DNA from: a virus
Length of the DNA stretch: 64,000 bases
Virus record (IMG/VR): IMGVR_UViG_3300021959_000031
Span: 1 to 64,000 of that record
Strand: one strand, 5' to 3'
Position 1 is the stretch's first letter; every line of letters starts with the position of its first letter. Shown in pieces: positions 1 through 64,000 of this stretch. A model generated the notes under the pieces. It did not search any database. It worked only from the letters and a program-made list of their open reading frames with translations, and was not told the DNA's origin. The position numbers and the translations under genes are program-made.

Positions 1-27
1 TCAACCTAAACAATAAATAAACAAACA

Positions 28-369
28 ATGTCTATCCTAAATAAAACAACACCCCCTGCTCAACCAGCAGATGAAACCCGTCGTGCCTCCCGTGTAATTA
101 ACATAGCTAACAGATCAACTGAACAGCTGATTCGAAGTGTAAATCAAGGGTTAGACGCTATTTGGAATGCACCTGACCCAGCCGCTGTACTTACTGCGCT
201 TGGAACTGATGCCGAAGCAGCTTTTGCTCTTAACTCTGCGACTATCGCTTTCCTAGTAGAGCAACTGTCTGGTGGAGATTACCAATCAGACCTAGATGAA
301 ATCCTCGCTAAAGTTGCAGCTATTCCAGCTCACACTATAGCTGATGATGGATCAGTTAGTATTGATTAA
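28..369 (+). CDS. Small Ala-rich protein, possibly virion-associated
   Basis: A 113-residue protein that I cannot name. The first 25 residues are polar and basic. A helical stretch follows, then the phrase DPAAVLTALGTDAEAAF near residues 50-66. From memory, similar 'VLxALGTDA' phrases occur in small phage proteins of unknown function near tail-fiber genes. It has no signal peptide, membrane segment or Cys. It is followed by a strong hairpin terminator, so it probably ends an operon that begins upstream of the window. Its base composition is less A+T-rich than the next genes. A minor structural or fiber-accessory role is inference only. Confidence 0.6.
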   Translation: MSILNKTTPPAQPADETRRASRVINIANRSTEQLIRSVNQGLDAIWNAPDPAAVLTALGTDAEAAFALNSATIAFLVEQLSGGDYQSDLDEILAKVAAIPAHTIADDGSVSID

Positions 370-392
370 CTGATTTTACAAGTCAAACACCT

Positions 393-421
393 CTGCATTC
401 TGATAATGACTCAGAATGCAG
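393..421 (+). terminator. Hairpin terminator after first gene
   Basis: A perfect 11-bp inverted repeat (CTGCATTCTGA / TCAGAATGCAG) with a 7-nt loop is followed by ATTTT. It lies 24 nt after the stop codon at 369 and fits a rho-independent terminator. The remaining sequence up to 537 is A+T-rich and shows no gene that I can support. Confidence 0.75.
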
Positions 422-537
422 ATTTTGCAATTTAATTGTAGAACAGAAATCCATAAACATGTTGATATTGCTTTCTTTGTATGATTAATAGAGTAAATTT
501 TTTAAGTATTTGTGTAATATTTTTAATATCGTTTTCT

Positions 538-545
538 TATAAATA
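538..545 (+). promoter_or_regulatory. T4-type late promoter (TATAAATA)
   Basis: An exact match to the T4 late -10 box TATAAATA lies 27 nt upstream of the ATG at 573. Such boxes are read by the gp55 sigma factor, which is encoded in this window. The position suggests late expression of the following two membrane-protein genes. Confidence 0.7.
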
Positions 546-572
546 ATAACATCATAAACCACCCTGTTTAAA

Positions 573-1022
573 ATGTCTAATGATAAACTCTCTCATACTC
601 AAGATCAAGAAATTAAAAGGTTAATAGAACAAACAATAGCAGTTTTACACAAACAATCCGAAGATCAAAATATAAAAATAAGGAAACCACAAACTGCCCA
701 AGGGTGGGTTCTTGTTATTGGTGGTATTGCTTCAACTGTAGCATTTTTCGTTTCATCAATCGTGTATTTAAATGAAATTTCTAATCATTCTTCAAGTGGA
801 AGTCATAAGGAGACTGTGGATTTGTTGGCAAAAGTGAATGATAAGATTGACAAACACTCTGATGACAAAACTGTACACTTCACTGAAAACGACTTGAAGG
901 TGATAATGGCAGAGCAAAATTCGATTATAGTCAAAGACGTTAACCAGCTAAAACAAGATACCAAGGTTATACAGAGATCTTTGGATTTTTTGGTGAACAA
1001 GGCAGTCGAAAACTCAGATTAA
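573..1022 (+). CDS. Single-span membrane protein with coiled-coil C-terminus
   Basis: A 149-residue protein with a charged N-terminal arm (1-42), one hydrophobic segment at about 44-66 (WVLVIGGIASTVAFFVSSIV), and a polar, heptad-like C-terminal region of about 80 residues. It starts just behind a T4-type late promoter, and its stop codon directly abuts the next start codon, so the two are co-translated. This topology resembles phage spanin or holin-accessory proteins. No lipobox or peptidoglycan-cleaving motif is visible. A lysis-related role is inferred from topology and late expression; the family was not recognised. Confidence 0.7.
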   Translation: MSNDKLSHTQDQEIKRLIEQTIAVLHKQSEDQNIKIRKPQTAQGWVLVIGGIASTVAFFVSSIVYLNEISNHSSSGSHKETVDLLAKVNDKIDKHSDDKTVHFTENDLKVIMAEQNSIIVKDVNQLKQDTKVIQRSLDFLVNKAVENSD

Positions 1023-1484
1023 ATGCTTAGTAAATTAGAAAAAATAGCTCACATGCAGGCAATTGCGATATCCTTCCCAATTTGTATCATGAGCTTATTG
1101 GTGATCGTTAAGTGCTGGAAGTCTTTTCATGCTATAGTGAAAAAACCAAAAGTAGCACTCAAGACTTCGATGGGATGGGTGATACTTGGAATCTTTAGCG
1201 CTGTTTCTTGTATATTCGCACACTCACTCTTATCCATCATCCCACTTTCTGCAAAATTTTTAAGTATCGAGAAGGTTGTATCGTTTTTCGATAATTTAAG
1301 TGTATACTCAAGGATATCACTAGAGATCTTTGAGTTCTTCTCTGTTTTCTGTTTAGTAAAAGCATTAGTTGCATCTGATAAAAATAATAGAATAGGTTTA
1401 TCTCATAGAGATATAAATTTTATAATAATTTCTACCTTTATTCTAGGTCAGATTTTTGCACTTGTATTGAAAGACTTAAATTGA
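1023..1484 (+). CDS. Multi-span membrane protein, holin-like candidate
   Basis: A 153-residue, strongly hydrophobic protein with about four predicted membrane helices (near 12-32, 47-72, 98-117 and 130-150) separated by short basic loops such as VKKPKVALK. Its ATG follows the preceding stop codon without a gap, so it is translationally coupled. The pairing of a late promoter, a single-span coiled-coil protein and a small multi-span protein is compatible with a holin or antiholin unit. No endolysin is present in this window, and the family was not recognised. Confidence 0.65.
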   Translation: MLSKLEKIAHMQAIAISFPICIMSLLVIVKCWKSFHAIVKKPKVALKTSMGWVILGIFSAVSCIFAHSLLSIIPLSAKFLSIEKVVSFFDNLSVYSRISLEIFEFFSVFCLVKALVASDKNNRIGLSHRDINFIIISTFILGQIFALVLKDLN

Positions 1485-1488
1485 TAAT

Positions 1489-2391
1489 ATGAGTTTAGAA
1501 GATTGTAGGGTAAGTGTTGAGCATGGTGGTTTAGTATCATCAATAAAGTCGAGTAGTGTAAAAACGAAATCTTCAGTTGATCATAATTTTCAACTAGCAT
1601 CTTACACGCCGCCTGAGATTAGCATTTCAGCATCCAACTACTACTTAGAGGTTGGAAGTTCAACTCAGAATCAAATATCTGTCGAGTTATCTAAAAATGA
1701 TGCTGGATCTGCTGTTGAGATTTCACTACTAAAAGATGACTCACTCTTTGATTCAGAAAACTCCTTGTATGGTGTTCAAATACAAGATATACCAAATCAA
1801 TTTGGTTTCGAAAACCCCAACAATCCGAACTTAAGATACGATGCTGTTTTTTACGACTCCAGCCAAGTTCAGTTGGACTCATTCAAATATACAGCAATTG
1901 CCGTATACTTAGCGGGATCTCCAAAGAAGCACAGCTCTTATGGTTTGGATACAAGAGTTTTTGGTTTAAGGAATAGTAATGCTCCTCAAGGAGCTGATTC
2001 TAATTTTAGTTCTGATGATTTGTTTGTAGCTGGTGTATATCCATATTACTATGGAGTGAGTGATGTTCCTATGACTGGTCAATCGATCCAAGATCTCTTG
2101 AACACGAATGACCCGAGTATCAACGCAACTTTGAGTGATAACTCTGGTGATATCACAATTCAGTATGATTCGAATGACGAGTATCTGTGGTTTGCACAAG
2201 CAGGTGTATATGATCAGAAAAATATCTGGAAAGATGCTAATAGTTCTGGTGGTATCGAAGATGGGGGTTTCATAGAAAATACAGGGGTCTATCAACTTTC
2301 AAGTGTTAATTGGAGTGGTGTTGATTACACTTTGTATCAGACTCCATCTAAGACAACTTCATATGAAGTCACTTACCAGGCTTCAACGTAA
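1489..2391 (+). CDS. Beta-rich putative tail or baseplate structural protein
   Basis: A 300-residue protein, rich in Ser, Asn, Tyr and Asp and poor in Lys and Cys, which is typical of phage fiber or baseplate proteins. The N-terminal 130 residues alternate polar and hydrophobic in a beta-strand pattern. The C-terminal half contains a YPYYYGVSD phrase (about 184-192), DEYLWFAQAG and VDYTLYQTP. I have seen similar 'YPYxYG ... WFA ... VxYxxY' patterns in large structural proteins of marine phages, but I cannot name the family. It is the last gene of the late operon beginning at 573 and lies directly before the neck genes. Confidence 0.65.
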   Translation: MSLEDCRVSVEHGGLVSSIKSSSVKTKSSVDHNFQLASYTPPEISISASNYYLEVGSSTQNQISVELSKNDAGSAVEISLLKDDSLFDSENSLYGVQIQDIPNQFGFENPNNPNLRYDAVFYDSSQVQLDSFKYTAIAVYLAGSPKKHSSYGLDTRVFGLRNSNAPQGADSNFSSDDLFVAGVYPYYYGVSDVPMTGQSIQDLLNTNDPSINATLSDNSGDITIQYDSNDEYLWFAQAGVYDQKNIWKDANSSGGIEDGGFIENTGVYQLSSVNWSGVDYTLYQTPSKTTSYEVTYQAST

Positions 2392-2557
2392 TGTCATCTA
2401 TCTCTTCTTCTTCCATGTGGAATCTTCCTGTTCCAGCCTTAAAGAAAACTTTATTGTTTTCTTTTCTGTAAATCTCAATTCTATCCACTATCCCTAGACC
2501 GAACTTTGACATTAAATTTGAAAATTTAGTGTTTATATAAATAATTTTATTCTTCAT
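2369..2557 (-). CDS. Possible minus-strand small protein
   Basis: A 62-residue frame on the minus strand fills the otherwise empty 213-nt gap before gene 13. The translation looks like a folded protein rather than a shadow: it alternates charged and hydrophobic residues, including GIVDRIEIYRKENNKVFF and HMEEEEIDDITLKPGK. It overlaps the end of the plus-strand structural gene by 23 nt, tail to tail. Upstream of its ATG the minus strand reads AATAAATAACAATAATT, with no Shine-Dalgarno, as for many genes here. It would be the only intact minus-strand gene. Its function is unknown. Confidence 0.45.
   Translation of the reverse strand: MKNKIIYINTKFSNLMSKFGLGIVDRIEIYRKENNKVFFKAGTGRFHMEEEEIDDITLKPGK
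2537..2544 (+). promoter_or_regulatory. Upstream late promoter box (TATAAATA)
   Basis: An exact TATAAATA lies 60 nt upstream of the gene 13 start, with a second copy at 2592. Either could be used by gp55-programmed RNA polymerase. This copy lies inside the putative minus-strand gene. Confidence 0.5.
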
Positions 2558-2591
2558 AATTATTGTTATTTATTCTTTTAAACTTTACACA

Positions 2592-2599
2592 TATAAATA
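2592..2599 (+). promoter_or_regulatory. Late promoter of the neck/terminase operon
   Basis: An exact TATAAATA ends only 5 nt before the ATG of gene 13 at 2605. If it is used, the transcript would start at or just inside the gene, so the upstream copy at 2537 may be the functional one for gp13 translation. Confidence 0.55.
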
Positions 2600-2604
2600 C
2601 ATTT

Positions 2605-3360
2605 ATGGCAAGACCAACATCAAGAGAAGAGTTAGCTGCATATTGTTTGCGCTCACTTGGGGCTCCAGTTATCGAAATCAATTTAGATGAAGATCAGATT
2701 GAGGATAGGATTGATGAGGCTATTCAATTCTATCAAGAATATCACAGTGATTCTGTAGTAAGGACTTTTGTCAAGCATAAAGTGACCCAAGATGAAATAA
2801 ATGCAAGGGTGATTGAGTTGCCAGATTCAGTCATAAGCATAACGAGAGTTCTGAATATAACTGATGGTGCAAGTGCTGATATGTTTAACGCAAAGTATCA
2901 GTTCCATTTGAACGATATATACGACTTTCAAACTAAGGGTGGTTCTACAGAAATGTTGAGTTATGCTATGACTAAGGAACATATTGGTATGATTGAGCAT
3001 ATTCTCACTGGAAACTCTCAGCAAATAACATATTCAAGGCATAAAAACACACTTGAGATATTGACTGACTGGAGTGAATATATAAAAGAGGATGAGTATA
3101 TTATCATAGAATGTTACCAAACAATAAATCCAGAGCAATACACTGAAGTTTATAACGACATGGCTTTGAAGAAGTATCTTACATCTCTCTTGAAAAAGAA
3201 TTGGGGTGCAAACTTGATCAAGTTCGAAGGTATGCAGTTGCCAGGTGGAGTCACTATTAATGGAAGACCGATCTATGATGATGCTGTAGCAGAACTAGAA
3301 AAAATGGAAGAAGAGTGGGATAACAAATACCAGCTCCCGATTGATTTTTTCTGCGGGTAG
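2605..3360 (+). CDS. gp13: Neck protein gp13
   Basis: The head-completion/neck protein forms, with gp14, the collar that closes the filled head and receives the tail. At 251 residues it is shorter than T4 gp13 (about 309). Recognisable features are the N-terminal ARPTSREELAAYCLRSLGAP, the DEDQIEDRIDEAIQFYQEYH helix and the C-terminal LKKNWGANLIKFEGMQLPGG. The ATG at 2605 is preferred over an upstream in-frame codon because the family begins MARPT/MSRPT and a late promoter lies directly in front. It begins the run 13-14-15-16-17, which is conserved in order with T4 and cyanophages. Confidence 0.92.
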   Translation: MARPTSREELAAYCLRSLGAPVIEINLDEDQIEDRIDEAIQFYQEYHSDSVVRTFVKHKVTQDEINARVIELPDSVISITRVLNITDGASADMFNAKYQFHLNDIYDFQTKGGSTEMLSYAMTKEHIGMIEHILTGNSQQITYSRHKNTLEILTDWSEYIKEDEYIIIECYQTINPEQYTEVYNDMALKKYLTSLLKKNWGANLIKFEGMQLPGGVTINGRPIYDDAVAELEKMEEEWDNKYQLPIDFFCG

Positions 3361-3379
3361 TTCATTTACGATAACTTAT

Positions 3380-4303
3380 ATGGCTCTTAACAAATACTTC
3401 AGTAACAGCAAGGATTATGGCACTAATTCTGAGAGAGATCTTTATGATGACCTTATCATAGAGTCGATGCAAATTCATGGTGTAGATGTTCATTATATTC
3501 CAAGGAAAATCGTAAAGCAAGATTTTGTTTTAAACGAAGATTTGATTTCTAGGTTTGATGATGCATTTGTTATAGAAATGTATGTTGATAGCACCGAGTC
3601 ATTTGAGGGTGATGGTGAGTTGATGCAAAGATTTGGTTTGGAGATAAGAGATCAGGTTACACTCACTGTTAGTAACAGGAGGTGGAATCAGCTTATTGGT
3701 AGACATGGTTATGATGAAAACACAACTAGACCAAAAGAAGGTGATTTGATCCATCTTCCAATGACTAAGGGGTTGTTTGAAATTAAATTTGTAGATGATA
3801 AAAAACCCTTCTTCCAGCTAGGTCAACAACCAACATTTAAGCTCGTTTGTGAGTTGTTTGAGTATGAGAGTCAAGAGATTGATACTGGAATTGATGAAGT
3901 TGATGACTTCCAATCAAACAACTCGAAAGGATTTAGCTTTGAAGTCGATACCCAAGTTGGTAAATTTGAAGAAAACGAAACTCTATCTCTTTTACTTCCA
4001 GGTGGAATTTCTGGTGGTGTTGAGTTCTTTGGTTATGATTTTGAAGAGGGAGATAATGTAGTAAACGTAGGTGCTTTGACATTTGATGATGGAAAATATC
4101 ATAACCTTATAGAGAACACTACACTGACAGGTCTGACAAGTGGAGCAACTGCGACTATAAGTAAGTTATACGATCTCGAAGATGGAGATGGATTGGTGTT
4201 CCAGAATGATGAGGGTGCCCAAAACAGCACGTTCGCTACAACTGTTAGTGACTTTATAGATTTCAGTGAAACCAATCCATTTGGAGAACCCTTTAATTAC
4301 TAA
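3380..4303 (+). CDS. gp14: Neck protein gp14
   Basis: The partner of gp13 in the neck. It has 307 residues from the ATG at 3380 (MALNKYF...); an upstream in-frame extension from 3341 would overlap gene 13 and is not supported by the family. Diagnostic phrases are DLYDDLIIESMQIHGVDVHY and YIPRKIVKQDFVLNED near the N-terminus and WNQLIGRHGYDE in the middle. The C-terminal 100 residues are acidic and less conserved, with a Gly/Thr-rich strand region (TLTGLTSGATATISKLYDLE). Gene 15 starts 4 nt after its stop. Confidence 0.92.
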   Translation: MALNKYFSNSKDYGTNSERDLYDDLIIESMQIHGVDVHYIPRKIVKQDFVLNEDLISRFDDAFVIEMYVDSTESFEGDGELMQRFGLEIRDQVTLTVSNRRWNQLIGRHGYDENTTRPKEGDLIHLPMTKGLFEIKFVDDKKPFFQLGQQPTFKLVCELFEYESQEIDTGIDEVDDFQSNNSKGFSFEVDTQVGKFEENETLSLLLPGGISGGVEFFGYDFEEGDNVVNVGALTFDDGKYHNLIENTTLTGLTSGATATISKLYDLEDGDGLVFQNDEGAQNSTFATTVSDFIDFSETNPFGEPFNY

Positions 4304-4307
4304 AAAG

Positions 4308-5075
4308 ATGTTAGGAAACGATTATTTTTACAATGAGAATATCAAGAAAACTGTTGCAGTTTTTGGTTCTGTTTTCAATGATATCTACATAGCAAAAAGA
4401 GGAAATGGTGGGGTGCAAGATATACAAAGAGTTCCTCTAGCTTACGCACCTAAAGAGAGATACTTGGCTAGAATTAATCAATCCGATAAAGGTGATGTTT
4501 CTATAAGACTTCCAAGGATGAGCTTTGAGGTTACGAGTATAGAATATGATTCAGAGACTAAGTTAAATAAACTTAACAGAACTATTCAAAGTAAAGATGG
4601 TGATGATTTCCGTGTTTGGCAGGCAGCTCCGTATAAGTTAGGGATGTCGTTGCACGTAATGAGTAGAGGTCAAGAAGAAGCTCTACAAGTTGTCGAACAG
4701 ATATTACCGTTTTTCAATTCTACTTACTCGGTTACAGTTAAAGGAATGGAGGGTCCTGATAGCAAGACAGATATTCCAATAACATTAAACAGTGTAAATT
4801 TTGAAGATGATTATCAGGGTGATTTTGAAAGTAGTAGAAGGGTTGTGATCTATACTTTGGAGTTTAATATATCACTGAAGTTCGGTCTTCCTATCACTGG
4901 TGCAAAACAGGTTAAAAACATCACTACCAACTTCACTGACGACGATGGTGATATTCTAACTAGTGTTAATGTCAGAACTAAATATCGAGATCAGACTAAA
5001 GAAGATCACGAAGTTATTTGTGAGTTAGATTATGATTTTGATGTTAATGACTGGCCTGAAACTCCACCAGATTAA
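4308..5075 (+). CDS. gp15: Tail sheath stabilizer / tail completion gp15
   Basis: The hexameric ring protein that caps the tail and joins it to the neck. It has 255 residues with the start at 4308 (MLGNDYFYNENIKKTV), 4 nt after gene 14; a GTG further upstream would overlap gene 14. The FGSVFNDIYIAKR and RVPLAYAPKERYLAR phrases are typical of gp15 in T4 and marine relatives. A DIPITLNSVNFEDDYQGDFE stretch near residues 150-170 is also family-like. It belongs to the 13-17 operon. Confidence 0.92.
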   Translation: MLGNDYFYNENIKKTVAVFGSVFNDIYIAKRGNGGVQDIQRVPLAYAPKERYLARINQSDKGDVSIRLPRMSFEVTSIEYDSETKLNKLNRTIQSKDGDDFRVWQAAPYKLGMSLHVMSRGQEEALQVVEQILPFFNSTYSVTVKGMEGPDSKTDIPITLNSVNFEDDYQGDFESSRRVVIYTLEFNISLKFGLPITGAKQVKNITTNFTDDDGDILTSVNVRTKYRDQTKEDHEVICELDYDFDVNDWPETPPD

Positions 5076-5083
5076 ATTCTATT

Positions 5084-5545
5084 ATGGCATTCGATTCAGA
5101 AAAAAAATCAGAAATTCTAAAAAGCTTAGAGAGTAACTTGCCCGTTGAAGACAAGCAAGAGATATCTAAGGTCGATGATTTGAAATTACCATCAACTCAG
5201 TCTGTTGTTGATGATGGTGAAGATGATTATAATTTTGCTAGAGAAAATATCAAAAAACTTATAGGAACTAGTGACGATGCTATCAACTTGATGCATGAAC
5301 TTGCTTCAGAGGCAGAACACCCAAGAGCATTCGAAGTTCTTGCTACTATGATAAAGAATGCTTCTGATATGAACAATCAATTATTAGACTTGACCCAAAA
5401 AAGAAAAAAGCTTCTCAAAGATGACGAGAATAAATCTAACAAGTCAAATTCAAACACTACGAATAATGTGATCTTTAGTGGAACTACAACTGACCTACAA
5501 AAGTTGTTGTCAAAAAAAGAAGATGATGTCATTGATGTAGATTAA
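5084..5545 (+). CDS. gp16: Small terminase subunit gp16
   Basis: A 153-residue protein that would form the DNA-recognition ring working with gp17 during packaging. It has an acidic N-terminal arm, a central helical part (DDYNFARENIKKLI through ATMIKNASDMNNQLLDL at about 45-105) that matches the coiled coil of T4-type small terminases, and a low-complexity Ser/Asn/Lys tail ending in an FSGTTTDLQKLL motif. Its position between 15 and 17 is the strongest evidence. Gene 17 starts 3 nt downstream. Confidence 0.88.
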   Translation: MAFDSEKKSEILKSLESNLPVEDKQEISKVDDLKLPSTQSVVDDGEDDYNFARENIKKLIGTSDDAINLMHELASEAEHPRAFEVLATMIKNASDMNNQLLDLTQKRKKLLKDDENKSNKSNSNTTNNVIFSGTTTDLQKLLSKKEDDVIDVD

Positions 5546-5548
5546 ATA

Positions 5549-7132
5549 ATGAGCGAAAACAATGGTTACAACGGTAACTCTTTAGTTAAAGACGATGCTG
5601 TTCAGCAGAACTTTACGACTGAAGAGGTCAAGGAGTATGCAATGTGCATGAATGACATTGCTTATTTCTGTGAAAACTATGTTAAAGTTATTTCTCTTGA
5701 TGATGGGTTAGCTCCATTTAAACTAAGGGGTTATCAAAAAGACTTGGTTGATCATTATGAGGAAAATCGTTTCTCTGTAGTAAAAGCTTGTAGGCAAAGC
5801 GGAAAGAGTATCACATCAGTTGCTTATCTTCTTCATTATTTGGTATTCAATCCAGATAAGAAAGTTGCTATACTGGCAAACAAGGGGTCTACTGCTAGAG
5901 AGATGTTAGCTAGGTTGACACTAATGCTAGAGCATCTGCCATTCTTTCTTCAGCCTGGTTGCAAAACTCTAAACAAAGGAAATATTGTTTTTAGTAACAA
6001 TAGTGAAGTTATTGCAGCTGCTACAAGTTCAAGCAGTATTCGAGGTTTAGCTATTCATGTTCTCATGTTGGATGAGTTTGCTTTTGTTAATGATGCTGAT
6101 GAGTTTTATACAAGTACATATCCCGTAATTTCTTCTGGTAAAGATACTAAAGTTATCATAACGAGTACTCCAAATGGAATTGGAAATATGTTTTATAAGA
6201 TATGGGAGGGATCTCAGCAAAATGCTAATGAATTCAAACCATTTTCAATTGGATGGAGAGATGTTCCTGGAAGAGATGATGAGTGGAGAAAACAAACGAT
6301 AGCGAACACAAGTGAAGCACAGTTCAAGCAAGAGTTTGAATGTGATTTTCTGGGTTCAAGTCAGACTTTGATTGATGCTAATGTTCTTCTAGGTTTAACT
6401 AGTGGAAACCCCATTAAAGAGCAATATGATATTAAGTTTTATAGAGAGCCGATAGAGGGTCATGAATATGTATTATGTGCAGATGTTTCTAAGGGTAGAG
6501 GTCAAGATTACAGCACGTTTAGTGTAGTTGATGTAACTTCATCACCATTTGAGCAAGTAGCAACTTACAGGCAGAACACAGTATCTCCATTATTGTTTCC
6601 AGATTTTATTATTAGAGCTGCCAAGATATACAATGATGCTTTAGTGGTGATAGAGAATAACGATGTTGGGCAGGTTGTTTGTAATAGTGTTTATTATGAT
6701 CACGAATATGACAACACATTCACAACAAGTTCAGTTAAGAGTAATGGTATTGGAGTTACAATGTCTACCAAAGTCAAAAGAATAGGTTGCTCTAATCTTA
6801 AGGATTTGCTTGAGGATAACCAAATCTTGATTGTTGATCCAGATACTATTTTAGAACTCAGTTCTTTTGCACCTAAAGGGAAAAGTTATGCGGCAACACA
6901 AGGGAACCACGATGATAGTGTTATGAACTTCGTTCTTTTTGCTTGGTTCGTTAGCACTGATGTTTTTCAGAGTATGTCGAACACAGAACTCAGAGAGTTA
7001 CTTTATAAAGAGAAGCTTATGCAGATGGAAGAAGACTTACCTCCATTTGGTTTTATAAACAATGGAGTTGATAACACCAATAAAATACATGATCAGTTGG
7101 TCGAAGATGCAAAATCTTGGTCTAATCTTTAG
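5549..7132 (+). CDS. gp17: Large terminase subunit gp17
   Basis: The DNA-packaging motor ATPase and headful nuclease, 527 residues. The N-terminal ATPase domain shows a Walker A (CRQSGKS at about 81-87) and a Walker B (VLMLDEFAF at about 170-180). A TSTPNG coupling motif follows (about residues 208-214). The C-terminal RNase H-like nuclease has CADVSKGRGQDYSTF with its catalytic Asp, and later an HDDSVMN acidic motif. Length and motif order are as in T4-like phages. It is the last gene of the neck/terminase operon; about 110 nt with a late promoter separate it from gene 18. Confidence 0.96.
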   Translation: MSENNGYNGNSLVKDDAVQQNFTTEEVKEYAMCMNDIAYFCENYVKVISLDDGLAPFKLRGYQKDLVDHYEENRFSVVKACRQSGKSITSVAYLLHYLVFNPDKKVAILANKGSTAREMLARLTLMLEHLPFFLQPGCKTLNKGNIVFSNNSEVIAAATSSSSIRGLAIHVLMLDEFAFVNDADEFYTSTYPVISSGKDTKVIITSTPNGIGNMFYKIWEGSQQNANEFKPFSIGWRDVPGRDDEWRKQTIANTSEAQFKQEFECDFLGSSQTLIDANVLLGLTSGNPIKEQYDIKFYREPIEGHEYVLCADVSKGRGQDYSTFSVVDVTSSPFEQVATYRQNTVSPLLFPDFIIRAAKIYNDALVVIENNDVGQVVCNSVYYDHEYDNTFTTSSVKSNGIGVTMSTKVKRIGCSNLKDLLEDNQILIVDPDTILELSSFAPKGKSYAATQGNHDDSVMNFVLFAWFVSTDVFQSMSNTELRELLYKEKLMQMEEDLPPFGFINNGVDNTNKIHDQLVEDAKSWSNL

Positions 7133-7159
7133 CTTTAAGTTTTATGAAATTGTTGTTTT

Positions 7160-7167
7160 TATAAATA
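7160..7167 (+). promoter_or_regulatory. Late promoter of tail sheath gene
   Basis: An exact TATAAATA lies 74 nt before the gene 18 ATG. The leader contains an A-rich segment and GAAAGGAAA about 10 nt before the start, one of the better ribosome-binding sites in the window, as expected for an abundant virion protein. Confidence 0.75.
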
Positions 7168-7241
7168 AATCCATTGAGATTAAACCTTATTATGCTTAAC
7201 TTATTATCAAAAATATAAACTAACCGAAAGGAAACAAACAA

Positions 7242-8966
7242 ATGGGATTTTTAGTATCACCTGGAGTCGAGGTCAATGAAATTGACTTGACAAACATCAT
7301 CCCAGCTCTCTCCACTAGTATTGGAGCATATGCTGGGTATTTTAATTGGGGACCTGCTGGCGAAGTAGTCACAGTATCCTCTGAGAAGCAATTAGCACAA
7401 GTATTTGGGTCGCCTGAAAAAGCAGACTCAGCTGAGATATCATTCTTTACTGCAGCTAGTTTTTTGAAGTATGGAAACAATCTTAAAGTTTCTAGAGCAA
7501 TTCCAACAGATGCGTATAACGCAAAATCTGGAACTGGTTCAGCAGACTTTACTATTTCAAACAGAGATGAACTTGAGCTTAATGCTGGAGGTCTTCAAAC
7601 AGATGGAGCAGAAGTAGTTGCTCGTTATGTTGGAGAGCTTGGAAATAGCATTAAAACTTACATAGTTGACAGCGCAGTTTACGCTGATTCTCCACCACTT
7701 CCATCGAATGTTCTCGGTGCATTACCATATGCTCCCGATGACACTGTATTTGGATCAACTTTAGCTGGTGCTGGAATCAATGACGAAGTTCATGTGGTTG
7801 TGGTAGATGCTGATGGAAAAATCACAGGAACTAAAGATGCTATTCTTGAAGTTCATGCTGGTCTTTCAACTGCACAAAATGCTAAGAGTGAATATGGTGA
7901 CAGTAACTATTTTGTTACAGTTATCAACAACAACTCTTCATTCATCTGGCTCGCTCCAGAAGCAACTCCAACTGTTATCGATGAGGACACAGCTGATATT
8001 GTTAATGGATTCACATCTGCTGGATTAGATTTAGCTGGTGGTGCAACAGGAACTATGACAAGTGCAGGTCCTGTTGAGACTGCTTTGACATTCTTCGATG
8101 ATGCAATCAAGATTGATGTTAACCTTCTTTTCGCACAAAACTTCGCAGATGGATCAACTTATACTGGTTCAAGCACAGAGACAATCGACAACAAGTTGGT
8201 TGAAATTGCTAATGCTCGTAAGGATGCAATCTCGTTTATTTCTGCACCACTCAGTGTTGTAGACCAGACAAGTGAAGATGCTAAGAAAGGAAAGATCCTA
8301 GACAAGTTTAATGGAATTTCTTCAAGTAGTTATATATTCTTTGATAGTTCACCCGCTTATGTTTACAACAAATATCGTGATGGTTATGTTTGGATTCCAC
8401 TATGTGGTCACATGGCTGGTCTTTGTGCTGGAACAGATGACGTTGCAGACCCTTGGTTCTCACCAGCTGGATACACAAGAGGAAACGTCCTCGGTGTAAC
8501 TAAGTTGGCTTATAACCCAGGTCAAGTTGCAAGAGATGAGTTATACACAAAGCGTGTTAACCCTGTTGTTAGTTTTCCAGGTCAAGGAATCGTTCTTTTC
8601 GGTGACAAGACTGGTCTTACTAAGCCCTCTGCTTTTGATCGTATCAATGTTCGTAGACTATTCACCACAATCGAAAAAGCAATTGCAACTGCTTCTAAGT
8701 TCCAGTTGTTTGAACTCAATGATGACTTCACACGTTCTACATTTAGAAACGCTGTTGAACCATACTTGAGAGATGTTCAGGGTCGCCGTGGAATCACCGA
8801 CTTCAAAGTTGTCTGTGACGAAACCAACAATACTGGTGACGTTATCGATGGCAATCGTTTTGTTGCTGATATCTACATCAAACCAACTCGTAGCATTAAC
8901 TTCATATCGTTGAACTTTATTGCAACTAGAACTGGTGTTAGCTTCGATGAAATCATTGGAGAATAG
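7242..8966 (+). CDS. gp18: Contractile tail sheath protein gp18
   Basis: The subunit of the contractile sheath, 574 residues. The N-terminus (MGFLVSPGVEVNEIDLTNI), the GAYAGYFNWGPAGEVV segment and the C-terminal FVADIYIKPTRSINFISLNF are hallmarks of the T4-type sheath. The variable middle part (about residues 130-290) is Ala/Asp/Gly-rich and corresponds to the surface-exposed insertion domains. It is transcribed from its own late promoter, with the tail tube gene following under a second late promoter. Confidence 0.96.
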   Translation: MGFLVSPGVEVNEIDLTNIIPALSTSIGAYAGYFNWGPAGEVVTVSSEKQLAQVFGSPEKADSAEISFFTAASFLKYGNNLKVSRAIPTDAYNAKSGTGSADFTISNRDELELNAGGLQTDGAEVVARYVGELGNSIKTYIVDSAVYADSPPLPSNVLGALPYAPDDTVFGSTLAGAGINDEVHVVVVDADGKITGTKDAILEVHAGLSTAQNAKSEYGDSNYFVTVINNNSSFIWLAPEATPTVIDEDTADIVNGFTSAGLDLAGGATGTMTSAGPVETALTFFDDAIKIDVNLLFAQNFADGSTYTGSSTETIDNKLVEIANARKDAISFISAPLSVVDQTSEDAKKGKILDKFNGISSSSYIFFDSSPAYVYNKYRDGYVWIPLCGHMAGLCAGTDDVADPWFSPAGYTRGNVLGVTKLAYNPGQVARDELYTKRVNPVVSFPGQGIVLFGDKTGLTKPSAFDRINVRRLFTTIEKAIATASKFQLFELNDDFTRSTFRNAVEPYLRDVQGRRGITDFKVVCDETNNTGDVIDGNRFVADIYIKPTRSINFISLNFIATRTGVSFDEIIGE

Positions 8967-8967
8967 T

Positions 8968-8975
8968 TATAAATA
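8968..8975 (+). promoter_or_regulatory. Late promoter of tail tube gene
   Basis: An exact TATAAATA lies two bases after the gene 18 stop and 31 nt before the gene 19 start. Confidence 0.75.
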
Positions 8976-9006
8976 GTATTAATAAACATTAACAAAATAC
9001 AAAAAT

Positions 9007-9543
9007 ATGTCTAATATATCTGATTTTAAAGCAAACTTTAACGGTGGGTCTAGAGCAAACTTGTTCAAGGCTATCGTTAATTTTCCTGGTGATAACAAGT
9101 CATTAACTGAACTGAGTTCTTTCATGATCAAGGGAGCATCTCTCCCCGCCAGTGTAATTGCAAACATTGATGTTCCTTATAGGGGTCGTCAAATTAAAGT
9201 TGCAGGTGACCGCACATTCGAACCAATGACATTCACTGTTATCAATGATGGTAACATGGTGATTCGTAATGAGTTCGAAAAGTGGATGAATGCAATTAGC
9301 GCACATGAGGGTAATACTTCAGCATTCTCAACAGTTGGCAATCCTCTTGCTTACTATGCAGATGTTGAAATCTACCAGCTAGATCGCTCTGGAAGTGAAG
9401 TTCCAACTAAAGCATACAAGCTTATTGATGCTTATCCTACAAACGTAAGTGCAATCGAGTTGTCATATGATGCCAACGATGCAGTTGAAGAGTTTACTGT
9501 AGAGATGAGTTTCCAATACTGGACTTCAAATACAACATCTTAA
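9007..9543 (+). CDS. gp19: Tail tube protein gp19
   Basis: The inner tube subunit of the contractile tail, 178 residues. It matches the T4 gp19 family in FMIKGASLPASVIANIDVPY, RGRQIKVAGDRTFEPMTFTV and the C-terminal VEEFTVEMSFQYW. It has its own late promoter (8968) and a long perfect hairpin just downstream, so the tube can be made at a different level from the sheath and the portal. Confidence 0.96.
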   Translation: MSNISDFKANFNGGSRANLFKAIVNFPGDNKSLTELSSFMIKGASLPASVIANIDVPYRGRQIKVAGDRTFEPMTFTVINDGNMVIRNEFEKWMNAISAHEGNTSAFSTVGNPLAYYADVEIYQLDRSGSEVPTKAYKLIDAYPTNVSAIELSYDANDAVEEFTVEMSFQYWTSNTTS

Positions 9544-9561
9544 TTTAAAGAAAACAAAAAT

Positions 9562-9600
9562 CAGTTTCACTATGGGGCCTAAAATCCCATAGTGAAACTG
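9562..9600 (+). terminator. Long perfect hairpin after tail tube gene
   Basis: A 15-bp perfect inverted repeat (CAGTTTCACTATGGG / CCCATAGTGAAACTG) with a 9-nt loop. It is followed by TTATATATAA rather than a clean T-run and preceded by an A-rich tract. It probably terminates or stabilises the gp19 mRNA 3' end. TATATATAATTAC between it and the gene 20 ATG could be a weak late promoter. Confidence 0.75.
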
Positions 9601-9614
9601 TTATATATAATTAC

Positions 9615-11120
9615 ATGAATCTATTTGGATATGAAATAACTAAGAAGATCGATGCAGGGGAATCTAAAAAGCAGACCCCCGAGTTGCAATCGTTTGCGAA
9701 CCCTATGGACTCTGAGGGTACATCTTATGTTAGTGCAGTTGGTGGTGGTGCAGGATTTAACACCCAAATTTTAGATTTAGATTCTCACTCATCTGGCAGT
9801 GAGAAAGATCTTATAAAAAAATATAGGCAGACCGCGGCGCAACCAGAGTGTGATATTGCAATCAATGATATTTTAAATCAGGCTATAGTATCTGACACTG
9901 AAAGTCCTGTTAACTTAGTACTAGACAAAGTTGATTTGCCCGATAAGATTAAGACTAGTATCAAAAATGAATTTGAGTCTGTTCTTAATCTTTTAGACTT
10001 TAACTTTTCTGGTCATGACATTTTCAGAAGATGGTATATTGATGGGAAGTTGTATTACCATTTGCTTGTCGATAATGACAACCTTAAAGGTGGTATTCAA
10101 GAGGTAAGAATGGTTGATCCTTTGAATATAAAAAAGGTTAAAGAAGTTAAAAGAAAACTCGACAAGAACAGTGGTGTCGAGACTTCTTCATTGAGTAAAG
10201 AGTATTACGTTTATAGTGAATCTTCTGATTCTGGTTTAAAAAATAACGCGCTCAAGATTGACCCTAACAGTATCGTTTACACTCCAAGTGGTATGCTTGA
10301 TGAGTATGGTAAATTTTCGATATCCTATTTACACAAGAGTATTAAGTTGGTGAACCAGTTGCGGGTCATGGAAGACTCTCTTGTTATCTACAGAATATCA
10401 CGGGCACCAGAAAGAAGAATTTTCTACATCGATGTTGGAAACCTTCCAAAAGGTAAAGCAGAAGAGTATGTTCAAGGCATAATGAGCAAGTATAGGAACA
10501 AACTTGTCTATGATGCTACTAGTGGTGAGATCAGTGATGATAGAAAAACAATGAGTATGCTTGAAGATTTCTGGCTTCCTCGCCGTGAAGGTGGTAAGGG
10601 AACTGAGATAACAACTCTTCCTGGTGGTGAAAACCTAAGTCAAATTGACGATATCTTGTTTTTCCAGAAGAAACTATACAAGTCGTTAAACGTTCCAGTT
10701 GGGAGACTTGAAGAAGATAATGCATTTAGTGTTGGAAGAGCTAGTGAAATTACTAGAGATGAAGTCAAGTTTCAAAAGTTCATCAATAGATTGAGACTCA
10801 AGTTCAGCACACTGTTCATTGATATGCTGAAGGTTCAGTGCCTTCTTAAAGGTATCGTAACCAAAGATGAGTGGCCTCAAATACGTGAAAATGTGGAGAT
10901 AGATTACTCAGAAGATAACTATTTCACAGAACTCAAAAACTTCGAAATAATGAGAGAGCGAATGGCTATGCTTCAAGATGTCGAAGATTATGTTGGAAAA
11001 TACTTCAGTAAGTCTTGGGTTAGATCTAATGTGTTAAATATGACAGAGGATGATGTTGAAAAACTAGAAAAGGAAATGGAGTCTGACGGTTCTAGAGATG
11101 AAGAAGAAGGAGAATTTTAA
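9615..11120 (+). CDS. gp20: Portal vertex protein gp20
   Basis: The dodecameric portal through which DNA is packaged and ejected, 501 residues (T4: about 524). Family phrases include YRQTAAQPECDIAINDILNQ (about 75-94), FRRWYIDGKLYYHLLVD, RISRAPERRIFYIDVGNLPK and VGRASEITRDEVKFQKFI. The acidic C-terminal tail is usual. It begins the head operon 20 - core genes - 21 - 22 - 23, in the same order as T4. Confidence 0.96.
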   Translation: MNLFGYEITKKIDAGESKKQTPELQSFANPMDSEGTSYVSAVGGGAGFNTQILDLDSHSSGSEKDLIKKYRQTAAQPECDIAINDILNQAIVSDTESPVNLVLDKVDLPDKIKTSIKNEFESVLNLLDFNFSGHDIFRRWYIDGKLYYHLLVDNDNLKGGIQEVRMVDPLNIKKVKEVKRKLDKNSGVETSSLSKEYYVYSESSDSGLKNNALKIDPNSIVYTPSGMLDEYGKFSISYLHKSIKLVNQLRVMEDSLVIYRISRAPERRIFYIDVGNLPKGKAEEYVQGIMSKYRNKLVYDATSGEISDDRKTMSMLEDFWLPRREGGKGTEITTLPGGENLSQIDDILFFQKKLYKSLNVPVGRLEEDNAFSVGRASEITRDEVKFQKFINRLRLKFSTLFIDMLKVQCLLKGIVTKDEWPQIRENVEIDYSEDNYFTELKNFEIMRERMAMLQDVEDYVGKYFSKSWVRSNVLNMTEDDVEKLEKEMESDGSRDEEEGEF

Positions 11121-11132
11121 ATAAATAATAAG

Positions 11133-11753
11133 ATGAATGATTTAGTAAACAAAATAAAGCAGGGAAGCGAATCAGCTGACGAAGAATTTCAGAGTGGTAT
11201 CTTAGACAAGGTTCGTGATGCACTGGATATGAAAAAAGTTGAGCTGGCTTCGAAAGTCTTCAATTCAGAACCAATCGAAGAATCTACTAGGGAGATCGAT
11301 ATTGTTAAGGAAGCCGCCAACAAAATTATGAATCTTTCAGAAGCAGAAGTCGATGAAGAAGCAAAAAAGAATGCTGAAATTCTTAGAGATTTGTATTTAA
11401 AAGAGTTTCCAAATGGTTATGCTACAGTATCTAAAGCACCTCTAGGGAGTGATACTTTCTACTTGAAAGCTTATATCGGTAAGCCTGACACTTGGGCTAA
11501 TGGAATATCTCAAAACGATGATCTTGCACATGCTTATCTTGTTACTAAAGACGGTGTTGAGTCTTCTCAGGGTATATCTTTGATGGTTGATCCAGAAAAG
11601 AAACATTTGGCAATGAGCAGAGTGAAGATTCCCTTCAGAAAGAAGAGTGGAAAAAATATGATTTCTGGAATGAAAAAACACTTCGCTAATATGAGAAAGA
11701 TTGTAATGGCTAATAAAGATAAAATCTTTCATCGTAAAAATATCAAGCTATAA
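11133..11753 (+). CDS. Prohead-core-like protein at the gene 67 position
   Basis: A 206-residue protein between portal and protease, where T4 has core genes 67 and 68. The N-terminus (MNDLVNKIKQGSESADEEFQ, then ILDKVRDALDMKKVELASKVFN) is the helical signature common in prohead core proteins of T4-like phages. The C-terminal half is a separate, more globular region (GYATVSKAPLGSDTFYLKAY through AMSRVKIPFRKKSGKN) ending in a very basic tail. A scaffold/internal head role is inferred from position and the N-terminal motif; the C-terminal domain was not recognised. Confidence 0.7.
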   Translation: MNDLVNKIKQGSESADEEFQSGILDKVRDALDMKKVELASKVFNSEPIEESTREIDIVKEAANKIMNLSEAEVDEEAKKNAEILRDLYLKEFPNGYATVSKAPLGSDTFYLKAYIGKPDTWANGISQNDDLAHAYLVTKDGVESSQGISLMVDPEKKHLAMSRVKIPFRKKSGKNMISGMKKHFANMRKIVMANKDKIFHRKNIKL

Positions 11754-11757
11754 TCAA

Positions 11758-14061
11758 ATGAAGGAGTCAACAGAAAGCATTGAGTTTGTTTTAGATGAAA
11801 GCAAAGATCTTAAATTAAAAATACCCAATGATGTAATTAAGATCCATAAGCTATTCAAAAAGAATGGCAAAAAACTCTATGTGGTTGGTGGAGCTGTAAG
11901 AGATGCAATACTTGGTAAATCACCAAAAGATTTTGATGTAGCGACTGATGCTAAACCAGATGAGGTTGAAAAGATAGCAAGGGATAATGGTATAAAAACT
12001 AAACCTGTTGGGAAGCAGTTTGGTGTTGTTTTGTATATTATCAATGGAGTGGAATATGAGATTGCAACATTTAGAAAAGATATTGGAAAGGGCAGAAGAC
12101 CATCATCAGTAGATTATACTGATATTAAAGGTGATGTTAAAAGAAGAGATTTGACTGTGAATGCATTATTCTATGATATTGATAAAAAAGAGATTGTAGA
12201 TTTGGTTGGTGGTATTGCAGATTTAAAAAATAAAAACATCAGAACAGTTGGTAAAGCTAAAGAAAGATTTGATGAAGACCCCTTAAGAAAACTAAGGGCA
12301 TTAAGATTTTGGACAAGAATGGGTGGTAAGTTAGATAAAGAGTTGTTAGACGCTTTACAAGATGACTCATCATTAAAAGGAATCAGTTCAGAAAGAATTA
12401 GAGATGAGTTTATAAAGTCAATCAAATCATCAAAAAATACAGAAGAGTATATGGATATGTGTGATAAGATTGGATTCACATCTCAGATATTCCCAAATCT
12501 AAAAGTATCAAAACCATATCCAAAAACAAATGACTTCATTTTGTTCTTGGCGTGGATATTAAGAGAGAATTCACCAATTGTATTAAATAGAGTTCTAAAT
12601 GAGATAAGCTACACAAAGAAAGAAATACAAGAAATTGTTTATCTAATCAATCTTCAAGATTTCGAACCTGAAAATATTATTTCGTATAAGAAAAAACAAT
12701 CTGAATCAGATGACAATAGGATTATTGCTTTTGGTAAAATGATTGGAAAAGATATGAAAAAGTTTGTCAATTTCAAGTTGTCACTTAAAGGGGCAGATAT
12801 TCCATCTGATCTAAAAGGTCCCGAAAAGGGACAATGGATAAAAAATAAAGAAAAAGAGAATTTCATGAAAAAATTAATAGAAAGCATTAAGTCGGGATCT
12901 GAAAAAGCTAGATCTGAGTTGAACGAGTTGTTGACTCAGAAAGTCAAAGTTCTTGTTAGTGAAGAGAAAAAGAATATAGCAAAGAATATTCTTAAAGAAG
13001 AGTCTATTACAGAGGATTTAGATCCTAATAGTGACGCTAAAGTTTGGATAGATGACTTTGTTAAAAGTGATGCACCTCAGTTCAAAGGGAAAACGAAAGA
13101 ACAAAGAGTGAATATGGCATTAGGTGCTTACTATTCTGCTAGAAAAGAAGCTGGTCTTGAAGAATCTATCGATCTTGAAGAAGCAACATTCAAGAACAAA
13201 GAGGTTGAGAAAAGATTTCTCGCATTGAAAAAGATGTCATCTTCTCAACTTAAGAAAGCTCACAGTGATGGTGTTGGTGGTTCTACTAGTGGTATGTCAG
13301 ATGAAGACTTCATCAACGACATTCTTCTTTCAGAGTTTGGTATAAAGAAACTCAGTGAGGAAGCTGGTGTTTACTACACTTCTGATGGTGTTGAGTGGAC
13401 TGGTCAAACACATTCACACCCGAATGGAAAAGTTATGACGGGAAAATCTCACACTGATGACAGTGTTGATCTACACACTATGGATGATTTGTCACCCGAT
13501 GCTAAGAAAAAAGCAATGGAAGGTTCTGGATCTATGTCTGAGTCTGTAATGGATCAGAAGATGTGGGATAAGATCAAGAGGGGTGACAAACTAACAATTA
13601 GCTACGATGATAGCATAAGTGGTGGTAATAAAGTCACTCTTGTTGTAGTGAGTAAAAATATCGTTGGTAAGCAGAGGGTTGGTAAAATGACAATGAAGCG
13701 GGCAGATGGTAGTAGCAAGTTCAAATTCTACATTTACAATCGTGATGGTAAAATGGGCTTGGCAATTGGCAATTTAGCAGCTAGCATGACAGATGTCGTG
13801 ATGGAGAGTGAAGATGTTGAGGATCTTAAAGAGTGGGGTTCTTCAGACTGGTATAGTGTTATAAAATCAATGGACAAATACTTGAAAAAAGCAGGTGTTA
13901 ATCCAGATACAATCACACAAGCCGCCCAAGATCAAGCAGATTTTTATTACGATGATATGGGATATGATAGTGCTGAAGATGCTGTTCCAAGAATTATTGA
14001 TATGTGGAAAATCAGATCTAAGACTGGTCAGAAGTTAATGGCAATGTTCGGTAAAAAATAA
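11758..14061 (+). CDS. CCA-adding-like nucleotidyltransferase fused to head-type modules
   Basis: A 767-residue fusion in the head cluster. Residues about 20-170 are a class II poly(A) polymerase/CCA-adding head: VVGGAVRDAIL, then the catalytic pair D58/D60 in KDFDVATD, and RRDLTVNALFYD (D131). The ERFDEDPLRKLRALRFW neck-helix motif follows (about 178-194), so the active site looks intact. Residues 195-400 are helical. The rest is unlike any CCA enzyme: a module WIDDF...DAPQFKGKTKEQR (about 430-460), a GQTHSHPNGKVMTG module (about 545-560), and an SSDWYSVIKSMDKYLKKAG helical end. Linkers contain (L/I)xE motifs (near 412, 467-475 and 532), the cleavage consensus of T4 gp21. Activity on tRNA is not proven; a packaged, processed polyprotein is inference. 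Confidence 0.85.
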   Translation: MKESTESIEFVLDESKDLKLKIPNDVIKIHKLFKKNGKKLYVVGGAVRDAILGKSPKDFDVATDAKPDEVEKIARDNGIKTKPVGKQFGVVLYIINGVEYEIATFRKDIGKGRRPSSVDYTDIKGDVKRRDLTVNALFYDIDKKEIVDLVGGIADLKNKNIRTVGKAKERFDEDPLRKLRALRFWTRMGGKLDKELLDALQDDSSLKGISSERIRDEFIKSIKSSKNTEEYMDMCDKIGFTSQIFPNLKVSKPYPKTNDFILFLAWILRENSPIVLNRVLNEISYTKKEIQEIVYLINLQDFEPENIISYKKKQSESDDNRIIAFGKMIGKDMKKFVNFKLSLKGADIPSDLKGPEKGQWIKNKEKENFMKKLIESIKSGSEKARSELNELLTQKVKVLVSEEKKNIAKNILKEESITEDLDPNSDAKVWIDDFVKSDAPQFKGKTKEQRVNMALGAYYSARKEAGLEESIDLEEATFKNKEVEKRFLALKKMSSSQLKKAHSDGVGGSTSGMSDEDFINDILLSEFGIKKLSEEAGVYYTSDGVEWTGQTHSHPNGKVMTGKSHTDDSVDLHTMDDLSPDAKKKAMEGSGSMSESVMDQKMWDKIKRGDKLTISYDDSISGGNKVTLVVVSKNIVGKQRVGKMTMKRADGSSKFKFYIYNRDGKMGLAIGNLAASMTDVVMESEDVEDLKEWGSSDWYSVIKSMDKYLKKAGVNPDTITQAAQDQADFYYDDMGYDSAEDAVPRIIDMWKIRSKTGQKLMAMFGKK

Positions 14062-14072
14062 AATAAAATAAA

Positions 14073-14552
14073 ATGAAATCATTCGAAAATTATCTAGAAG
14101 AAGATTACGCAGAACTGCGTAGTTTTATTATTGAAGGTGTGGAGGTAACTATATCTGATTCAGATCTCGATTCTTGTTTAGAAGAAATCGAAGATTTTAG
14201 TGATGATGTCAATGAGGCTCTGAACACTAGACAGAGGATGGATAGAAAGAACATGATGAAGAAGTATAAGCTTAACATAGCTCGCGGAAGGAAGAAAGCT
14301 GCGAAAAAGAGAGCTGGTCTTCCTAAGTTGAAAAGTAGAGCTATGAAAGCTGCTCGTAATCTTCTCATGAAAAAACTCTCCAAGGGTAAAGATAAGGCTA
14401 ATATGTCTTTTGCTGAAAAGGAGAAGATAGAGAAGATACTTGATTCCAAGACAAAAAAGATAAAGGCGATTGCTAAAAAGCTTCTTCCTAAGATCATAAA
14501 GAAAGAGAAAGAGAAGCAGGCAATGAAGAAAAAAGGTGGTTCAGAAGAGTAA
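14073..14552 (+). CDS. Prohead core protein (gp68-like position)
   Basis: A 159-residue protein with an acidic N-terminal third (MKSFENYLEEDYAEL, SDLDSCLEEIEDFSDD) and a very Lys/Arg-rich C-terminal two-thirds. The latter includes LNTRQRMDRKNMMKKYKLN and KSRAMKAARNLLMKKLSKGK. The start MKSFxxYLEE and the basic helical body match small prohead core proteins encoded before gene 21 in marine T4-like phages. It probably lies in the scaffold core and may bind DNA after maturation. A long open minus-strand frame over it is only the shadow of its Lys codons. Confidence 0.75.
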   Translation: MKSFENYLEEDYAELRSFIIEGVEVTISDSDLDSCLEEIEDFSDDVNEALNTRQRMDRKNMMKKYKLNIARGRKKAAKKRAGLPKLKSRAMKAARNLLMKKLSKGKDKANMSFAEKEKIEKILDSKTKKIKAIAKKLLPKIIKKEKEKQAMKKKGGSEE

Positions 14553-14588
14553 TATATCAAAATAAAACAATTCTAAACTTCTGAAATT

Positions 14589-14596
14589 TATAAATA
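14589..14596 (+). promoter_or_regulatory. Late promoter of prohead protease gene
   Basis: An exact TATAAATA ends 9 nt before the gene 21 ATG. It may drive 21-22-23, since no TATAAATA is visible directly before genes 22 or 23. Confidence 0.7.
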
Positions 14597-14605
14597 ATAT
14601 CACAA

Positions 14606-15262
14606 ATGAAATTAATAACGGAGCATAGCGAAAACTTAGACTACATAACTGAATCATCAGAAAATGGAGAGAAGAAGTTTGTTATCGAAGGCGTTTTCAT
14701 GCAGGCTGATAAACTCAATAGGAATAAAAGAGTATACCCTAAAGAAATTTTAGAGAAGGCAGTTGATTCGTATGTCAAAGAGTATGTGAGCAAGGGTCGT
14801 GCAGTTGGTGAACTCAATCACCCTGAGGGCCCAGCAATCAACTTGGATAAAGTATCACATAGAATCACTGAACTGAGTTGGAGCGGTTCTGATGTTATTG
14901 GTAGAGCTTTAGTTCTTGGAACTCCAATGGGTAACATTGTTAAAGGCTTAATCGAAGGTGGTTGCCAACTTGGAGTTAGTTCCCGTGGTGTTGGAACAGT
15001 TGGTAATAAAGATGGAAAAACAACAGTAAACAGTGACTTCGTTTTGTCAACAGTTGATATTGTTCAAGACCCCAGCGCACCCTCTGCATTCGTCAATGGC
15101 ATCATGGAAGGTGTTGAATATTTCTATGAAGGTAATGATATTATTTCAATGGCTTCAGATAAAGCTTCTAAAAAGATGAGTAAACTCTCATCTAGTCAAC
15201 TCGCAGAGCAACAAGTGAAGTTGTTCAAAGATTTCTTGTCAGAGATCAAAGTTGATATTTAA
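14606..15262 (+). CDS. gp21: Prohead core protease gp21
   Basis: The serine endopeptidase (MEROPS S80 type) that cleaves scaffold and capsid proteins after (L/I)xE during head maturation; 218 residues, like T4 gp21. The ADKLNRNKRVYP substrate-groove phrase, a His in GELNHPEGP (about 71-79) and a Ser in LGVSSRGVG (about 127-135) are all present. The DFVLSTVDIVQDPSAPSAFV segment is also diagnostic. It lies directly before its main substrate, gp22. Confidence 0.95.
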   Translation: MKLITEHSENLDYITESSENGEKKFVIEGVFMQADKLNRNKRVYPKEILEKAVDSYVKEYVSKGRAVGELNHPEGPAINLDKVSHRITELSWSGSDVIGRALVLGTPMGNIVKGLIEGGCQLGVSSRGVGTVGNKDGKTTVNSDFVLSTVDIVQDPSAPSAFVNGIMEGVEYFYEGNDIISMASDKASKKMSKLSSSQLAEQQVKLFKDFLSEIKVDI

Positions 15263-15377
15263 AAATTTTTATATAATGGATAATGTGATTTGTATTATGG
15301 GATATGTTGTATAATTATGAGACTGAAATCCTTCTTGTGTTTCCTCTCCAAATCTAAAGAAAACAAAGTAAAAAAAT

Positions 15378-16973
15378 ATGGAAAAAGATACTGATATCAT
15401 TGAAGATATTACTGAATCCGATTTACTTTCTCTTGAAGAGTCAAAAGTAGAGGTTGATACTGACACTGTTGATAGTGACGAGGAAGAAATGGAAGAAGGT
15501 AATGAATTCACCAAAGCCGCCGCGAAAGCTCGTGTTGCAGGCGAGGAAGAGTTCGAATTTGAAGGTGAAGTTTATCCTACAGAAATCGACTTGGAAGTTG
15601 CCAAGAAGATTCTCGGTATGGAAGAAGATGTTGCTAAGATCAAGTCTGTTGCAAAATCTCTTAAGGTTGGTGATGTCACTAACTTTGGAGCTGTTGTTAA
15701 GAAAGGATCTGACTTCATCACGTTTAAAGCCAAAGACACTCCAGAAACTAAGATCAAGTTTGGTCAAAAGAAGTCTGGTGGTCAACTTGTGCTTGAACCA
15801 CTTCAACTCATGAAAGAAGACTCTGAGCAAACTGAAGAAGTAGTTGCTGAAGAAGAAGTAGTCGAAACAACTCAAGAAGTAGTTGCAGATGAAACTGAAG
15901 AAGTAGTTGCTGAAGAAGTTGCAGAAGAAGAAGCTACTGAAGAAGAAGCTACTGAAGAAGTAGTTGCTGAAGAAGAAGCTACTGAAGAAGAAGTTGATAC
16001 TGAGAACATCGATGAATCTGAAATGGCTGGATGGATAGCTTTCTACAACGGCAAGAAAGTAGAGATCAAAAAGAGTGAAGCAAATGATCTATACGGAGCT
16101 AAGATGAAGGCTGCCAAAATGCTAAACGTACCTAAATCTAAGATGGGTCTCTTAGCTATCAAGCCTGGATACAATGAAGAAGTAGTTGCTGAAGATGAAG
16201 TTGACACTGAGAACATCAAGAAGTTGATCGAATCAGAAGAAGGTTTATCTGATGAGTTTAAAGCTAAATCCGCATTGATTTTCGAAACTGAGATTCGCAG
16301 TAAAGTGGATCAAGTTAAGGAGGAAATGCAACTTAAATATGACGCTCAACTTGAAGAAAAGGTTCAAGAAGTTGAAGAAGAGAATACTAAACAAATTGAT
16401 GGATATCTCACTTATGCTGTTGAAGAATGGCTTGGAGAGAATAAGGTCGCTGTTGAGAGTTCACTTCGCACAACTATTGCTGAAAACTTCATGAGTTCTC
16501 TCAAGGACTTGTTTGTTGAGCATTATGTCGAAGTTCCAGAAAGCAAGGTTGATCTTTTCTCTGATCTTGAAGAAGAGACTAGTCAACTCAAAGATGATCT
16601 ATCTGAAGCGAAGGAAATCATCGAACAACTTGTTGGTCGATTGGAAGTCTTCACTAAGGAAAAGATTGTATCTGAAGCTTCTGAAGGTCTTGCTGAGACT
16701 CAAGTTGCGAAACTTGAATCTATGGTAGAATCTGTAGAGTTCGAAGATGCTGATTCATTCTGCAAAAGAGTTCAAACCCTTAAGGAGTTCTACTTCAATG
16801 TAGAATCCTCAATTAAAGAAGAAAAAGAATGTGAAGAAGAGGATGGTAGCTCTTCTTATGTCACTACTGAAACTATTGTCGAAGAGACAGAAGTTGAGGA
16901 AGTGCCAAGCACAATGAAAAAATACCTAAATGCTATTACTCGTCTTGATCGTGCAAGCGTAAAGATAAAGTAA
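15378..16973 (+). CDS. gp22: Prohead scaffold protein gp22 with acidic repeats
   Basis: The major scaffold of the prohead core, 531 residues, much longer than T4 gp22 (about 269). The C-terminal half has the family's coiled-coil and FxSLKDLFVEHYVEVPESK phrase, and the end LNAITRLDRASVKIK. The N-terminal half carries a domain EFEFEGEVYPTEIDLEVAKK, then a low-complexity acidic tract of VVAEEEATEE-type repeats at about 153-210, then a second small domain AGWIAFYNGKKVEIKK. The acidic repeats are nearly identical to those in the small gene at 38246. The 115-nt gap before it shows only a possible 25-residue frame starting near 15317, which I do not support. Confidence 0.93.
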   Translation: MEKDTDIIEDITESDLLSLEESKVEVDTDTVDSDEEEMEEGNEFTKAAAKARVAGEEEFEFEGEVYPTEIDLEVAKKILGMEEDVAKIKSVAKSLKVGDVTNFGAVVKKGSDFITFKAKDTPETKIKFGQKKSGGQLVLEPLQLMKEDSEQTEEVVAEEEVVETTQEVVADETEEVVAEEVAEEEATEEEATEEVVAEEEATEEEVDTENIDESEMAGWIAFYNGKKVEIKKSEANDLYGAKMKAAKMLNVPKSKMGLLAIKPGYNEEVVAEDEVDTENIKKLIESEEGLSDEFKAKSALIFETEIRSKVDQVKEEMQLKYDAQLEEKVQEVEEENTKQIDGYLTYAVEEWLGENKVAVESSLRTTIAENFMSSLKDLFVEHYVEVPESKVDLFSDLEEETSQLKDDLSEAKEIIEQLVGRLEVFTKEKIVSEASEGLAETQVAKLESMVESVEFEDADSFCKRVQTLKEFYFNVESSIKEEKECEEEDGSSSYVTTETIVEETEVEEVPSTMKKYLNAITRLDRASVKIK

Positions 16974-17010
16974 TAATTCCCATAAACAAAACACAAAAAT
17001 AAAAACTATT

Positions 17011-18231
17011 ATGTTCAATTCAGAAGAATTAGAAAAAAAGTGGGCCCCAATTCTTGAGGCGTCCGATGCACCTGCGTTTGCTGATCAGCACCGCAAGGCA
17101 GTTACTTCCGTCCTGCTTGAAAACCAAGAGAAGGCTCTCCAAGAGGCTTCTGCTCAAGCAAGTTTCCTTAGTGAGCAAACTGATTCAGGCGATTCTGCCA
17201 ACTGGAATCCAGTATTGATTAGCCTTGTTCGTCGTGCTACTCCAAACCTCATTGCTTATGACGTTTGTGGTGTTCAGCCAATGACTGGCCCAACTGGACT
17301 CATTTTCGCAATGAAGTCACGTTACCAGACAGCTGATACTGTTAACAGTCCTGCACAACACGCAGCTGGTGATGAAGCTCTCTTCAATGAGCCAACTCCT
17401 GGATTCTCTGGTTCACAATCCACTGCACTTGGTGAGCAACTTGGTAACACAGGTGCTTATGGTGAGATGGGCTTCACTGTTGAAAAAGTTTCTGTTGAAG
17501 CTAAGACACGCGCTCTTAAAGCTGAATACACAATGGAACTTGCACAAGATCTTAAAGCAATTCATGGTCTTGATGCTGAAGCTGAGCTTGCAAGCATTCT
17601 CTCTACTGAGATCCTTGCTGAGACTAACCGTGAAATCATCGGTCTGATCAACTCATCTGCTAAAGCAGGTGGTGCAGCTGCTGGTGGTTCATTCAGCCTC
17701 AACACTGATGCTGATGGTCGTTGGGCAAATGAGAAGTTCAAATCACTTCTCTTCCAACTTGAGCTTGATGCTAACGCAATTGCCAAAGGCACTCGTCGTG
17801 GAAAAGGTAACTATGTTATCTGTTCCTCCAACGTTGCTTCTGCACTTGCCGCAGCTGGTGTTCTTGATTACTCAACTGCTCTTTCAACTAACCTCAATGT
17901 TGATGACACTGGTAATACCTTCGCTGGTATGATCAATGGTCGCATCAAGGTTTACGTTGATCCATATGCCGCAGCTGATTACGCAACTGTTGGTTACAAG
18001 GGTACAAACTCTTACGATGCTGGTATCTTCTACTGCCCATACGTTCCTCTTACTATGGTTCGTGCAGTTGGTGAGAACACATTCCAACCTAAGATTGGTT
18101 TCAAGTCACGTTACGGAATTGCAAGTAACCCAATGGTTACTGATCCTGCATCTTCTACTGGCGGTCTTGCAGCTAATGCTAACCCATACTTCAGAAGTTT
18201 CTCTGTATCGGGTATCAATGTTGAAGACTAA
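17011..18231 (+). CDS. gp23: Major capsid protein gp23
   Basis: The HK97-fold shell subunit, 406 residues; T4 gp23 is 521, and shorter forms are common in marine T4-like phages. Typical phrases are ISLVRRATPNLIAYDVCGVQ, QPMTGPTGLIFAMKSRYQ, LKAEYTMELAQDLKAIHGLD and GRIKVYVDPYA. The base composition is less A+T-rich and codon choice differs slightly from neighbours, as expected for the most abundant product. A strong terminator follows. An exact TATAAATA is not present upstream, so it is probably read from the gene 21 promoter or a degenerate late promoter in the A-rich leader. Confidence 0.97.
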   Translation: MFNSEELEKKWAPILEASDAPAFADQHRKAVTSVLLENQEKALQEASAQASFLSEQTDSGDSANWNPVLISLVRRATPNLIAYDVCGVQPMTGPTGLIFAMKSRYQTADTVNSPAQHAAGDEALFNEPTPGFSGSQSTALGEQLGNTGAYGEMGFTVEKVSVEAKTRALKAEYTMELAQDLKAIHGLDAEAELASILSTEILAETNREIIGLINSSAKAGGAAAGGSFSLNTDADGRWANEKFKSLLFQLELDANAIAKGTRRGKGNYVICSSNVASALAAAGVLDYSTALSTNLNVDDTGNTFAGMINGRIKVYVDPYAAADYATVGYKGTNSYDAGIFYCPYVPLTMVRAVGENTFQPKIGFKSRYGIASNPMVTDPASSTGGLAANANPYFRSFSVSGINVED

Positions 18232-18256
18232 TTTCAACTAGAGATTAAAAACTATG

Positions 18257-18288
18257 GAGAGTCACTCGAAAGAGTGGCTCTCTTTTTT
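18257..18288 (+). terminator. Strong terminator after major capsid gene
   Basis: An 11-bp stem (GAGAGTCACTC / GAGTGGCTCTC, one G-U pair) closed by a GAAA tetraloop and followed by TTTTTT. This is a textbook rho-independent terminator insulating gp23. Confidence 0.92.
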
Positions 18289-18290
18289 GT

Positions 18291-18298
18291 TATAAATA
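18291..18298 (+). promoter_or_regulatory. Late promoter after gp23 terminator
   Basis: An exact TATAAATA begins 2 nt after the T-run of the gp23 terminator and ends 5 nt before the ATG at 18304. Confidence 0.7.
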
Positions 18299-18303
18299 AA
18301 AGT

Positions 18304-18762
18304 ATGACAGTAGAAAGAAATCTCCTATCAACTGACAACTTTAGAATATCATTCGGTGGTATTGATAAACTTAAAAATGTAGAAATATATGCAGTTGGTT
18401 TGTCACTTCCTGGGTTCTCTATAGGAGAGGTGGCAACTAGTTTTTTAAACCACAATGGTTTTGTTCCAGGCGACACAGTTGAATATGAAACATTGAGTGT
18501 TACTTTTGCTTTAGATGAGAACTTAGAGGTATACAAAGAACTTCACTCTTGGATTGTAGATAACAGTCAAACAGATCAAAGGATAGTTGAAGATATAACT
18601 ATACAACTCTTAAGCAGTCATCTTAACGTTGTTATGGATTTAAAATTCGTAGATTCCTTTCCAACAACTGTAGAAGGAGTCGAGTTAAACACAAGGCAAA
18701 CTGATGATAACTTTGCTACATTCTCATCAACCTTTAGGTATGACAAGTTTTTGATAGAATAA
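18304..18762 (+). CDS. Tail terminator gp3-type or gp19-like tail protein
   Basis: A 152-residue protein, starting at 18304 rather than at an upstream non-ATG codon inside the terminator. The sequence (SLPGFSIGEVAT, then GDTVEYETLSVTFALDENLEVYKEL) follows the pattern of tail-tube-fold proteins (compare gp19: ASLPASVI ... FEPMTFTV ... EFEKWM). In cyanophage T4-likes the gene between 23 and uvsY is usually called gp3 (tail completion/tube terminator). The fold pattern could equally suit a baseplate tube-initiator such as gp54. A tail role is well supported; the exact identity is not. Confidence 0.7.
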   Translation: MTVERNLLSTDNFRISFGGIDKLKNVEIYAVGLSLPGFSIGEVATSFLNHNGFVPGDTVEYETLSVTFALDENLEVYKELHSWIVDNSQTDQRIVEDITIQLLSSHLNVVMDLKFVDSFPTTVEGVELNTRQTDDNFATFSSTFRYDKFLIE

Positions 18763-18771
18763 AATCTTATA

Positions 18772-18779
18772 TATAAATT
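18772..18779 (+). promoter_or_regulatory. Possible late promoter of uvsY
   Basis: TATAAATT, one mismatch from the late box, ends 5 nt before the uvsY ATG. Placement is like that of the exact boxes at 18291 and 14589. Confidence 0.4.
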
Positions 18780-18784
18780 ATATT

Positions 18785-19231
18785 ATGGACATAGAATCGT
18801 TAATGAAAATGTGGGAGAGTGACTCTAAAATCGATCAAGTCGCTCTAGATGAATCAAGCATAAAAGGAGCTAGTCTTCACAGTAAATATCTTGAAGTTTA
18901 TAGTGTATCCAAACTGAGATTGAAGAAGAAAGAGCTTGAGTTGGCTGTTCTCAAGAAGGATAAGTTTTTGTATTATAATGGTAAGATGTGTAAAGAGGAG
19001 ATCGACAAGCATGGTTGGGAATATGATCCTTTTAATGGTCTGTCTAAGCCTCTAAAAAGTGACATGTCTATGTATTACGATAGTGATAAAGACATGATTA
19101 ACTGTAAGTTACAAATCGAATGTATAAAAACAATCGTAGATGCTTGTAAGGAGATACTCGAAACTATTAAGTGGAGATCTCAAACAATTAAAAATATAAT
19201 CGCTTGGAGAAGTTTTGAAGCTGGTGTTTAG
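18785..19231 (+). CDS. uvsY: Recombination mediator UvsY
   Basis: Loads UvsX recombinase onto gp32-covered single-stranded DNA; 148 residues, close to T4 UvsY (137). Family features are the MWESDSKID N-terminus, the LKKKELELAVLKKDKFLYYNGK segment and the C-terminal KWRSQTIKNIIAWRSFEAG. Four nucleotides separate it from uvsW, the same pair and order as in T4-like phages. Confidence 0.93.
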   Translation: MDIESLMKMWESDSKIDQVALDESSIKGASLHSKYLEVYSVSKLRLKKKELELAVLKKDKFLYYNGKMCKEEIDKHGWEYDPFNGLSKPLKSDMSMYYDSDKDMINCKLQIECIKTIVDACKEILETIKWRSQTIKNIIAWRSFEAGV

Positions 19232-19235
19232 ATAA

Positions 19236-20750
19236 ATGGAATGCACATACAACATAGAAAAAGTCAATGAAGCACTTGTTAGGATAACTAGTGATGACAG
19301 TGGTGCATTAATGGATCTTAGTGAACAATTCACTTTCTATGCTGATGGGTATAAGTTTGTTCCTAGCTACAGAAACAAACTATGGGATGGAAAAATAAGA
19401 TTGTGGAATTCAAGATATCAAACACTTCCATATGGTTTGATGGATCATGCTGTTAAGTTTGCAATAAAAGCTGGATACACAGTTGACTTTAGTGATGAAC
19501 TAAAAGAGAGTGAAGTCCCGACTAAAAAGGAATGTTTGTCGTTTGTTGAAAACTTAAAAATATCACTAAACGGGAAGAAGATAACACCCAGAGATTATCA
19601 AGTGGAAAGCTTCCTTAAGATAGTGAGAGAGGGAAGAGTTCTCGTTGTTAGCCCAACTGGATCTGGTAAAAGTTTAATAATATATCTGGCAATAAGGTGG
19701 TTCTTGGAGAATGGAGATGGCAAGATTATCGTTGTAGTTCCTACGACAAGTTTAGTTGAGCAAATGACTAAGGACTTCCAAGATTACTCAAGTAAGGATG
19801 ATGAATTTGACATTGACTTGGATGTTCACAAGATTTATTCTGGAAAGGAAAAATTTAATATCGATGCAGGTGTTGTTGTTACGACATGGCAAAGTGCAAT
19901 CAAGCTACCAAAAGATTGGTTCAAACAGTTTGGTATGGCAATTGGAGATGAAGCACATCTTTTCAAGGCAAAAAGTCTTAATACAATAATGGGTAACTTA
20001 GTGAATGCAAGTTACAGGATAGGTGCTACGGGAACACTAGATGATAGTGTGTGTAATGAGTTGACTTTAACAGGAAACTTCGGTCCAGTTTTTAATACTA
20101 TAACCACGAAAGAATTAATAGAAAACAAAACTCTTGCAAAGCTTTCTATAAATTGCATTGTTTGTAATCATGATGATAATCTTAAGAAAGTTGTTTCAAA
20201 GATGGATTATAAGAGTGAGGTAGCAACTATCGTAGAGCATCCTCAGAGAAACAGCTTTATATCAAACTTAGCCTGCGATCAAAAAGGGAACACTCTGATA
20301 CTTTTCAACTATGTAAAGAAGCATGGAAAACCTCTATATGAGATGATTAAAGAAAAGGCTGGAGATGACAGAAGTGTTTTCTACGTTAGTGGTGAAGTCA
20401 AAACAGAAGATAGAGAAAGAGTTAGAGAATTAACCGAGAAAGAAACTGGAGTTATCATTGTAGCTTCCAGTCAAGTCTTCTCGACAGGCATAAATATAAA
20501 AGAGTTGCACAACATAATATTTGCAGCTCCAACAAAAAGTCAAGTTAGAGTTCTCCAGAGTATCGGTAGAGGTCTAAGAAGAAGCAAGCATAATAAAGAT
20601 ACAATTGTCTATGATATAGCAGATGACTTCTCGTGGAAGAAGAAAATCAACCATACAATGAGACATGCCAAGGATAGAATTAGTATATATACTAAACAGG
20701 GATTTGATTACAAGATACACAAAATAGAATTACCATACGATGAAACTTAG
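19236..20750 (+). CDS. uvsW: DNA/RNA helicase UvsW
   Basis: A superfamily 2 helicase that unwinds R-loops and branched DNA and shuts off origin-dependent replication; 504 residues as in T4. An N-terminal substrate-binding domain (KLWDGKIRLWN) precedes the helicase core with Walker A SPTGSGKS (about 145-152), a DEAH box in GDEAHLF (about 238-244), motif III GATGTL and motif VI QSIGRGLRRSKH. The last 11 nt overlap the next gene. Confidence 0.95.
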   Translation: MECTYNIEKVNEALVRITSDDSGALMDLSEQFTFYADGYKFVPSYRNKLWDGKIRLWNSRYQTLPYGLMDHAVKFAIKAGYTVDFSDELKESEVPTKKECLSFVENLKISLNGKKITPRDYQVESFLKIVREGRVLVVSPTGSGKSLIIYLAIRWFLENGDGKIIVVVPTTSLVEQMTKDFQDYSSKDDEFDIDLDVHKIYSGKEKFNIDAGVVVTTWQSAIKLPKDWFKQFGMAIGDEAHLFKAKSLNTIMGNLVNASYRIGATGTLDDSVCNELTLTGNFGPVFNTITTKELIENKTLAKLSINCIVCNHDDNLKKVVSKMDYKSEVATIVEHPQRNSFISNLACDQKGNTLILFNYVKKHGKPLYEMIKEKAGDDRSVFYVSGEVKTEDRERVRELTEKETGVIIVASSQVFSTGINIKELHNIIFAAPTKSQVRVLQSIGRGLRRSKHNKDTIVYDIADDFSWKKKINHTMRHAKDRISIYTKQGFDYKIHKIELPYDET

Positions 20751-21183
20751 CAAAGAGTTAAAAGATCACTTAGAAGCTTTAGATATTAGGGTTTACACAA
20801 CAACTGCTGGCAGTATAATCATTGGAGAATGTTTAGAGGTTGCAGACAATGGTGTGGAAATAGAAAAACCTCTAATCATGAGTAATGTCTCTATTTTTGG
20901 TGGTGAAGAATCTTACATGAAAGAGTTGGTCAAAGACAATGACTTGAACAGCGCGTTTCTATTCGACACTGTTATAGAAACCGAAAGTTTTGCCTCACTT
21001 TCACTAAAGAAGAAGTATATAGATTCTCTCTTAGAGATAAAGATAATAGATCTTTTGTCAGAAGACCTAAGTGATCCATCGGGATATTCATTCAACCAGG
21101 ATTTTGAATCTAATGACCCTAAAGAGGATATAAGTATTGAAGATAGTCAATTTAATAAGAGATGGAAGGGATATATGAATTAA
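20740..21183 (+). CDS. Conserved UvsW-linked protein, Sm-like N-terminus
   Basis: A 147-residue protein that overlaps the end of uvsW and ends before a double hairpin. Residues about 10-75 (VYTTTAGSIIIGECLEVADN, GVEIEKPLIMSNV) have the alternation expected for a small beta barrel of the Sm/Lsm type. The C-terminal half is acidic and helical. A protein of similar size follows uvsW in many marine T4-like phages and is of unknown function. The Lsm suggestion is pattern-based and unverified. Confidence 0.65.
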   Translation: MKLSKELKDHLEALDIRVYTTTAGSIIIGECLEVADNGVEIEKPLIMSNVSIFGGEESYMKELVKDNDLNSAFLFDTVIETESFASLSLKKKYIDSLLEIKIIDLLSEDLSDPSGYSFNQDFESNDPKEDISIEDSQFNKRWKGYMN

Positions 21184-21186
21184 TTT

Positions 21187-21214
21187 TTTCCCTTCGGGAA
21201 ACCCCTTTGGGGTT
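21187..21214 (+). terminator. Tandem short hairpins after uvsW operon
   Basis: Two adjacent GC-rich mini-hairpins, TTTCCC-TTC-GGGAAA and AACCCC-TTT-GGGGTT, stand just after the stop at 21183 in otherwise A+T-rich DNA. They probably act as a 3' end. The 170 nt that follow hold only the gp55 promoter. Confidence 0.6.
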
Positions 21215-21348
21215 ATAACAACTTTTAATATTAATTTGTATCCAATCTAGATACAATATTGTTTTTATTCTTTATAATCATATTATACCATAGATTAATA
21301 ATCTGTCAAGAAAAAAGATCAAAAACACAATAAAGTTTCATTTTTTTG

Positions 21349-21376
21349 TTTACAAATCTTGCTTTTAGTGTATAAT
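21349..21376 (+). promoter_or_regulatory. Sigma70-type promoter of gene 55
   Basis: TTTACA (21349-21354), a 16-bp spacer, and TATAAT (21371-21376). The ATG of gp55 at 21386 is 9 nt after the -10 box, so the predicted leader is only about 2-3 nt. Confidence 0.8.
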
Positions 21377-21385
21377 ATATAGATA

Positions 21386-22000
21386 ATGGAAAGAAAAAAG
21401 CAGACTAGGAAAAGAAAGAAAAAGGGAGAAAATTATATTGACAACAAAGTGTTCGCTTCTGCTGTTAGGGAGCATGTAGATGGTGTCAATATCGATATAT
21501 CTAATGGAGATGACCCTAGACAGGTATCTGACTATATCGCAGAGTCTTTTTTGAAGATATCGAATGGTTTGTCTATGGCTCCGAATTTTAAGGATTACAG
21601 CTATAGAGAAGATATGGTTATGGATGCAGTGGAGAACTGTATCAAAGCAATAAACAACTTCGACTATAATAGACCTACGAGAACTGGAAAACCCAATCCA
21701 TTCAGTTACTTCACTCAGATTAGTTATTTTGCATTCTTAAGAAGGATCGCAAAGGAGAAGAAACAATCTGATATTAAGCAAAAACTCATTTCCTACTCAT
21801 CTCCAGATGTGTTCGCCAACTTCGACAGTGATCAGAAAAATATGGGTGAGAGTATGGTTGGTAAGATGAAGATAACCAATGATACTTTCTGGAAAGATCC
21901 ACAACTAGAACCAGAAGAAGGTTCTGAAGATATCGAAGGTGTCAAAAAGAAACCAAAGAAAAGAATTTCTGGTGGGCCACTAAACGACTTCTTAGATTAA
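21386..22000 (+). CDS. gp55: Late transcription sigma factor gp55
   Basis: The sigma70-family protein that directs host RNA polymerase to TATAAATA late promoters; 204 residues (T4: 185). A basic N-terminus (ERKKQTRKRKKKGE) is followed by a region-2-like domain (YREDMVMDAVENCIKAINNF, then NPFSYFTQISYFAFLRRIAK). The C-terminus (ISGGPLNDFLD) resembles the clamp-binding tail of gp55, which contacts gp45. It has its own early promoter and precedes 47-46. Confidence 0.93.
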   Translation: MERKKQTRKRKKKGENYIDNKVFASAVREHVDGVNIDISNGDDPRQVSDYIAESFLKISNGLSMAPNFKDYSYREDMVMDAVENCIKAINNFDYNRPTRTGKPNPFSYFTQISYFAFLRRIAKEKKQSDIKQKLISYSSPDVFANFDSDQKNMGESMVGKMKITNDTFWKDPQLEPEEGSEDIEGVKKKPKKRISGGPLNDFLD

Positions 22001-22016
22001 ATTATTTTTTTTTGTT

Positions 22017-23102
22017 ATGAGTAAAGTTGCAGTTATTACAGATACACATGCTGGTGTTAAAAATGGTAGTGATATCTTTTTGGATTATTCTGAAAAGTTC
22101 TATAGAGATGTATTCTTTCCACATCTCTTGAACAACGGGATAACTAAGATACTTCATCTTGGTGATTATTTTGACAACAGAAAAGTTGCCAATATGAAAG
22201 TTTTGATGAGGAACAAAGCCATGTTCTTGGATAAACTAAGAGAACATGGAATGACTATGGATATCATTCCTGGAAATCATGACTGCTTCTTTAAGAACAC
22301 TAACGACTTGTGTTCACTTGTTGAGATACTTCAACATTATGACGATGTTGTGAATATTCATATGAAGCCAACAGTCGTTGATTACTATGGTTTCAAGATA
22401 GCTCTTCTCCCTTGGATTAACAGTGAAAACCACGAAGAGAGTATGGAGTTTGTTAGAACTGCTAACGCATCATTCCTAGGTGGTCACTTAGAGTTTGTTG
22501 GTTTTGAAATGATGAAAGGGGCACCACCAAATGCACATGGAATGGATGCATCTCCTTTCTCAAGATACGATAAAGTTCTAACAGGTCATTTCCACACTAA
22601 AAGTAACATAGGAAATGTTTACTATCTAGGTTCTCCATTCGAACTGACATGGGCAGACTCAAATGACCCTAAATATTTTCATGTTATAGATACTGAAACT
22701 AGAAAGTTAACTCCAGTGAGAAATAATCTCACGCTATATAATAAGTTGACTTACTCTGATAGGGGTGCCAGTGATGATATCGACCTGGAACTCAATAAAC
22801 ATAACTTCGAATCAGTTTCGGGTTCATTCGTCAAAGTGATAGTTGAGCATAAAGAGAACACTTTATTGTTTGATAAATTCATAGATAAAGTTATAGATGA
22901 AGAACCTTTCGACTTGAAAATAGTGGAGAATCTTGATGAGTTTCTGGGTGAAAACGTTGATGACGAAGGTGTTAACGTGGAAAACACAATTGATCTCCTC
23001 AACACTTATGTTGACAATATTGAGACTCCACTAGATAAGTATAAATTGAAATCGAAGTTGAATGAGCTGTATGTCCTAGCTCAAAATGATGATGCATTAT
23101 GA
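22017..23102 (+). CDS. gp47: Recombination nuclease subunit gp47 (SbcD/Mre11)
   Basis: The calcineurin-like phosphoesterase subunit of the gp46/47 complex that resects DNA ends for recombination-dependent replication; 361 residues. The metal-binding motifs are in order: DTHAGVKNG (about 8-16), LHLGDYFDNR (about 46-55), IPGNHDC (about 83-89) and TGHFHTKS (about 189-196). It overlaps gene 46 by 4 nt (ATGA). Confidence 0.95.
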   Translation: MSKVAVITDTHAGVKNGSDIFLDYSEKFYRDVFFPHLLNNGITKILHLGDYFDNRKVANMKVLMRNKAMFLDKLREHGMTMDIIPGNHDCFFKNTNDLCSLVEILQHYDDVVNIHMKPTVVDYYGFKIALLPWINSENHEESMEFVRTANASFLGGHLEFVGFEMMKGAPPNAHGMDASPFSRYDKVLTGHFHTKSNIGNVYYLGSPFELTWADSNDPKYFHVIDTETRKLTPVRNNLTLYNKLTYSDRGASDDIDLELNKHNFESVSGSFVKVIVEHKENTLLFDKFIDKVIDEEPFDLKIVENLDEFLGENVDDEGVNVENTIDLLNTYVDNIETPLDKYKLKSKLNELYVLAQNDDAL

Positions 23103-24820
23103 TAATATTTAAAAAACTAACATACTCTAACTTTCTGAGCGTAGGTAGCAATGAAATCTCTATAGATTTTAATGATGTTCGCTCTACTTTAATTATAGGT
23201 CACAACGGCTCGGGTAAGAGTCTTATGCTTGATGCTTTGAGTTTCTCTCTGTTTGGTAAACCACATAGAGCAATCAATAAACCACAACTAATCAATAGCA
23301 TAAATGCCAAGAAGTGTAAAACTGAAGTGGAATTTTCTATTGGTAGCAAAGACTACAAGATCATTAGAGGTCTTAAGCCTAACATATTCGAAATATATGT
23401 AGATGGTGAGTTGATAAACCAAGAGTCACATACTAGGGATTACCAGAAGCTTTTAGAGAAGAATATACTGAAGCTGAATCATAAAAGCTTTCATCAAGTT
23501 GTTGTTCTTGGTAGTAGTAACTTTGTGCCATTCATGAAGCTTCCTGCTAGTCACAGAAGAGAGGTTATTGAAGATATTCTGGATATTGGTATATTCAGTA
23601 AGATGAACACCTTGCTTAAAGAAGATGTATCCAAGCTTAAAGATCAACTCAAAGATACTGAGTATAACATAACACTGAACAAAGAGAAGATACGAATGCA
23701 GAATAAGCATATCGACAGTCTCGAAAGTATAAGTGAAGACAATATCAGTAAACTGAAAGAAGAGATAAAGGAAATAGATGATCAAGTTGTTGTTCTGACT
23801 GAATCTAGTAATGAGATGACAGAAACCTACAAAGCAGAGTATCAAGAGACCTGTAAATTAAGAGACAAGTGTGAGTTAGTATCAAAGAAACTGAGTTCAT
23901 ACGAGAATCAAATACTCAACAATATCAAAAAGATAAAAGATGACAGCTCTTTCTATCAAACTAACGATACATGCCCAACTTGCCGACAAGATCTTTCTGA
24001 AGATATCAAGAAGGATAACATAAACTCCAATACAGAAAAATTAGAGAAGTTGGAGGGTGGTTATAGTGATCTTAAAGAGTCCATAAAAGAAAATGTTGAT
24101 TCTTCCGACAAGGTGAGAATCAAACTTAATGAGCTGTTTGAGATCAATAACCAACTTTCTACTAATCAAATGCTGGTCAAGAATTTCGAGGCTAGAAAGA
24201 AAAGTTTAGAAGACCAACATAGCAAGGCATATAACAACGATGATCTAGTTAAAGCTAAGGGTGAGTTGTCTGTTATGAGAGATGAACAGAATTCATTATC
24301 AGTTGTTAGAGATGAACAGAGTGAAGAAAAGCAACTCGGTGATATTGTTAGTGAGTTGCTAAAAGATAGTGGAATAAAGACTAAGATAATTCGCCAATAC
24401 TTACCCTTAATGAATCAAGTTATAAACAAGTATTTAAATCTTCTGGAGTTTCATGTTAGTTTTGAACTAGATGAAAGCTTCAATGAAACCATAAGATCTA
24501 GACATAGAGATGTATTCAGTTATTCGAGCTTCAGCGAGGGTGAGAAAGCTAGAATAAACCTAGCACTTATATTTGCATGGAGACATATTGCATCCCTAAA
24601 GAATAGTGCTAACACAAATCTTTTAATTCTTGACGAGGTTTTCGATGGAAGTTTAGACACTAGTGGTGTTGAAAGCTTGACTAAAATAATGAACACACTC
24701 AATGAAGATACTAGTGTGTTTGTCATAAGCCACAATCAGGAGGTTATAGATAGCAAGTTCGATAGAAAGATAGAGTTTGAGAACAGAATGAACTTCACTA
24801 GGATCAAGTCGATATCCTAA
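23099..24820 (+). CDS. gp46: Recombination ATPase subunit gp46 (SbcC/Rad50)
   Basis: The SMC-like ATPase partner of gp47, 573 residues. The N-terminal Walker A is GHNGSGKSLML (about 34-44). Long coiled coils flank a zinc hook CPTC (in DTCPTCRQD, about residue 290-298). The C-terminal ATPase half has the ABC signature FSEGEKARINLAL and Walker B LLILDEVFDGSLD. The start codon overlaps the end of gene 47, so the two subunits are translationally coupled. Confidence 0.96.
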   Translation: MIIFKKLTYSNFLSVGSNEISIDFNDVRSTLIIGHNGSGKSLMLDALSFSLFGKPHRAINKPQLINSINAKKCKTEVEFSIGSKDYKIIRGLKPNIFEIYVDGELINQESHTRDYQKLLEKNILKLNHKSFHQVVVLGSSNFVPFMKLPASHRREVIEDILDIGIFSKMNTLLKEDVSKLKDQLKDTEYNITLNKEKIRMQNKHIDSLESISEDNISKLKEEIKEIDDQVVVLTESSNEMTETYKAEYQETCKLRDKCELVSKKLSSYENQILNNIKKIKDDSSFYQTNDTCPTCRQDLSEDIKKDNINSNTEKLEKLEGGYSDLKESIKENVDSSDKVRIKLNELFEINNQLSTNQMLVKNFEARKKSLEDQHSKAYNNDDLVKAKGELSVMRDEQNSLSVVRDEQSEEKQLGDIVSELLKDSGIKTKIIRQYLPLMNQVINKYLNLLEFHVSFELDESFNETIRSRHRDVFSYSSFSEGEKARINLALIFAWRHIASLKNSANTNLLILDEVFDGSLDTSGVESLTKIMNTLNEDTSVFVISHNQEVIDSKFDRKIEFENRMNFTRIKSIS

Positions 24821-24844
24821 AGTGAATTTATATATACTTTTATC

Positions 24845-24873
24845 TTTACATTTTTCCGCTTTCGTGTTAAGTT
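24845..24873 (+). promoter_or_regulatory. Promoter of CobT-like gene, repeat-cassette type
   Basis: TTTACA (24845-24850), 17 bp, TAAGTT (24868-24873) followed by ATAACCACGATGAGAGA. It is the same sequence family as the promoters at 52968, 53476 and 53856. Here, however, the ATG (24883) lies where the others have the leader ACAATCGAGAG. Confidence 0.65.
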
Positions 24874-24882
24874 ATAACCACG

Positions 24883-27111
24883 ATGAGAGAAACACCACGA
24901 GCAATCAACATTGAAACGAAGAGTCAACTTGCAAGACTCTTAGCAAAAGAAGATATCACTGTTACTGTTGGCAACTATAGTACAGCTTTCTTCGATATTA
25001 AAAACCGCGAACTTGGAATCCCTAACTGGGACTTCAGTGAGAAAGCTGTTCTGGACTTGCTAATTGGTCACGAGGTTGGTCATGCACTGTATACACCTCA
25101 AGATGGTATCAATCTCTTTAAAGAAAGATTCCCTAAAGCGCCATTCGACATCTGCAATATCATTGAAGATATCAGAATTGAAAGAATCATTCAAGATACA
25201 TACCCAGGATTGATTCATGCTTTCAAGAAAGGATATGCTCACTTCGTAGAAGAAGATCTTTTTGCCATTAAAGATAAAGACGTTTCTAAATTGAGTTTTG
25301 CTGATAGATTAAACATAAGAGCAAAAACGAGAAATGTTAGTTTAGTTCACTTGGATGATGAAGAAGAGTTATTCTATAATAAGTGTCTAAAAGCTGAGTC
25401 TTATGAAGAAGTGTTAGATCTATGTGAAGAGTTGATCGAAAAAATCGAAGATGAGCCTGAACAAGAACCAGCAGATCCAAACCCTGAAGATGGTCAAGAT
25501 GTTCAAGATGGTCAAGATGGCGGAAATGAAACAGGTGACAATGAAGATGGTGATGATCTTGATGAAACACCTTCTAATGAAGACTTCAGTGATTCCAATG
25601 GTGATGAAGAAGATTCATCAGAAGATAAAGAATCTAATAAAGTTGAAGGTGATTCCAATGGTGATCCAAGTTCCTCTGATTCTAGTGATTCACCTTCATC
25701 AGAACCAAGTAACAATAAAGATTTCGAAGATTTAGTTTCTGAAACTCAGAAAGCCCTTGAAGATTCAATCTCTGAAAATAATAAAAATGACGAAGATACA
25801 TTGATCTTAAAAACTCCAAGCGCCCAAGATTTCTTGGATTGCGTAGTTCCTTTTGAAGAGATTAGACTTGCTAGAAAGAATGGCAGAAACTACCAGTCAA
25901 ACCTTTTTGATTACAATCCAGAAAAGAAACAAGAGTGGTTAGATTTTAAATCCGAAACTAAAAAAGGTGTTTCTATTCTATTGAAAGAATTTGAGAGAAG
26001 GAAAGCTGCCTTCCAATACAGTAGATCAGCTGAGTCAACGTCAGGTTCTATTGATGTTAACAAGCTTTTTTCATACAAGTATGATGATAAGATATTCAAA
26101 ACTGTAACGACTCTAGCAAATGCAAAAAGTCATGGAATGCTGTTCTTCATCGATTACTCTGGTTCTATGTCTCGGTGTATTAGAGATGTGATTAGACAAA
26201 CAATAGTGTTAGCAAATTTTTGTTACTCTGCAAATATACCTTTTGAAGTTTATGGTTTCACAACACCACAGTATCTTTCAAAGCAAAGACAAGATGATGT
26301 GAATACTGATACTCTAGGTTGGAAGTTACAGCTTAGACATCAACTTCAACTTTTTGAACTTCTTAACTCCAAACTGAAAAAGAATGATTTTGAAAAAGCT
26401 TGTGAAGAGTTATACGTTCAGTGTCTTTACAATTCTAACACTTTTAACTCAGTTTATGAAAATCTGGGTGGAACTCCTTTGACAGAATGTTTAATAGCAG
26501 CTCATCACATCTCCAAGAGGTTCAAAAAGAAAAACCCAATTCAGAAAGCAACTATCATGTTCTTGTCTGATGGTGAGGGTCAACCAGTTTCAATTAGAAG
26601 TAGTAACATCGAGAATGAAGTTTCCAATACACATTCCAGTTGGAAATGCAATAAGATCATGAACGTTAATGGTAAGAATATCAATATCCAAAACTTTTGG
26701 ACTGCTTACCCCGAATTAGTCGAATCACTAAGGAAAGCTGGAAATACTGTTATTGGATTCTTCGTTGCAGGTTCTCCAAAGCATAAAAAAAATCACATAG
26801 TCAATTCAATTCAATACTCTTCATTGAAAGTTGACCCCTATGATCATGCTGATTCGTTAATAGCTACAAGCAGGAAGAAGAAAGAAAAGCTTGTATCAGT
26901 TGATGGTGGTTATGGTTATGATAACTATTATATTCTAGACTCAAATAGCCTTAAGAATAAAGAAGGATCACTTGATGACGAAGAATTTGAAGTTGGAGAT
27001 CTGAGCAAAGCCCGTGACAGAAACAAGATTTTCAATAAGTTCAAGAAGAAATCAGATAACAAGAAGACTCAAAAGAGTTTCTTGACAAAGTTCGCCGAAG
27101 TAATCTCGTAA
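24883..27111 (+). CDS. CobT-like protein: HExxH domain plus VWA domain
   Basis: A 742-residue protein of the type annotated 'CobT' in marine T4-like phages. Residues 1-180 contain a metallopeptidase-like HEVGH (H63, E64, H67) in a LLIGHEVGHALYTP context. A second conserved helix follows, CNIIEDIRIERIIQD. Residues about 188-290 are an acidic Glu/Asp/Ser linker. From about residue 410 comes a von Willebrand A domain with a MIDAS set: D424-x-S-x-S in DYSGSMS, a Thr in GGTPLTE and an Asp in FLSDGEGQP. With the CobS-like AAA+ gene that follows it forms a MoxR/VWA-type pair. No corrin-ring genes are seen, so a cobaltochelatase role is not supported; a proteolytic or chaperone-like role is inference. 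Confidence 0.8.
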   Translation: MRETPRAINIETKSQLARLLAKEDITVTVGNYSTAFFDIKNRELGIPNWDFSEKAVLDLLIGHEVGHALYTPQDGINLFKERFPKAPFDICNIIEDIRIERIIQDTYPGLIHAFKKGYAHFVEEDLFAIKDKDVSKLSFADRLNIRAKTRNVSLVHLDDEEELFYNKCLKAESYEEVLDLCEELIEKIEDEPEQEPADPNPEDGQDVQDGQDGGNETGDNEDGDDLDETPSNEDFSDSNGDEEDSSEDKESNKVEGDSNGDPSSSDSSDSPSSEPSNNKDFEDLVSETQKALEDSISENNKNDEDTLILKTPSAQDFLDCVVPFEEIRLARKNGRNYQSNLFDYNPEKKQEWLDFKSETKKGVSILLKEFERRKAAFQYSRSAESTSGSIDVNKLFSYKYDDKIFKTVTTLANAKSHGMLFFIDYSGSMSRCIRDVIRQTIVLANFCYSANIPFEVYGFTTPQYLSKQRQDDVNTDTLGWKLQLRHQLQLFELLNSKLKKNDFEKACEELYVQCLYNSNTFNSVYENLGGTPLTECLIAAHHISKRFKKKNPIQKATIMFLSDGEGQPVSIRSSNIENEVSNTHSSWKCNKIMNVNGKNINIQNFWTAYPELVESLRKAGNTVIGFFVAGSPKHKKNHIVNSIQYSSLKVDPYDHADSLIATSRKKKEKLVSVDGGYGYDNYYILDSNSLKNKEGSLDDEEFEVGDLSKARDRNKIFNKFKKKSDNKKTQKSFLTKFAEVIS

Positions 27112-27139
27112 AAAAAGTGAATATACTATCATTTATATC

Positions 27140-27168
27140 TTTACAAAAAAATAAAAGTGTGATATAAT
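27140..27168 (+). promoter_or_regulatory. Sigma70-type promoter of CobS-like gene
   Basis: TTTACA (27140-27145), 17 bp, TATAAT (27163-27168), an excellent match. The gene starts about 50 nt further on, giving a normal leader. Confidence 0.85.
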
Positions 27169-27220
27169 CGCTTGCGAAGGGAAAACAAGAAGTTAACCTC
27201 AATTGAAAAAAAAATACATT

Positions 27221-28405
27221 ATGAAAAATAACACCACAGAACAAATGTCCGTTGCTATCGAATTGATGGAGAAAAATCCATCATTTCCAGATCTCAAAAC
27301 AAACCTCATCTACGATGCAGCTAGAGAAGCAGGAATGAAGTATAAAGATATCAAGTCTTCATTCTTAGTTAACAAAGTTAGCTGGGGAGTTTATCGAATT
27401 GATAGAGATATGAAACCATTAGAGTCTATCAGTGATGGTTCGATTAAAATCGAATCGCCAGTAGTCGAGTTATCTAGCTCCAGCTCTTTCAAACTTAATA
27501 CAAGCTCTAATACAGTTGCTATTGTGCCTGAAGCTGACCCGACTTTCATCCAATGGGGTGAATTCAAATCCATCAAAGCAGTGATTGAATCTAACCAGTT
27601 CTTCCCTCTCTATATCAGCGGAATGAGTGGTAACGGGAAAACAATGATGGTGGAACAAGCCTGTGCAAAGACTAAACGTAAATATGTTCGACTTCAAATC
27701 TCACCAGAGACCGATGAAGATGATCTTATTGGTGGTTTTCGACTAGTCAATGGTGAAACTGTTTTCCATAAAGGCCCAGTTATCACCGCGATGGAAGAAG
27801 GATGTATCCTCCTTATTGATGAACTCGACCGAGGAACTAACAAAATCATGTGTTTGCAAGGTGTTCTAGAAGGTAAGCCAGTTCTGATTAAGAAGACTGG
27901 AGAGACTGCTTTCCCTGCTCCAGGATTTAATGTCATTGCTACTGCTAATAGCAAGGGTCGAGGTTCTGATGATGGACGATATTCAGCAGCTCAAATTATC
28001 GATGATGCATTTATCGAAAGGTTTGTTGCTTCAATCGATCAACCTTACCCAGAGTTTAATGTTGAGAAAAAGATTGTTTCCAAAGTCATGGAGAGTCTCG
28101 ACATTAAAGATGATGAGTTTGCCGAAAAGCTTGTTAGTTGGAGTTCAATCATCCGCAAGACTTATCAAGCAGATGGAGTTGATGAAGTAGTAAGCACTCG
28201 TCGCCTATGCCATATCGTCAAAGCATATGGAATTTTCAATGATCGACTCACTGCAATCAAGATGTGTATTACACGTTTCGAAGAAGAAACACGGGAAGCA
28301 TTTCTCGATCTTTACACTAAGATTGATGGTGAAGTAGGAAAAGATTTGGGTGATCTCTCTAACGAGAGTCACACTGAACAAGGTGGTTCATCTGTTGTCC
28401 ACTAA
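27221..28405 (+). CDS. CobS-like MoxR-type AAA+ ATPase
   Basis: A 394-residue AAA+ ATPase with the start set at ATG 27221; a TTG-led extension of six residues lies upstream. The N-terminal 110 residues are a linker/helical domain. The core has Walker A GMSGNGKT (about 134-141), Walker B CILLIDELDRG (about 187-197) and sensor-1 region VIATANSKGRGS. This is the CobS/MoxR subfamily found in cyanophages and pelagiphages, always near a VWA partner like the gene at 24883. The two probably form a remodelling complex. The target is unknown. Confidence 0.85.
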   Translation: MKNNTTEQMSVAIELMEKNPSFPDLKTNLIYDAAREAGMKYKDIKSSFLVNKVSWGVYRIDRDMKPLESISDGSIKIESPVVELSSSSSFKLNTSSNTVAIVPEADPTFIQWGEFKSIKAVIESNQFFPLYISGMSGNGKTMMVEQACAKTKRKYVRLQISPETDEDDLIGGFRLVNGETVFHKGPVITAMEEGCILLIDELDRGTNKIMCLQGVLEGKPVLIKKTGETAFPAPGFNVIATANSKGRGSDDGRYSAAQIIDDAFIERFVASIDQPYPEFNVEKKIVSKVMESLDIKDDEFAEKLVSWSSIIRKTYQADGVDEVVSTRRLCHIVKAYGIFNDRLTAIKMCITRFEEETREAFLDLYTKIDGEVGKDLGDLSNESHTEQGGSSVVH

Positions 28406-28445
28406 TTAAAACAGATACTAAACAATAAAAAAAATAATAAATATT

Positions 28446-28700
28446 ATGACTAAAAAAGAAATCGCAAAGTTCCGAACTCAAGTTAAGCGCAATAGCCAAC
28501 CACTTGCAATCACTAACATGCTTAGTGCTGGATACCAGTTCTCTGTTGATGATGCAATGCAAGCAGGAATTGCTGATCCACGAAGAGTTGTGAATCGTCT
28601 TCGCACTCAGAAGAATATTCCAATCTCACAAGATCTCTACGAAGTTCGCGGTGGAAAAACTGTTAAGCGTTACTCCTTGTCTTCCAAGAAGAATCGTTAA
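28446..28700 (+). CDS. Small basic winged-helix-like protein
   Basis: An 84-residue, strongly basic protein. The pattern TNMLSAGYQFSVDDAMQAGIADPRRVVNRLRTQKNI reads like a helix-turn-helix with DNA-facing Arg residues. GGKTVKRYSLSSKKNR then resembles a wing. It sits between the CobS-like ATPase and the sliding clamp and ends in a clear terminator. A DNA-binding or transcriptional role is inference; no specific family was recognised. Confidence 0.65.
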   Translation: MTKKEIAKFRTQVKRNSQPLAITNMLSAGYQFSVDDAMQAGIADPRRVVNRLRTQKNIPISQDLYEVRGGKTVKRYSLSSKKNR

Positions 28701-28707
28701 TATGGTA

Positions 28708-28742
28708 AGCGGGGATGTGTTCGTGGTGTTCACATTCCCGCT
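28708..28742 (+). terminator. Terminator before sliding clamp gene
   Basis: A 12-bp stem (AGCGGGGATGTG / CACATTCCCGCT, one G-U pair) with an 11-nt loop, followed by ATTTTCTTATTT. The promoter of gene 45 starts 10 nt downstream. Confidence 0.88.
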
Positions 28743-28751
28743 ATTTTCTTA

Positions 28752-28780
28752 TTTACAAAACACCATACATATAGTATAAT
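28752..28780 (+). promoter_or_regulatory. Sigma70-type promoter of gene 45
   Basis: TTTACA (28752-28757), 17 bp, perfect TATAAT (28775-28780). The ATG at 28786 starts only 5 nt after the -10 box, so the predicted transcript is leaderless. Confidence 0.85.
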
Positions 28781-28785
28781 AAATT

Positions 28786-29460
28786 ATGTCAAAATTATCA
28801 AAAGAAACAATAGAAGTTCTAACGAATTTCTCGACTATCAACCCGAACCTTGTCGTTAAAAAAGGTAGTGTGATCAATACTATTTCTGAAGCCAAGAACA
28901 TCCTTGCTATTGCTCAAGTTGAAGAGAGCTTCGAATCTGATTTCGGTATCTACGACTTGAGTGAGTTTATCAATATTTTAAACTTAGTGGGTGATCCAAA
29001 TTTAAACTTCAGTGATAACAGTGTTACTCTGAATGGTGACAACTGTAATGCTGTTTACAGATTTGCAGATGAGAGTATCCTCACTTCACCTAATCAAAAA
29101 CTGAATATGCCTGAAGCTGATGTTGAAGTATCGATCAGCAGTGAGACTATCAATCAAATTAGAAAAGCATCTAGTGTGCTTAATCACAATATTGTTAGTC
29201 TTAAGGGTTCTGCTGGAAAGATCGAACTAGTAGTGAATGATCCTAATAACCCAACTGCAAATACATATAACATCACTCTTGATGAGGATAATGATTGCAA
29301 AGAAGATTTCGACTTCCAATTCTTGATTTCAAATTTCAAGTTTATTGGAGGAGACTATAAAGTGAAGATAAGTTCTAAGTTGATCTCCAATTGGAGTAAC
29401 TTGTCTACTGGAAAAATCGAGTATTACATTGCACTCGAAAAAACATCAAAATTTGGATAA
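28786..29460 (+). CDS. gp45: Sliding clamp gp45
   Basis: The trimeric ring that tethers gp43 to DNA and activates late transcription through gp55; 224 residues, as in T4 (228). Family features are MSKLSKETIEVLTNFSTINP, NLVVKKGSVINTISEAKNIL and the C-terminal SNWSNLSTGKIEYYIALEKTS. Its isolated strong promoter right behind a terminator suggests separate control from the upstream genes. Confidence 0.94.
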   Translation: MSKLSKETIEVLTNFSTINPNLVVKKGSVINTISEAKNILAIAQVEESFESDFGIYDLSEFINILNLVGDPNLNFSDNSVTLNGDNCNAVYRFADESILTSPNQKLNMPEADVEVSISSETINQIRKASSVLNHNIVSLKGSAGKIELVVNDPNNPTANTYNITLDEDNDCKEDFDFQFLISNFKFIGGDYKVKISSKLISNWSNLSTGKIEYYIALEKTSKFG

Positions 29461-29472
29461 AACAAAAATAAC

Positions 29473-29763
29473 ATGAGTAAAGAAAAAGAAATTATTGAAG
29501 CTGAGGAAGTGAAAGAAGATTCTAAAATGGAAGTTGGGCCTGATACCTCAACAAATCCAACAGAACCTTCTATCGTAGTATCTCTTGTTGGGGTTAAACT
29601 TATGTGCGATATCATTGATCTAGCATCTCTTCGAGGTGCATTTCAGCCAGGTGAGTTTAGCACAATTGGAAATCTATACATCGAACTGAAGAAGCATCTT
29701 CCAGTAGACCCGACAAAGGAAACTGAAGAAGACTCTGATGATCAACCCGAATTGAATCTATAA
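29473..29763 (+). CDS. Conserved small protein after sliding clamp
   Basis: A 96-residue acidic protein. The N-terminal 40 residues are disordered (Glu/Ser/Pro-rich). The conserved core IIDLASLRGAFQPGEFSTIGNLYIELKKHL is like short proteins of unknown function found in many marine T4-like and other phages. It lies between 45 and dsbA with tight spacing. Its function was not recognised. Confidence 0.65.
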   Translation: MSKEKEIIEAEEVKEDSKMEVGPDTSTNPTEPSIVVSLVGVKLMCDIIDLASLRGAFQPGEFSTIGNLYIELKKHLPVDPTKETEEDSDDQPELNL

Positions 29764-29766
29764 TAT

Positions 29767-30018
29767 ATGGAATTCGAAAAAGAAGAAGAAAATGCTGTTT
29801 TCGTTAATGCTGTAAAGGAGCTATGTAAAGAGTATGATTTGATAGCAGACTCCAGATCACAAGTTAACGAGATCATTAAACAAGTTTCAGACTCTCTTAA
29901 TATCCCTAAACCTATCATTAGAAAGGTTTCTAAGATATACCATAAGAAGAATGCAGCTGAAATTAAAAGTGAGAACGAGTTTGTTGATGAACTTTACAGT
30001 TCAATTTCTCTGAAGTAA
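29767..30018 (+). CDS. dsbA: DsbA-like dsDNA-binding late-transcription protein
   Basis: An 83-residue protein that aligns well with T4 DsbA (89 residues), which binds double-stranded DNA near late promoters. The shared pattern is QVNEIIKQVSDSLNIPKPII, then KVSKIYHKKNAAEIKSENE, with T4 reading LALYHKDNR...EAETEEVVELYD at the equivalent place. It stands between 45 and 44, a neighbourhood of late-transcription and clamp-loader genes. Confidence 0.8.
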   Translation: MEFEKEEENAVFVNAVKELCKEYDLIADSRSQVNEIIKQVSDSLNIPKPIIRKVSKIYHKKNAAEIKSENEFVDELYSSISLK

Positions 30019-30033
30019 AAAAGAAAATATATT

Positions 30034-30969
30034 ATGATTGAAACATTGTGGGTTGAAAAATACAGACCCAAAACCATTGATGAGTGTATCTTACCTAAAG
30101 ATCTTAAGGGAGTTTTTTCTGGCTTCGTTAAGAGTGGTGACATACCTAACATGATATTGTCTGGTTCTGCTGGTCTAGGGAAAACTACAGTTGCTAAAGC
30201 TTTATGCAATCAACTGGGCCTTGATTGGATAATCATCAATGGTTCTGAAGAGAGTGGTATCGATACACTTAGAAATAAGATAAAACAATTTGCATCAACA
30301 GTTAGTTTGGCTGGTGGGGTTAAAGTTGTTATCTTGGATGAAGCCGATTACCTTCAAGCACAAAGCACACAACCTGCATTGCGTGGTTTTATTGAAGAGT
30401 TTAGTAGCAATTGTAGATTTATTCTAACTTGCAACTTCAAAAACAGGATTATCGATCCACTACACTCTAGGTGTTCTGTTATAGAATTCAACACTACCAA
30501 GTCACAGCTTGCTAGATTAGCAAGTAATTTCATGGATAGAGTTGAGTATATTCTAAAACAAGAAAATGTTTCATATGATAAGCAGACTATTGCTGAATTG
30601 ATAATCAGACATGCCCCAGATTGGCGGCGTATTCTTAGTGAATGCCAGCGGTATGCTAGTGTGGGTGAAATACCCACTAGCATACTAGTTGGCAGTTCTG
30701 ATGATAACATCAAAGAAGTTATTTCATATTGCAAAGATAAGAACTTCAAGAAGATGAGAATCTGGGTTGCTAACAACATCTCTCTTGATAGCTCTGTTAT
30801 CTACAGAAAGATATATGATAATATTTCAGAAAGTGCAGTTTCAGAGAGTATCCCAGCTGCTGTTCTTATACTAGCTGATTACTCATACAAAGATGCAATG
30901 GTAGCTGACAAAGAGTTGAATTTATGTGCATGTTTTGTTGAGTTGATGGCTAATATAAACTGGAATTAG
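30034..30969 (+). CDS. gp44: Clamp loader large subunit gp44
   Basis: The AAA+ ATPase of the gp44/62 clamp loader, 311 residues (T4: 319). It has WVEKYRPKTIDECIL at the N-terminus, Walker A GSAGLGKTT (about 44-52), Walker B VVILDEADYL (about 99-108) and the SRC motif DPLHSRCSVIEF. Its stop codon directly abuts an HNH endonuclease gene that separates it from gene 62. Confidence 0.96.
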   Translation: MIETLWVEKYRPKTIDECILPKDLKGVFSGFVKSGDIPNMILSGSAGLGKTTVAKALCNQLGLDWIIINGSEESGIDTLRNKIKQFASTVSLAGGVKVVILDEADYLQAQSTQPALRGFIEEFSSNCRFILTCNFKNRIIDPLHSRCSVIEFNTTKSQLARLASNFMDRVEYILKQENVSYDKQTIAELIIRHAPDWRRILSECQRYASVGEIPTSILVGSSDDNIKEVISYCKDKNFKKMRIWVANNISLDSSVIYRKIYDNISESAVSESIPAAVLILADYSYKDAMVADKELNLCACFVELMANINWN

Positions 30970-31326
30970 ATGCCAATTGATCACGATAATAGGATCTGTG
31001 AAGTTGATGGGTGCAACAGGCTCGCCAAGAAAACAGGCGCCAAGCTTAAAGATGGAACACCTTGCAGAGCTAGATTGTGCAACATTCATTCGAAAGCCAA
31101 ATATAAAACTAAAGGTTGGCACGTTGTTTACAGGAAGGATTATTGTGAAAACATAGATGGAAGATTGGGATTTAAATGTAAATGCAAAATAAGATATGAT
31201 GGTCAGTTGAGTGTTGATCATATAGATGGCGACAACTCCAACAATGATGAAAAGAATTTGCAAACGTTGTGCCACAATTGCCATGCATATAAAACATATA
31301 TAAATGAAGACTACAGAAAAAGTTAA
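30970..31326 (+). CDS. HNH homing-type endonuclease between genes 44 and 62
   Basis: A 118-residue free-standing HNH nuclease. The C-terminal motif SVDHIDGDNSNN followed by NLQTLCHNCHAYKT gives the H...N...H signature, with a CxxC zinc pair. The N-terminal CEVDGCNR, CNIH and CKCK cysteines probably form another zinc site. It is inserted exactly between the clamp-loader subunit genes, which are adjacent in T4, starts at the gene 44 stop and overlaps the start of 62 by 23 nt. This compact insertion is typical of free-standing homing nucleases in T-even genomes. Confidence 0.92.
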   Translation: MPIDHDNRICEVDGCNRLAKKTGAKLKDGTPCRARLCNIHSKAKYKTKGWHVVYRKDYCENIDGRLGFKCKCKIRYDGQLSVDHIDGDNSNNDEKNLQTLCHNCHAYKTYINEDYRKS

Positions 31327-31744
31327 CCTGTTTGATATTATAGCAAACATAAATGGTGGTAAAAAATCAAAGGATATACTGAGTGGTGTATCTGCATACA
31401 GTGAAGAAGTTTCACTAGATCCTAATGATCCAGAAAAAGCATACGCTTCATACATGATCAATAAAGGTTTTTCATACTTCAATGACACTGCTTGCCTTGC
31501 CAATGAAATGAACATTCATCACCATTTGCCCCCTCGGATGCAATATGACTTTTTAAGGAATACTATTAGACCTAGGAAAAGGTTTAGCAAGTGGTTTAAA
31601 GGTATTACTGATAGTGAAGATATAGAGTTGATTAAAAAACACTATGATTACAGCAGTGTTAGAGCAAGAGAAGCTTATGAATTTTTTAATGAGGATCAAT
31701 TGAAAGAGCTGAGAAGCCTGTATGACACTGGTGGAAAAGAATAA
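31304..31744 (+). CDS. gp62: Clamp loader small subunit gp62
   Basis: The non-ATPase subunit of the clamp loader, 146 residues, shorter than T4 gp62 (187). The phrases NLFDIIANINGGKK, PEKAYASYMINKGFSYFNDT and the LPPRMQYDFLRNTIRPRKRF stretch are characteristic of gp62 in marine T4-likes. It starts inside the HNH gene. RegA, which controls translation of several replication genes in T4, follows 11 nt downstream. Confidence 0.93.
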   Translation: MKTTEKVNLFDIIANINGGKKSKDILSGVSAYSEEVSLDPNDPEKAYASYMINKGFSYFNDTACLANEMNIHHHLPPRMQYDFLRNTIRPRKRFSKWFKGITDSEDIELIKKHYDYSSVRAREAYEFFNEDQLKELRSLYDTGGKE

Positions 31745-31755
31745 ATAAACTAGTT

Positions 31756-32187
31756 ATGAATGAACTAGAAAATGAAACAATTGATTGGGTGCCTAGTGAT
31801 ATGCTTGAAGTATATCTTAATGAACCAGACGACTTTCTCAAAGTAAAAGAAACACTAACCAGGATTGGTGTATCATCTAATAGAGATACGAATGTTCTTT
31901 ATCAGAGTTGCCACATCTTACACAAGCAGGGAAAGTATTTTATCCTTCACTTTAAGGAGCTTTTCATGCTTGATGGTAAACCTTCCACTTTCACACTTGA
32001 TGATATGCAGAGGAGAAACACTATTGCAACTCTACTGAGTGATTGGAACTTGCTAACTATCGTTGACAGAGGTTCTTGTAAAGATTGCTCTAACTTGAAG
32101 AATATTAAGATCATATCCTTCAAAGAGAAAAGTGAATGGGAACTCAAAAGTAAATATAATATCGGTAATGTGAAAAAAACATACTAA
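31756..32187 (+). CDS. regA: Translational repressor RegA
   Basis: An RNA-binding repressor that blocks initiation on early phage mRNAs; 143 residues (T4: 122). Recognisable are LNEPDDFLKVKETLTRIGVSS, LYQSCHILHKQGKYFILHFK and ELFMLDGKPSTF, then RRNTIATLLSDWNLL and the LKIISFKEK-like end (IKIISFKEKSEWELK). Its place after 44-62 and before 43 is conserved. Confidence 0.94.
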   Translation: MNELENETIDWVPSDMLEVYLNEPDDFLKVKETLTRIGVSSNRDTNVLYQSCHILHKQGKYFILHFKELFMLDGKPSTFTLDDMQRRNTIATLLSDWNLLTIVDRGSCKDCSNLKNIKIISFKEKSEWELKSKYNIGNVKKTY

Positions 32188-32219
32188 ATCAATATAAGTA
32201 GATTTGTGACATGATAAGT

Positions 32220-32254
32220 TTTCGTGTTGCATGAGATGCCCTCGGGGTCTCAAC
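32220..32254 (+). promoter_or_regulatory. Hairpin upstream of hsp20
   Basis: An imperfect hairpin (TGAGATGCCC / GGGGTCTCA, interrupted stem) lies between regA and hsp20, about 40 nt upstream of the start. It may terminate regA transcripts or regulate the hsp20 mRNA. No T-run follows. The evidence is the inverted repeat only. Confidence 0.35.
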
Positions 32255-32289
32255 TTAAATACAACTTGCTTAAAAAGGAGTTAAAAAAA

Positions 32290-32730
32290 ATGACAATAAC
32301 AAATAGAATAAATGGTGCAATGCCTCGTGCATTCGCAGTTGGTTTTGATTCGGTCTTTGATAGACTTGAGTCACTTTCGGTAAATGAGAAAACATCTTAT
32401 CCACCTCACAATGTAATTAAACATAGTGATAGTGAATTTGAAATCTCTCTTGCAGTTGCAGGGTTTAGCGATAAAGATTTATCGGTTAAACAAGATAAGG
32501 ATCAACTTATCGTTTCATCTGATGGAGTTGATTTAAATGGTGATAAAGAATACCTTCATAAAGGAATTGGAACTCGCAGTTTCGTTAAAACCTTCACACT
32601 TGCTGAACATATCAGAGTGAATGAAGTTAGAATTACTGATGGAATTCTTTCAGTATACCTTAACCTTGAGATACCTGATGAAATGAAACCTAAAACTTTC
32701 ACCATATTGAATGAAAGTGCATCTGAGTAA
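32290..32730 (+). CDS. Small heat-shock protein Hsp20
   Basis: An alpha-crystallin-type chaperone, 146 residues. The start at 32290 is chosen because AAGGAG lies 9 nt upstream, whereas an in-frame ATG 66 nt earlier lies in the hairpin region. The core PPHNVIKHSDSEFEISLAVA, GFSDKDLSVKQDKDQLIVSS and the final strand ITDGILSVYLNLEIP give the alpha-crystallin domain. Hsp20 genes are common in cyanophages and other marine T4-like phages. It probably stabilises phage or host proteins during infection. A terminator follows. Confidence 0.9.
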   Translation: MTITNRINGAMPRAFAVGFDSVFDRLESLSVNEKTSYPPHNVIKHSDSEFEISLAVAGFSDKDLSVKQDKDQLIVSSDGVDLNGDKEYLHKGIGTRSFVKTFTLAEHIRVNEVRITDGILSVYLNLEIPDEMKPKTFTILNESASE

Positions 32731-32754
32731 ATCGAAAGTATAGCACCCAAAAAC

Positions 32755-32780
32755 AAGGCTCTTCAGAAATGGAGAGCCTT
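32755..32780 (+). terminator. Terminator after hsp20
   Basis: An 8-bp stem (AAGGCTCT / AGAGCCTT) with a 10-nt loop, followed by TGTTATG. The T-run is weak. Confidence 0.6.
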
Positions 32781-32834
32781 TGTTATGTGAACCAACAAAT
32801 TTTAACAACTATCCAATTGTTTAATTCAAAATAT

Positions 32835-32842
32835 TATAAATA
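32835..32842 (+). promoter_or_regulatory. Late promoter inside the replication cluster
   Basis: An exact TATAAATA ends 6 nt before the ATG at 32849. It marks a late gene embedded between hsp20 and the DNA polymerase gene. Confidence 0.7.
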
Positions 32843-32848
32843 CTTAAC

Positions 32849-33202
32849 ATGTCTATTAAGTTCAAAAAGGGAAGCTTGGAGGAAGCTGCTCAGAAAATTC
32901 TAAATCCAGATATCGTTGAGGAAGCGGAATATAAGGGTAGAAAAGTTAAACTCAATGATCCATTCAGGTCTAATGATGAAAAAAAGAAGTTCTACGTTTA
33001 TGTTAAGAACGAGAAAGGCAATGTGATAAAGCTAGGATTTGGTGACCCTAATACAGATATAAAACGTGATAATCCAGCAAGGTTGAAAAGTTTCAGAGCA
33101 AGGCATAAATGTGATACAGATCCAGGACCCAAGTGGAAGGCTCGTTATTGGTCTTGTAAGTTTTGGGAGAAAGATAAAACTGTAACAGATCTTCTCAAAT
33201 AG
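32849..33202 (+). CDS. Conserved late protein with FRARHKCDTDPGPK motif
   Basis: A 117-residue basic protein under its own late promoter. The central motif KKKFYVYVKNEKGNVIKLGF, then SFRARHKCDTDPGPKWKARY and WSCKFWEK, is highly conserved in marine myoviruses, sometimes as a domain of larger virion-associated proteins. The two Cys and one His could bind metal. Late expression and conservation suggest an internal virion or assembly component. I cannot give a function. Confidence 0.75.
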   Translation: MSIKFKKGSLEEAAQKILNPDIVEEAEYKGRKVKLNDPFRSNDEKKKFYVYVKNEKGNVIKLGFGDPNTDIKRDNPARLKSFRARHKCDTDPGPKWKARYWSCKFWEKDKTVTDLLK

Positions 33203-33252
33203 AACCTCTGTATCCTATCTGGGTTTAAAAACCAGAAACATCAATTTTAGTA

Positions 33253-33281
33253 TTTACAAATCATATAATATGGTTTATAAT
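33253..33281 (+). promoter_or_regulatory. Sigma70-type promoter of gene 43
   Basis: TTTACA (33253-33258), 17 bp, perfect TATAAT (33276-33281). The ATG at 33290 is 8 nt after the -10 box, so the leader would be 0-2 nt. Confidence 0.85.
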
Positions 33282-33289
33282 TACTTCAG

Positions 33290-35848
33290 ATGATAAGTGG
33301 ATTTTATACTAGTGTAGATAGACATAAGAATAACCTAAAATACAGGGGTTATGATCATGATGGTAAGAAGATATACAATTCGTATAGATACCGACCTGAG
33401 TTATTCTTAGAGAGTAAAGATAAGGATGCAGAATGGAAGTCACTGAGTGGTAAGCCTCTCGAAAGTGTTAGATTCGATTCGATGAGCGAATGCACTAAGT
33501 TCATCAAGCAGTATGAAGACATACCATCTTTTCATGTATACGGAAATGAAAGGCATATACCAGCTTTCATTCAAAGTCAATTCCCCAACAAGGTAGAATA
33601 TGATAAGAGAATGATTGACATTCTCTATATTGATATTGAAACTGCAATATCAGAAACAGCAGGATTTTCTGATCCAGAAATTGCTGAACAAGAAATATTG
33701 ACTATAGCTGTCAAGAGTTCCAGATGTGATACATATGTTGTTTGGGGTCTAAAAGATTATTCAACTTCTAGCAGTAGTATACCTCATATTAAAAAGGAGT
33801 ATAGAAAGTTCGATACAGAATTCGAAATGCTTGAAAACTTTTTGGATTGGTGGAGTGATCCAGAAAATACACCAGATGTTGTTACTGGTTGGAACACAAC
33901 TTTCTTTGATATACCTTACATTATCAACAGAATTACCCGAGTTCTTGGAGAAACTCAAGTTAAATGCTTAAGCCCTTGGAAAGACATTTCCACTAGAAAG
34001 GTGATGATGTTTGGAAAAGAGAAGATAAGTTATACAATATCTGGAATACAATCACTCGACTATTTGGATCTATTTAAGAAATTTACACTAAACACATATG
34101 GTCAACAAGAGTCTTATCGATTGGACAATATTGGTGAAGTCGTTCTTGGTCAAAGAAAGATTGATTATTCTGATGTTGGTGGTCTTAAGGAACTGTATGA
34201 GTTAGACTTTCAAAGGTTCGTTGATTACAACATTGTTGATGTTGAACTTATTGAGAGATTCGAAGATAAGTTGGGTCTTATTGAATTAGTATTCACACTA
34301 GCATATCTTGGTGGTGTTAACTACACTGACACTCTAGGAACTGTCTCTATATGGGATAGTATTATATTCAGAAAGCTTGCCAACAAGAAAATAGCAGTCC
34401 CACCATCCAAGAGAAGTGAAAAGCAATCTTATCCAGGTGGATTTGTTAAAGAAGTTATACCTGGGATGTATGATTGGGTTATGAGCTTTGACTTGAATAG
34501 TCTATATCCAAATATCATTATACAATATAATATGAGCCCAGAAACTCTAATCAGACACTCTGCCATAACTGGAACAAACCCAGATAAAATATTGAACGAT
34601 CCACGTAAGTTAACTGAAGATGATAATCTAGCAGTAGCTGCAAATGGAGCTGTATTCTCCAAAACCAAGCAAGGTTTTCTTCCAGAGATTATTGAGGAAC
34701 TTTATAATAATCGAAAGAAGATAAAGGGTAATATGTTAGGGAAGCAGAGCGAGATGGAATCTATCAAGTCTGAGAAAAGAGAAGATAATCATTCGAAATT
34801 AGAATCTTTAGAAAAAGAAGTATCTCTTCTAGATACAGAGCAAATGGCTATTAAGATCTTGATGAACTCACTCTATGGTGCTTTAGGCAATCAATACTTT
34901 AGATATTTTGATATCAACATTGCTGAAGGAATCACTTTGACTGGTCAACTTATTATCAGGTGGGCAGAGAAGCATGTTAACGAATGGTTATCTAAGGATT
35001 TTCTTAAAGAAGATAAAATTAAAGATAGGATTATCGCAATCGACACTGACTCTGTTTACCTTAATGTTAAAGATGTAGTGGATAAGTTTCAACCGAAAAA
35101 CCCAGTCAAATTCTTGAGTGAGTTTGGTAGTAAAGCAATTGAACCTATGTTGTCTAAAGTATATCAAGAGTTGGCTGATTTTACTTGTGCATATAAAAAC
35201 ACAATGGTTATGTCTAGAGAGTGCATCGCTGATAGAGCAATTTGGACTGCCAAGAAGAGGTATATCCTTAATGTGCATAACAATGAAGGTGTTCAGTATA
35301 GCGAACCGAAAATAAAGATGATGGGAATCGAAGCTATCAAGAGTTCAACTCCTAAAGTTTGTAGAGTTGCGATGAAGGAAATGTTTAAAATTATGCTTAG
35401 TGGTGATGAGAAAAAAACACAAAAAGCTATAGAGTTATTCAAGACACATTTCAAAACTCTTCCTGCACATGATATAGCATCTCCAAGAGGTGTTACAAGT
35501 GTTACGAAATATTACGATTCTCAATCAACCTATATAAAAGGAACACCCATGCATTGTAGAGCAAGTTTGGTTTACAATAAAAGATTGGAGATTCTAGGTT
35601 TAGAAAATAAATACAAATCGATTCAGAATGGAGACAAGATTAAATTCGTATTTCTTAAGAAGGAGAATCCAACTGGAGAGAATGTTGTTGCTTTTCTTGA
35701 AGAACTTCCAGAAGAACTTGAACTAAGTCGTTACATAGATTATGAAATGCAGTTTCAAAAAGTATTCTTAGATCCTATTGGGTTAATACTTAACGCTATA
35801 AAATGGTCGGCAGAAGAGAGATCTTCACTAGATGATTTTTTCTGTTAA
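33290..35848 (+). CDS. gp43: Family B DNA polymerase gp43
   Basis: The replicative polymerase with 3'-5' exonuclease, 852 residues (T4: 898). Exonuclease motifs are LYIDIETAIS (about 112-121) and GWNTTFFDIPY (about 203-213). Polymerase motifs are DLNSLYPNIIIQYN (motif A), KILMNSLYGALGN (motif B) and AIDTDSVYL (motif C). The C-terminal end SLDDFF resembles the clamp-binding peptide of gp43. It is expressed from its own strong promoter. Confidence 0.97.
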   Translation: MISGFYTSVDRHKNNLKYRGYDHDGKKIYNSYRYRPELFLESKDKDAEWKSLSGKPLESVRFDSMSECTKFIKQYEDIPSFHVYGNERHIPAFIQSQFPNKVEYDKRMIDILYIDIETAISETAGFSDPEIAEQEILTIAVKSSRCDTYVVWGLKDYSTSSSSIPHIKKEYRKFDTEFEMLENFLDWWSDPENTPDVVTGWNTTFFDIPYIINRITRVLGETQVKCLSPWKDISTRKVMMFGKEKISYTISGIQSLDYLDLFKKFTLNTYGQQESYRLDNIGEVVLGQRKIDYSDVGGLKELYELDFQRFVDYNIVDVELIERFEDKLGLIELVFTLAYLGGVNYTDTLGTVSIWDSIIFRKLANKKIAVPPSKRSEKQSYPGGFVKEVIPGMYDWVMSFDLNSLYPNIIIQYNMSPETLIRHSAITGTNPDKILNDPRKLTEDDNLAVAANGAVFSKTKQGFLPEIIEELYNNRKKIKGNMLGKQSEMESIKSEKREDNHSKLESLEKEVSLLDTEQMAIKILMNSLYGALGNQYFRYFDINIAEGITLTGQLIIRWAEKHVNEWLSKDFLKEDKIKDRIIAIDTDSVYLNVKDVVDKFQPKNPVKFLSEFGSKAIEPMLSKVYQELADFTCAYKNTMVMSRECIADRAIWTAKKRYILNVHNNEGVQYSEPKIKMMGIEAIKSSTPKVCRVAMKEMFKIMLSGDEKKTQKAIELFKTHFKTLPAHDIASPRGVTSVTKYYDSQSTYIKGTPMHCRASLVYNKRLEILGLENKYKSIQNGDKIKFVFLKKENPTGENVVAFLEELPEELELSRYIDYEMQFQKVFLDPIGLILNAIKWSAEERSSLDDFFC

Positions 35849-35855
35849 AAAAAGT

Positions 35856-35884
35856 TTGACAACCAACGATAAAAAACATATAAT
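35856..35884 (+). promoter_or_regulatory. Sigma70-type promoter of the TAGT cluster
   Basis: A perfect TTGACA (35856-35861), 17 bp, perfect TATAAT (35879-35884), the strongest consensus match in the window. The first gene starts at 35901, giving a leader of about 9-10 nt. Confidence 0.88.
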
Positions 35885-35900
35885 AACATCAACTTAAATT

Positions 35901-36845
35901 ATGGACTACACAGTTAACAAATACCCGATTTATATAATATCTAAAGGTAGAGCTGATACTAGATTCACTTCAAGGTCACTAGAGGCTATGAATACACCAT
36001 ATAGAATAGTAATTGAAGAATCTGAGTATGATGACTATGCCGCAGTTATAGATCCTAAAAAAATACTGACTCTACCTAGTGATTTTCGAGAAGATCCTAG
36101 ATATGCTAAACGATGTGAAGACACTGGATATCTCGGTGGATCTATTCCAGTTAGAAATTGGGTTTGGGAGCATTCCAAGAGTGAAGGTCATGCTAAACAC
36201 TGGGTGCTAGATGACAATCTCAGATACTTTTTTAGATTCAATAACAATCGAAGAAGGAGAGTAACGACTGGTGCTATCTTCAGAGCTGCAGAAGACTTCA
36301 CTGATCGTTACGAGAATGTAAAATTAGCAGGACTGAACTACTGTATGTTCGTTATACCAACTAAGATAAGTTTACTAGAAACTCCATATTATCTCAACTC
36401 AAGGATCTACAGTTGCATTTTGATTTCCAATGATCTAGATGTTCGGTGGAGGGGTAAGTATAATGAAGACACCGACTTATCATTGAGGGTTCTCAAGCAG
36501 GGTTACTGCACAATGTTGTTCAATACTTTCTTGTGTGGAAAAATCACAACGATGACAATGAAAGGTGGTAACACCGAAGACATATACAATGCTGGTGCCG
36601 AACAAGAATATGATGATCGATATACATTTGCCAAGTCACTGAAAGATCAACACCCAGATGTTGTGGAAATAACTAGGAGATTTAAAAGAACACACCACCT
36701 CGTTGATTACACATCTTTCAAGCAAAAGCCTATATACAAAGAAGGAATTGTTCCCGTATACGAAAACAATGAATATGGAATGGTCTTCAGAGAACCAACT
36801 GAACAACAAAAGGAAGCAGAAGAATCACACTGGAAGAAGAAATGA
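35901..36845 (+). CDS. TET-associated glycosyltransferase (TAGT)
   Basis: A 314-residue GT-A-like glycosyltransferase of the family found next to TET/JBP dioxygenases in phages, where it is thought to put sugars on hydroxymethylated DNA bases. Matching phrases are PIYIISKGRADTRFTSRSLE, RIVIEESEYDDYA, then GGSIPVRNWVWEHS and the metal-site region HWVLDDNLRYF (about 98-108). They continue with YNEDTDLSLRVLKQGYC, TTMTMKGGNTE and KDQHPDVVEITRRFKR. No TET/JBP or pyrimidine hydroxymethylase is seen in this window, so the acceptor base is unknown. It starts an operon with two small genes and a PrimPol-like gene. Confidence 0.88.
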   Translation: MDYTVNKYPIYIISKGRADTRFTSRSLEAMNTPYRIVIEESEYDDYAAVIDPKKILTLPSDFREDPRYAKRCEDTGYLGGSIPVRNWVWEHSKSEGHAKHWVLDDNLRYFFRFNNNRRRRVTTGAIFRAAEDFTDRYENVKLAGLNYCMFVIPTKISLLETPYYLNSRIYSCILISNDLDVRWRGKYNEDTDLSLRVLKQGYCTMLFNTFLCGKITTMTMKGGNTEDIYNAGAEQEYDDRYTFAKSLKDQHPDVVEITRRFKRTHHLVDYTSFKQKPIYKEGIVPVYENNEYGMVFREPTEQQKEAEESHWKKK

Positions 36846-37126
36846 GTAAGAAACAAGTAAGAAACGTAAACACTGTTGATAATAACATCTTTCTTAGAGC
36901 TGAAGGTGCAGAAGATGTTATGCATGGATGGTGGGGCATGCCTGAGTATAAGCACAATGAATACTGCCATGCTAAATTAGAGATTGCATTTGAGAGTGAA
37001 GATGATATAAAACATTTTGTTGAAGCAACTGGGTTATCTGTTAAAGAAGCATCAACATGCTTTTGGTATCCAGAATTTGCATATGATAAAGATCACACCT
37101 GGAGATGGATGAATGATGAAAATTAA
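36842..37126 (+). CDS. Small TAGT-linked protein A
   Basis: A 94-residue protein overlapping the end of the glycosyltransferase gene by 4 nt, so the two are translationally coupled. Residues about 43-75 (AKLEIAFESEDDIKHFVEAT, then GLSVKEASTCFWYPE) follow a beta-alpha-beta pattern shared with the next gene. I recall small proteins with this 'F-(8)-F-x3-G-x11-WYP' pattern beside TAGT genes in other phages. Its function is unknown. Confidence 0.75.
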   Translation: MSKKQVRNVNTVDNNIFLRAEGAEDVMHGWWGMPEYKHNEYCHAKLEIAFESEDDIKHFVEATGLSVKEASTCFWYPEFAYDKDHTWRWMNDEN

Positions 37127-37286
37127 AAAAAGAATTAACGTTAGATTCGAAGACGCTGAGAAGATGGTTGAGTTTGGTAAACTTTTGAGTATCAAACATC
37201 TGACCAAGAAAACTAAGCGAATTGTTTACAAGAAACCAGAAGACCCCTTTTCCAGTTTTTTCTCAGAACAAGATAGTGACCAATAA
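37116..37286 (+). CDS. Small TAGT-linked protein B, paralogue of A
   Basis: A 56-residue protein; a second ATG at 37113 would add one Met. It overlaps the end of protein A. Its core RINVRFEDAEKMVEFGKLLS, then IKHLTKKTKRIVYKKPE, lines up with protein A (LEIAFESEDDIKHFVEATG, then LSVKEASTCFWYPE), so the two look like tandem copies of one small fold. The C-terminus is short and polar. The gene is too short to be found by a 60-residue cut-off. Its function is unknown. Confidence 0.7.
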   Translation: MKIKKRINVRFEDAEKMVEFGKLLSIKHLTKKTKRIVYKKPEDPFSSFFSEQDSDQ

Positions 37287-37289
37287 GAT

Positions 37290-38228
37290 ATGGAGTATAG
37301 CCTTACAATATTTAATTCTATATTCGACAACAAGACGCATCGAAAGATGTCATTCGATAGTTGGGAAGAAGTAGAAAAGCTATTTTTAGATTTAAGTAAG
37401 CAAGATGGTTATAAACCCAAAAAAGGTGAGTTTAAAAAAGGATCACCTTTGATCAGTCCAGCTGTATACAAAGAAAACACTACGCGGGCTAATGCAAATG
37501 TCATTTCTTGGGGTGGTTGGGCCGCACTTGATATTGATGAATATGATTGTTCATTCAAGCAAGTGATCGATAGCTTTAAAGATATACGTCATATACTTTA
37601 TAACAGCTCAAGCTCAACAGAAGAAAAGCCTAAATTTAGAGTCGTAATACCTTTTGAGAGAAGTATCAAATCAGAAGAAATAAAAGGTTTATGGTATGCA
37701 ATTAACTCTGAGTTCAATTCGTTTGCAGACCCCCAAACTAAAGACTTATCAAGGATGTATTATGTTCCAGCAAAATATCCTAATGCATATTCATTCTTTA
37801 GATATAACGAAGAAGCTAAGATGGTTGATGTAGATGCGTTAATGAAAAAACATCCATTTATAGTTCCACAAGAAAATTCTTTTCGTAGTCAGTTGAGTGA
37901 AGAAATGAGAGATAAGTTACTTAAGTATAGAACAGATCAACTCAACAACAAAGACGTAAAGTGGTCATCTTACCATGATTGCCCCTTCGTATCAAGAGAA
38001 GTTGTTAACCAATATAGATGCATAACAGAATCTGGTTGGTATCACGCCATGTATAAGATAATGGTAAGCATAGTTGCAAAAGCTATAAAGAAGAGTTACC
38101 CCATACAAACACATGAAGTTGTATCTCTATGCAAAGAGATAGATAATGATACAGGTGGTTGGTATAAAAGCAGACCATTGGATTTAGAAGCTAAAAGAGC
38201 CATTGATTTTGGTATGCACAATTTCTAA
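37290..38228 (+). CDS. PrimPol-like (archaeo-eukaryotic primase fold) protein
   Basis: A 312-residue protein with the motif series of archaeo-eukaryotic primases of the PrimPol/BT4734 type. The hhhDhD metal motif is in WAALDIDEYD (D81, D83). ILYNSSSS, then KPKFRVVIPF, is the S-x-S/R region at about 102-121. DLSRMYYVPAKYP is the third motif at about 152-164. The C-terminal 100 residues are helical (EVVSLCKEIDNDTGGWYKSR), like the PriCT-type tails of such proteins. It follows the TAGT genes with 3 nt spacing. T4-like primase gp61 is not in this window, so this could be an alternative primase or a repair polymerase; activity is inferred from motifs only. Confidence 0.75.
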   Translation: MEYSLTIFNSIFDNKTHRKMSFDSWEEVEKLFLDLSKQDGYKPKKGEFKKGSPLISPAVYKENTTRANANVISWGGWAALDIDEYDCSFKQVIDSFKDIRHILYNSSSSTEEKPKFRVVIPFERSIKSEEIKGLWYAINSEFNSFADPQTKDLSRMYYVPAKYPNAYSFFRYNEEAKMVDVDALMKKHPFIVPQENSFRSQLSEEMRDKLLKYRTDQLNNKDVKWSSYHDCPFVSREVVNQYRCITESGWYHAMYKIMVSIVAKAIKKSYPIQTHEVVSLCKEIDNDTGGWYKSRPLDLEAKRAIDFGMHNF

Positions 38229-38232
38229 TAAT

Positions 38233-38240
38233 TATAAATA
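38233..38240 (+). promoter_or_regulatory. Late promoter of acidic-repeat gene
   Basis: An exact TATAAATA ends 5 nt before the ATG at 38246, just after the early TAGT operon. Confidence 0.72.
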
Positions 38241-38245
38241 AAGTT

Positions 38246-38527
38246 ATGGCTAAGAAAAATAAAAAAACAAAGGGTTCTCTCTTTGCTAAAGTTAAAAAAA
38301 CTCTTAAACCTTCTGCCGAAGAAGTGGTTGCTGAAGAAGAAGCTACTGAAGAAGTTATTGAAGAAGTTGTTGCTGAACCTAAAGCTAAGAAAACTACAGC
38401 TAAGAAAAAGAATATCGTAAAACTTGGAGGAAAAGATATCGATGTTGATGCATTAACACCTCGCGAAGTTAGAAAGTTAGTTGGTGAGTGGGGTAGAAGT
38501 AAGTTGAAATCTTTAGGGATTATCTAA
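38246..38527 (+). CDS. Late Lys/Glu-rich protein sharing acidic repeats with gp22
   Basis: A 93-residue protein with a basic N-terminus (AKKNKKTKGSLFAKVKKTLK), a repeat tract EEVVAEEEATEEVIEEVVAE (about 26-45), a basic linker KKTTAKKKN and a conserved-looking end ALTPREVRKLVGEWGRSKLK. The repeat tract is almost the same, at protein and DNA level, as that in scaffold gp22 (15835-15990). Together with its late promoter, this suggests a prohead-core or internal head protein. No family was recognised. Confidence 0.7.
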   Translation: MAKKNKKTKGSLFAKVKKTLKPSAEEVVAEEEATEEVIEEVVAEPKAKKTTAKKKNIVKLGGKDIDVDALTPREVRKLVGEWGRSKLKSLGII

Positions 38528-38551
38528 GCTCTTACAAACCAATATAAATCT

Positions 38552-38588
38552 ACAAACCCCAATGACTGTCATGGTCTTTGGGGTTTGT
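38552..38588 (+). terminator. Perfect inverted repeat, possible terminator
   Basis: An 11-bp perfect inverted repeat (ACAAACCCCAA / TTGGGGTTTGT) with a 15-nt loop lies 24 nt after the stop at 38527. It has no T-run, so it may be an mRNA 3' stabiliser or a factor-dependent end. Confidence 0.6.
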
Positions 38589-38608
38589 CATGTATAGATA
38601 TATTAGTC

Positions 38609-38833
38609 ATGCAAAAAGAAAAAGAAGTCATAGGGAAAATCAAAAGTATTATTTCAGACTTGAAATACGTTATGGATAGTTCAGACATAGAGAAGTCAAT
38701 TTCTAAAATAACAGTTGTTATAGATGAATACGAAAAGTCTAACGATTTGAATTTGGGTGAATTGGAAAACCAACTTATAATGGAAAATGAACTCAGAATA
38801 AAACTATCCAAACATTGTGATGATGGATATTAA
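38609..38833 (+). CDS. Small helical hypothetical protein
   Basis: A 74-residue, Lys/Glu/Ile-rich protein. The start at ATG 38609 is chosen over a TTG that lies inside the upstream inverted repeat. The whole chain looks helical (EVIGKIKSIISDLKYVMDSS, then LGELENQLIMENELRIKLSK). It has no Cys and no membrane segment. It lies between a late gene and a set of early promoter cassettes. Not recognised. Confidence 0.55.
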   Translation: MQKEKEVIGKIKSIISDLKYVMDSSDIEKSISKITVVIDEYEKSNDLNLGELENQLIMENELRIKLSKHCDDGY

Positions 38834-38856
38834 GTAAAGGAAACTCGAAATTAGTG

Positions 38857-38884
38857 TTTGACTTTTCGTGGTTTTATGATAGGT
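38857..38884 (+). promoter_or_regulatory. Repeat-cassette promoter copy 1
   Basis: TTGACT (38857-38862), 16 bp, TAGGTT (38879-38884), then TGTAATCGTGATTGAGAGAAA. It is a divergent member of the promoter/leader family that also occurs at 39114, 52968, 53476, 53856, 56663 and 63081. Confidence 0.6.
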
Positions 38885-38921
38885 TGTAATCGTGATTGAG
38901 AGAAAAGATCACTAAAACATT

Positions 38922-39146
38922 ATGACAAGAGTAGCAGAGAAAGTTGCCAAACTTACAACAAGGATCACAGAAGAAGATGTTCTGTCACTTTACGAATCGA
39001 GAGACTCATTAGATAACTCAGAATATGTTTTCGATGGTTTGGATTTGATAGAAGAGTTGGAAGCTGACGAACTTGAAGATTTATTACATCACACAGAAAG
39101 ATTGATATTTTCGTTGACTAATCACACTTTTCGTGATAAAGTGTAA
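38922..39146 (+). CDS. Small acidic early protein
   Basis: A 74-residue acidic, helical protein (LDLIEELEADELEDLLHHTE) behind a cassette-type early promoter. Its last 30 nt contain the -35 and -10 boxes of the next cassette promoter, so coding and promoter DNA overlap. Not recognised. Confidence 0.6.
   Translation: MTRVAEKVAKLTTRITEEDVLSLYESRDSLDNSEYVFDGLDLIEELEADELEDLLHHTERLIFSLTNHTFRDKV
39114..39142 (+). promoter_or_regulatory. Repeat-cassette promoter copy 2
   Basis: TTGACT (39114-39119), 17 bp, TAAAGT (39137-39142), then GTAACCACAATCGAGAGAG and ATTATATTATG. It is placed inside the end of the upstream gene. The leader is the same as in the copies near 53 kb. Confidence 0.68.
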
Positions 39147-39169
39147 CCACAATCGAGAGAGATTATATT

Positions 39170-39385
39170 ATGAAAAAAAACAACAACAACAGCAAAGTGA
39201 GTGACGAAGTGCATTATGAAATTGTGGTTAAAGTCAGAGAGATCGTTGGTGGTCACCTGCTGATGAATGAGAAGCTCAAATGCCAACATAACCGAGAGAT
39301 GCTTGATGAGATCATCGAAGACCTAATTATGTATCGTAACACTCTCCCAAGTGTATCCGACCTAGAAGCTTGCAACGTAATCTAA
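39170..39385 (+). CDS. Small early protein
   Basis: A 71-residue protein with an Asn-rich N-terminus (KKNNNNSKVSDE), then a helical segment with VVKVREIVGGHLLMNEKLKC and EMLDEIIEDLIMYRNTLP. It stands under a cassette promoter and ends 9 nt before the HD hydrolase gene, so they probably share one transcript. Not recognised. Confidence 0.6.
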   Translation: MKKNNNNSKVSDEVHYEIVVKVREIVGGHLLMNEKLKCQHNREMLDEIIEDLIMYRNTLPSVSDLEACNVI

Positions 39386-39394
39386 CACAAAACT

Positions 39395-39892
39395 ATGGAA
39401 GATGAAGCTTTAAAATTTGCGACTATGGCGCATGGTGATCAGAAGAGAAAATATACTGACGAACCATATATTATCCACCCTATCGCTGTGGCTGAAATTG
39501 TGAAGTCTGTAGAACACACGGACGAAATGATTGCCGCGGCATTGCTTCATGATGTTGTAGAAGACACTCCATTTACTATCGATGATATTTTCGATAGGTT
39601 TGGTGATAATGTCGGCGAACTTGTAAGTTGGTTAACTGACGTTAGTAGACCTGAGGATGGTAATAGAAAAATAAGAAAGCGTATAGATAGAGAGCATATT
39701 GCAGAAGCACCCGCAGACGCGCAAACTATCAAAATAGCTGACTTGATACATAACACGGGAAGTATAGAAAGATACGATCCAAGTTTCTGGAAAGTATACA
39801 AGCAAGAAAAAATTGATTTACTTGGTGTTCTAACTAAAGGTGATGCAACCTTACGTAAGATTGCTTATGAATTAACAGGAACACTAATATAA
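39395..39892 (+). CDS. HD-domain (p)ppGpp-hydrolase-like protein (MESH1/SAH type)
   Basis: A 165-residue single HD domain that matches small alarmone hydrolases (SpoT hydrolase domain, MESH1). H13 stands in [19 protein letters not shown]52-D53 in [13 protein letters not shown] (with E56-D57), and the distal Asp in [10 protein letters not shown]. No synthetase, TGS or ACT domain is attached. It would be expected to cleave (p)ppGpp and so relieve the host stringent response. Other HD phosphohydrolases cannot be excluded. Its 3' end (GGAACACTAATATAATAAAA) is the same junction sequence found between all genes of the repeat array that follows. Confidence 0.8.
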
Positions 39893-39899
39893 TAAAATT

Positions 39900-40214
39900 A
39901 TGCAAGAATACACAGTAAAAGTAAAGGCTAATGGCAACAAGCGTTGGTATCAGAATGATATGTTTCATCGGTTAGATGGGCCTGCTATTGAATGGGCTGA
40001 TGGAAGTAAGTTTTGGTTTCAAAATGGCAATCTTCATCGCGAAGATGGGCCTGCAGTTGAATGTGTTAATGGCTATAAGGCTTGGTATATTGGCGGTGAA
40101 CAACTTACCGAAGATGAGTTTAACAATAGAACTAGCAATGTAGAGGTAACTCTTGAGGACATTGCTAAAGCTATGAATATAGACGTTGACAAGCTTCGCA
40201 TTAAGGAACATTGA
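39900..40214 (+). CDS. WYQN-HRLDGPA repeat protein, array copy 1
   Basis: A 104-residue protein with two full W-x-Q-N ... HRLDGPA / HREDGPA units, then a WYIGGEQLTEDEFNNR linker and the array's common C-terminal domain EVTLEDIAKAMNIDVDKLRI. The unit resembles MORN-like repeats (W/Y, N-G, D-G-P-A spaced about 23 residues), similar to repeat proteins in giant viruses. The C-terminal domain looks like a small helical bundle. No catalytic motif is visible and its function is unknown; binding or decoy roles are guesses. Confidence 0.75.
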   Translation: MQEYTVKVKANGNKRWYQNDMFHRLDGPAIEWADGSKFWFQNGNLHREDGPAVECVNGYKAWYIGGEQLTEDEFNNRTSNVEVTLEDIAKAMNIDVDKLRIKEH

Positions 40215-40226
40215 TATAATAAGATT

Positions 40227-40538
40227 ATGGAAGAATACACAGTACAAGTATATGCTAAGGGTAATAGGTCTTGGTATCAAGATGGTAAGTTTCACCGTCT
40301 AGATGGTCCTGCTATTGAACAGACTAATGGAAGTAAATTTTGGTATCAAAATGACAAGCGTCATAGGTTAGATGGGCCTGCTGTTGAAGATGCTAATGGC
40401 TATAAGGCTTGGTTTATTGACGGTAAAGAGCTTACTGAAGAAGAGTTTAACAATCGTGACAAAGTAGAAGTAACTCTAGAGGATATCGCCGAAGCTATGA
40501 ACATCGATGTTGACAAGCTTCGCATTAAGGAACACTAA
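40227..40538 (+). CDS. WYQN-HRLDGPA repeat protein, array copy 2
   Basis: A 103-residue protein with the same plan as copy 1: MEEYTVQVYAKGNRSWYQ start, two repeat units (WYQDGKFHRLDGPA and WYQNDKRHRLDGPA), the AWFIDGKELTEEEFNNR linker and the DIAEAMNIDVDKLRIKEH tail. It lacks the TSN insertion before the tail. It starts 12 nt after copy 1, and a TATAAT sequence lies 6 nt before its ATG. Confidence 0.75.
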   Translation: MEEYTVQVYAKGNRSWYQDGKFHRLDGPAIEQTNGSKFWYQNDKRHRLDGPAVEDANGYKAWFIDGKELTEEEFNNRDKVEVTLEDIAEAMNIDVDKLRIKEH

Positions 40539-40550
40539 TATAATAAAATT

Positions 40551-41081
40551 ATGGAAGAGTACAAAGTAAAGGTATATGCTAATGGTAATAGGGATTGGTA
40601 TCAGAATGGCAAGCGTCATAGGTTAGATGGGCCTGCTTCTGAATATGCTAATGGAACAAAGTATTGGTATCAGAATGGCAAGCGTCATAGGTTAGATGGG
40701 CCTGCTTCTGAATATGCTAATGGAACAAAGTATTGGTATCAAAATGACAAGCGTCATCGTCTAGACGGGCCTGCAATTGAATCGTCTGATGGTAGTAAGG
40801 ATTGGTATCAGAATGACAAGCGTCATAGGTTGGACGGCCCTGCAATTGAAGAAGCTAATGGTTATAAGTCTTGGTGGCAAAATGGTATGCGCCATCGTCT
40901 AGACGGTCCTGCTTGTGAATATGCTGATGGTTATAAGGAATGGTATATTGACGGTGAACAACTTACCGAAGAGGAGTTTAACAATAGAACTAGCAATGTA
41001 GAAGTAAATGAAGTAACTCTCGAAGATATCGCAAAAGCTATGAATATAGACGTTGATAAATTACTCATTAAGGAACACTAA
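40551..41081 (+). CDS. WYQN-HRLDGPA repeat protein, array copy 3 (long)
   Basis: A 176-residue protein with five repeat units, two of which are an exact 69-nt tandem duplication (40595-40732). Units alternate WYQNGKRHRLDGPASEYANG with WYQNDKRHRLDGPA and WWQNGMRHRLDGPA. Length differs from copies 1 and 2 only by unit number, and the tail DIAKAMNIDVDKLLIKEH is conserved. The exact duplication shows that the unit number changes rapidly. Confidence 0.75.
   Translation: MEEYKVKVYANGNRDWYQNGKRHRLDGPASEYANGTKYWYQNGKRHRLDGPASEYANGTKYWYQNDKRHRLDGPAIESSDGSKDWYQNDKRHRLDGPAIEEANGYKSWWQNGMRHRLDGPACEYADGYKEWYIDGEQLTEEEFNNRTSNVEVNEVTLEDIAKAMNIDVDKLLIKEH
40595..40732 (+). repeat. Exact 69-bp tandem duplication
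   Basis: Two identical 69-bp units, 40595-40663 and 40664-40732, begin TTGGTATCAGAATGG. A third, diverged unit follows. The unit is 23 codons, so the reading frame is kept. Zero differences mean a very recent duplication. Confidence 0.93.
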
Positions 41082-41093
41082 TATAATAAAATT

Positions 41094-41474
41094 ATGGAAG
41101 AATACACAGTAAAGGTAAATGATAGTGGAGCAAAGTTTTGGTATCAAAATGATAAACTACATCGGTTAGATGGACCTGCTTCTGAATATGCTAGTGGTAG
41201 TAAGGCTTGGTATCAAAATGGTAAGCTTCATCGGTTAGATGGACCTGCAATTGAATGGTCTGATGGTAGTAAGGTTTGGTATCAGAACAATAAGCGTCAT
41301 CGCGAAGATGGACCTGCAATTGATGATGCTGATGGTTATAAGGAATGGTATATCGAAGGTAAACGGCTTACCGAAGAGAAGTTTAACAATCGTAATAAAG
41401 TCGAAGTAACTCTAGAGGATATCGCCGAAGCTATGAATATAGACGTTGATAAGCTCCGCATTAAGGAACACTGA
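41094..41474 (+). CDS. WYQN-HRLDGPA repeat protein, array copy 4
   Basis: A 126-residue protein with three units (WYQNDKLHRLDGPA, WYQNGKLHRLDGPA, WYQNNKRHREDGPA), a WYIEGKRLTEEKFNNR linker and the common C-terminal domain. Alternating HRLD/HRED forms of the unit show mosaic exchange with copies 1, 5 and 6. Confidence 0.75.
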   Translation: MEEYTVKVNDSGAKFWYQNDKLHRLDGPASEYASGSKAWYQNGKLHRLDGPAIEWSDGSKVWYQNNKRHREDGPAIDDADGYKEWYIEGKRLTEEKFNNRNKVEVTLEDIAEAMNIDVDKLRIKEH

Positions 41475-41486
41475 TATAATAAAATT

Positions 41487-41807
41487 ATGCAAGAATACAC
41501 AGTAAAGGTAAATCAATATGGCAACAAGTATTGGTATCAAAATGGTAAACTTCATAGGTTAGATGGACCTGCTTGTGAATTTGCTAATGGTAACAAGTAT
41601 TGGTGGAAAAACAATAAGCGTCATCGCGAAGATGGGCCTGCTGTTGAAGATGCTAATGGCTATAAGGCTTGGTTTATTGACGGTAAAGAGCTTAGTGAAG
41701 AAGAGTTTAATGATAGAACTAGCAATGTAGAAGTAACTCTAGAGGATATTGCTAAAGCCATGAACATCGACGTTGATAAGCTAAGGGTTAAAGGAACACT
41801 AATATAA
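41487..41807 (+). CDS. WYQN-HRLDGPA repeat protein, array copy 5, altered C-terminus
   Basis: A 106-residue protein with two units and the common tail. A one-base insertion near the end (GTTAAAGGAACAC instead of ATTAAGGAACAC) shifts the frame, so the protein ends KLRVKGTLI rather than KLRIKEH and reads through the usual stop. The same shifted reading GTLI ends the HD hydrolase gene at 39892. Confidence 0.73.
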   Translation: MQEYTVKVNQYGNKYWYQNGKLHRLDGPACEFANGNKYWWKNNKRHREDGPAVEDANGYKAWFIDGKELSEEEFNDRTSNVEVTLEDIAKAMNIDVDKLRVKGTLI

Positions 41808-41814
41808 TTAGATC

Positions 41815-41910
41815 ATGGAGACAGTAATTGAAGAAGTTTTAGGATTCGTAATGGGGATAGTATTAATGGTTGGTATTATCTTTGTTATTGTCGAACTAAT
41901 ATGTGATTGA
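41815..41910 (+). CDS. 31-residue single-span membrane peptide within the array
   Basis: A tiny frame METVIEEVLGFVMGIVLMVG, then IIFVIVELICD: an acidic N-terminus, then about 20 hydrophobic residues. It interrupts the array between copies 5 and 6. It starts with ATG, is preceded by the junction-like sequence CTAATATAATTAGATC, and is too short for a 60-residue cut-off. Whether it is expressed cannot be told from sequence. Confidence 0.45.
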   Translation: METVIEEVLGFVMGIVLMVGIIFVIVELICD

Positions 41911-41945
41911 TGGACAGGAAGTAGTAACACTAATATAATAATAGT

Positions 41946-42326
41946 ATGCAAGAATACACAGTAAAAGTATATCCTAATGGCGACAAGTATTGGTATCAGA
42001 ATGACAAGCGTCATCGCGAAGATGGGCCTGCTATTGAATGGGCTAGTGGCTGTAAGGAATGGTATCAGAATGACAAGCGTCATCGCGAAGATGGGCCTGC
42101 TATTGAATTTGCTAATGGCAACAAGCTTTGGTATCAAAATGGTAAACTACATCGCGAAGATGGGCCTGCGATTGAATATGCTAATGGCTATAAGGCTTGG
42201 TATATCGAAGGTAAAGAGCTTACCGAAGAAGAGTTCAATGCTCGCAATAAAGTCGAAGTAACTCTTGAGGATATCGCCGAAGCTATGAACATTGATGTAA
42301 AGAAACTACGCATTAAGGAAAACTAA
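41946..42326 (+). CDS. WYQN-HREDGPA repeat protein, array copy 6
   Basis: A 126-residue protein with three units, all of the HREDGPA form (WYQNDKRHREDGPA twice, WYQNGKLHREDGPA once), a WYIEGKELTEEEFNAR linker and the tail DIAEAMNIDVKKLRIKEN. The homogenised HRED units suggest within-gene amplification distinct from copies 3 and 7. Confidence 0.75.
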   Translation: MQEYTVKVYPNGDKYWYQNDKRHREDGPAIEWASGCKEWYQNDKRHREDGPAIEFANGNKLWYQNGKLHREDGPAIEYANGYKAWYIEGKELTEEEFNARNKVEVTLEDIAEAMNIDVKKLRIKEN

Positions 42327-42338
42327 CATAATAAAATT

Positions 42339-42869
42339 ATGGAAGAATATAAAGTAAGAGTATATGATAATGGTAATAAGCTTTGGTATCAGAATGGCAA
42401 GCGTCATAGGTTAGATGGGCCTGCAATTGATTGGGCTAATGACAATAAGTCTTGGTGGCAAAATGGTAAGTGCCATCGGTTAGATGGTCCTGCCATTGAA
42501 CGGGCTAATGGAGATAAGCTTTGGTATCAGAATGACAAGCGCCATCGGCTAGACGGGCCTGCTATTGAACGGGCTGATGGATATAAGGCTTGGCTTCAAA
42601 ATGACGAGTTTCATCGACTAGATGGGCCTGCTATGGAATATGCTAATGGAACTAAGTATTGGTATCAAAATGGTAAGTGTCATCGCGAAGACGGGCCTGC
42701 AATTGAATGGTCTGATGGTGATAAGCATTGGTTTATCGAAGGTGAAAAACTTACTGAAGAAGAGTTTAACAATAGAACTAGCAATGTAGAAGTAAATGAA
42801 GTAACTCTGGAAGATATTGCAGAAGCAATGAACATTGATGTTGATAAGCTCCGCATTAAGGAACACTAA
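42339..42869 (+). CDS. WYQN-HRLDGPA repeat protein, array copy 7 (long)
   Basis: A 176-residue protein with five units: WYQNGKRHRLDGPA, WWQNGKCHRLDGPA, WYQNDKRHRLDGPA, WLQNDEFHRLDGPA and WYQNGKCHREDGPA. The linker HWFIEGEKLTEEEFNNR, the TSNVEVNEVTLED insertion and the common tail follow. It shares the VNEVTLED insertion only with copy 3, the other five-unit copy, which suggests that one derives from the other. Confidence 0.75.
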   Translation: MEEYKVRVYDNGNKLWYQNGKRHRLDGPAIDWANDNKSWWQNGKCHRLDGPAIERANGDKLWYQNDKRHRLDGPAIERADGYKAWLQNDEFHRLDGPAMEYANGTKYWYQNGKCHREDGPAIEWSDGDKHWFIEGEKLTEEEFNNRTSNVEVNEVTLEDIAEAMNIDVDKLRIKEH

Positions 42870-42881
42870 TATAGTAAGATT

Positions 42882-43223
42882 ATGAAAAAAAGCACAGAAG
42901 TGAAGATGGTGAAATGCCTTTCTCAAGATAACCTAAAATCTTACCTTTTCGGAAAAGCCCGCGAATTTGCCAGCGAGTCTTACGAAAATGTTGATTGGGA
43001 CAAAACAGAGCATGGTAATTTTGGTAAGTATTATTTTGAGGAGTTCTTAGAGTACATCGAAGATGATAGACCAGAACAAATAAACTTGCTGATAGAAAAA
43101 GAGCTAGAATGTGAAATGTCACTATCAGAATGTGAAGATTTGGATGCATATGTAGATTCGATCATAACTCAAGACGAATACCACATCAATAACATTGTTA
43201 TTTTTAGAGATTTAATTTTTTAA
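42882..43223 (+). CDS. Hypothetical acidic protein after the array
   Basis: A 113-residue protein, acidic and helical, with a KYYFEEFLEYIEDDRPEQIN segment and two Cys (ECEMSLSECEDLD). It is unrelated to the repeat family, but its upstream DNA is the array junction (GGAACACTAATATAGTAAGA). It is followed 4 nt later by a 48-residue gene. Not recognised. Confidence 0.6.
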   Translation: MKKSTEVKMVKCLSQDNLKSYLFGKAREFASESYENVDWDKTEHGNFGKYYFEEFLEYIEDDRPEQINLLIEKELECEMSLSECEDLDAYVDSIITQDEYHINNIVIFRDLIF

Positions 43224-43227
43224 GAAC

Positions 43228-43374
43228 ATGAATGAATTAGAAGAAATTCTGGATAGTCTTAGAGATTATTATAGTGATGAATACCAACTGGAAAGAGAGT
43301 TCGTTTTAGAGCTTGTTCAGATTGGTTATGATCCAGATCATGCAACATCAATAGCATTAGACTTGATAAAATAA
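43228..43374 (+). CDS. 48-residue acidic peptide
   Basis: A short frame MNELEEILDSLRDYYSDEYQ, then LEREFVLELVQIGYDPDHAT and SIALDLIK. The composition looks genuinely coding (helical, UBA-like IGYDPDHATSIAL). It starts 4 nt after the previous stop and ends just before the uvsX promoter. Not recognised. Confidence 0.55.
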   Translation: MNELEEILDSLRDYYSDEYQLEREFVLELVQIGYDPDHATSIALDLIK

Positions 43375-43388
43375 ACTCCAATTTTTAA

Positions 43389-43416
43389 TTGACAAAGATA
43401 AAAAATAATATATAAT
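43389..43416 (+). promoter_or_regulatory. Sigma70-type promoter of uvsX
   Basis: A perfect TTGACA (43389-43394), 16 bp, perfect TATAAT (43411-43416). The uvsX ATG at 43423 follows after 6 nt, so the predicted +1 coincides with the A of ATG. Confidence 0.85.
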
Positions 43417-43422
43417 AAACAC

Positions 43423-44496
43423 ATGGCAATATTAGATAAACTAAAAAAGAATTGCAGGACTGCTCAAGCGGAAGTTCTGTCAGAAAGTAAGTTCTTTACT
43501 AGGGAAATGGTCCCGACATCAGTACCGATGATCAACGCAGCTCTTAGTGGTAAGTTAGATGGGGGTCTTTCTTCTGGACTAACTGTGTTAGCAGGACCCA
43601 GTAAGCACTTCAAAACATCATTCGCCTTATTAATGGCGAGTGCATATTTAAAGCATCATGAAGACTCTGCTCTTCTTTTCTATGACAGTGAATTTGGATC
43701 TCCACAAGGATATTTCGAAAGTTTTGGGATAGACACATCAAGAGTTCTTCATACACCTGTCACTAATATCGAAGAGTTGAAATTCGACATCATTAATCAA
43801 CTCAGTGAGTTGGATCGTAATGATAAGGTTATCATAGTGATCGATAGTATTGGTAACATTGCGAGCAAAAAGGAAGTCGAAGATGCAGAAAACATGAAGA
43901 GTGTTGCTGATATGACCCGCGCAAAAGCACTAAAAGGTTTGTTCAGAATGGTAACACCTTTCTTGTCAATGAAAGACATTCCTCTTCTGGCAATTAACCA
44001 CACCTATCAAACACAAGAAATGTTCAGTAAAGCAGTTGTCAGTGGTGGCACAGGCGTAATGTATTCTGCTGATAACGTTTGGATTATTGGTAGACAACAA
44101 GACAAAGTTGGAACAGAAATTCAAGGTTATCACTTCATTGTTAATATTGAAAAGTCACGTTTCGTTAAAGAGAAAAGTAAGATTCCAATTAGTGTTAGTT
44201 GGAGTGGTGGTATTGAGAAGTGGAGTGGATTACTTGAAGTTGCAATCGATGGTGGTTATGCACACAAACCTAAGAATGGATGGTATAATGCTAAAGACCC
44301 AGAAACTGGTGATGATCTTCATGCATCTAACTGTCGAGCTAAAGACACACTGAATAAAGAGTTTTGGGCCCCAATCTTTGAGAAGACTGATTTTGCTGAT
44401 TACGTTAAAAACAAATATACAATTGGCATGACTAAGATGTTAGTTGATGAAGATGAGGTAGAAACTGAAGCTGTTGAGGAGGTGGAAAATGATTAA
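43423..44496 (+). CDS. uvsX: RecA-like recombinase UvsX
   Basis: The strand-exchange protein of phage recombination and recombination-dependent replication; 357 residues. The Walker A is the T4-type variant AGPSKHFKTSFAL (about 57-69). Walker B is VIIVIDSIGNI (about 137-147). FSKAVVSGGTGVMYSADNVW corresponds to the DNA-binding loop 2 region. The acidic C-terminus is usual. The last 8 nt overlap the next gene. Confidence 0.95.
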   Translation: MAILDKLKKNCRTAQAEVLSESKFFTREMVPTSVPMINAALSGKLDGGLSSGLTVLAGPSKHFKTSFALLMASAYLKHHEDSALLFYDSEFGSPQGYFESFGIDTSRVLHTPVTNIEELKFDIINQLSELDRNDKVIIVIDSIGNIASKKEVEDAENMKSVADMTRAKALKGLFRMVTPFLSMKDIPLLAINHTYQTQEMFSKAVVSGGTGVMYSADNVWIIGRQQDKVGTEIQGYHFIVNIEKSRFVKEKSKIPISVSWSGGIEKWSGLLEVAIDGGYAHKPKNGWYNAKDPETGDDLHASNCRAKDTLNKEFWAPIFEKTDFADYVKNKYTIGMTKMLVDEDEVETEAVEEVEND

Positions 44497-44797
44497 TGAT
44501 TCAGATTACAAATTAATTGATGGTGTAAATGCAAAAACATATAGTGTTGAATGTTTGTTTGACAAATATAAAGGTATAGTGTATACTTACTCCACTGTTA
44601 AGATGAATGAAGAGGTAGTTGATGGTGAAAACATCTGCAGGCTATCATTCAACTATAAAGTAGAATCTATACCAGAAAGTGTAGATGGTGACGCTCTTAA
44701 AGACGATGTAGATTTCCAAAACCATATTGGAGAAATACTCGCACATATAATTACAAATTACGAATACCAAATTGGAAATAATGACGAAAACCCTTGA
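44489..44797 (+). CDS. Conserved small protein between uvsX and helicase 41
   Basis: A 102-residue acidic protein. The start at 44489 is supported by a strong GAGGAGGT site 4 nt upstream, one of the few in this window. The sequence (YSVECLFDKYKGIVYTYSTV, then ICRLSFNYKVESIPESVDGD) has a beta-sheet-like start and a helical end. A protein of this size between uvsX and 41 is frequent in cyanophages. Its function is unknown. It overlaps gene 41 by 17 nt. Confidence 0.72.
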   Translation: MINDSDYKLIDGVNAKTYSVECLFDKYKGIVYTYSTVKMNEEVVDGENICRLSFNYKVESIPESVDGDALKDDVDFQNHIGEILAHIITNYEYQIGNNDENP

Positions 44798-46166
44798 AGA
44801 AGTTATACTTAGTAACTTAATATATAATGAAAACTTTTGCAGAAAAGCATTACCTCACATTAAAAGTGATTATTTCCAAGGTTCTGATAGATCAGTATAT
44901 GAATTGATAACTTCTTTTATTGAGAAGTATAACAAGCTCCCCGATACTAAAGTATTAAGCATAGAGTTTCAGAAGTCAGATTTGGCTGGAAACCAAGATG
45001 CTAATGAGATACATTCTATAATCACTGGATTAGAAGATGAATCCACCGATAGTGATTGGTTAGTCGATACTACTGAAAAATGGTGCAAGGATCGCGCTTT
45101 GCATTTAGCTGTAATGGAGTGTATTACTATCATTGATGGTAAACATCAAGATAAAGCTGAAGGTGCAATGCCTGACATTCTTGACAAAGCACTAGGAGTC
45201 ACATTCAATACAGAAGTTGGTCATGATTATATTGATCAATCTGATTCACGTTTTGATTTCTATCACTTGGATGAGAAGAAAATGCCATTTGACCTTGAAA
45301 TGCTGAACAAAATAACCAATGGTGGTGTTCCAAACAAAACTCTAAATTGCATTCTTGCTGGAACAGGTGTGGGTAAAAGTTTAGCGATGTGTCACTTTGC
45401 TTCTAGCGCACTTGCACAAGGTAAGAACGTGTTGTATATAACATTAGAGATGGCTGAAAAGAGAATCGCAGAAAGGATCGATGCGAATCTTATGGATGTA
45501 AGAATAGATCAACTAAAGAATCTAACTAAGGAAAAATTCGATAGTAAGATAGATGGTATATCTAAAAAAACACAAGGTAAATTAATTGTAAAAGAATATC
45601 CTACTGCTAGCGCACACTCTGGTCACTTTAGAGCTTTGCTAACTGAACTCAAGATGAAGAAGAAATTCATGCCTGATGTTATTTACATCGATTATCTTAA
45701 TATTTGTGCTAGTTCAAGAATTAAAGGATTGAGTGGTGGAGTCAATACATATAGTTTAATCAAGAGTATTGCTGAAGAACTTCGTGGATTAGCTGTTGAA
45801 TTCGATGTTCCGATTTGGAGTGCAACACAGGTAACAAGAGGTGGATTTGACAATAGTGATATTGAGTTGACTGACACTAGTGAGAGTTTTGGATTACCCG
45901 CAACGTGTGACCTTATGATTGCTTTAATATCCAATGAGCAACTTGAGAATATGAATCAAGTTATGGTTAAGCAACTTAAGAATCGATATAACGACATAAC
46001 ATCACTGAAGAGGTTTACATTAGGAATTGATAGATCTAAAATGAGGCTATATGATATTGATGACCCGACTGATGGTCTAGTTTCATCAAATGACTCACCT
46101 CCTCAACAGAATACATTCGTTAATAGAGGTAGAACAACAGAGGGATTCAGCGACTTTAAAACTTGA
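44781..46166 (+). CDS. gp41: Replicative DnaB-type helicase gp41
   Basis: The hexameric 5'-3' replicative helicase, 461 residues from ATG 44781 (T4: 475). The N-terminal domain is helical. The RecA-like core has Walker A GTGVGKSLAM (about 194-203), ITLEMAEKRIAERIDANLMD (DnaB family helix), Walker B DVIYIDYLNIC and the ATQVTRGGFDNSD motif. It ends with a Gln/Gly-rich tail. The primase gp61 is not in the window. Confidence 0.95.
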   Translation: MTKTLEEVILSNLIYNENFCRKALPHIKSDYFQGSDRSVYELITSFIEKYNKLPDTKVLSIEFQKSDLAGNQDANEIHSIITGLEDESTDSDWLVDTTEKWCKDRALHLAVMECITIIDGKHQDKAEGAMPDILDKALGVTFNTEVGHDYIDQSDSRFDFYHLDEKKMPFDLEMLNKITNGGVPNKTLNCILAGTGVGKSLAMCHFASSALAQGKNVLYITLEMAEKRIAERIDANLMDVRIDQLKNLTKEKFDSKIDGISKKTQGKLIVKEYPTASAHSGHFRALLTELKMKKKFMPDVIYIDYLNICASSRIKGLSGGVNTYSLIKSIAEELRGLAVEFDVPIWSATQVTRGGFDNSDIELTDTSESFGLPATCDLMIALISNEQLENMNQVMVKQLKNRYNDITSLKRFTLGIDRSKMRLYDIDDPTDGLVSSNDSPPQQNTFVNRGRTTEGFSDFKT

Positions 46167-46183
46167 TATATACCTTTGTATAT

Positions 46184-46741
46184 ATGAAGTTAAAAAAGAA
46201 TCAAGGTATATATTTTCGAAAATCTGTTCAAGAACTTGTAGAGAATAAAATAGACCTACATTTTTCAAGAACAAAAAAAGTAGATGATTGTGGAGGTTAC
46301 TTCTGCCCCGAAACTAAAAGCTTAAGAGTTGCTATTTGGAATAAGGATTGGTTCTCTATATTCATTCACGAATATAATCATTTTAAGCAATGGTATGAGC
46401 AAACCGATCTTTGGAAGAGTGTAGAAGCTGTCGATTTTTTCAATGATTTCCCCGATAAGTATTCTTTGCCAACCCAACTTATGGAGCAGGAGTGCGATAA
46501 AATGGTTTATCGTGATATTGTTCGATTTGAACTGGAAGGTATGGATAACTACATATGTGAATCAAATGCATACCACGTTTCTTATGTGAATATGGTTGAT
46601 GAGAAAAAGTTCCCAAGTCTAGCTCCTTTCAGATTCAAGGATATATTAAATCTGTGCCCCGAAGATAGGTTCTTCGAAGCTTCTGAACTGAAAAAGCCCA
46701 GTAAAGAGTTATACGACTTAATAAGTGAAAAATGTTTCTAA
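46184..46741 (+). CDS. HExxH metallopeptidase-like protein
   Basis: A 185-residue protein with the zinc-peptidase motif HEYNH in SIFIHEYNHFKQWYE (about 62-76 from ATG 46184). A downstream ECDKMVYRDIV stretch could supply a further ligand. Four further Cys and several Asp/Glu are scattered through the chain. ATG 46184 is preferred to a TTG overlapping gene 41. The substrate is unknown. It ends in a 10-bp hairpin that closes the early operon. Confidence 0.65.
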   Translation: MKLKKNQGIYFRKSVQELVENKIDLHFSRTKKVDDCGGYFCPETKSLRVAIWNKDWFSIFIHEYNHFKQWYEQTDLWKSVEAVDFFNDFPDKYSLPTQLMEQECDKMVYRDIVRFELEGMDNYICESNAYHVSYVNMVDEKKFPSLAPFRFKDILNLCPEDRFFEASELKKPSKELYDLISEKCF

Positions 46742-46750
46742 CTTATCATT

Positions 46751-46777
46751 GTTAGTCGCTTCATATCAGTGACTAAC
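46751..46777 (+). terminator. Hairpin at the early/late boundary
   Basis: A 10-bp stem (GTTAGTCGCT / AGTGACTAAC, one G-U pair) with a 7-nt loop, 9 nt after the stop at 46741. There is no T-run. A late promoter lies 12 nt downstream. Confidence 0.68.
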
Positions 46778-46788
46778 ATAGATATAAG

Positions 46789-46796
46789 TATAAATA
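46789..46796 (+). promoter_or_regulatory. Late promoter of the 46.8-49.9 kb operon
   Basis: An exact TATAAATA lies 24 nt upstream of the ATG at 46821. It is probably the main promoter for the following late genes. Confidence 0.75.
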
Positions 46797-46820
46797 GTTA
46801 ATAAACTTATAAAGACAATA

Positions 46821-47189
46821 ATGAGTAAAAAATACTTAAGCTTTCAAGATTTCACACTATGTGAAGCAATAGCTACTGGCACACTTGATAAAGCATTGTC
46901 ACTTATAAGTGGTTATCTAAAGAAAAACACAAGCCATAACTTCTCTCAAGTCGATGATAAATTCTCAGGACCCGATGAAACTGTCGGGACTAGAATGCTT
47001 TCAGATGATGGCATATCAATCCAACTAAATTGGAGTGAAACTAAAAACGAATCCAATGAACTTCATAGTGTTGATGTTATGTTTGGTGAAGGAAAGAAAA
47101 CTTTAAACCTTGAAAAGAGCCTAAGCTTAGTTAAAACACTACCAATTTTGGTTAATTTTATTAATGGTAGCTATGATAGAAAACTCTAA
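46821..47189 (+). CDS. Late hypothetical protein, operon start
   Basis: A 122-residue protein that begins MSKKYLSFQDFTLCEAIATG, a start style ('K-L-S-F-x-x-F') seen in several internal head proteins of T4-like phages. The rest is beta-rich (GISIQLNWSETKNESNELHS). It is under a late promoter and overlaps the next gene by 26 nt. A virion-associated role is inferred from its regulation. Confidence 0.62.
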   Translation: MSKKYLSFQDFTLCEAIATGTLDKALSLISGYLKKNTSHNFSQVDDKFSGPDETVGTRMLSDDGISIQLNWSETKNESNELHSVDVMFGEGKKTLNLEKSLSLVKTLPILVNFINGSYDRKL

Positions 47190-47478
47190 ACTATTTAATT
47201 TTATGCGAAACGATACTAAAGATGATGATCAGTATTCCAAAGATGCTATGGATATGCTATCAAACATTAAGAAAAGATTGGAAGATATTAAGAAGGAAAA
47301 CAAAGATTCCAATTCTGTGATAACTTCTAAAGTTAGAAAAACTCCAAAGATCGTTATAGAGAAGAGAGCTGTGCTTCATGCAAGAAGATTTATAGCTGAG
47401 AAGAACCTGCCAATTTCCATTGAGTCAGATCTAGTATCAAGGCTAATTCCAATCATAGAAACAATTGAAAACATCTAA
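47164..47478 (+). CDS. Late helical protein
   Basis: A 104-residue basic/acidic helical protein (an alternative ATG at 47173 would remove three residues). The central coiled-coil-like NIKKRLEDIKKENKDSNSVI is followed by the KTPKIVIEKRAVLHARRFIA segment. Both ends overlap or touch neighbouring late genes. Not recognised. Confidence 0.6.
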   Translation: MVAMIENSKLFNFMRNDTKDDDQYSKDAMDMLSNIKKRLEDIKKENKDSNSVITSKVRKTPKIVIEKRAVLHARRFIAEKNLPISIESDLVSRLIPIIETIENI

Positions 47479-47479
47479 A

Positions 47480-48253
47480 ATGAAATCTTTCAGGTCTTTT
47501 GTAGAGTCTAGGAAAAACCCAATCGTTATATCGACGGGTAATTTCAATCCACCAAGCAACAACTGCTTGAATATAATAGAGAGGGCTTCTGCATTGGCTG
47601 AAGGTGATAACTATAGAATATATTCATCAACTGAAAGTGATGAGGAGTTTCAACCTTTAGAGTATAATCAAAAGATTGACTTTATGCGTAAAATGTTTAG
47701 TTCACATGGCAGGAATATTATAAGAGATGTCAATGTGAAGAATGCTCTTGAAGCTGTTAAAAAAGCACACTCTGATGGTTATAACAAGCTTACTTACATA
47801 TCAGAAGATGATTCAGTCGATGCTTACAAGACTCTGTTCAAAGCACACAATGTAGAATCCCTTTTCGAGTTTGGTATTGAAGTTGTTGGTGTTAAATCAG
47901 AGATGATCAACGAATCCATGTTGGTAGAGAGTGTTAAAGAGAACGACTTGAAGACTTTTTCACGGGGAATACCAAAGACTTATGGAGATTCTATAAAGTT
48001 ATTTAACGCTGTTCGGGTTGGTCTAGGCCTCGAAGAGTCACACAACTTCAGAACACATATTCAAATCGCTGATAGCTGTGAGTTGAGGGATCTTTATATA
48101 ACGAATAAGATATTCAATATACAAGATGAAGTTGAAAGCACTAAAGATGGAAAAATTTACAAGGTAAAGGAAAGGCATAGCAATTATGTCGTAGTAGAAA
48201 ACGAAAACGAAAACAAAAAGTTCTTTATAAAAGACATAAAACCAATAAAATGA
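47480..48253 (+). CDS. Degenerate cytidylyltransferase-fold virion-cluster protein
   Basis: A 257-residue protein, starting at ATG 47480. It follows the plan of phage nucleotidyltransferase-like proteins (GRFNPPTxGH ... YRIYPS ... MRKMF ... NVKxA). Here NPIVISTGNFNPPSNNCLNI (about 14-33) replaces the usual HxGH-type motif, with the GH positions read as NC. YRIYSSTES and IDFMRKMFSSHGRNIIRDVN are preserved. The loss of the catalytic His suggests a non-enzymatic, possibly structural role. The C-terminal part includes a KVKERHSNYVVVENENENKK strand pair. Confidence 0.72.
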   Translation: MKSFRSFVESRKNPIVISTGNFNPPSNNCLNIIERASALAEGDNYRIYSSTESDEEFQPLEYNQKIDFMRKMFSSHGRNIIRDVNVKNALEAVKKAHSDGYNKLTYISEDDSVDAYKTLFKAHNVESLFEFGIEVVGVKSEMINESMLVESVKENDLKTFSRGIPKTYGDSIKLFNAVRVGLGLEESHNFRTHIQIADSCELRDLYITNKIFNIQDEVESTKDGKIYKVKERHSNYVVVENENENKKFFIKDIKPIK

Positions 48254-48606
48254 AAAGTTTAAACGAAATAACAACATCATATGCTGTTAAACAGAACAGT
48301 GATGTGGAAATTGAAAAAATGATAGTCGAATCCAATGAAGTGTTGGATGAGCCCCAGTGCGATGTTACTTCAGTTCTTTCTGATATATGTGATGCTCTTG
48401 GATTGAGTGATGATCTGTATACGACTCTATCAAAAGTGGAAACTATCGATGAAGACTCTGCAAAACTAATATCCGACTCTATCTCCAAGCTGAACGAGGC
48501 TTATCAAATGATAGATCGGAAATATGGCATAGTCGAATCCAAGACTAAAAACTCAAGTGCAATCATAGATGCTGAAAATATCTTCCTAGAGGATATCGTT
48601 TCTTAA
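48250..48606 (+). CDS. Late acidic helical protein
   Basis: A 118-residue acidic protein overlapping the previous gene by 4 nt (ATGA). It starts MKSLNEITTSYAVKQNSDVE and contains SDICDALGLSDDLYTTLSKV. MKSLNE-type starts are common in internal head proteins, and the helical acidic body is consistent with a core protein. No named family. Confidence 0.6.
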   Translation: MKSLNEITTSYAVKQNSDVEIEKMIVESNEVLDEPQCDVTSVLSDICDALGLSDDLYTTLSKVETIDEDSAKLISDSISKLNEAYQMIDRKYGIVESKTKNSSAIIDAENIFLEDIVS

Positions 48607-48640
48607 GTTTCTCAACCTCCAATCTTATATATAATATAGC

Positions 48641-49009
48641 ATGATTGGTAATGATGAACTAAACAAAGAAAATTTTGCTTTATATGCAGCTAAGAACTAC
48701 ACCAATAAGAGGGTATTGGATGTAGAAGAATTCTACGAAGATCTATCTAGCTTCAAGTATGTGCAGAAACTCTTTACTAGATACGAAAGAACAAATGAGA
48801 TAAAAGAGAGATTGGTTCTTAACCATTTGATTAACATCTACAATGTTTTTAAGTTCAATTCTGCCACAAAAATGTTATTTTTTAAGTTGAACAGTAAACA
48901 CCATCCAGCATTAAAAACCTTTTTGATTTACCTTAATTACATCAAGGTCGATGATTTTATAAATATCCACTGTGATTTGTATATCACTAAAAAACTTCAA
49001 AACATCTAA
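48641..49009 (+). CDS. Conserved phage protein (NYTNKRV...NHLINIYNVF family)
   Basis: A 122-residue protein of a family that is widespread in marine and other myoviruses. It shows ENFALYAAKNYTNKRVLDVE, EEFYEDLSSFKYVQKLFTRY, RLVLNHLINIYNVFKF and KTFLIYLNYIKVDDF. The fold is all-helical by appearance and no catalytic motif is evident. It usually sits next to the following two genes, as here, which suggests a shared virion or assembly job. Its function is unknown. Confidence 0.78.
   Translation: MIGNDELNKENFALYAAKNYTNKRVLDVEEFYEDLSSFKYVQKLFTRYERTNEIKERLVLNHLINIYNVFKFNSATKMLFFKLNSKHHPALKTFLIYLNYIKVDDFINIHCDLYITKKLQNI
48958..48965 (+). promoter_or_regulatory. Internal late promoter box
   Basis: An exact TATAAATA inside the end of the 48641 gene, 46 nt upstream of the next ATG at 49012. 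It could boost expression of the two downstream genes. Confidence 0.5.
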
Positions 49010-49011
49010 AC

Positions 49012-49593
49012 ATGGGACTATTAAGCAGAGCGGGAGATACATACTATGCACTGAGGTTTCTCAGATTGCTAACAACTCCTTGGAAAAAAACCAATGCGTA
49101 TAAAGCTGGAATAATTGGTGACAAGGGTCAGTTGCTTAAAAAGCCAGAGACTAGTGAGGAGAAGAGTGTTTATAACGTCTTCCATAAACTTGTATATAAC
49201 TTGAAGAGGTTGCTGACTAAATTACCATTCGGTCAGAGTGTTATTGGTAGATATGCTTCTGCATTATACTTGATCAAAGAGCATACTGGTTTATCTGATG
49301 AACTCATAGGAGAATGCCTGTATGAGTTATATGGTTTCAACCCAGCTAAAGAAGATTTAATCACAGAATCCTTTTACACTAATCAAGATGATCAGCTATA
49401 CTCTGGTGAATATAGTGTGAAAGATGGCTGTATATTTTTAAATGGTGACTACTTGAAATGCAAAGGTGACTCTGTATATTGTAATGAAGATACAACACCC
49501 GTTGGTGAAATATTCGGGATTCCAGTTTTCAAGTTAGTTCATTTAAAAACTAAGAATATTATATATACTACAACTCACGATATCGAAGCATGA
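49012..49593 (+). CDS. Conserved phage late protein (LLTTPWKKTNAYK family)
   Basis: A 193-residue protein. The N-terminal half is conserved in many myoviruses: MGLLSRAGDTYYALRFLRLL, TTPWKKTNAYKAGIIGDKG, VYNVFHKLVYNLKRLLTKLP and GRYASALYLIKEHTGL. The C-terminal part (LFLNGDYLKCKGDSVYCN-like, with IPVFKLVHLKTKNIIYTTT) is beta-rich. It is generally found among virion genes, and no function is established to my knowledge. It overlaps the next gene by 4 nt. Confidence 0.78.
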   Translation: MGLLSRAGDTYYALRFLRLLTTPWKKTNAYKAGIIGDKGQLLKKPETSEEKSVYNVFHKLVYNLKRLLTKLPFGQSVIGRYASALYLIKEHTGLSDELIGECLYELYGFNPAKEDLITESFYTNQDDQLYSGEYSVKDGCIFLNGDYLKCKGDSVYCNEDTTPVGEIFGIPVFKLVHLKTKNIIYTTTHDIEA

Positions 49594-49898
49594 AAAAAGA
49601 AGACACCACTAGTTCAGCAGTAGCTGGAAACCCACAACCATTATTTCAGAAGTCTAAGCACGATGAGATGCAAGGCCCAAACTGGAGAATGTTCAACGTT
49701 CCTATGGAAACATTTGTAAAGTTTGAATCTGGAAGGTATAAGTTTGAAAGGTGGTCTAAATATTTGAATCTTGAAGATGAAAATCAAGGTGAAATTTATC
49801 GATATGCTAAGAGACAACGAAAGAACACTGTTGTTCTTCGATGTGAAGAGACTGGGGCTTTAAGAGCTATTTTTCGTAAAGGTAATATGAGAAAATAG
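49590..49898 (+). CDS. Conserved small late protein (FNVPMETFVKFE family)
   Basis: A 102-residue basic protein. A disordered N-terminal 30 residues precede the conserved core WRMFNVPMETFVKFESGRYK, FERWSKYLNLEDENQGEIYR and YAKRQRKNTVVLRCEETGAL. It recurs with the preceding gene in marine myoviruses. It is the last gene of the late operon, and the nrdB promoter begins 10 nt after its stop. Its function is unknown. Confidence 0.75.
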   Translation: MKKEDTTSSAVAGNPQPLFQKSKHDEMQGPNWRMFNVPMETFVKFESGRYKFERWSKYLNLEDENQGEIYRYAKRQRKNTVVLRCEETGALRAIFRKGNMRK

Positions 49899-49908
49899 AA
49901 CTTTATTG

Positions 49909-49936
49909 TTTACAAAGCCCGAGTTTATAATATAAT
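49909..49936 (+). promoter_or_regulatory. Sigma70-type promoter of nrdB-nrdA
   Basis: TTTACA (49909-49914), 16 bp, TATAAT (49931-49936); a second TATAAT overlaps at 49926 but is too close to the -35 box. The leader is about 50 nt and A-rich. Confidence 0.78.
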
Positions 49937-49992
49937 GCACAAGTTACAAACTTGATGTATCAACCAACACCGAATAAAAGAAAAGAAAAAAA

Positions 49993-51027
49993 ATGTCTAG
50001 TACTACTCCTGCGAAAAAGCCACAACTCACAATATGGGATGAACAAATATCCCGAAAGCCTAACATGTTCCCTTGGACTACGAAATATATTCGTTCAATG
50101 CATGATAATTTTTGGACCGATAGGAAGTTCAATTTTTCGGCTGATGTTCACCATTTTAAGACTGTTTTAAACGATCAGTATAGAGAAATAATCGTAAGGG
50201 ATCTTAGTGCTATTGGTCAAATCGAGATTGCTGTAAAAACATTCTGGGCTAAACTTGGTGATAACCTTCCACACCCAGCACTACAGGATCTAGGATATGT
50301 TATGGCTAACACTGAAGTTGTTCACAACGAAGCTTATGAAAGATTGATCAGTGTTCTTGGTTTAGATGATGTTTTCGAAGAGAACTTAAAACTCGACTGT
50401 GTTAAAGGTAGAGTCAAATATCTTAAGAAGTATACTCATAGATTCTATAAGGATAGCAAAAAACAATACTTGTATGCACTGATTCTCTTTACGCTTTTTG
50501 TCGAGAATGTTTCACTTTTCAGTCAATTCTATGTAATCAACTGGTTTGCAAGAACTAAGAATGTTCTTCCCGCAACTGATCAGCAGGTAATGTATACTCG
50601 AAACGAAGAGAACATCCATGCTCAAGTTGGTGCTGAGATCATCAACGAAATCAGAAAGCAAACACCAGAACTTTTTGATGATGAACTTAGGGATAGGATC
50701 ACACATGAAGCTGGAGAAGCTTTTAAAGCAGAATCAAAGATTATTGATTGGATCGTCAATGGAATCGATGAGGTTGTAGAGGAAGAAGGTGACCAGCAAG
50801 TTGGATTGAGCGCACCTATCCTAAAAGAATTTATTAAAGATAGAATCAATCTTAGCTTGGATATGATTGGTTGGGATAAGCTCTTTGATGTTGATGAAGA
50901 TCTCTTGTCAAAAACTCAGTGGTTCAACGAAGAGCTGCATGGTAACAACAGAACAGATTTCTTTAATCAAACCCCAGTTGAATATAGCAAAAACAACAAG
51001 TCATATGATGAAGATGACTTATTTTAA
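49993..51027 (+). CDS. nrdB: Class Ia ribonucleotide reductase small subunit NrdB
   Basis: The radical-generating di-iron subunit, 344 residues. Ligand motifs are SAIGQIEIAVKTFW, NTEVVHNEAYERL (Glu, His and the radical-site Tyr in the E-x2-H-x3-Y spacing), FVENVSLFSQF (Glu) and RNEENIHAQVG (Glu, His). The acidic C-terminal tail DEDDLF is the usual NrdA-binding peptide. Gene order is B before A, with 29 nt between them. It supplies dNTPs for phage replication. Confidence 0.95.
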   Translation: MSSTTPAKKPQLTIWDEQISRKPNMFPWTTKYIRSMHDNFWTDRKFNFSADVHHFKTVLNDQYREIIVRDLSAIGQIEIAVKTFWAKLGDNLPHPALQDLGYVMANTEVVHNEAYERLISVLGLDDVFEENLKLDCVKGRVKYLKKYTHRFYKDSKKQYLYALILFTLFVENVSLFSQFYVINWFARTKNVLPATDQQVMYTRNEENIHAQVGAEIINEIRKQTPELFDDELRDRITHEAGEAFKAESKIIDWIVNGIDEVVEEEGDQQVGLSAPILKEFIKDRINLSLDMIGWDKLFDVDEDLLSKTQWFNEELHGNNRTDFFNQTPVEYSKNNKSYDEDDLF

Positions 51028-51056
51028 GTAAACGAAAAAGTAATATATAAGATATA

Positions 51057-52715
51057 ATGAGTGATAAAATTGAATGGTTGAATAGGAATTCTAGAAAGTT
51101 TTTAAAAGAAGGATATTTAACAGAAGGTGAAGAACCAGAAGACAGACTTAAAGACATAGCAAGAGGTGCAGAAGATATACTAGGGATCAGTGGGTTTGCT
51201 GAAAAATTCCTTGGTTATCTCTATAGAAACTTCTACAGTTTGAGTAGCCCAGTTTGGTGCAACTTTAACAGGGAGAGAGGTCTTCCAATCTCTTGCTTTG
51301 GTTCTTATATTCCAGACAAGTTAGAACACATCTGTGGTCATAAAGTTGGTGAAGTATCAATGATGACTAAAAACAGTGGTGGAACAAGTGCATACTTTGG
51401 TGACGTTCGTGCCCGTGGAACTACTATCGGAAAGGATTGTGGAACTAGCACTGGTCCTGTTCACTTCATGGAGATATATGAATCTCTGATGAATGTTGTG
51501 GCTCAAGGTTCAATGCGTAGGGGTGCTTTTGCGGCTTATATGCCTGTAGATCATCCAGACATTGAAGAGTTCTTGGAGATCATGGAAGAAGGAAATCCCC
51601 TACAAAAAATAAGTATAGGTGTTTGTATTTCTGATGAATGGATGCATGACATGTTAGAAAATGATAACAAAGTCAACAAGAAAATCTGGGGTAAGATAAT
51701 CAAAAAGAAATTTGAATCTGGATACCCATACATCTTCTTCTCTGATAACGTTAATAAAGGGGCTCCACAAGTTTACAAAGATAAGAGCAAAACTATCCAT
51801 GCTAGTAACCTTTGCAGTGAGATCATGCTCTCTAGCAGTGAAGATGAGAGCTTTGTGTGTTGCTTGAGTAGTTTGAACTTGAGTAAATGGGAAGAGATTC
51901 AAGAAACAGATGCAATTGAAACAATGGTTTACTTCTTGGACGCAGTAATGTCTGAGTTCATCACTAAAACTGATGGAATGCCATTTATGGAAAGTGCCAG
52001 AAACTTTGCTATCAGACAAAGGGCCCTTGGTATGGGTGCTTTAGGTTGGCATGACTATTTGATCAAAAACATGATTCCATTTGAGAGCTTGGAAGCACAA
52101 CTACACAATACTCAGATTTGGTCAACGATAAGAACTAGGGCAGACAAAGCAACTAAAGAACTTGCTGACATGTTTGGAGAACCAGAATTATTGGAGGGTT
52201 ATGGAAGAAGGAACACTACAACTCTAGCTGTAGCCCCAACTGTTAGTAGTTCATTTATTCATGGTCAAGTATCACAGGGCATTGAACCGAACATGGATAA
52301 CTACTTTACCAATAACAATGCTAAGGGTAAGTTCAGCTACAGAAATCCATATCTGAAAGAAATCCTAAAAAAGAAAGGTGAGGATTCCAGAGAAACTTGG
52401 GATAGTATTCTTAGAAGAGGTGGGAGTGTTCAACATCTGGAGTTTTTAAGTGATCACGAAAAGGATGTGTTTAAAACTTGGGGTGAGATTAGCCAAAAGG
52501 AGATCATCATCCAAGCTGCACAGAGACAACAATTCATTGATCAAGGTCAATCGTTGAATGTTATGATTGATCCAGAAACTCCAGCCAGAGAGGTTAGTAA
52601 GTTGATGATATATGCATGGAAGCAAGGTGTTAAAAGTTTATACTATCAACGAAGTGCAAACCCAGCACAGAAGTTGGCTAGGGAGATTAACGAATGCTCA
52701 ACCTGCGAAGGATAA
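51057..52715 (+). CDS. nrdA: Class Ia ribonucleotide reductase large subunit NrdA, no ATP cone
   Basis: The catalytic subunit, 552 residues, far shorter than T4 or E. coli NrdA (about 750). The N-terminal ATP cone is absent, so overall activity regulation by dATP is probably lost. Active-site Cys lies in LPISCFGSY. The substrate loop TIHASNLCSEIML carries the N-x-C-x-E residues, and GMGALGWHDYL and APTVSSSFIHGQVSQGIEPN are typical. The C-terminal redox pair is ECSTCEG. A shorter form without the cone is common in marine phages. Confidence 0.95.
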   Translation: MSDKIEWLNRNSRKFLKEGYLTEGEEPEDRLKDIARGAEDILGISGFAEKFLGYLYRNFYSLSSPVWCNFNRERGLPISCFGSYIPDKLEHICGHKVGEVSMMTKNSGGTSAYFGDVRARGTTIGKDCGTSTGPVHFMEIYESLMNVVAQGSMRRGAFAAYMPVDHPDIEEFLEIMEEGNPLQKISIGVCISDEWMHDMLENDNKVNKKIWGKIIKKKFESGYPYIFFSDNVNKGAPQVYKDKSKTIHASNLCSEIMLSSSEDESFVCCLSSLNLSKWEEIQETDAIETMVYFLDAVMSEFITKTDGMPFMESARNFAIRQRALGMGALGWHDYLIKNMIPFESLEAQLHNTQIWSTIRTRADKATKELADMFGEPELLEGYGRRNTTTLAVAPTVSSSFIHGQVSQGIEPNMDNYFTNNNAKGKFSYRNPYLKEILKKKGEDSRETWDSILRRGGSVQHLEFLSDHEKDVFKTWGEISQKEIIIQAAQRQQFIDQGQSLNVMIDPETPAREVSKLMIYAWKQGVKSLYYQRSANPAQKLAREINECSTCEG

Positions 52716-52716
52716 C

Positions 52717-52923
52717 ATGATACACGAACACAAATGCAATTTCTGTAGGGCTCAATATGAAATATATTGGGATGATGACCCCATCTCCTTTTCGACTGGT
52801 GTTGAAGATGTAGATGATGACCACAACGACAACCACGAAGAATTTCTTCCAGAATATTGTCCTTTTTGTGGAACTCATATACATTGCAGTGATGCAGATC
52901 AAACTCCACAATTCGAAGGTTAA
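52717..52923 (+). CDS. Small zinc-ribbon protein after nrdA
   Basis: A 68-residue protein from ATG 52717, one base after the nrdA stop. Two CxxC pairs (HKCNFCRAQYE and EYCPFCGTHIHC) give a zinc-ribbon pattern, with an acidic His/Asp loop (VEDVDDDHNDNHEEFLPE) between. Position and coupling suggest an early role, but not a thioredoxin or glutaredoxin. A longer in-frame version overlapping nrdA is rejected because the extra part is a shadow of nrdA. Confidence 0.72.
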   Translation: MIHEHKCNFCRAQYEIYWDDDPISFSTGVEDVDDDHNDNHEEFLPEYCPFCGTHIHCSDADQTPQFEG

Positions 52924-52932
52924 ACAAAAATC

Positions 52933-52964
52933 GGGTGTAGAAAATTCTCTGCACCCCTTTTTTT
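52933..52964 (+). terminator. Strong terminator after nrdBA operon
   Basis: A 9-bp stem (GGGTGTAGA / TCTGCACCC, one G-U pair) with a 6-nt loop, then C and TTTTTTT. A cassette promoter follows at once. Confidence 0.92.
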
Positions 52965-52967
52965 ATC

Positions 52968-52996
52968 TTTACATTTTTGCGGTTTCGTGTTAGGTT
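52968..52996 (+). promoter_or_regulatory. Repeat-cassette promoter copy 3
   Basis: TTTACA (52968-52973), 17 bp, TAGGTT (52991-52996), then GTAACCACAATCGAGAGAG and ATTATATTATG. It starts 4 nt after the T-run of the nrdA terminator. Confidence 0.7.
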
Positions 52997-53023
52997 GTAA
53001 CCACAATCGAGAGAGATTATATT

Positions 53024-53284
53024 ATGACAAAAACATACAATGTAAAAAAAGAAGCCGCCAAGTTAACTTTAGCTGAGTATAAGAAGTTGGAAGCTGGGAA
53101 TGATCATTCCCGATGCTACGAGATTCTTGCTGTTTATGGTGAAGATAGAGAAGCACTAGAAGTCGCAAAATTCAACACTGAGTTTCGAAACAAGTTTGGT
53201 TATTGCAACACTGCATTGAGGGATGAAGCTCATGAGTTATGCAATCACTATTATGCTCTTCTAGTATCTGATGCTAACAGCTAA
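53024..53284 (+). CDS. Small early protein
   Basis: An 86-residue protein under a cassette promoter. It is helical, with an EAAKLTLAEYKKLEAGNDHS start and three Cys and several His (SRCYEI, YCNTALRDEAHELCNHYYA) that could bind metal. It is followed by a short membrane peptide gene. Not recognised. Confidence 0.62.
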   Translation: MTKTYNVKKEAAKLTLAEYKKLEAGNDHSRCYEILAVYGEDREALEVAKFNTEFRNKFGYCNTALRDEAHELCNHYYALLVSDANS

Positions 53285-53294
53285 TTAAAATAAT

Positions 53295-53414
53295 ATGGAA
53301 AAAATACTAATATTCTTTGCTTCTATTTTGATATCCTTTTGGATTGTGAGTGTTTCATTTTTCTTGATTTCACTACTAATCGATACAGTTTTTACAAAGA
53401 AAGAAAATGTCTAG
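53295..53414 (+). CDS. 39-residue membrane peptide
   Basis: A short frame MEKILIFFASILISFWIVSV, then SFFLISLLIDTVFTKKENV: one long hydrophobic segment and a basic end. A 19-residue frame (53407-53466) overlaps its last codons, with a coupled ATG. It could be a small inner-membrane early protein, of the kind common in phage early regions. Function is unknown. Confidence 0.5.
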   Translation: MEKILIFFASILISFWIVSVSFFLISLLIDTVFTKKENV

Positions 53415-53460
53415 CGAAAGCCTAGTGTCTATACGCAAAGAGGATTCCATTGAAGATAAC

Positions 53461-53535
53461 AAATGAAGTTTTTTGTTGACGAATCGTGCTTTTCGTGATA
53501 AGTTGTAAACACAATCGAGAGAGATTATATTATGA
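53461..53535 (+). repeat. Direct repeat copy A (promoter cassette)
   Basis: A 75-nt sequence repeated at 53841-53915 with three mismatches. It covers the end of the upstream coding frame, the complete promoter, the leader and the start codon of the next gene. The repeat brackets the 53532 gene as a cassette. Confidence 0.9.
53476..53504 (+). promoter_or_regulatory. Repeat-cassette promoter copy 4
   Basis: TTGACG (53476-53481), 17 bp, TAAGTT (53499-53504), then GTAAACACAATCGAGAGAG and ATTATATTATG. Confidence 0.7.
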
Positions 53536-53846
53536 GTGATGACAAAAAAAATCCACAAGTTGGAATATTAAACCGAGCTAAAGGACAATCTTTACTTTCA
53601 AGATTACTAGATGGTGACAGGTCGTTTGATAAGGATGAAATTGATGCTGAGGTTCAAGACATGGATACAGAATCTCTAAAGTCTATAATCAGATCATTTA
53701 ATATGCCACTCTCTAAGCTTGAAAATACTCGTGATGCAGTTACATTCGCAAATATCTTCCCCTTACATAGTGGGATTGAGTCAGCAAGAGATTATCAAAT
53801 CCAACAAGTATTAAAAGAGTTAGATAGAAGAGATCGAAAAAAATGA
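53532..53846 (+). CDS. Small early protein in promoter cassette
   Basis: A 104-residue protein between two 75-nt direct repeats. It is charged and helical (GQSLLSRLLDGDRSFDKDEI, then VQDMDTESLKSIIRSFNMPL, and IQQVLKELDRRDRKK at the end). There is no Cys or membrane segment. Flanking promoter repeats would allow deletion or duplication of the gene as a unit. Not recognised. Confidence 0.62.
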   Translation: MSDDKKNPQVGILNRAKGQSLLSRLLDGDRSFDKDEIDAEVQDMDTESLKSIIRSFNMPLSKLENTRDAVTFANIFPLHSGIESARDYQIQQVLKELDRRDRKK

Positions 53847-53915
53847 AGCTTTTTGTTGACGAATCGCGCTTTTCGTGATAAGTTGTAAACACAATCGAGA
53901 GGGATTATATTATGA
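53841..53915 (+). repeat. Direct repeat copy B (promoter cassette)
   Basis: The second copy of the 75-nt repeat, offset exactly 380 nt from copy A, with substitutions at three positions. Confidence 0.9.
53856..53884 (+). promoter_or_regulatory. Repeat-cassette promoter copy 5
   Basis: TTGACG (53856-53861), 17 bp, TAAGTT (53879-53884), then GTAAACACAATCGAGAGGG and ATTATATTATG. Confidence 0.7.
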
Positions 53916-54085
53916 AAACACTTAAACAAATCAAAAAGGTAATTGAAGAAAATTATGAATCGAACAATCCTACTTACGCGGGATTGAGTTCATCAGAGAT
54001 TGGAGAGCATAGTCGGTCGATTATGTTTGGAGATGATATGGAAGCATTTCCAGATGAAAAAGAGTGGTCTGCAATTACAGATTAA
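53912..54085 (+). CDS. 57-residue early protein
   Basis: A short acidic protein MKTLKQIKKVIEENYESNNP, then TYAGLSSSEIGEHSRSIMFG and a DDMEAFPDEKEWSAITD end. A cassette promoter and leader stand directly in front, which supports the start. A degenerate copy of the same promoter/leader follows its stop. Not recognised. Confidence 0.6.
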   Translation: MKTLKQIKKVIEENYESNNPTYAGLSSSEIGEHSRSIMFGDDMEAFPDEKEWSAITD

Positions 54086-54197
54086 TCTTTTGTGACAGGT
54101 TTTAACTACAATCAAGAGAGATTATATCATAATCGCAGGCATCCCTTGGATATACCTTTCCCCGAAGTTCTATAACCACTACGACAAATTTAAATAA
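54086..54197 (+). pseudogene. Decayed promoter cassette and gene with ATA at the start position
   Basis: The sequence TGTGACAGGTTTTAACTACA, then ATCAAGAGAGATTATATCAT, aligns with the repeat cassette, but the -35 box is poor and the base triplet at the start-codon place is ATA (54129). An open frame of 22 codons follows (IPWIYLSPKFYNHYDKFK at the end) and stops inside the ATG of the next gene. It is probably a decayed small gene; non-canonical ATA initiation is possible but unlikely. Confidence 0.45.
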
Positions 54198-54430
54198 TGA
54201 CAGCTACAGATTACATAGAAAAAGAAATTACACCAGTCAAAGGAGGTGTTGTGTGGTCACCTCATCATTACATATTGACTAGAGGATATGGTTATGTTCA
54301 CAAAATACTTGATGTGAAAAAGAAGATACGAGATGGTAAAGAGAACTTCCTGTTAACAGTAAAAACTAAAGCACCTTCAGGGGCTATCGTGAATAATAAT
54401 CATGAAGTTTGGCTGGATGAAATTGATTGA
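54197..54430 (+). CDS. Small basic early protein
   Basis: A 77-residue, beta-rich protein (GGVVWSPHHYILTRGYGYVH, then KILDVKKKIRDGKENFLLTV). Its ATG overlaps the stop of the decayed frame upstream (TAATG), suggesting former translational coupling. It is followed directly by the next small gene. Not recognised. Confidence 0.6.
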   Translation: MTATDYIEKEITPVKGGVVWSPHHYILTRGYGYVHKILDVKKKIRDGKENFLLTVKTKAPSGAIVNNNHEVWLDEID

Positions 54431-54592
54431 ATGAGATACGAACTTAATAAACTAAAATTAAAATGTTGGAATGATGCACTGGATGAGTATTTGGAATATA
54501 AAAAGAAAAATCCAAAATGCAAATGGAGCGAGTGGTATACACTTAAAAAAGTTTCGGGCATTATAAAAGAAAAGGAAAAAAAACATGAATAA
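54431..54592 (+). CDS. 53-residue Lys-rich protein
   Basis: A short frame MRYELNKLKLKCWNDALDEY, then LEYKKKNPKCKWSEWYTLKK: a basic, helical protein with Trp-rich centre. It starts at the base after the previous stop. A 16-residue frame (54585-54635) overlaps its end. Not recognised. Confidence 0.5.
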   Translation: MRYELNKLKLKCWNDALDEYLEYKKKNPKCKWSEWYTLKKVSGIIKEKEKKHE

Positions 54593-54609
54593 AAAAGAAG
54601 AGAATGTTG

Positions 54610-54638
54610 TTGACAAATCACACAACATTGAATAGAAT
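54610..54638 (+). promoter_or_regulatory. Sigma70-type promoter with start codon at the -10 edge
   Basis: A perfect TTGACA (54610-54615), 17 bp, TAGAAT (54633-54638). The first ATG of the next gene (54639) immediately follows the -10 box and would lie upstream of +1. A later in-frame ATG at 54717 would be usable. Confidence 0.55.
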
Positions 54639-54971
54639 ATGCTTACGAAAGTTAAAGAAAAACAATCAAGTTTTTATCCTAGCACTATCTACTATAACTT
54701 CAGTTCACCAAAAACAATGAAAACAGAAATCATCAACTATATACAGGACAGGTATAACCAATGGAATGAATTAGGTAGAACATATCCAGAGCCAAACATC
54801 GGGGTGGAAACAGTGTGCCAAGACCTAGGTGCAAGGCTCATGCCTTACAAAACAAAGCGTCAGATAAAAAGCATCATAAACCACATTTTGACAACATCAG
54901 ACACGCTAGAAAGCTCAATTGGAGTTGATGACTGGAGTGGTCGAGAGTGCAGAGTATTCAACCCGCGATAA
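54639..54971 (+). CDS. Hypothetical protein with uncertain start
   Basis: A 110-residue frame; if the promoter at 54610 is real, translation probably starts at 54717 (MKTEIINYIQDRYNQWNELG, 84 residues). The conserved-looking part is RYNQWNELGRTYPEPNIGVE, then TVCQDLGARLMPYKTKRQIK. The second half has two Cys and ends in a basic tail. Not recognised. Confidence 0.55.
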   Translation: MLTKVKEKQSSFYPSTIYYNFSSPKTMKTEIINYIQDRYNQWNELGRTYPEPNIGVETVCQDLGARLMPYKTKRQIKSIINHILTTSDTLESSIGVDDWSGRECRVFNPR

Positions 54972-54973
54972 AA

Positions 54974-55099
54974 ATGACAACAGAAGAAGAAGAAATCTGC
55001 TCAGAGTGTGGCTCGAAAAATATGTCTTACCTTGCAACCTATGCAGATGACGACGAGGAATGGGTGTGCAGTGATTGTGGGGCAGGGACTCACGACTGA
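54974..55099 (+). CDS. 41-residue zinc-ribbon peptide
   Basis: A short frame with two CxxC knuckles, EEEICSECGSKNMSYLA and EEWVCSDCGAGTHD, the pattern of a complete single zinc ribbon. It begins 2 nt after the preceding stop. It resembles tiny phage zinc-finger proteins of unknown role. The Cys arrangement is strong support that it is a real gene. Confidence 0.68.
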   Translation: MTTEEEEICSECGSKNMSYLATYADDDEEWVCSDCGAGTHD

Positions 55100-55151
55100 T
55101 TCACCCTTGATAAGGTAAAATAACTAACAATGAACAAAGGAAAAAAAGATA

Positions 55152-55439
55152 ATGAGTGATGAGAGAACAATAACTTTTCGGGTTAATAGAACAGAAATAA
55201 CCCGTAATGAAGAGATTTGGTTAACAGAAATTACACTTGACGAGATAAGAAAGAGTAAACCATTTCAAACTAAGGGAATCAGTGATGAAGAAGTTATCCT
55301 TCAGGTAGAATTATGCCCCGAAGATTATATGGAGCTGTATGAAGGAAAGATGACAAATAAGAGGTTGGAAACTATTGACATTAAAGATCATGTTGAAACT
55401 ATCGTTGATGATGCAGTCAATTGCATTACCAACCTTTAA
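55152..55439 (+). CDS. Small acidic early protein
   Basis: A 95-residue protein with a beta-strand-rich N-terminus (RTITFRVNRTEITRNEEIWL) and an acidic end. AAAGGAAAA lies about 10 nt before the ATG. It precedes a membrane peptide gene. Not recognised. Confidence 0.62.
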   Translation: MSDERTITFRVNRTEITRNEEIWLTEITLDEIRKSKPFQTKGISDEEVILQVELCPEDYMELYEGKMTNKRLETIDIKDHVETIVDDAVNCITNL

Positions 55440-55447
55440 GAAAAATT

Positions 55448-55645
55448 ATGAAAAATAAAAAAACAGATTGGAATTTAGTTGCAGTATTATTGAGTATAGC
55501 CGCTCTAGGTATTTTGGTTTGTGGCATGGCTAAATGGATCGACGAACAGTCGCGCCGCATTGATACTCTAGAATTAGAAGTCATATCACTACAAGGGTCA
55601 AAACCAAAACGATCAAAGGTTATCTGGCACGGTAATACATATTAG
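55448..55645 (+). CDS. 65-residue single-span membrane protein
   Basis: A short N-terminal arm (MKNKKTDWN), one membrane helix LVAVLLSIAALGILVCGMA (about 10-28), then a coiled-coil-like segment QSRRIDTLELEVISLQG and a basic end. ATG 55448 is preferred over a non-ATG codon overlapping the previous gene. An Rz-like or membrane-anchored early role is possible. Not recognised. Confidence 0.6.
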   Translation: MKNKKTDWNLVAVLLSIAALGILVCGMAKWIDEQSRRIDTLELEVISLQGSKPKRSKVIWHGNTY

Positions 55646-55665
55646 CATAACAATGTTGTGAAATT

Positions 55666-55818
55666 ATGAATGAAAAAACATCTATCGTAAAATTTTCTGA
55701 TGGAACTATAGCAGTTGGAGATACTAGTAGTAACTCCTTTGCTGATTTCATTATAGATATAATGGAAGAGAATCAATGCATTGTTGTTGATGTATCTCTA
55801 TTCACTAACAGCAAATAA
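55666..55818 (+). CDS. 50-residue hypothetical protein
   Basis: A short frame MNEKTSIVKFSDGTIAVGDT, then SSNSFADFIIDIMEENQCIV and VDVSLFTNSK. It is beta-rich and looks coding, and sits in a run of small genes with about 20-nt spacing. Not recognised. Confidence 0.5.
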   Translation: MNEKTSIVKFSDGTIAVGDTSSNSFADFIIDIMEENQCIVVDVSLFTNSK

Positions 55819-55832
55819 AAACAAAAGAAATT

Positions 55833-56000
55833 ATGGGAAAAAGACAAATAAAAGGAAGAACTAAAGATGGTCAAGGTCGAGGAAAAACTCAAGGTAGAAC
55901 CTGGGGGCCTATGGTCTATAATGAAATCGTTGGATACAAAGTTACTCCAAAGGTACATTCCGCCATCATGAGTAAACAGAAAAAGAAAAAATCGAAGTAG
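55833..56000 (+). CDS. 55-residue very basic peptide
   Basis: A short frame MGKRQIKGRTKDGQGRGKTQ, then GRTWGPMVYNEIVGYKVTPK and a KKKKSK end. It is highly basic and Gly-rich at the N-terminus, so nucleic acid binding is plausible. Not recognised. Confidence 0.5.
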   Translation: MGKRQIKGRTKDGQGRGKTQGRTWGPMVYNEIVGYKVTPKVHSAIMSKQKKKKSK

Positions 56001-56003
56001 AGT

Positions 56004-56102
56004 ATGCCTGTCTCCCTTGGATGGTGCAGTCCCCTATCACTCATTTTCTTTCTTTGTGTTGTATTCGGCAAGAAGGGTGTAGATTCAAATAAAACATTTT
56101 AA
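56004..56102 (+). CDS. Possible 32-residue membrane peptide
   Basis: An open frame MPVSLGWCSPLSLIFFLCVV, then FGKKGVDSNKTF starts 3 nt after the previous stop. It has one hydrophobic stretch and a basic end, in a region that otherwise would be empty. Expression is uncertain. Confidence 0.35.
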   Translation: MPVSLGWCSPLSLIFFLCVVFGKKGVDSNKTF

Positions 56103-56105
56103 ACG

Positions 56106-56333
56106 ATGGATACTAAAACTCAAATACTAACTAACATACTGCTGACTCTTTGCTTTGCTTTTGTTGTTCATGTTTCACTAGAAACACAAAACAGCATAAA
56201 AAAAATCCAAGATCAGATGAATTCTTTTGATCTTAGAGATGAGATCTACTTTAAAGCAAAGATGCGAGTGATAGAGAGTATCGAAAAGCAGATAGAAGAA
56301 GACGAAAGAAACAACTCAACCTATAGTTTATAA
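56106..56333 (+). CDS. 75-residue membrane-anchored helical protein
   Basis: An N-terminal hydrophobic segment (ILTNILLTLCFAFVVHVSL, about 6-24) is followed by a charged, coiled-coil-like tail (IKKIQDQMNSFDLRDEIYFK, then VIESIEKQIEEDERN). It is probably an inner-membrane protein with a cytoplasmic or periplasmic coiled coil. Not recognised. Confidence 0.6.
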   Translation: MDTKTQILTNILLTLCFAFVVHVSLETQNSIKKIQDQMNSFDLRDEIYFKAKMRVIESIEKQIEEDERNNSTYSL

Positions 56334-56348
56334 TATAGTGGTTATAGA

Positions 56349-56654
56349 ATGAGTGATAAAATAAAAGCGGCAATTAGTCTAAGGGATAAAGCCAAAAAAC
56401 AGCTTGAAGGTTTCGACAGATTGGTAGTGAGTCTCTCAATTGAGGATTTAGATCCAGATTTCTTCAACAGGGGTGAGCCTGGAAAAGTTAGTATTGAATC
56501 CAGAAACCCCACTATCTTGACAAAGAACAGGCATCTGTTAGCAAAATACAGAAGAGGTATTTCTGTTAAGATCAACGATTTGGAATTTCCAGCAAGTCAG
56601 GTAACTGATGATTTATGGGAACATTTGTTGGAAGAGCATTCTAAAAAAAGATAA
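56349..56654 (+). CDS. Small early protein
   Basis: A 101-residue charged protein (KIKAAISLRDKAKKQLEGFD, then RLVVSLSIEDLDPDFFNRGE). The C-terminal end is DDLWEHLLEEHSKKR. There is no membrane segment or Cys. It ends just before a cassette promoter. Not recognised. Confidence 0.6.
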   Translation: MSDKIKAAISLRDKAKKQLEGFDRLVVSLSIEDLDPDFFNRGEPGKVSIESRNPTILTKNRHLLAKYRRGISVKINDLEFPASQVTDDLWEHLLEEHSKKR

Positions 56655-56662
56655 CTTTGTTG

Positions 56663-56690
56663 TTTACAAATATGCACTTCATGTTATAGT
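56663..56690 (+). promoter_or_regulatory. Repeat-cassette promoter copy 6
   Basis: TTTACA (56663-56668), 16 bp, TATAGT (56685-56690), then GCAACCAGAATCAAGAGAG and ATTATATATTATG: the same leader type with a better -10 box. Confidence 0.72.
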
Positions 56691-56719
56691 GCAACCAGAA
56701 TCAAGAGAGATTATATATT

Positions 56720-56875
56720 ATGGTAACTAAAATTACAATTGAAGCAAGTGACACTAAAGACCTCATTAAACGTCTTGACCAAATTAAAGATGCTATAGAA
56801 TCTAATAGTATTGAAGACTATGCGTTAATGGATGGTTCTTTTCAAATAGGATCTTCAAATTTACAAGTGGATTAA
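56720..56875 (+). CDS. 51-residue early protein, source of the thyX-flanking repeat
   Basis: A short frame MVTKITIEASDTKDLIKRLD, then QIKDAIESNSIEDYALMDGS and FQIGSSNLQVD. A cassette promoter supports the start. Its last third, together with the start of the next gene, is repeated in degraded form after thyX (58041-58127). Its stop overlaps the next ATG by one base. Not recognised. Confidence 0.58.
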   Translation: MVTKITIEASDTKDLIKRLDQIKDAIESNSIEDYALMDGSFQIGSSNLQVD

Positions 56876-56910
56876 TGAAAACTAGCAAAGAGATATTCAA
56901 GAGGTGCCGA
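56812..56910 (+). repeat. Direct repeat copy 1 flanking thyX region
   Basis: From TGAAGACTATGCGTTAATGG through the start of the 56875 gene. The second copy is at 58041-58127. About 67 nt align with three substitutions, after which copy 2 lacks 12 nt and then resumes at GGTGCCGA. Confidence 0.9.
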
Positions 56911-57081
56911 GCTGCATATGAACGTGCAGAGTGTTTCCTTGCAGATCAGATGAAAAAGGATTCGAACGAAGTCGATGTTATGTATGCACTTAAGAAAGAA
57001 ATAAGCAAGCATCTTTCATACGATATTAAAAGCGAGTATTTGTATGATATGATACGATACAATAAAAATAAAATGAACTAG
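56875..57081 (+). CDS. Small basic helical protein
   Basis: A 68-residue protein (MKTSKEIFKRCRAAYERAEC, then FLADQMKKDSNEVDVMYALK). It is helical and basic with two Cys. It is translationally coupled to the preceding gene (TAATG). Its first codons occur again, followed by a deletion, in the repeat after thyX. Not recognised. Confidence 0.6.
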   Translation: MKTSKEIFKRCRAAYERAECFLADQMKKDSNEVDVMYALKKEISKHLSYDIKSEYLYDMIRYNKNKMN

Positions 57082-57102
57082 CAATCACTAGTATGATATT
57101 AA

Positions 57103-57294
57103 ATGAAAAAGGAATTAGAAAAAATAGCAAAAAAACACCTGGGTATTGAAGAGTTAGAATCTGATCGCAGTTTGGATTTGAGGATGTTTTCCCTCTCTCA
57201 AATAAAAAAAGCTCTTGAATCTGCATATGCGGCGGGAGCAGACGGCTTCAAGTTTAACATATCAGAAAGCACAACACCTGACGGAATATTATAA
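57103..57294 (+). CDS. Small hypothetical protein
   Basis: A 63-residue protein with two helical parts (KKELEKIAKKHLGIEELESD and SLSQIKKALESAYAAGADGF). The LGIEELESDRSLDLRMFSLS segment looks like a short recognition fold, but no family is recognised. It is separated from its neighbour by 21 nt. Confidence 0.58.
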   Translation: MKKELEKIAKKHLGIEELESDRSLDLRMFSLSQIKKALESAYAAGADGFKFNISESTTPDGIL

Positions 57295-57295
57295 T

Positions 57296-57385
57296 ATGAA
57301 AGAATTTGTAATTGACACGACACTTATATTTGCCTTTATAGTCTTAGTGTATGCAACACTAATCTTTATATCAGAAGCATTTTAA
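57296..57385 (+). CDS. 29-residue membrane peptide
   Basis: A short frame MKEFVIDTTLIFAFIVLVYA, then TLIFISEAF: acidic N-terminus plus one hydrophobic helix. It fills the gap before thyX. Expression is uncertain. Confidence 0.4.
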   Translation: MKEFVIDTTLIFAFIVLVYATLIFISEAF

Positions 57386-57401
57386 GATAGATAATAAATT
57401 A

Positions 57402-58043
57402 ATGAGTAAAATAGTAAAACTAATCAGCGTGACTCCCGATGCAGAAGCGACAATGGGTCGTGTTGCAAGAGTGAGTAATCCATCAAATCAAAATAACCCA
57501 GAAATTGCTGGCTTATTAAAATATTGCGTTAAGCATCAACATTGGTCAGTCTTTGAGCAATCATTCATGACACTTGAGATTGAAACTAATCGAGGCATTG
57601 CCGCGCAAATCTTAAGGCACAGAAGCTTTACATATCAAGAGTTTTCTCAGAGATATGCAGATAGTTCTATGTTGTCAGATTTAATTCCAATGTTTGATTT
57701 GAGAAGCCAAGATACAAAGAACAGGCAGAATTCCATTGATGATATTGATGAATCTGTTAAAGAATCTTTTGAAACGAAAATCAAAGAACATCTACTTGAC
57801 AGTATGTTTCTGTATCAAGAGATGCTCGATGCTAACATCGCTAAAGAATGTGCTAGATTTATTCTACCGTTAGCAACTCCAACTCGTATCTATATGAGCG
57901 GTTCATGTAGAAGTTGGATTCACTATATTGATTTGAGAAGTGGTAATGGAACACAACTTGAGCATATGAATATTGCAAATGCCTGTAAAGAAATTTTTGT
58001 AGAGCAATTCCCGACAGTTGCAGAAGCACTAGAATGGAAATGA
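57402..58043 (+). CDS. thyX: Flavin-dependent thymidylate synthase ThyX
   Basis: Makes dTMP from dUMP with FAD and methylene-tetrahydrofolate; 213 residues. The signature RHR-x7-S is complete (R72-H73-R74 to S82 in LRHRSFTYQEFSQRY). The C-terminal RSWIHYIDLRSGNGTQLEHM is also diagnostic. It is common in marine phages as a replacement for T4 td. Its stop codon coincides with the first base of the second copy of a direct repeat, suggesting that the gene arrived or was rearranged by recombination there. Confidence 0.95.
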   Translation: MSKIVKLISVTPDAEATMGRVARVSNPSNQNNPEIAGLLKYCVKHQHWSVFEQSFMTLEIETNRGIAAQILRHRSFTYQEFSQRYADSSMLSDLIPMFDLRSQDTKNRQNSIDDIDESVKESFETKIKEHLLDSMFLYQEMLDANIAKECARFILPLATPTRIYMSGSCRSWIHYIDLRSGNGTQLEHMNIANACKEIFVEQFPTVAEALEWK

Positions 58044-58127
58044 AGACTATACGTTAATGGATGGTTCTTTTTAAATAGGATCTTCAAATTTACAAGCGGA
58101 TTAATGAAAACTAGCAAAGGGTGCCGA
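58041..58127 (+). pseudogene. Degraded duplicate of 56.8 kb gene junction after thyX
   Basis: A partial copy of 56812-56910: it carries the end of the 56720 gene with an internal stop (CAA to TAA) and the first codons of the 56875 gene followed by a 12-nt deletion. It is non-functional. The rest up to 58207 shows no gene. Confidence 0.88.
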
Positions 58128-58207
58128 TAATAGCATTGTTAGTAATCCAAACATTTAATCAAGTTTTTAGTTTCCATATTTATACACAACGGTGAACACC
58201 ATTTTCG

Positions 58208-58215
58208 TATAAATA
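58208..58215 (+). promoter_or_regulatory. Late promoter of the LamG fiber gene
   Basis: An exact TATAAATA ends 7 nt before the ATG at 58223. Confidence 0.75.
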
Positions 58216-58222
58216 GATCTAT

Positions 58223-61200
58223 ATGGCGTGGAAAAAAATAAACGATCTTAACTGGCAATACGACAATGATCCTCCTAATCCTGGTGGCGCACTTACTACA
58301 TTGTGGGAAACAGGTACTTCTGGAATAAGAACAAACCAATCTGGTGATGAACTTTATACAAACTGTAGAATTGTTGGTTCAAATATGGATTCAGTTCCTA
58401 GCGAATTAAACAAAACATATTGGGATGGTAAATCTTTAAAGTTGTATAATGAAGTTCTTGAACTAGATCCTATTGTTTCTAGTCAAGCGCCAGCATCAAC
58501 GCGACCAGTCCAACAAGGGCAGGTTTGTGAGTTTGACGGGGTGGATGATTATGTCGAACTACCCGCACAGGTGCTATCTCTCAACCAAGCATGGAGCATC
58601 GAGGTTGATTTTAAATATCTTGCAACTCCGACATATCGCACTCTCTATGGTGAGGGTAACAGCGCAACGGGGACACCTCATATCAACCTCGGGATATCAG
58701 GAACACACTCCAGACTTTATTTTTATTGGAGGTCGGACAATAACACCATAATAATAAACGAAGCCCTTTTTCCCGTCTATAGCGGCAACAGGCACACTGT
58801 AAAGGTTGCTTTCGACGGGGTGGACGAAGTAACATTCTGGAAAGACGGAGTGAACACTGACACCTTTACCGTCACACCGTTAGCGACCACCGTTGACCGT
58901 ACCACAATCGGAGCTTTGGGTAGAAATAACGAGGTCAGCTTCGCCAATGCTCAGATATCCCACGTTAAAACAACTCAAAGCGGATCAACTGTTGCACAAT
59001 ACAACCTCAACCACGCCAGCGGCACGACCGCCTACGACTCCAGCGGTAACGGCAATGACGGCACGCTTCAAAACGGAGCGGCGTTTGTGGTGGATAACAC
59101 GTTGCCACCAGAGGCAGATAAGCTTAATCTGGAGGGGTATGGAGCATCAAACATTATAACAAAAACAGGTTCAACAGCATGGACAGACGGTCCTTATTCA
59201 GTGGAAAGCTCAACAGGTGACTTTATAATGTCAACCCGATCTGTAAGCACGGGTTCAAATAACAAGTTTATGTTTGGTTGCAACTCAGACCCCACAACAA
59301 GCGGCGGGTTTGCTACTCTTGATTACGCTATATATTTAACAGGTTCAGCTGTTCAAGTGTGGGAGGCGGGGACATCGAGAGGGGCGTTCGGTAATCATAC
59401 ATTCGGTGATTTATTTGAGATTAGGCGCGCAGGATCTACGGTTTCATACTGGAAAAATGGGGTTCTGTTTTACACATCATCCACAACGACATCGGCAGAG
59501 ATGTGGATTGATACAGCGGGAAACAACAATGGTTCAATGCTGGGTCATTTGGCTATTAATGGTGCATATGTGAATCTTGTTGGTGCAACAGGGTATGATG
59601 TGGAAAACGCCTACATCCCACGCGACGAAAGCGACCCGACGAATGACATTTTCGGCAACCCGCTACAATACAGCGGAAGCGTCTACCCGCGCCGCCCAGA
59701 GTATCGCAACAGCTACGCGGCGAGCTTTGATGGATCAAATGATCGGTTAGAATGCTCAACTAACGCACTGGTGAGGAGAGGGAATGTGGTAGAATTTAAA
59801 GTGAAGGTTGATTACCAAGCCAACCAAACAACTAGCATCATTGCTAGTAATCACAGTAGTAATTCTAGCACTTGTTTCTCGCCACACATGCGTCTTGTTC
59901 ACAACAGCAACCAAATAATATTCTACGGTTGTCGAGGAGCGCCCTACCCTTATTGGAGTATTGATTCATCATTTTACGGTGTGTGGCACACAATAAAGCT
60001 TCGTATGCACAACACCAACGGAACGTTTATTTATCTATCAATTGACGGCGGCGATGAAGTTCGTATAGACGCTGGTATAACAACAAGTCCAGGCGATTGG
60101 GGTGGAACTAGAGACACATATTGGGCATTTGGAACTGGCAAAAACATGGAGCTTTCAGATGTTAAGATATTTACAACCGAATCTGATTATAACTCAAACA
60201 ACCCCATTATACACCACCCACTCACAGAGGGTGCAGGAGACACCGTTTACGATGTTTCTGGAAACGGCAACCACGGAACGATAAACGACGCATCCACAGC
60301 CACCGAGGGTGCGGGCTTTTGGGCTGGCAGGATAGACGGCGAGGCGAACGCGCTGAATAATAACAACGGGTTCAGCAAGCGGATGTTTTTTGATGGTGTT
60401 GATGATGAAGTTGAACTGAATGTATCACCAAACGAGCTTGTGGAAACTGGTGTTTTTGACATGTCCGTTGAAATAGTTTGGGACTCATCAAAGATTGCTT
60501 CTTATGGGAGGTTTTTATGGTTTATGACGGCTGGGGGATTTTTTAGGCTACAACGTGATAGTAATACCAGCACTTTTAGGTTATGGGCTAGACAGGGTGC
60601 TGGTTTGGACATTATCCCAAAAACAGGTTTTGTAATATCAGCAGATACAAATCACGTCATAAGGCTTGTTGGCAATGGTGTTAACTGCATGATTTATCTT
60701 GATGGCAGTCTAATTAATACAGTGACAATGAACACCGCCAATTTCTACACACCTACATGGAGCAAGGTTTCTTTGGGGGAGGCGTCCTCCTCACAATTTA
60801 AAGGCACAATATACAATTGGTCTTTAATTACAGCGTCAATCACACAACAGCTTAACGGCTACGGCAACACAGATGCAGATTGGACTGATCAAAGCGGGAA
60901 CGGTAATGACGGCACGGTCAACGGATCACCCGCATTGCTCCGCATACCCGCCGATACATCAGAGCCAACGAAAGATGTATTTGGCGATACTCTCACAAAC
61001 CCAGCCATTACAGACGGCTACAACGGTGCGGAGACTGAGCTTGACGCATACAATATCGCAGAGGGGAACAACCCATCGCCAGCAACAAGTGGTCATTCGG
61101 CATTAGATGCAATCGAATCTGGTACAGAATTTACATCAGACGATTCAGTCTATAACAGAATAACATCAGCAGCTGAAGACGACAGGCTTATTACCTTTAC

Positions 61201-61258
61201 AGAGGATTTAACAGGTGATGATAAAACGCTCGCAGAAAAATACACACAAAACCCGTAA
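58223..61258 (+). CDS. Large LamG-repeat fiber / adhesin
   Basis: A 1011-residue late protein, most likely a tail fiber or surface adhesin that binds host glycans. It contains three to four concanavalin/LamG-type jelly-roll modules. They begin near residues 104 (FDGVDDYVEL), 500 (FDGSNDRLEC) and 725 (FFDGVDDEVEL), with a less regular one at about 300-450. Each module ends with a phrase like YDSSGNGNDGTLQNG, YDVSGNGNHGTIND or WTDQSGNGNDGTVNG. Spacer phrases DPTNDIFGNPL and EPTKDVFGDTL recur. Much of the gene from about 58490 is clearly more G+C-rich than its surroundings, so it was probably acquired or shuffled. The N-terminal 95 residues keep the phage's own composition and may attach to the virion. 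Confidence 0.88.
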   Translation: MAWKKINDLNWQYDNDPPNPGGALTTLWETGTSGIRTNQSGDELYTNCRIVGSNMDSVPSELNKTYWDGKSLKLYNEVLELDPIVSSQAPASTRPVQQGQVCEFDGVDDYVELPAQVLSLNQAWSIEVDFKYLATPTYRTLYGEGNSATGTPHINLGISGTHSRLYFYWRSDNNTIIINEALFPVYSGNRHTVKVAFDGVDEVTFWKDGVNTDTFTVTPLATTVDRTTIGALGRNNEVSFANAQISHVKTTQSGSTVAQYNLNHASGTTAYDSSGNGNDGTLQNGAAFVVDNTLPPEADKLNLEGYGASNIITKTGSTAWTDGPYSVESSTGDFIMSTRSVSTGSNNKFMFGCNSDPTTSGGFATLDYAIYLTGSAVQVWEAGTSRGAFGNHTFGDLFEIRRAGSTVSYWKNGVLFYTSSTTTSAEMWIDTAGNNNGSMLGHLAINGAYVNLVGATGYDVENAYIPRDESDPTNDIFGNPLQYSGSVYPRRPEYRNSYAASFDGSNDRLECSTNALVRRGNVVEFKVKVDYQANQTTSIIASNHSSNSSTCFSPHMRLVHNSNQIIFYGCRGAPYPYWSIDSSFYGVWHTIKLRMHNTNGTFIYLSIDGGDEVRIDAGITTSPGDWGGTRDTYWAFGTGKNMELSDVKIFTTESDYNSNNPIIHHPLTEGAGDTVYDVSGNGNHGTINDASTATEGAGFWAGRIDGEANALNNNNGFSKRMFFDGVDDEVELNVSPNELVETGVFDMSVEIVWDSSKIASYGRFLWFMTAGGFFRLQRDSNTSTFRLWARQGAGLDIIPKTGFVISADTNHVIRLVGNGVNCMIYLDGSLINTVTMNTANFYTPTWSKVSLGEASSSQFKGTIYNWSLITASITQQLNGYGNTDADWTDQSGNGNDGTVNGSPALLRIPADTSEPTKDVFGDTLTNPAITDGYNGAETELDAYNIAEGNNPSPATSGHSALDAIESGTEFTSDDSVYNRITSAAEDDRLITFTEDLTGDDKTLAEKYTQNP

Positions 61259-61267
61259 ATAAAAAAA

Positions 61268-61738
61268 ATGATTAAAGCAACTATACCAATGTCAGTTCTT
61301 CAAACTGATACACAAATTCAACCTCTTGCATTATATTCAATAATGGCAGGAGTTCATCCAGAGCGTAACAGAGAAAACGTTACTTATAATATCGAAAATG
61401 AATTCTTTACACTTGACTATGCTAAACTCGTTGTTTCTAAAGGTGGTGAAGTTCAAAACTTTCCCCTGTTTATTGAAATCGATGCAGAATCAGATGAAGT
61501 TGATTCTGGTTTAATAGGTTCAACTATTACAGATGAAGAGGAAGTTGTGACAAGCAACACCTGGTCTACATGGATGTTACCTAATCACAGTGTCTTAGAA
61601 CGTGCTGGAAGACTGTTTGTTGGAACGAATGCTCACACTGGTTCAGACCTGCCATTCTCAGAACTATTGAGTATAAGTGATAAGCTCATCTTACCTTCAG
61701 ATCTTCCAGAAGAAGAAGAAGTCGTCGAATCAGAGTAA
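61268..61738 (+). CDS. Fiber-associated hypothetical protein
   Basis: A 156-residue protein, 9 nt after the fiber gene and in the same late operon. It is beta-rich and acidic (VHPERNRENVTYNIENEFFT, then LVVSKGGEVQNFPLFIEIDA) and ends in an EEEEVVESE tail. Such small genes after a fiber often encode an attachment or assembly partner. That role is positional inference; no family was recognised. Confidence 0.62.
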   Translation: MIKATIPMSVLQTDTQIQPLALYSIMAGVHPERNRENVTYNIENEFFTLDYAKLVVSKGGEVQNFPLFIEIDAESDEVDSGLIGSTITDEEEVVTSNTWSTWMLPNHSVLERAGRLFVGTNAHTGSDLPFSELLSISDKLILPSDLPEEEEVVESE

Positions 61739-61740
61739 TA

Positions 61741-61845
61741 TTACGAATTGTATATCTTTTTAAGATACGCTTCGAATTCTTCAACCTTTTGTTTACGATC
61801 AAGCCAAAGGATATACTCCTTTGAAAGAAACAAGATTGCTGGTTT
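61741..61845 (-). pseudogene. Possible remnant of a minus-strand gene
   Basis: Read on the minus strand, 34 codons end at a stop at 61741 and give ILFLSKEYILWLDRKQKVEE, then FEAYLKKIYNS, which looks like a genuine protein C-terminus. No ATG is in frame, and a stop lies just upstream (TAA), so it is probably a truncated leftover. The evidence is composition only. Confidence 0.3.
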
Positions 61846-61943
61846 TTAACCATAGATCACATGTGATTAGTGGATTGACCTAAGAGAGGTGTGAATTTAT
61901 TTTTATGCACTATGAGGAATTAAAAAGAAAGTGAAAAAGAAAA

Positions 61944-61976
61944 ATTATTAAAAAGCACGAATATGTTTTTAATAAT
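61944..61976 (+). terminator. A+T-rich perfect hairpin
   Basis: An 11-bp perfect inverted repeat ATTATTAAAAA / TTTTTAATAAT with an 11-nt loop. It could act as a bidirectional terminator between the fiber operon and uvdE, though the stem is weak because it has only A-T pairs. Confidence 0.45.
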
Positions 61977-62044
61977 GGTTTCATAATAGATGCAATCAAC
62001 ATTCTTCTTCTTTATTTTCTATTAAAAATAATAAATGTTTTATC

Positions 62045-62073
62045 TTTACATTTATTTCCATCAACGATATAAA
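62045..62073 (+). promoter_or_regulatory. Sigma70-type promoter of uvdE
   Basis: TTTACA (62045-62050), 17 bp, TATAAA (62068-62073). The ATG at 62080 is 6 nt downstream, so the predicted transcript starts at the start codon. Confidence 0.72.
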
Positions 62074-62079
62074 AAGTGT

Positions 62080-63006
62080 ATGAAATTAGGATTAGTATGT
62101 ATTAGCGAGATGTTGAAGCTTGAAGAGAAAGTTCATAGCAAAACTATGACCAGAAAGAAGTTCCTCTCTGAAGAAAAAACATCAAGCCTAGTTGATTTGT
62201 CTAATAGAATTCTGGATAACACCCGTGTTCTAAAGAAAACGATTGAAATGTGTAGCAGAAATGGAATATCACATTTACGTGTTAGTAGTAGTATGTTTCC
62301 TTTAGTCACTGATGAAACACTTGGATTGGAGTATAGTGATCTTCCAGACATGACCAGCATTATCCAAGAGTTGAACTCTTGTGGAGAACTTGCAAGAAAC
62401 CTCAATATCTCTTTGAGTTGTCACCCCAGTCAATTCAATGTTCTTAGTAGCTTAAACCCAGATGTAGTCAGAAGAACAATACGAGAGTTAAACCACGAAA
62501 GTCAGGTTATGGATTGGCTTGGGTGTGATTCTGATTATAGTTCACCAATGTGTTTACATCTTAGTAGATCACCCAAAAGCGAAACTGATGAAGAGTATCG
62601 TGATCTATTCTGTGAAGCATTCTCTAAGTGTAGTCAAGGTGTTAAGAATCGTTTAGTTTTGGAGAATGAAGATAAAGGTTATTGGAGTTGTGAAAACTTA
62701 TATAATGTTTTCAAAGGTGTAGCTCCATTCGTTTATGACAACCTCCATGATCAGTGTAATCCCTCCAGCTTAAATTGTTCTGAGCATTGGGCAAGTCTGT
62801 TCAAAGAAACCTGGGGAAACCATACACCCGTTTTTCATTGGAGCGAAGGTATCGATGGAACTAGAAAACATACAGATTATTTCACACATATTCCAAATGT
62901 CGTAGAATCTAACGATGATGTTACTTGGGAGTGTGAAGTAAAAGCAAAGGATTTAGCTATATGCAAAGTTCTGAATCAAGTTGATTGTGGGTTACTCACT
63001 GTATAA
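62080..63006 (+). CDS. UV-damage endonuclease UvdE-like
   Basis: A TIM-barrel endonuclease that nicks DNA 5' of UV photoproducts; 308 residues from ATG 62080. In-frame codons upstream lie within the promoter and are rejected. Family features are the start MKLGLVCISEML, SHLRVSSSMFPL, the metal-site phrases LSCHPSQFNVLSS (about 125-137) and RLVLENEDKGYW (about 195-206). VYDNLHDQCNPS and FHWSEGIDGTRKHTDYF follow. In T4 denV does this job by a different fold. It gives protection to a phage exposed to sunlight. Confidence 0.9.
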   Translation: MKLGLVCISEMLKLEEKVHSKTMTRKKFLSEEKTSSLVDLSNRILDNTRVLKKTIEMCSRNGISHLRVSSSMFPLVTDETLGLEYSDLPDMTSIIQELNSCGELARNLNISLSCHPSQFNVLSSLNPDVVRRTIRELNHESQVMDWLGCDSDYSSPMCLHLSRSPKSETDEEYRDLFCEAFSKCSQGVKNRLVLENEDKGYWSCENLYNVFKGVAPFVYDNLHDQCNPSSLNCSEHWASLFKETWGNHTPVFHWSEGIDGTRKHTDYFTHIPNVVESNDDVTWECEVKAKDLAICKVLNQVDCGLLTV

Positions 63007-63080
63007 AGAATCATGTCATTAAGAGAACTGGTTAACAAGTTGTCTGGTGGAATAAACTCATAAAAAAAATCATTTTGTAG

Positions 63081-63109
63081 TTTACATCTCAAAATATTTG
63101 TGATATATT
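63081..63109 (+). promoter_or_regulatory. Repeat-cassette promoter copy 7
   Basis: TTTACA (63081-63086), 17 bp, TATATT (63104-63109), then ATAATCACAATCGAGAGAA and ACTATATTATG: again the conserved leader. Confidence 0.72.
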
Positions 63110-63136
63110 ATAATCACAATCGAGAGAAACTATATT

Positions 63137-63334
63137 ATGGAACAAGCCAAAATCATTCTTAGTAATTCGGATAAGTCTTATGCTCTTAGTCATGACTTAA
63201 GTGACAGTGATATGGTAGGGTTTATAAACGATATGAATGAAGAAGCTATAAGGCTTGAGATTCAGAGAGATAGTTCTGTGAGAATGAATGAACACTTGAT
63301 GACCCCACAGGGTAGTGTTTATGATGCTTGGTAA
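63137..63334 (+). CDS. Small early protein
   Basis: A 65-residue acidic protein (MEQAKIILSNSDKSYALSHD, then LSDSDMVGFINDMNEEAIRL). A cassette promoter/leader directly in front supports the start. A 16-residue frame (63013-63063) precedes the promoter but is not supported. Not recognised. Confidence 0.6.
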   Translation: MEQAKIILSNSDKSYALSHDLSDSDMVGFINDMNEEAIRLEIQRDSSVRMNEHLMTPQGSVYDAW

Positions 63335-63355
63335 AACAACCCAAAATAATAAATT

Positions 63356-63529
63356 ATGTATACAGTAGAAGTTAAAGACATGGAGAATAACAATGAATGG
63401 AGACAGGTAAAAAGTGGAAAGTCTTATGATGATGTTCTCAGTACAGTTAACCTTTTTGCAGTTGGTTTTGGTGGATTAGATTCTGTCAGGGTCAAAAAAG
63501 ATGGAGTTGTTATTTCTGGGCCCAAATAA
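63356..63529 (+). CDS. 57-residue hypothetical protein
   Basis: A short frame MYTVEVKDMENNNEWRQVKS, then GKSYDDVLSTVNLFAVGFGG and LDSVRVKKDGVVISGPK. It is beta-rich and reads as a small folded domain. It ends 7 nt before the tRNA. Not recognised. Confidence 0.55.
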   Translation: MYTVEVKDMENNNEWRQVKSGKSYDDVLSTVNLFAVGFGGLDSVRVKKDGVVISGPK

Positions 63530-63536
63530 TAATGAT

Positions 63537-63621
63537 GCTCCTGTGCGCCGAGTGGTCGAAGGCGCTCCGCTCATAACGGAGGACGTAAGATACAACACTG
63601 GTTCGAATCCAGTCGGGAGTA
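63537..63621 (+). tRNA. Class II-shaped tRNA with CAT anticodon
   Basis: An 85-nt cloverleaf: acceptor GCTCCTG / CGGGAGT (first pair G-U, another G-U inside), D-stem CGCC / GGCG with loop GAGTGGTCGAA, anticodon stem CTCCG / CGGAG with 7-nt loop CTCATAA (anticodon CAT). A 15-nt variable region GACGTAAGATACAAC follows, then T-stem ACTGG / CCAGT with loop TTCGAAT. Discriminator is A, and CCA is not encoded. The D-arm and long variable region are those of Ser/Leu/Tyr tRNAs, yet the anticodon is that of Met or, if the C is lysidine-modified, Ile (AUA). Which amino acid it carries cannot be settled here. Confidence 0.85.
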
Positions 63622-63687
63622 CTTTATTATTACAACTCATCTAAAAATAGAGATATTATATATAAATTAGTAACTACAATACAAACT

Positions 63688-63876
63688 ATGATAGAAGCAA
63701 TATTATCTGCAATCGTATTGATTCTTTTGTTCTGCTTCTTTTTTTTTCTTTACTTGGAGGATATTTACAATGTAGGTTTCAGAAAAGAAGATGATCGGAG
63801 ACTTTTGGAATCTTTAGTTCTAACTATAGTAATTGTTTTTGCAATTGGCATTTCATATTTCATATTCATTTACTGA
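63688..63876 (+). CDS. 62-residue two-span membrane protein
   Basis: Two hydrophobic helices (IEAILSAIVLILLFCFFFFL at 2-21 and LVLTIVIVFAIGISYFIFIY at the end) are separated by an acidic/basic loop (EDIYNVGFRKEDDRRLLES). TATAAATT at 63661 may be a late promoter. Size and topology fit a holin or small inner-membrane protein. The next gene overlaps its stop by one base. Confidence 0.6.
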   Translation: MIEAILSAIVLILLFCFFFFLYLEDIYNVGFRKEDDRRLLESLVLTIVIVFAIGISYFIFIY

Positions 63877-64000
63877 TGTTAGCACAAATAGAAAAATACC
63901 TAGACGATAAAATCCATCAAGAGGTTATGGATGCAGCTATAGTAGTCGATAAAACACCTACTATTTTCTTCCTTAAAGCTGGTGCTATTTTTGCTGTAAC
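63876..64000 (+). CDS. Partial gene at window end
   Basis: An open frame starting MLAQIEKYLDDKIHQEVMDA, then AIVVDKTPTIFFLKAGAIFA, running off the window. It overlaps the previous stop (TGATG) and is therefore probably co-translated. Only 41 codons are visible, so no function can be given. Confidence 0.5.
   Translation, partial: MLAQIEKYLDDKIHQEVMDAAIVVDKTPTIFFLKAGAIFAV

Follow-up and report, generated by a model that had tools for sequence, protein, structure and literature searches.

The analyzed window, a 64,000-nucleotide stretch from a marine T4-like phage, carries seven intact tandem repeat genes spanning positions 39900 to 42869, each with two to five HRxDGPA motifs (Table 1). Tandem Repeats Finder independently recovered the 69-bp unit together with gene periods of ~324/393 bp. 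The C-terminal tail is common to all copies in the window and is kept in distant arrays, too. The seven paralogues, the range of 2 to 5 units per gene and the shared C-terminal domain were all found as given in a preliminary description of this DNA made from the sequence alone. The setting in a "compact phage genome" was not established, because the source record, which is 65,564 bases long and has a T4-like core, lacks a completeness estimate and may be a fragment of a genome. A 31-aa mini-ORF inside the array had been overlooked. It has a junction on either side, occurs in two copies in the relative L009, encodes a single hydrophobic, probably membrane helix, and forms a further cassette type within the array, unrelated to the repeat genes.

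Table 1. Genes and junctions of the repeat array, with positions in the window
Feature	Position	Strand	Details
HD hydrolase (RelA/SpoT HD type, HD_4)	39395..39892	+	upstream neighbor of the array
Junction 1	39878..39899	+	HD gene end / A1 leader; promoter-like TATAAT 6 nt before ATG
A1 MORN-type repeat gene	39900..40214	+	104 aa, 2 HRxDGPA motifs, tail VTLEDIAKAMNIDVDKLRIKEH
Junction 2 (A1/A2)	40205..40226	+	GGAACATTGATATAATAAGATT
A2 repeat gene	40227..40538	+	103 aa, 2 motifs
Junction 3 (A2/A3)	40529..40550	+	left edge of 150-nt block identical in L009
A3 repeat gene	40551..41081	+	176 aa, 5 motifs
Junction 4 (A3/A4)	41072..41093	+	
A4 repeat gene	41094..41474	+	126 aa, 3 motifs
Junction 5 (A4/A5)	41465..41486	+	
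A5 repeat gene	41487..41807	+	106 aa, 2 motifs, ends ...VKGTLI*
Junction 6 (A5/mini-ORF)	41793..41814	+	left edge of 96-nt block identical in L009
Mini-ORF between A5 and A6	41815..41910	+	31 aa, METVIEEVLGFVMGIVLMVGIIFVIVELICD
Junction 7 (mini-ORF/A6)	41924..41945	+	TGGACA-17-TATAAT
A6 repeat gene	41946..42326	+	126 aa, 3 motifs; predicted structure pLDDT 91.1
Junction 8 (A6/A7)	42317..42338	+	
A7 repeat gene	42339..42869	+	176 aa, 5 motifs; predicted structure pLDDT 92.1
Junction 9 (A7/next gene)	42860..42881	+	

The sequence GGAACACTAATATAATAAAA was present in eight copies with up to 2 mismatches, every one in the array, compared to none for the reversed control, and the ninth copy, at the A1/A2 boundary (40205 to 40224), had 3 mismatches. 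As described previously, the same junction lies between the genes, closes the HD gene, and precedes the gene at 42882. The stop codon of the HD gene falls within junction 1. It is translated in two frames as gene ends, reading ...KEH* in most array genes and ...GTLI* in A5 and the HD gene.

The junction is not specific to the array, and the part in the array's own system that the preliminary description implied was not supported: numerous unrelated phage genes have it immediately ahead of their ATG, and a tRNA-like gene is also preceded by it. In 18 of the 26 distinct contexts, the start codon of an ORF followed 5 to 6 nt past TATAAT, with differing genes behind. The junction is a widespread promoter-like element with putative promoter activity; a good -35 was found at junction 7 only (11/12). 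A role as a ribosome-binding site was ruled out, since a tRNA-like gene likewise has the element before it, and Shine-Dalgarno cores were not above background in the record (5/85 genes versus 7.4%). According to the account of Arbiol 2010 and Comeau 2014 in PMC4503421, PeSL cassettes of T4-type phages place an early promoter and a terminator stem-loop between genes, and their repetition permits module shuffling. The junction resembles them as a promoter-bearing intergenic sequence that recurs where genes meet and is followed by unrelated genes, but it was ruled out as a PeSL cassette, since no stable hairpin was found in it (fold z-score -0.03) and no terminator at the array junctions. Outside this group, the genes of many arrays directly abut, with no promoter-like junction between them; the element is therefore dispensable for expansion in general.

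Structure prediction, proposed in the preliminary description, gave confident AlphaFold models of A6 and A7. The best Foldseek matches of both models were MORN proteins, with Trypanosoma brucei MORN1 scoring best (E 9.6e-7). On these models, the system that the preliminary description could not name is nameable at the fold level, as MORN-type repeat proteins. The designation "by fold" is used instead of assignment to PF02493, because the Pfam MORN profile gave no match at E <= 1 to any of the seven array proteins. Like MORN-repeat proteins (PF02493; MORN1 of T. brucei, Toxoplasma and Plasmodium, junctophilin, MORN4, and SET7/9), the array proteins are chains of beta-hairpins with a 23-residue unit, but their motif WYQNGKxHRxDGPAxE departs from the MORN consensus, and here they form a tandem phage gene array with a variable face. 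For DUF6745 (PF20530), A6 passed the gathering cutoff (28.1 versus 27 bits), as did several bacterial relatives, while the remaining six array proteins were under the cutoff or unmatched. The A6 match covers profile positions 63 to 117 of 206 only; matches to this profile span ~20 to 55 positions, essentially one repeat unit, and none of the array proteins matched it in full length.

Searches for function returned no match to known defense or counter-defense families: PADLOC gave none for A3 and A6, and PHROG gave weak matches only, to groups without an assigned function. NCBIfam assigned no function to the array proteins, the PDB sequence search yielded chance matches only, and no isolate phage matched the region by megablast. 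The same repeat was recognized by structure and sequence in proteins of the cultured phages Atu_ph07 of Agrobacterium, where five places match, and P12053L of Celeribacter (gene P12053L_09), and by structure in giant viruses (Mimivirus R871 and Harvfovirus). These proteins are annotated as hypothetical or "MORN repeat," and the Atu_ph07 paper makes no mention of repeats or paralogues. Among 94 viral loci, 55 have at least two tandem genes, with a maximum of 16. Phage and bacterial DNA commonly contains MORN-type repeats, whose biology goes largely unseen because they are labeled hypothetical and assemblies break at them.

The comparison of copy and unit numbers between related phages, also proposed previously, showed that both vary, in agreement with the claimed expansion at two scales. 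The composite of L009 and L010 has 6 repeat genes compared to 2 in L011, between flanks with 96.1% (4,862 nt) and 95.6% (4,495 nt) identity. L160 has one repeat gene more than L158 (3 versus 2; contigs 100%/98% identical), and L189 has three units more than L169 (6 versus 3). Adjacent units were no more similar than units of different genes (0.775 versus 0.761), and recent in-gene duplication is therefore limited to the identical pair in A3.

Exact matches of 150, 105, 96, and 80 nt were shared between the window and L009/L010, all within the array, whereas no exact match of at least 24 nt was found outside it. The 150-, 96-, and 80-nt matches start ahead of a junction by 1, 2, and 5 nt, respectively, and leftward of the junction the identity falls to ~25%. 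The 150-nt block comprises the junction and 5' part of A3 and is identical to L009 gene B3. The core genes of the window and L009 are only ~60% identical (gp43 59% at the amino acid level), and A3 and B3 differ with a dS of 0.24, against a saturated dS for gp43. Read from these alignments, the array undergoes turnover at two scales and exchange of cassettes starting at junctions.

The expectation of strong diversifying selection in the preliminary description held for one face of the unit and failed for whole genes, which are under purifying selection (dN/dS 0.13 to 0.32). The scaffold of the 23-aa unit is held fixed at W1, H8, R9, D11, P13, A14, E16, and K22, with H8, R9, D11, P13, and A14 invariant across 51 units, while positions 2, 15, 17, 21, and 23 form a fast-changing face, with variability of 2.5 to 3.1 bits at positions 17, 21, and 23. 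In the A-D arrays, the face reached a dN/dS of 2.24 (bootstrap 1.67 to 3.06), compared to 0.06 for the rest of the unit and 0.49 to 0.58 (maximum 1.35) in neutral simulation; the value of 2.24 is partly circular, because the face was chosen in these arrays for varying. The independent test therefore comprises the 23 other arrays only. With the face fixed beforehand, it exceeded the rest of the unit in 23/23 of them, and its value was below 0.95 in 8/23, bacterial arrays among them. Variability of the unit is site specific on this sequence evidence. Since the scaffold is fixed while one face changes fast, binding is the most likely function we infer for the array proteins.

We propose, with a probability of about 0.5, that the array is a cassette-exchanged set of variable-face MORN-type adaptor proteins with a constant tail. 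Each protein would consist of 23-residue beta-hairpin units forming a solenoid and end in a short helical tail, constant within the array; the same short promoter-like element precedes each repeat gene and the membrane mini-ORF. Element and repeats would offer homologous sites to the phage recombination machinery, and whole genes, gene parts and single 69-nt units could therefore be gained, lost, and traded with other phages. The variable face of each copy would recognize a host or competitor protein, and the tail would couple each copy to a common partner. The target is probably a host factor, in defense or metabolism; an anti-host role is somewhat less likely than not, and host defense, receptor or toxin binding, as put forward previously, may be involved. 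More tentatively, phages may share recombining repertoires of binders, each a hypervariable MORN solenoid with a constant tail, whose promoter-gene cassettes are traded between distant phages, a diversification system comparable to antibodies or LRRs that would be directed at host or competitor proteins and work without reverse transcriptase. Genes and units gained, lost and swapped while one face changes are what evolving binding proteins would look like. If the face binds host or rival proteins, the arrays would amount to a ready-made natural binder library and would record phage-host conflict in readable form. Standing before genes of many unrelated marine phages, the promoter-like element is a candidate route of gene shuffling that is easily tested.

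Selfish or neutral expansion, in which recombination duplicates repeats that carry a promoter-like leader and these persist with little function, the scaffold being kept for harmless folding, is the foremost alternative, although unlikely. Recombination finds ready substrates in the junctions and repeats, near-identical contigs differ in gene number, and the face may merely lack constraint in many arrays. Against this stand the seven intact ORFs with their purifying dN/dS, the retention of the tail, and, in over half the arrays, face values higher than those of neutral simulation.

YwqK is a member of the MORN_2 family (PF07661), whose unit reads similarly to that of the array. A locus resembling polyimmunity, with antitoxins or immunity proteins of MORN_2/YwqK type neutralizing host or competitor toxins, is less likely still. 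Homogeneous polyimmunity loci are likewise tandem paralogues, drawn from one immunity family, whose number differs between strains (PMC3482391), and in Bacillus subtilis, YwqK has the LXG toxin YwqJ as its partner (PMC8321402). Weak MORN_2 matches in relatives also speak for this reading. Polyimmunity loci consist of bacterial, toxin-linked immunity genes of other folds (PMC3482391), however, and the array shows no toxin link. The MORN_2 matches were under the cutoff and confined to relatives (best 24.2 bits, cutoff 29.6), the window proteins being unmatched, and no toxin partner was recognized beside the bacterial relatives examined.

The repeats could instead tether small enzymes or regulators of nucleotide metabolism (MazG, DUF3310, or the tails) to a compartment or to one another. 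N-terminal repeats are fused to MazG and DUF3310 domains in L163, L165, and L171, a modularity that also speaks for the adaptor set, and the HD_4 hydrolase lies directly upstream of the window array. This targeting role is improbable, since most array members have the ~22-residue tail only and no enzyme, and a fixed tether would need no variable face.

Stacking or shuffling of repeated genes by the metagenome assembler is very improbable: although 24/94 arrays reach a contig end and MORN repeats of marine viruses were 37 times more common in long reads than in assemblies (PMC9238414), L009 and L010, from separate metagenome records, agree at 100% over 2,708 nt of the array, L152/L153 and L149/L155 likewise agree across different records, and cultured phages have members of the family.

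The tail as a module widespread among phages was considered and set aside, although a related tail was found on a few non-repeat proteins. DNA methylase and XRE-type regulator genes lie beside the relatives in Burkholderiales, in some cases together with NikA/MobC mobilization genes.

The source virus record, of which the window forms part, comprises 65,564 bases with a T4-like core. Its gp43-type polymerase shared 44-47% identity with marine T4-like phages, and its gp23-type capsid protein 53-57% identity with Pelagibacter, Methylophilales, and Stenotrophomonas phages. All seven repeat genes of the array were intact and carried 2 to 5 HRxDGPA motifs each, and every product ended in the tail VTLEDIAxAMNIDV(D/K)KLxxK, exact or near-exact. 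The HD_4 hydrolase next to the array possibly acts on (p)ppGpp.

Features of the repeat array and its surroundings in the window
Feature	Position	Location
Primase-like gene	37290	before array
HD_4 hydrolase, RelA/SpoT type	39395-39892	immediately upstream of array
Repeat genes A1-A7	39900-42869	array
A3	40551-41081	array
A5	41487-41807	array
Mini-ORF, 31 aa, hydrophobic	41815-41910	between A5 and A6
A6	41946-42326	array
A7	42339-42869	array
UvsX-like gene	43423	after array

Confident AlphaFold models of A6 and A7 (pLDDT 91 and 92) showed beta-hairpins strung into a chain, with two or three short helices after it at lower confidence. In Foldseek comparisons with solved structures, MORN-repeat proteins took the leading places; A6 had a best E value of 1.3e-3, and A7, the longer protein, one of 9.6e-7. 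Matches among viral structure models came from Atu_ph07, P12053L, uncultured phages, and giant-virus MORN proteins. Because the window repeat proteins had no match to the Pfam MORN profile and a DUF6745 match spanned just about one repeat unit, they are classed as MORN-type by predicted fold, outside the Pfam MORN family.

Within the 23-residue unit, W1, H8, R9, D11, P13, and A14 were invariant in 51 of 51 units, and positions 17, 21, and 23 were the most variable. The complementary residues E16 and K22 lie on either side of an ANG turn; judged from sequence, a pairing of the two across the hairpin would bring positions 15, 17, 21, and 23 together on the opposite face. By a crude counting method that ignores recombination, dN/dS was 0.13-0.32 over whole array genes, and in the window group it reached 2.24 (bootstrap 1.67-3.06) at the face positions (2, 15, 17, 21, and 23), which had been picked for their variability in that same group, compared to 0.06 for the remaining scaffold. 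The test was therefore rerun on 23 further arrays, keeping these positions fixed; the face exceeded the rest in all 23, and its dN/dS was 0.95 or higher in 15 of them. When neutral evolution was simulated using AT-rich codons, the values averaged 0.49-0.58 (maximum 1.35 in 240 runs), and thus the estimator is conservative.

The expansion at the gene and unit scales proposed in the preliminary description was borne out by three natural comparisons. A composite of L009 and L010, two related viral loci that overlap without a difference for 2,708 nt, had six repeat genes, compared to two in L011, a close relative by its flanks (96.1% identity along 4,862 nt and 95.6% along 4,495 nt); the repeat genes themselves were only about 73-79% alike. 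L160 contained one repeat gene more than L158, with 99.95% identity along 8,210 nt and 98.4% along the 4,114 nt that come after, and the same gene had three units in L169 and six in L189 (approximately 94-98% identity). Unlike in arrays, the unit number was unchanged in the single-gene loci L016-L018 and L198/L201. A homologue of window ORF 55448, located about 13 kb from the window array, adjoins the array in L011 (L011:5134-5319), so small genes close to the arrays are shuffled, too.

The window and L009 belong to distant phages (59% gp43 protein identity, dS saturated). Nevertheless, when the 64-kb window was compared with the L009/L010 composite (12.5 kb), the top exact matches by length (150, 105, 96, and 80 nt) all lay in the array, and outside it no exact match of at least 24 nt was found. 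The 150-, 96-, and 80-nt matches started just ahead (by 1, 2, and 5 nt, respectively) of a junction, the short promoter-like element at the array gene boundaries, and identity to the left of the 150- and 96-nt matches was about 25%. Between A3 and its L009 counterpart B3, identity switched along the gene between about 100% and 80%. The pattern is that of exchanged cassettes, one breakpoint of which lies at the junction, together with patchy conversion between units.

There is good support for the array, the fold, the turnover at two scales, and the exchange, and all four would be explained together if the proteins bind a target through the variable face while the tail stays constant. The nearest parallel, one of organization, is offered by homogeneous polyimmunity loci (PMC3482391). 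Such phage arrays were not described in the literature searched, and descriptions may exist elsewhere.

The IMG/VR alignment search gave at least 308 confirmed candidate stretches, of which the best 80 were retained, and 74 loci with relatives were found in assemblies of bacteria and archaea. Of the 94 viral entries examined, some of them drawn from the same contigs, 55 carried at least two genes in tandem, with a longest run of 16 (L186). Among the viral entries compared, tails were similar inside one array and different from array to array, with types including LTLDEIAxKFGVxVSKLKIKK, ELTVAEIEKLLGYKVKIVK, and CNGKEVVIDGITYxL. Repeats in differing unit numbers were also fused N-terminally to DUF3310 or MazG domains (L163:5364-5957, L163:6631-7191, L165:4354-5010, and L171:2946-3689). 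In L013:2394-3050, a repeat gene was joined to the N-terminal ~67 residues of a protein homologous to window ORF 49993, which we take to resemble the ribonucleotide reductase small subunit. Of the 94 arrays, 24 (a quarter) ran up to a contig edge, in line with the reported 37-fold enrichment of MORN repeats in long reads of marine viruses relative to assemblies (PMC9238414).

Burkholderiales relatives (L073, L075, L080, L086, L087, L091, L098, and L131) were located in a conserved block of small genes that includes an N6/N4 DNA methylase and a regulator of XRE type, accompanied in L073/L080 by NikA/MobC-type mobilization genes. Many such repeat genes occurred on a contig labeled Lokiarchaeota (JABXKB010000001.1; L069-L071), which looks viral or misbinned.

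The array parts were separated by nine junctions, both array ends included, all of the form GGAACACTAATATAATAAAATT-ATG. Each doubles as the 3' coding end of the preceding gene in one of two frames (KEH* or GTLI*) and is therefore conserved as DNA, not as protein. Scanning viral contigs for GGAACACTRATATAATAA gave 41 stretches, compared to 14 with the reversed pattern; an ATG followed TATAAT by 5-6 nt in 19 of 26 merged contexts, before many different genes, and 18 remain after removal of one coincidental context within coding sequence. The element also stood before many unrelated small genes on other phage contigs (L037, L038, L028, L059, L067, and others), and one 105-kb contig carried up to five, counting the 16-base core, in a single stretch. 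Directly behind it at L054:225, L056:8868, L063:7973, and L065:149(-) was a tRNA-like gene with acceptor and T-arm sequence and a long insert, for which ARAGORN made no call; this placement points to a promoter, away from a translation signal. Judged by the TATAAT-ATG spacing, transcription would start at the ATG. Because a good -35 hexamer was present at one junction only, we infer the promoter activity of the junction rather than assert it. Arrays of other phages had different leaders or directly abutting genes.

Shine-Dalgarno cores were not above background in the window (5 of 85 plus-strand ORFs versus 7.4%). Many ATGs were preceded by T4-type late promoters (TATAAATA) and TATAAT boxes at a distance of 5-9 nt, a spacing expected for leaderless mRNAs. 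A second repeated leader, GTAAMCACAATCGAGAGRGATTATATTATG, was located before small accessory genes at window positions 39143, 52997, 53505, and 53885, four copies with none expected in shuffles, and related leaders occurred near 56720 and 63137.
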